Shown here in pieces: positions 1 through 6,105 of a DNA stretch of 6,105 bases; positions within the stretch are counted from its first letter, which is position 1, and each line of letters starts with the position of its first letter. A program made the position numbers and the translations under genes. Below the pieces are notes generated by a model. It was not told the DNA's origin. It saw nothing but the letters and a program-made list of their open reading frames with translations, and did not search any database. The stretch comes from Chloroflexota bacterium (GTDB taxonomy: Bacteria > Chloroflexota > UBA6077 > CF-72). The stretch covers positions 1-6,105 of the forward strand of contig JAFAWJ010000802.1 in assembly GCA_019242065.1 (NCBI GenBank), read 5' to 3'.

Positions 1-290
1 ACGCCGACCGCGGCGAGCTCGAGTGCCAGTGGTAGACCGTCCAGCCGCACGCAGATCTGAGCAATGGCTCCGGAGTTCTGATCAGTAATGCTGAAACCGG
101 GCCGCCGCGCCCGCCCACGTTCGACGAATAGGCGCGACGCTGGGCACCCGCTCGAGTGTCTCGCAGGATTGGGCGAGACAGGGATCCGGCAACGCGAGCG
201 GTGTCAGCTGAAATTCGTATTCCCAGCGCCGCAGGCGCAGCGCCGCACGGCTGGTCACGATCAGTTTCATGTGCGTTGCTACCGGTTGGT
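1..290 (-). pseudogene. AfsR/LuxR-type STAND ATPase fragment, frameshifted, truncated by the window edge
   Basis: Read on the minus strand, this stretch encodes the middle of a STAND-class ATPase of the kind found in AfsR/SARP and large LuxR regulators. Two family landmarks are visible: LIVTSRAALRLR (about 264-229), matching the sensor-like LVTSR motif, and [10 protein letters not shown] (38-9), the GLPLA motif of NB-ARC-like ATPases. They lie in different reading frames. The first frame ends at a TGA at 84-82. Removing one base near 131-132 joins it smoothly to the second frame, which reads [20 protein letters not shown] and then on to the GLPLA motif. The P-loop half expected upstream is absent; the sequence there belongs to another gene remnant, so this piece is both frameshifted and truncated. 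The rest continues beyond position 1. A single-base sequencing error could explain the frameshift but not the missing N-terminus. Confidence 0.7.
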
Positions 291-332
291 GTGATCGCCG
301 CAGCCGGGGCCGGTAGCGGCGTCTGGGCCAGC

Positions 333-506
333 CTAACAGTCGGTAGCGATGCGGTGGGGGTAAGAAGCACCACTCATGTCTGCCGAACTCGAAGTCGCCA
401 GCAGCGAATCGGCGGACTCGGTATGGACGCACCCCGCGACGTAGACGGCCGTGATTGCCGACGCCGCGAGCGTCACGAGTCGCCGACTCAGATGGTTGCG
501 AGGCAT
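333..506 (-). pseudogene. Truncated paralogue of the FMN-binding protein (N-terminal anchor and start of linker only)
   Basis: A 57-codon minus-strand frame starts with ATG at 506-504 and ends with TAG at 335-333. Its N-terminus closely matches that of the FMN-binding protein at 3035-3568: both read M-x-x-N-x-LSR, then AASAITAVY, G, HT and AD, with about 20 of the first 33 residues identical. It therefore looks like a second copy of that gene's membrane anchor or signal region. The similarity fades in the linker. The frame breaks after a run of five Gs (356-360, plus strand). Dropping one G would continue an Ala/Pro/Thr-rich stretch (SLPTVRLAQTPLPAPAAAIT) like the linker of the intact protein, as far as about 290, where ATPase-like sequence takes over. 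No FMN-binding domain or flavinylation motif follows, so no flavin carrier can be made. It has its own operator and -10-like element upstream. Whether the short peptide is still produced is unknown. Confidence 0.65.
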
Positions 507-514
507 GTGCCGCC

Positions 515-520
515 AGGGTA
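515..520 (-). promoter_or_regulatory. -10-like element for the truncated FMN-protein paralogue
   Basis: The minus strand reads TACCCT here, keeping TA and the final T of TATAAT. It begins 49 nt from the start of the four-part operator at 569 and ends 8 nt before the ATG at 506. Equivalent hexamers (TACGCT, TAGGCT) occur 48 nt into the other two operators in this window; that conserved spacing is the main support, since the match to consensus is weak. Confidence 0.45.
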
Positions 521-525
521 GGCCG

Positions 526-569
526 TGGACGCTTGGTGATCGTTTTGAAAGGTGTCAAAAGTATGTCAA
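526..569 (-). promoter_or_regulatory. Four-unit, 11-bp-phased operator (copy 1, minus strand)
   Basis: Reading from 569 to 526, four hexamers start exactly 11 bp apart: TTGACA (569), TTGACA (558), CAAAAC (547) and CCAAGC (536). Spacing of one helical turn in direct repeat is typical of OmpR/PhoB-family response-regulator sites, and the first two units also resemble a Pho box (TGTCA-N6-TGTCA on the plus strand). The same order, TTRACA-like twice then CnAARC-like twice, recurs at 613-656 and 2971-3014 without gaps. Operator start to start codon is 63 bp here and 64 bp for the intact FMN-binding gene. The likely binder is the response regulator encoded at 1012-1677, which is an inference. Confidence 0.6.
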
Positions 570-612
570 AGCCATCCGCGGGTTCCTGTGCCCAGATTCG
601 ATATGCGAACCT

Positions 613-656
613 TTAACAGCCAGTTATCCACTCTCGAAGCGAAAGCCAAGTTTTCG
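613..656 (+). promoter_or_regulatory. Four-unit, 11-bp-phased operator (copy 2), upstream of the two-component operon
   Basis: Hexamers start 11 bp apart: TTAACA (613), TTATCC (624), CGAAGC (635) and CCAAGT (646). Aligned without gaps to the copy at 2971-3014, 26 of 44 positions match; 20 of 44 are identical in all three copies of the window. It points away from copy 1, the two being separated by 43 bp (570-612), in which I see nothing else. It would serve the small unknown gene and the response regulator and kinase genes behind it, suggesting autoregulation. Confidence 0.55.
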
Positions 657-660
657 GGCG

Positions 661-666
661 TAGGCT
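661..666 (+). promoter_or_regulatory. -10-like element for the two-component operon
   Basis: TAGGCT lies 48 nt from the first base of the operator at 613, the same offset as TACGCT in the redox operon. If used, transcription would start near 673. That would exclude the GTG at 667 as a translation start and favour the GTG at 688. Confidence 0.4.
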
Positions 667-687
667 GTGAGTGCAGCGGAACAGAAT

Positions 688-975
688 GTGAGCAACGACG
701 AACTCTGGGAGCGTGTGCGAGCCCTTCGGGGCTCGCTCGTGCGCGCCGCCTCGGGCCTCCGCACGTTTTACGTGGTCAGCGTTTCGACAGACGTGGCCGT
801 CCTGCGGGGGACGAAAAGATACGACGTTCGGCGCTCGACGTTGGAGGCGGCATACGCCCTGGGACGAAGTAGCAATGCCTTGCTGCCCGAGGAAGTCAGT
901 CATGCGCGGCTCGATCGCGTTGATCCGACCCTACTCGTCGGGCTTCTGAATGCTATTGGCGCGGATCGCGAGTGA
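688..975 (+). CDS. Small protein of unknown function preceding the two-component genes
   Basis: I do not recognise this protein. From the GTG at 688 it has 95 residues; an in-frame GTG at 667 would add seven (MSAAEQN). I prefer 688 because a -10-like hexamer occupies 661-666 and would put the transcript start after 667; the only ribosome-site hint is a weak GGAACA at 678-683. The product is soluble-looking, charged, with no membrane segment, signal peptide or cysteine. A helical N-terminus (DELWERVRALRGSLVRA) is followed by a probable beta region (TFYVVSVSTDVAVLRG) and a helical C-terminal half (STLEAAYALGR to LLVGLLNAIG). It ends 36 bp before the response regulator on the same strand and probably shares its transcript, so a link to that signalling pathway is possible but unproven. 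Codon use is similar to its neighbours, which supports a real gene. Confidence 0.5.
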   Translation: MSNDELWERVRALRGSLVRAASGLRTFYVVSVSTDVAVLRGTKRYDVRRSTLEAAYALGRSSNALLPEEVSHARLDRVDPTLLVGLLNAIGADRE

Positions 976-1011
976 TCACGTTCTGGATCTGGCCCTCCGC
1001 GCTATAACGAA

Positions 1012-1677
1012 GTGAACATCCTGATTGTCGAAGACGATGCTCGGATCGCTCAAAGCATCGGGCGCGCATTGCTGTCCGCGGGCCACTGCGCGGACATTGC
1101 CGCCGACGGCGCAGTGGCGCTCGAGGACGCAACGACCAGGGAGTACGATCTCATCTTGCTCGACGTGCTGTTACCCGCGCTCGATGGCTTCTCGGTCAGC
1201 CGCGAGTTGCGTCGACGGAAGGTCCAGACGCCGATCTTGATGTTGACCGCGCGAGATGCCGTTGAGGACCGCGTGAGCGGACTCGATGCCGGGGCAGACG
1301 ATTACCTGACCAAGCCATTTGCCACCGAGGAACTGCTGGCGCGCGTGCGTGCGCTTGCCAGGCGCGGCGGCGTACCCGAGGGGCCCCTGCGCGTCGCTGA
1401 CGTAGTGCTCGACACCGCACGCCACGAGGTGCAACGCGACGGGCGCCTGATCGAGCTGACGCCTCAGGAGTTCGACCTGCTCGAATTTCTGATGCGGCAT
1501 TCCGGACAGGTCATCAGCCGCGAGCAGATCTTCCGGAATGTCTGGCGCAACGAGACGAATGCCGGCTCTAAAGCGGTCGAGCTGTACATGCACTACCTGC
1601 GCGCCAAGATCGATCGCGATACGGCGCGCCCGCTGATACGCACCGTCCGCGGCGTTGGCTACATGATTGATGGATGA
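1012..1677 (+). CDS. OmpR/PhoB-family DNA-binding response regulator
   Basis: This 221-residue protein is a full-length two-component response regulator. The receiver domain (about 1-117) has the acidic pair D8/D9, the phospho-acceptor D51 in LLDVLLP, the switch threonine T79 in MLTARD and the conserved K101 in TKPF. A winged-helix Trans_reg_C domain follows (about 124-220), with the usual ELTPQEFDLLEFLMRHSGQV core, the recognition-helix region around AVELYMHYLRAKI and the C-terminal RTVRGVGYMI hairpin. Such proteins bind as dimers to direct repeats about 11 bp apart, which is the layout of the three operators in this window. The start is a GTG at 1012 with no convincing ribosome site, so it may be coupled to the gene ending at 975. 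Its stop overlaps the kinase start (ATGA at 1674-1677), so the two are co-translated partners. The regulated process is inferred only from the neighbouring redox operon. Confidence 0.95.
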   Translation: MNILIVEDDARIAQSIGRALLSAGHCADIAADGAVALEDATTREYDLILLDVLLPALDGFSVSRELRRRKVQTPILMLTARDAVEDRVSGLDAGADDYLTKPFATEELLARVRALARRGGVPEGPLRVADVVLDTARHEVQRDGRLIELTPQEFDLLEFLMRHSGQVISREQIFRNVWRNETNAGSKAVELYMHYLRAKIDRDTARPLIRTVRGVGYMIDG

Positions 1678-2963
1678 CGGCCATATTTGGTGGTCTCAGG
1701 TGGCGGATGGTCGGGTGGTCCATCCTGGTGCTCGGGGTGGTTCTGCTGGTGATCGGCGTCGTGTTGTATTTGAGTCTGAGCCGGACGCTCATGGTGACGC
1801 TGGACGCGCAGCTCGAGTCAGCCAGTCAGTCGGCGAGGATGGAGTTGCTCGAGAGCGGGGGCACCGTCGACCTTCAGCGAGACGGCTATCGAGCTGGCGT
1901 TCTGTACGTGGTGCTTGCCCCTGACGGGAGCGTCGTCGCCAATCCGCAACAGCTCGACGTCCAGGTGCTGCCTGCACAGCTGCTGACAAGTGAGGCGCCC
2001 ACATTCGTCACCACCACGATCAGTGGAGATGCAGTACGCCTGTACGCCCAACCTGTTATAGAGCCCAACGGTGACCACCTGACGTTGATCGTGGGCCAGA
2101 GCCTGGCGCCGGAGTACGCGGCGGCGCAACAGCTGATGCTCACGCTGGGCGTATGCGGCGCCCTTGGGTTGTTGTTCTCTTTCGCTGGAGCCTGGTTTCT
2201 GGCGGCGCGGGCACTGGTGCCTATCAACCGGGCATTTCAACGTCAGCAGGAGTTTGTCGCGGACGCATCGCACGAGCTCCGCACGCCCCTCACCATCCTC
2301 CACTCGGCGGCGGACTTGCTTGCCAGCGACCCCAGGCAACCCAGTCCGGGTCTGGTGTACGAGATCCGGGAGGAGATCAGCCGTATGGAGCGCTTGACGC
2401 GTGACCTGCTCACGCTCGCTCGCTCCGATCGTGGGGAGTTGACGCTGGCGTTGGGGCGACTCGAGCTTGGCGCACTGGCGCGCGATCTGGCACAGCGAGT
2501 GTCCGTGCTCGCGGAGGCCCGCAGCATTCGTCTGGAGGTGCATTCGCCGGAAGCAGCGGTGCTGATCGAAGGCGATCCAGACCGGCTGCAGCAGGTCGGC
2601 CTTGCCGTGCTCGACAACGCGTTGAATCATACGCCGCCCGGCGGAACCATCACCATCACGGTGTACCAGCGCACCGCTGCCGGCTTTCTGGTGATCGAGG
2701 ACACGGGTGAAGGTATTCCCGAGGACCATCTGGCGCGTGTGTTCGATCGCTTTCACCGCGTGGATCCCTCGCGCGCACGGAGCACCGGCGGTGCCGGGCT
2801 CGGCTTAGCCATTGCACGCATGCTGGTCGAAGCGCATGGCGGGAGCATCGAGATCGCCAGTGGCCGTGAGTCGGGAACGCGGGTGACGATTTGCGTGCCG
2901 CTGGTTGGCACGGATCCTGAGCCTGCACAAGAGCCTGACCAGGGCATCCCATCAAGTCGGTAA
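1674..2963 (+). CDS. Membrane sensor histidine kinase, partner of the preceding response regulator
   Basis: This is a 429-residue class I (HisKA) sensor kinase. Membrane segments lie at about 13-35 and 152-177, leaving a roughly 115-residue extracytoplasmic sensor region of no recognised fold. After the second segment, RALVPI resembles the first half of a HAMP linker, but the second HAMP helix is missing and the H-box follows at once: FVADASHELRTPLT with H200 as phospho-acceptor. The catalytic HATPase_c domain has an N-box (LDNALNH, N315 and N318), G1 box DTGEGIP (343-349), F-box FDRFHRVD (357-364) and G2 box GGAGLGLAIA (372-381). Every kinase motif is intact. The short linker recalls CiaH-like kinases. 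The ATG lies in the ATGA overlap with the regulator gene. The TAA at 2961-2963 is only 7 bp before the operator of the next operon, and I see no terminator between, so read-through is possible. Confidence 0.94.
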   Translation: MTAIFGGLRWRMVGWSILVLGVVLLVIGVVLYLSLSRTLMVTLDAQLESASQSARMELLESGGTVDLQRDGYRAGVLYVVLAPDGSVVANPQQLDVQVLPAQLLTSEAPTFVTTTISGDAVRLYAQPVIEPNGDHLTLIVGQSLAPEYAAAQQLMLTLGVCGALGLLFSFAGAWFLAARALVPINRAFQRQQEFVADASHELRTPLTILHSAADLLASDPRQPSPGLVYEIREEISRMERLTRDLLTLARSDRGELTLALGRLELGALARDLAQRVSVLAEARSIRLEVHSPEAAVLIEGDPDRLQQVGLAVLDNALNHTPPGGTITITVYQRTAAGFLVIEDTGEGIPEDHLARVFDRFHRVDPSRARSTGGAGLGLAIARMLVEAHGGSIEIASGRESGTRVTICVPLVGTDPEPAQEPDQGIPSSR

Positions 2964-2970
2964 TGGGTCG

Positions 2971-3014
2971 TTGACAGCTCTTTAACGCCTCTCCAAACTT
3001 GATCCAAACTGGCC
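2971..3014 (+). promoter_or_regulatory. Four-unit, 11-bp-phased operator (copy 3), upstream of the redox operon
   Basis: Hexamers start exactly 11 bp apart: TTGACA (2971), TTAACG (2982), CCAAAC (2993) and CCAAAC (3004). The last two belong to a perfect 7-bp direct repeat, CCAAACT, separated by 4 bp. This is a typical geometry for PhoB/OmpR-class regulators and lies just downstream of such a regulator and its kinase. Ungapped alignment with copies 1 and 2 gives 26 of 44 matches in each case. The upstream TTGACA could be mistaken for a sigma-70 -35 box, but no good -10 stands 16-18 bp after it; the better -10 candidate is at 3019. Confidence 0.65.
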
Positions 3015-3018
3015 TGAC

Positions 3019-3024
3019 TACGCT
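3019..3024 (+). promoter_or_regulatory. -10-like element of the redox operon
   Basis: TACGCT stands 4 bp after the operator and 48 nt from its first base, matching the offset of TAGGCT (661) and TACCCT (520-515, minus strand). Transcription would begin near 3031, leaving only a few bases before the ATG at 3035, so the message would be leaderless or nearly so. The hexamer itself matches TATAAT at only three of six positions. Confidence 0.5.
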
Positions 3025-3034
3025 TTGGAACAAG

Positions 3035-3568
3035 ATGGCGAGCAATCGACTGAGTCGCGGTGTTGTCTCTGTGGCAGCTTCGGCGATCACCGCCGTGTAC
3101 GCGGTCGGCTATATCCACACCCAGACCGCCGACGCCTCACTCGGCGCACCTGACACCGTCGCTCCGACGGTGGCTACTTCACCGGCGGCGATCCAGCCAC
3201 CCGCGGTCACCACAACCAACCCCTCGCCACCATCCACGACACGCCAGGGCAGCACGAGCGCAACATCCGCAACTGGAACGTCCTCAGCGACGCAGCCCAG
3301 CGCGACCCTGAAAGATGGCACCTATAATGGTGTCGGTACTAGCCGGCGCGGGAATGTTCAGGTGTCGCTGTCTGTCCAGTCTGGACGAATCGCGAGCGTG
3401 AACATCACCGGCGCGTCGACCGAATACCCGACGCGCGATATCGCCAGCCTGCCGGGCCAGGTAGTTTCACGTCAGAGCTCGCAGATAGACATCGTCAGCG
3501 GCGCGACCTACAGCTCCCTCGCCTTCCGCGGCGCGGTCCAGCAAGCGCTCCAGAAAGCACAGGCCTGA
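3035..3568 (+). CDS. Extracytoplasmic FMN-binding protein with ApbE-type covalent flavin site
   Basis: A 177-residue protein expected to carry covalently bound FMN outside the cytoplasm. Residues 10-27 form a short hydrophobic signal or anchor segment; 35-92 are a low-complexity Ala/Pro/Ser/Thr linker; 93-175 form an FMN_bind domain like that of RnfG and NqrC, starting KDGTYNGVG. The motif DIVSGAT (152-158) is a perfect Dxx(S/T)GAT flavinylation site, with T158 as the residue to which ApbE would attach FMN. I chose the ATG at 3035 over a TTG at 2999 because the TTG lies inside the operator repeats and because the truncated paralogue on the minus strand (506-333) aligns from its own ATG exactly here. 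It is the first gene of a redox operon; the membrane partner begins 2 bp after its stop. No apbE gene is in view, so the transferase must be encoded elsewhere. Confidence 0.88.
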   Translation: MASNRLSRGVVSVAASAITAVYAVGYIHTQTADASLGAPDTVAPTVATSPAAIQPPAVTTTNPSPPSTTRQGSTSATSATGTSSATQPSATLKDGTYNGVGTSRRGNVQVSLSVQSGRIASVNITGASTEYPTRDIASLPGQVVSRQSSQIDIVSGATYSSLAFRGAVQQALQKAQA

Positions 3569-3570
3569 GC

Positions 3571-4557
3571 ATGCGTCAATATCAGCCGCGCGTGCTCACA
3601 GCGAATAACTCCGATTGGCAATCGACCACGCGTCGCGGTGACGACGCTCCAAAGCTGCCGTTGTTCCTGCGTACGCCCAAAGGTCAGTTGTTGTGTATCT
3701 TCGGATTGCTGCTGTTGATCGCCGCGCCGTTCGATGGCGGTCTCGCGGTGTTGCCGCATGTGCTGGTCGCGGTGCTAGCCGCCTGTGTCCTGGATGTGCT
3801 CCTTGGGTACTGGTATACCCACCGCTGGATCACGCCGACCAGCGCCTTGCTCAGCGGGCTCATCGTCGCTTTTATTCTTGGAGCGCAAGAGCCATGGTTG
3901 GTGGTCGCCTGGGTGGCCGCATTTGCCAGCATCAGCAAGCGCGTCTTCGCTACCCAACGTGAGCATATTTTCAATCCAGCCGCGCTGGCGCTGCTGGGAA
4001 GCGCGCTGTTCTTCAGTAGTGGTCAGAGCTGGTGGGGAGCGCTAGGTGATGCACCGGGTGTGTTCGCGCTGGTGCTCGTCGCCTGCGGCGTGTTCATCGT
4101 CGACCGTCTGAACAAGTTTGGCCTGGTGCTCGCGTTTCTGGCAACGTACTTTGCCGCATTCGCCGCAGTATCGCTGTTGAATGCTGCGAGCGTCACGGAG
4201 ATGTTCCGCACGCCGTTCGTGCAATCGGCGCTGTTCCTCGCGTTCTTCATGCTGACCGACCCGCCCACCTCGCCGAATCGACTGGTCGACCAGGTGTGGT
4301 ACGGCGTCATTGCCGGCGTGGTGGCCGTGGTCTGTCAGCTTCTCGGAGCAGGTCAGGTCTATCTGCTGCTGGGCGTGCTGGCAGCCAACGTCTGGCTGGC
4401 CGTGCGACGCTGGATGCAGCGGCGTCCGCGGCTGACGACCCCGCTGGAGGGGCATCCTGCTCGGCAAGTGCCACGCGTCGCGCCGTACCCGTTGTCGTCG
4501 CACACAAAGATTCGTAAGGCAGCCCGAGCACTCGTGCTCGGCCTGTTTTCTGCATGA
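3571..4557 (+). CDS. RnfD/NqrB-family integral membrane electron-transport protein
   Basis: This 328-residue polytopic protein has about nine or ten hydrophobic segments between residues 39 and 278. Family signatures are PTSALLSGLIVAFIL (89-103), HIFNPAA (132-138) and FMLTDPPTSP (226-235), all matching conserved stretches of RnfD and NqrB. In Rnf and Nqr complexes this subunit carries electrons through the membrane between flavins and quinone or partner subunits. Those relatives usually have a covalent FMN on a threonine in an SGAT/DGAT-like motif between the two later signatures; I see none here, so the only covalent flavin of this pair would be on the preceding protein. The charged N-terminus (1-35) and the tail (280-328) flank the membrane core. 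The ATG follows the upstream stop by 2 bp, which suggests translational coupling. A terminator-like hairpin lies within its last codons. No RnfA/E/B/C or NqrF-type subunit is present. Confidence 0.88.
   Translation: MRQYQPRVLTANNSDWQSTTRRGDDAPKLPLFLRTPKGQLLCIFGLLLLIAAPFDGGLAVLPHVLVAVLAACVLDVLLGYWYTHRWITPTSALLSGLIVAFILGAQEPWLVVAWVAAFASISKRVFATQREHIFNPAALALLGSALFFSSGQSWWGALGDAPGVFALVLVACGVFIVDRLNKFGLVLAFLATYFAAFAAVSLLNAASVTEMFRTPFVQSALFLAFFMLTDPPTSPNRLVDQVWYGVIAGVVAVVCQLLGAGQVYLLLGVLAANVWLAVRRWMQRRPRLTTPLEGHPARQVPRVAPYPLSSHTKIRKAARALVLGLFSA
4521..4550 (+). terminator. Intrinsic terminator-like hairpin inside the 3' end of the RnfD-like gene
   Basis: CCGAGCA (4524-4530) and TGCTCGG (4535-4541) form a perfect 7-bp stem with a CTCG loop, extendable by two pairs past one C-C mismatch, and are followed by GTTTTC. 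The last ten or so codons of the RnfD-like gene, before the TGA at 4555-4557, run through it. The U-tract is short (four T), so termination is probably partial, which could lower cytochrome expression relative to the two flavin-system genes. Confidence 0.55.
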
Positions 4558-4610
4558 TCGACAGTTTGACCTTCACGCCTGCGCGAGTGGAGGCGGGCAT
4601 TCCTGAAATC

Positions 4611-4616
4611 AAGGTG
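4611..4616 (+). promoter_or_regulatory. Strong ribosome binding site of the cytochrome gene
   Basis: AAGGTG, continuing as GATT, matches the anti-Shine-Dalgarno region well and ends 8 nt before the ATG at 4625. It contrasts with the weak or absent sites of the other genes here and fixes the cytochrome start. Confidence 0.7.
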
Positions 4617-4624
4617 ATTCTGAT

Positions 4625-5473
4625 ATGACAGTTCCGACTGCCGAGCAAGCTCCGACCAGGAGGGGACCCGCCGCCCCGTTGCGACTCATGATCGTCGCTG
4701 CACTGGCCGGTGGGGCGGTCGTACTCGGGATTGTTGCCATCATCGGAGCACCGCTCCTGCTGCTGCACCGACAGGACCTGCCGCTCGAGCAGCAATACGG
4801 CCACTTTGCGATTGGTGTGGCGGCGCGCGTCATGGCTGGCAACGCATCCAACCCGGTCGCGAATAATCCGCGTGCTGTTGCTGCTGGCCGCGATGCGTTC
4901 ACCGGATCATGTGCTGTATGTCACGGTAGTACGGGCGACGGAACTGGCGCCTTTGGCGTGGCCACGTACCCACCCGCCACAAATCTAACGAGTCACGACG
5001 TCGTGGAGAAGAGTGATGCTGAGTTGTTCTGGATCACGAAAAACGGACTCAGCTTCACGGCGATGCCGGGCTTCGGCGACCAGTACTCCGATCAGGACAT
5101 CTGGAACATTGTTGCGTACATGCGCTCGCTCCAGAATGGTCAGCCAGCCGCTGCGAGCGTCCCGAGCCCGACCTTCGCCCAGCTCGAGGCCGCCGATCCA
5201 AACGGCGACGCGGTGCAACGTGGTGCTTCTGTGTACTTTGCCGAGGGCTGTCAATCGTGCCACGGAGCGGTGGGCGATGCTCCAGGCAACCTGGCGCTGC
5301 GCGGTGCGGGCGAGACCGGAGCGATTCGACGCGGAAGGCCGGGCATGCCAGCCTACGGCACTGATCGCATCAGTGACGCGCAGCTCGCGGACCTCCAGGC
5401 GTATTTGCGGACTTTTGCGGGAGGATCGCCGAATCGTGAACCTGGTGGTGGCCGTGAGCAACGTGGGGGGTGA
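4625..5473 (+). CDS. Membrane-anchored dihaem cytochrome c
   Basis: A 282-residue protein with two class I (cytochrome_CBB3-like) c-type haem domains, probably held outside the cytoplasm by an N-terminal membrane segment (about 20-46) that follows a short Arg-containing N-terminus. The first haem site is CAVCH (96-100), with M147 in TAMPGF as likely axial ligand. The second is CQSCH (209-213), with M241 in PGMPAY as likely ligand. A Pro/Ala/Ser-containing linker around 175-190 joins the domains, and the tail (269-282) is Gly/Arg-rich and probably disordered. Its role would be one-electron transfer to or from the flavin protein and RnfD-like partner upstream, or a terminal oxidase or reductase; the partner is an inference from gene order. 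The gene starts 67 bp after the RnfD-like stop, behind a terminator-like hairpin, and has a strong ribosome site at 4611-4616. I see no clear promoter in the gap. Confidence 0.93.
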   Translation: MTVPTAEQAPTRRGPAAPLRLMIVAALAGGAVVLGIVAIIGAPLLLLHRQDLPLEQQYGHFAIGVAARVMAGNASNPVANNPRAVAAGRDAFTGSCAVCHGSTGDGTGAFGVATYPPATNLTSHDVVEKSDAELFWITKNGLSFTAMPGFGDQYSDQDIWNIVAYMRSLQNGQPAAASVPSPTFAQLEAADPNGDAVQRGASVYFAEGCQSCHGAVGDAPGNLALRGAGETGAIRRGRPGMPAYGTDRISDAQLADLQAYLRTFAGGSPNREPGGGREQRGG

Positions 5474-5579
5474 CAGCAGCTAGAGAAGTCCGAAGTACTG
5501 GGCCGAGTGCGATCAGGCTTGCCGGTGGCTTACGAAGAGCACGACGAAACGACCTTGCCTGAACCAGCTTGCTCGACTT
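5474..5579. other. Convergent intergenic region
   Basis: This gap separates the 3' ends of the cytochrome gene (plus strand) and the phosphotransferase gene (minus strand). I looked for a shared bidirectional terminator and found only a weak 6-bp inverted repeat (TCAGGC near 5514, GCCTGA near 5557) with a long loop and no T-tract. Confidence 0.5.
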
Positions 5580-6105
5580 TCACGCCCAGTTGGTGCGCTG
5601 CGCGAGCCACTCGCGCGCGACGACTCCCTGCGCCATTTGAAACGCGCGCACGGTCGGCAGACCCGGTGGCGGCGGTTCGAGCGCGGTTCGCGTAAAGAAG
5701 CCCGCAACGGTCGCGATGCACGCGGTCACGTCGGCCGAATCCGCATCGGGCGTTCGTCCGTAGCGCGCAAGCACCTGCTCGGGCGGCGGGCCGCCTTGCA
5801 TCGTCACGCTGGGCGCCAGAGCAAGAACGTCGAACCAGGGGGCGCCAACACAGGCGTGTGGCCAGTCGAAGAACCACACTCGTCCATCGGGTCCGATCAG
5901 GATGTTGTCGGCGCGGATATCGAAGTGCAGGAGCGTGTCGCCCACGGCTGCTTCGGGTGCGAGCGCCTCCAGGTCGGCGAGCTTCTCGAGGTGTCGTCGC
6001 GACCACTCGTCGAGCCCCTCAGTCGGTGCGTCGCGCAAGCTCTGCCAGCCGCGGATGCGGGTCGCGAGCTGCTCACCCAGCGTTGGCACCGTGCCCCCTG
6101 GCAAT
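5580..6105 (-). CDS. APH/choline-kinase-fold phosphotransferase, C-terminal part (5' end beyond the window)
   Basis: About 174 C-terminal residues of a kinase-fold phosphotransferase are visible; the N-terminal ATP-binding lobe lies past the right edge. Counting from the first complete codon, the catalytic loop is HFDIRADN (60-67), giving the HxDxxxxN motif with D62 as catalytic base and N67 as a metal ligand. FFDWPHA (78-84) supplies D80, the second metal ligand, equivalent to the DFG aspartate. The following GAPWFDVLALAPS resembles the helix after that site in APH-family proteins. The family phosphorylates small hydroxyl compounds, including aminoglycosides, choline and homoserine; members close in pattern (WPHACVGA..., PPPPGLPT..RAFQ) are common in GC-rich soil bacteria and mostly have no proven substrate. 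Antibiotic resistance therefore cannot be claimed. It converges on the redox operon and shows no functional link to it. The stop codon is at 5582-5580. Confidence 0.85.
   Translation of the reverse strand, partial: LPGGTVPTLGEQLATRIRGWQSLRDAPTEGLDEWSRRHLEKLADLEALAPEAAVGDTLLHFDIRADNILIGPDGRVWFFDWPHACVGAPWFDVLALAPSVTMQGGPPPEQVLARYGRTPDADSADVTACIATVAGFFTRTALEPPPPGLPTVRAFQMAQGVVAREWLAQRTNWA

Follow-up and report, generated by a model that had tools for sequence, protein, structure and literature searches.

Our comparison with other genomes supports a model whereby three four-hexamer arrays in the window, the 6,105-nucleotide stretch of Chloroflexota DNA analyzed here, are very probably operators of the response regulator encoded at 1012–1677, which would control both its own two-component system and the genes for an FMN_bind protein, an NqrB/RnfD-like membrane protein, and a cytochrome c (Table 1). 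Binding, phosphorylation, activation, operon structure, transcription starts, and signal are predicted from sequence. At that level, the between-genome comparison settles arrays B and C as candidate operators; copy A is real, though probably an inherited duplicate, and a truncated FMN_bind paralogue follows it. Given the cross-genome matrix matches and spacings that lie far above shuffles, the arrangement looks like an autoregulated OmpR/PhoB-class operator over a predicted regulon for extracytosolic flavin/cytochrome electron transfer, not a Pho regulon.

Results

Table 1 Features of the window
Feature	Position	Strand	Sequence or basis	Remark
FMN_bind N-terminus-like remnant, 57 codons	333..506	minus	translation; likeness by eye	stops before FMN_bind part
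-10-like hexamer of A	515..520	minus	TACCCT	offset 49 from first base of array
Array A	526..569	minus (read 569->526)	TTGACA-N5-TTGACA-N5-CAAAAC-N5-CCAAGC	5' of truncated FMN_bind-gene paralogue
Array B	613..656	plus	TTAACA-N5-TTATCC-N5-CGAAGC-N5-CCAAGT	candidate operator, two-component-system operon
-10 hexamer of B	661..666	plus	TAGGCT	offset 48 from first base of array
Small ORF between promoter B and regulator	688..975	plus		start predicted
OmpR/PhoB-family response regulator (Response_reg + Trans_reg_C)	1012..1677	plus	domain matches, tree	
Sensor histidine kinase (HisKA + HATPase_c)	1674..2963	plus	domain matches	orthologues found elsewhere
Array C	2971..3014	plus	TTGACA-N5-TTAACG-N5-CCAAAC-N5-CCAAAC	candidate operator, redox operon
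-10 hexamer of C	3019..3024	plus	TACGCT	offset 48; first ATG 10 nt further
FMN_bind protein	3035..3568	plus	domain match	hydrophobic stretch at N-terminus
NqrB/RnfD-like membrane protein	3571..4557	plus	domain match	
Cytochrome c	4625..5473	plus	domain match	two CBB3-type stretches

The hexamers of each array start exactly 11 bp apart and the three arrays align with one another without gaps, with 20 of 44 columns identical in all three and pairwise identities of 25, 26, and 26 of 44, which reproduces the positions, strands, phasing, and identity given in an earlier, sequence-only reading of this DNA. That reading placed the identity far above chance, which is too strong: counting all 44-mer triples on both strands, 0.1 (50% GC) to 3.7 (63.5% GC) such triples are expected, so that identity by itself is weak evidence and the weight comes from other genomes. 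The fixed -10 offset that it proposed stands, give or take one nucleotide in A, whereas its TAnnCT hexamer becomes TAnnnT in relatives.

The regulator matches PF00072 with 98.5 bits and PF00486 with 88.3 bits, the domain pair of the OmpR/PhoB family, and the FMN_bind protein matches PF04205 with 38 bits against a cut-off of 22; judged from the promoter position, its gene likely starts at ATG 3035 rather than TTG 2999. Homologues of the RnfD-like protein with 70–88% identity are encoded on metagenome contigs. The small ORF has no Pfam or NCBIfam match. Its listed start, GTG 667, adjoins the -10 hexamer of B, and GTG 688 appears likelier.

To look for the site elsewhere, we used a matrix from 16 promoters that precede orthologues of the response regulator in other Chloroflexota, the training sites having been chosen by eye and matrix from 27 orthologue promoters, with FMN_bind promoters kept out of training. 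Applied to the window, this matrix gave shuffle-based p values of 0.001 for C, 0.006 for B, and 0.22 for A. The match to B argues for the autoregulation of the two-component system suggested earlier, and that to C for control of the redox operon. Among the orthologues, 22 of 27 upstream regions carry a site at leave-one-out p<0.05 and five do not; for the 16 training promoters these p values are optimistic because of how the sites were chosen, and the non-training subset gives 6 of 11. Orthologue upstreams score above coding controls (p=1e-7) and above 10 paralogue upstreams (p=0.003), although the matrix is not wholly specific, since two of the ten paralogue promoters (L134 and L136) score well. 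In the tree the window regulator sits on a long branch. Conservation in the orthologous promoters is strong at units 3–4, the half-site being CCAAkS/CTCATS, and leaves a weak trace only at unit 2; units 3–4 form the direct repeats, phased by 11 bp and upstream of the predicted targets, that define an OmpR/PhoB-type operator.

The spacing of half-sites points the same way. With a search word that had no spacing built in, but that was picked after sites had been seen, half-sites 11 bp apart occur 11 times in regulator promoters (0.4 expected) and six times in FMN_bind promoters (0.2 expected), and a half-site stands 15 bp before TAnnnT 11 times (0.3 expected) and seven times (0.1 expected), respectively. 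None of 200 shuffles reached any of these counts.

The regulator matrix also finds a site at p<0.05 in 12 of 15 related FMN_bind-operon promoters, from 10 genomes, and when 113 other upstream regions from these loci serve as the comparison, 12 of the 15 score above their 95th percentile (p=1.5e-7 by rank test). Enrichment before FMN_bind/RnfD operons in relatives, the test that the sequence-only reading had set itself, therefore came out positive, which together with the match to C supports the predicted control of the redox operon. The 15 exclude L103 (at a contig end, without upstream sequence), L106 (on the contig of L010), and L107 (without an FMN_bind match), and the test did not extend to the loci from other phyla (L007–L009, L011, and L013–L080). 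The promoters that fail are L001, L006, and L101, of which L001 was found by the window-derived matrix. L102 carries a site though no orthologue of the regulator passed the threshold in its genome, G024; the site-bearing promoters of L005, L010, and L105 are in G004/G006, outside the genomes searched for the regulator. The top match of the window matrix in L004 (position 3224) overlaps the start of the gene and is probably spurious, and the regulator matrix picks another site there. In distant regulator-bearing genomes the site precedes just 3 of 15 FMN_bind genes and is missing from the other 12, so the FMN_bind link is not phylum-wide.

A second model from regulator promoters only (R2) was scanned over 29 genomes of the class, at most 150 candidates being scored per genome, so that missing targets mean little. 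In G008 the strongest R2 match stands in front of the gene orthologous to the window's cytochrome c gene, and the orthologue in G009 also has a site; both testable orthologue promoters are thus positive, while no operator of its own was found in the window for the cytochrome c gene (matrix p 0.21). The three new R2 matches all fall in regulator-bearing genomes, but because these hold about 41% of bases, this is weak by itself (about 0.07). The regulator/kinase pair (10 of 29 genomes) and the RnfD-like gene (9 of 29) occur together in seven (Fisher p=0.002), and in G002 a kinase orthologue is encoded behind FMN_bind-RnfD, preceded by a four-unit array of its own. A strict four-unit model of 54 positions (R1) adds no targets, since in the 29 genomes it finds only the three FMN_bind promoters of its training set and two weak matches, one in G016 (E 0.43) and one in G015 (E 0.62), both genomes being without the regulator at E<=1e-70. 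Searching for loci with the RnfD-like protein as a lone query gave no match; the search with alignment A1 succeeded.

R1 was built without copy A, and this copy was the sole non-training match at E<=10 in 29 sources (331,719 bases), with 13.2 bits and E 0.039 over model positions 1–46. With the regulator-promoter matrix it is not significant, as noted above.

Discussion

In our model, the histidine kinase would answer an envelope or redox signal and phosphorylate the regulator, whose dimers would bind in tandem, head to tail, on half-sites phased by 11 bp. The proximal pair, units 3–4, has a half-site of about T-CCAAkS / T-CTCATS; between its end and TAnnnT there are 9 bp (10 bp in A), and it may stand in for a -35 element, so that regulator binding would recruit RNA polymerase; the PhoB box likewise sits just upstream of the -10 element and replaces the -35 element. 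Through copy B the two-component system would control itself, and copy C would drive FMN_bind, RnfD-like, and cytochrome c genes, a predicted extracytosolic flavin/heme electron-transfer module, on a transcript with a short leader. Copy A would be an inherited duplicate ahead of the broken FMN_bind paralogue.

The FMN_bind gene that follows C has its likeness in the remnant that follows A, and duplication is the likely origin of A. That a recent duplication of a single promoter is all that makes the three copies alike is very unlikely, and for B and C it is already refuted: the gene after B is unrelated, 18 of 44 positions are unlike between A and C whereas the units are retained in other genomes, and there the site also precedes regulators, a kinase, and cytochromes. 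TTGACA, the sigma-70 -35 consensus, forms unit 1 in A, C, L002, and L003, and might be an ordinary -35 element, the array then having arisen by chance from a housekeeping promoter. This we consider extremely improbable: by eye there is no consistent -10 about 17 bp beyond unit 1, all seven window-type arrays have the TAnnnT-like hexamer 48 nt after the first base (49 nt in A), and regulator promoters keep units 3–4 and the -10 without unit 1. A Pho regulon, with the regulator as PhoB/PhoP orthologue and the arrays as Pho boxes, would share the 11-bp tandem architecture described in PMC4415409. Mycobacterium PhoP is also the best sequence match among solved structures. We nevertheless regard this as highly improbable, given that the PhoB model TIGR02154 scores 189.2 bits against a cut-off of 296.2, that the site is found at p<0.05 upstream of none of nine PstS-like genes in regulator-bearing genomes (p 0.09–0.87; none of the nine reaches the PstS cut-off), and that the site was seen instead at flavin, cytochrome, and envelope genes. 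The best NCBIfam match of the regulator, CzcR/SilR/CopR (TIGR01387), also remains below its cut-off (221.4 versus 279.2 bits). Operators of that group are inverted-repeat-like copper boxes, and no metal-efflux gene was seen in the window.

The architecture itself is known. Tandem arrays with 11-bp phasing, some of them with four motifs, are well documented in the OmpR/PhoB family (PMC4415409, PMC4832192); PhoB at the Pho box and PhoP of Mycobacterium and Streptomyces bind 11-bp direct repeats head to tail (PMC4415409), and Mycobacterium PhoP binds three- and four-motif arrays more tightly than two (PMC4832192). The window arrays share this register and differ in half-site (CTGTCAT or GTTCACC in PhoB/PhoP) and in targets. 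The earlier description of the operator as undescribed accordingly applies to the regulator's motif and regulon and not to the four-motif layout; in the titles and abstract openings of the papers listed by our literature searches, we found neither this regulator and regulon nor any regulator–operator pair in Chloroflexota. The extracytosolic flavinylation and NQR/RNF-like systems treated in PMC8238504 (eLife 2021) likewise combine FMN_bind with an NqrB/RnfD-like membrane protein; its main text has 'Chloroflex' and 'histidine kinase' 0 times and 'two-component' once. ApbE matched none of eight ORFs scanned in the window; two related loci, L001 and L200, do contain it. For uncultured Chloroflexota from soil, our results yield a predicted DNA code, together with its regulator and regulon, of extracytosolic flavin/cytochrome electron transfer, explicit enough to be tested directly and to annotate like control in other genomes; in related soil bacteria, a site of this kind precedes the same genes, those for the sensor system and for cell-surface electron transfer.

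What units 1–2 do is a separate matter. The mixed repeat order noted earlier is real in the seven window-type arrays (from the window, G001, G002, G003, and G007), where all 14 hexamers at units 1–2 begin with TTR and nine with TTRAC, but other FMN_bind promoters differ, with CCAA/CTCA-type hexamers at these positions in L098 and L099. TTRAC-like units recur in the window-type arrays of four other genomes and are absent from most other promoters. The idea that they are simply degenerate forms of that one half-site found no support: scored in direct orientation with the half-site matrix, 10 of 14 stay at or below the 95th percentile for random 7-mers. It is conceivable, if unlikely, that the operator is composite, this regulator taking units 3–4 and a second OmpR/PhoB-type regulator or other factor taking units 1–2 on the same face of the DNA. 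The 7-mer result and the shared TTR start favor this, as do the weak trace at units 1–2 in regulator promoters elsewhere and the TTAAC/TTAATC repeats that the paralogous regulators L130 and L133 carry before their own genes (p 0.1 and 0.075). Against it, OmpR/PhoB half-sites are degenerate and four of the 14 units do pass the percentile, L098 and L099 have CCAA/CTCA units in these places, no second regulator is linked, and the likeness of units 1–2 in L001–L003 and L012 is partly selection, these loci having been picked up by the window matrix. We offer only as a doubtful speculation that two phased recognition pairs, TTRAC-like and CCAARC-like, read by two regulators or by one in two orientations, might form an AND gate for surface electron transfer, added to a more ancient autoregulatory site of two units that occurs across Chloroflexota. 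In inverted orientation, unit 1 of A, L001, L002, and L003 scores 5.6–7.1 bits with the half-site matrix, as the best of six offsets.

Arrays and genes of the window

In the model that we consider probable, the three arrays in the window (A, B, and C) are operators of an autoregulated OmpR/PhoB-class system controlling a regulon for extracytosolic flavin/cytochrome electron transfer; regulator binding, activation, and a signal are what we infer. The window codes for a small ORF, a response regulator of the OmpR/PhoB family, a histidine kinase, an FMN_bind protein, an NqrB/RnfD-like membrane protein whose homologues with an organism name are from Chloroflexota, and a cytochrome c. Inspection of the sequence bore out the sequence-only reading that each array consists of four hexamers at 11-bp steps, with 20 of 44 columns identical in all three and a TAnnCT hexamer 48 nt (B and C) or 49 nt (A) from the first base. 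Its further claim that this identity is far above chance was too strong: 0.1–3.7 such triples are expected when every triple is allowed, and column identity alone is therefore not decisive. ApbE is present in the related loci L001 and L200, so a gene outside the window probably supplies the enzyme that flavinylates the FMN_bind protein.

Arrays and minor features of the window
Feature	Coordinates	Strand	Position
Array A	569..526	-	before truncated FMN_bind paralogue
Array B	613..656	+	before two-component operon
Array C	2971..3014	+	before FMN_bind, RnfD-like, and cytochrome c genes
Truncated FMN_bind paralogue	333-506	-	behind array A
Small ORF	688-975	+	between promoter B and regulator gene

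The small ORF has no match in Pfam or NCBIfam. Further along the same strand from the truncated paralogue, the frames resemble what we take to be a fragment of an unrelated ATPase regulator, which suggests a rearrangement.

The regulator and its own promoters

In a midpoint-rooted tree, the window regulator, on a long branch of its own, groups with regulators of the relatives G001, G002, G003, G009, G010, G011, and G012 (group of 8, support 97/95), nested in a 28-row orthologue group (96/94) that is separate from 10 paralogues. At E≤1e-70, 26 of 301 sampled genomes of the phylum carry an orthologue; regulator–kinase pairs are found in 10 of 29 genomes of the class. The orthologue upstream regions share the pattern half-site-N5-half-site-N9-TAnnnT, the half-site being of the type seen at units 3 and 4 (CCAAkS/CTCATS). 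A leave-one-out matrix reaches p<0.05 in 22 of 27 of these regions, values for the 16 training sites being optimistic, and in 6 of the 11 outside training. Orthologue upstream regions outscore coding controls (p=1e-7) and paralogue upstream regions (p=0.003), two of the ten latter (L134 and L136) likewise reaching p≤0.01. Upstream of five paralogous regulators (L130, L131, L133, L134, and L137) lie 11-bp repeats of the TTCATC/TTAATC type (p 0.01–0.1), followed in L134 by TATAAT; sister subfamilies may have kept the architecture and changed the half-site. In eight loci (L125, L126, L129, L157, L158, L159, L164, and L166), a site of like type, judged by score, points away from the regulator gene, mostly toward genes of unknown function.

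With no spacing preset, half-sites lie most often 11 bp apart, and TAnnnT lies most often 15 or 26 bp from a half-site; in 200 shuffles the observed 11-bp and 15-bp counts were never attained. By analogy to PhoB-class activators, the proximal pair (units 3 and 4) would sit over the −35 region, ending 9 bp ahead of the −10. At eight promoters (window C, L001–L004, the L098 kinase, L202, and L203) the first ATG lies 7–17 nt past the −10, a distance that suggests short-leader or leaderless transcripts there; it is not general, as the site lies further upstream in the majority of regulator promoters and in several of those of FMN_bind.

What is already known is the array architecture, which is the one of Pho boxes and PhoP arrays (PMC4415409 and PMC4832192); the regulator, motif, and regulon were not found described among the literature matches listed (including PMC8238504), which cover few subscription journals. 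Membership in the Pho regulon is unlikely, as the window regulator does not reach the PhoB family cut-off and none of nine PstS-like upstream regions has a site.

FMN_bind promoters as predicted targets

The check proposed in the sequence-only reading, enrichment upstream of FMN_bind/RnfD-like operons in relatives, gave a positive result. In a scan of eight Chloroflexota RnfD-like loci and one acidobacterial locus with a matrix built from arrays A, B, and C, the best match lay upstream of FMN_bind in L001, L002, L003, and L012, with the −10 at the 48-nt offset as in the window; in L004 it overlaps the gene start, and L005, L006, L007, and L010 have no match upstream of FMN_bind. With a matrix trained on regulator promoters alone, two of the window arrays are found, C at p=0.001 and B at p=0.006, and A is missed (p=0.22). 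The same matrix finds 12 of 15 FMN_bind promoters in 10 genomes, the missed ones being L001 (p 0.17), L006 (0.71), and L101 (0.38). Grouped by genome, 8 of 10 promoters match where the regulator pair is present and 1 of 2 where it is absent (a match in G024, none in G020); all 3 match in G004 and G006, in which the pair was not sought. FMN_bind promoters outrank 113 control upstream regions taken from these loci (rank test, p=1.5e-7). Only one control scores above 5.4: it drives a kinase orthologue in G002, whose gene follows FMN_bind-RnfD and whose array reads CTGAGA-N5-CCAACC-N5-CCAAGC-N5-CCAAGT-N9-CAGACT.

The mixed array, with two repeat types, proved real in window-type genomes and does not extend to L098 and L099, where units 1 and 2 are mostly CCAA/CTCA-type hexamers. 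Across the seven window-type arrays (A, B, C, L001, L002, L003, and L012), all 14 hexamers at units 1 and 2 start with TTR, nine with TTRAC. In direct orientation, the half-site matrix scores four of the 14 above the 95th percentile of random 7-mers; unit 4 is positive in 7/7 and unit 3 in 6/7. Read as an inverted half-site, the unit 1 TTTGA of A, L001, L002, and L003 scores 5.6–7.1 bits; in the L098 kinase promoter, unit 1 scores 4.4, and there is no such score at unit 1 of B (1.6), C, or L012.

Cytochrome c and genome-wide matches

Scanning 29 class genomes with a model from regulator promoters only (R2; best candidates scored) gave nine matches at E≤10, every one in a genome that bears the regulator: six training promoters and three new ones. 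The best match in G008 (E 0.013) lies upstream of an orthologue of the window cytochrome c. Such orthologues (E≤1e-30) occur in three of the 29 genomes (G007, G008, and G009), each of which also has the regulator pair and an RnfD-like gene; the site is present upstream in G008 and G009 (p 0.005 each), and in G007 the region is cut by the contig end. The window's own cytochrome c, third gene of its row, has no site upstream (p 0.21). G009 has a second regulator/kinase pair (47% and 38% identity), which faces a row of PepSY, ApbE, and ferric-reductase-like genes (the ferric-reductase-like one only just reaching the Pfam cut-off) and then the cytochrome orthologue, with site scores of 19.1 before the regulator, 18.2 before the PepSY gene, and 15.5 before the cytochrome, only the last having a p-value. 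Both remaining new matches are in G003, before a YceI-like gene and before a long protein judged by eye to resemble an efflux adaptor. R2 was also applied to 16 more genomes that bear the regulator, yielding 20 matches at E≤3 in 13 of them (best candidates scored); nine are training promoters and 11 were read by eye only, three of these lacking a clear ORF and one preceding another OmpR-type regulator.

In G010, where the search for an RnfD-like protein gives nothing at E≤1e-40, the regulator adjoins SCO1/SenC and plastocyanin-like genes (locus L145, 8229-10384). MacA/MacB/FtsX-like export genes repeatedly adjoin the regulator or its sites, in L143 by Pfam and in L194/L203 and L217 by eye.
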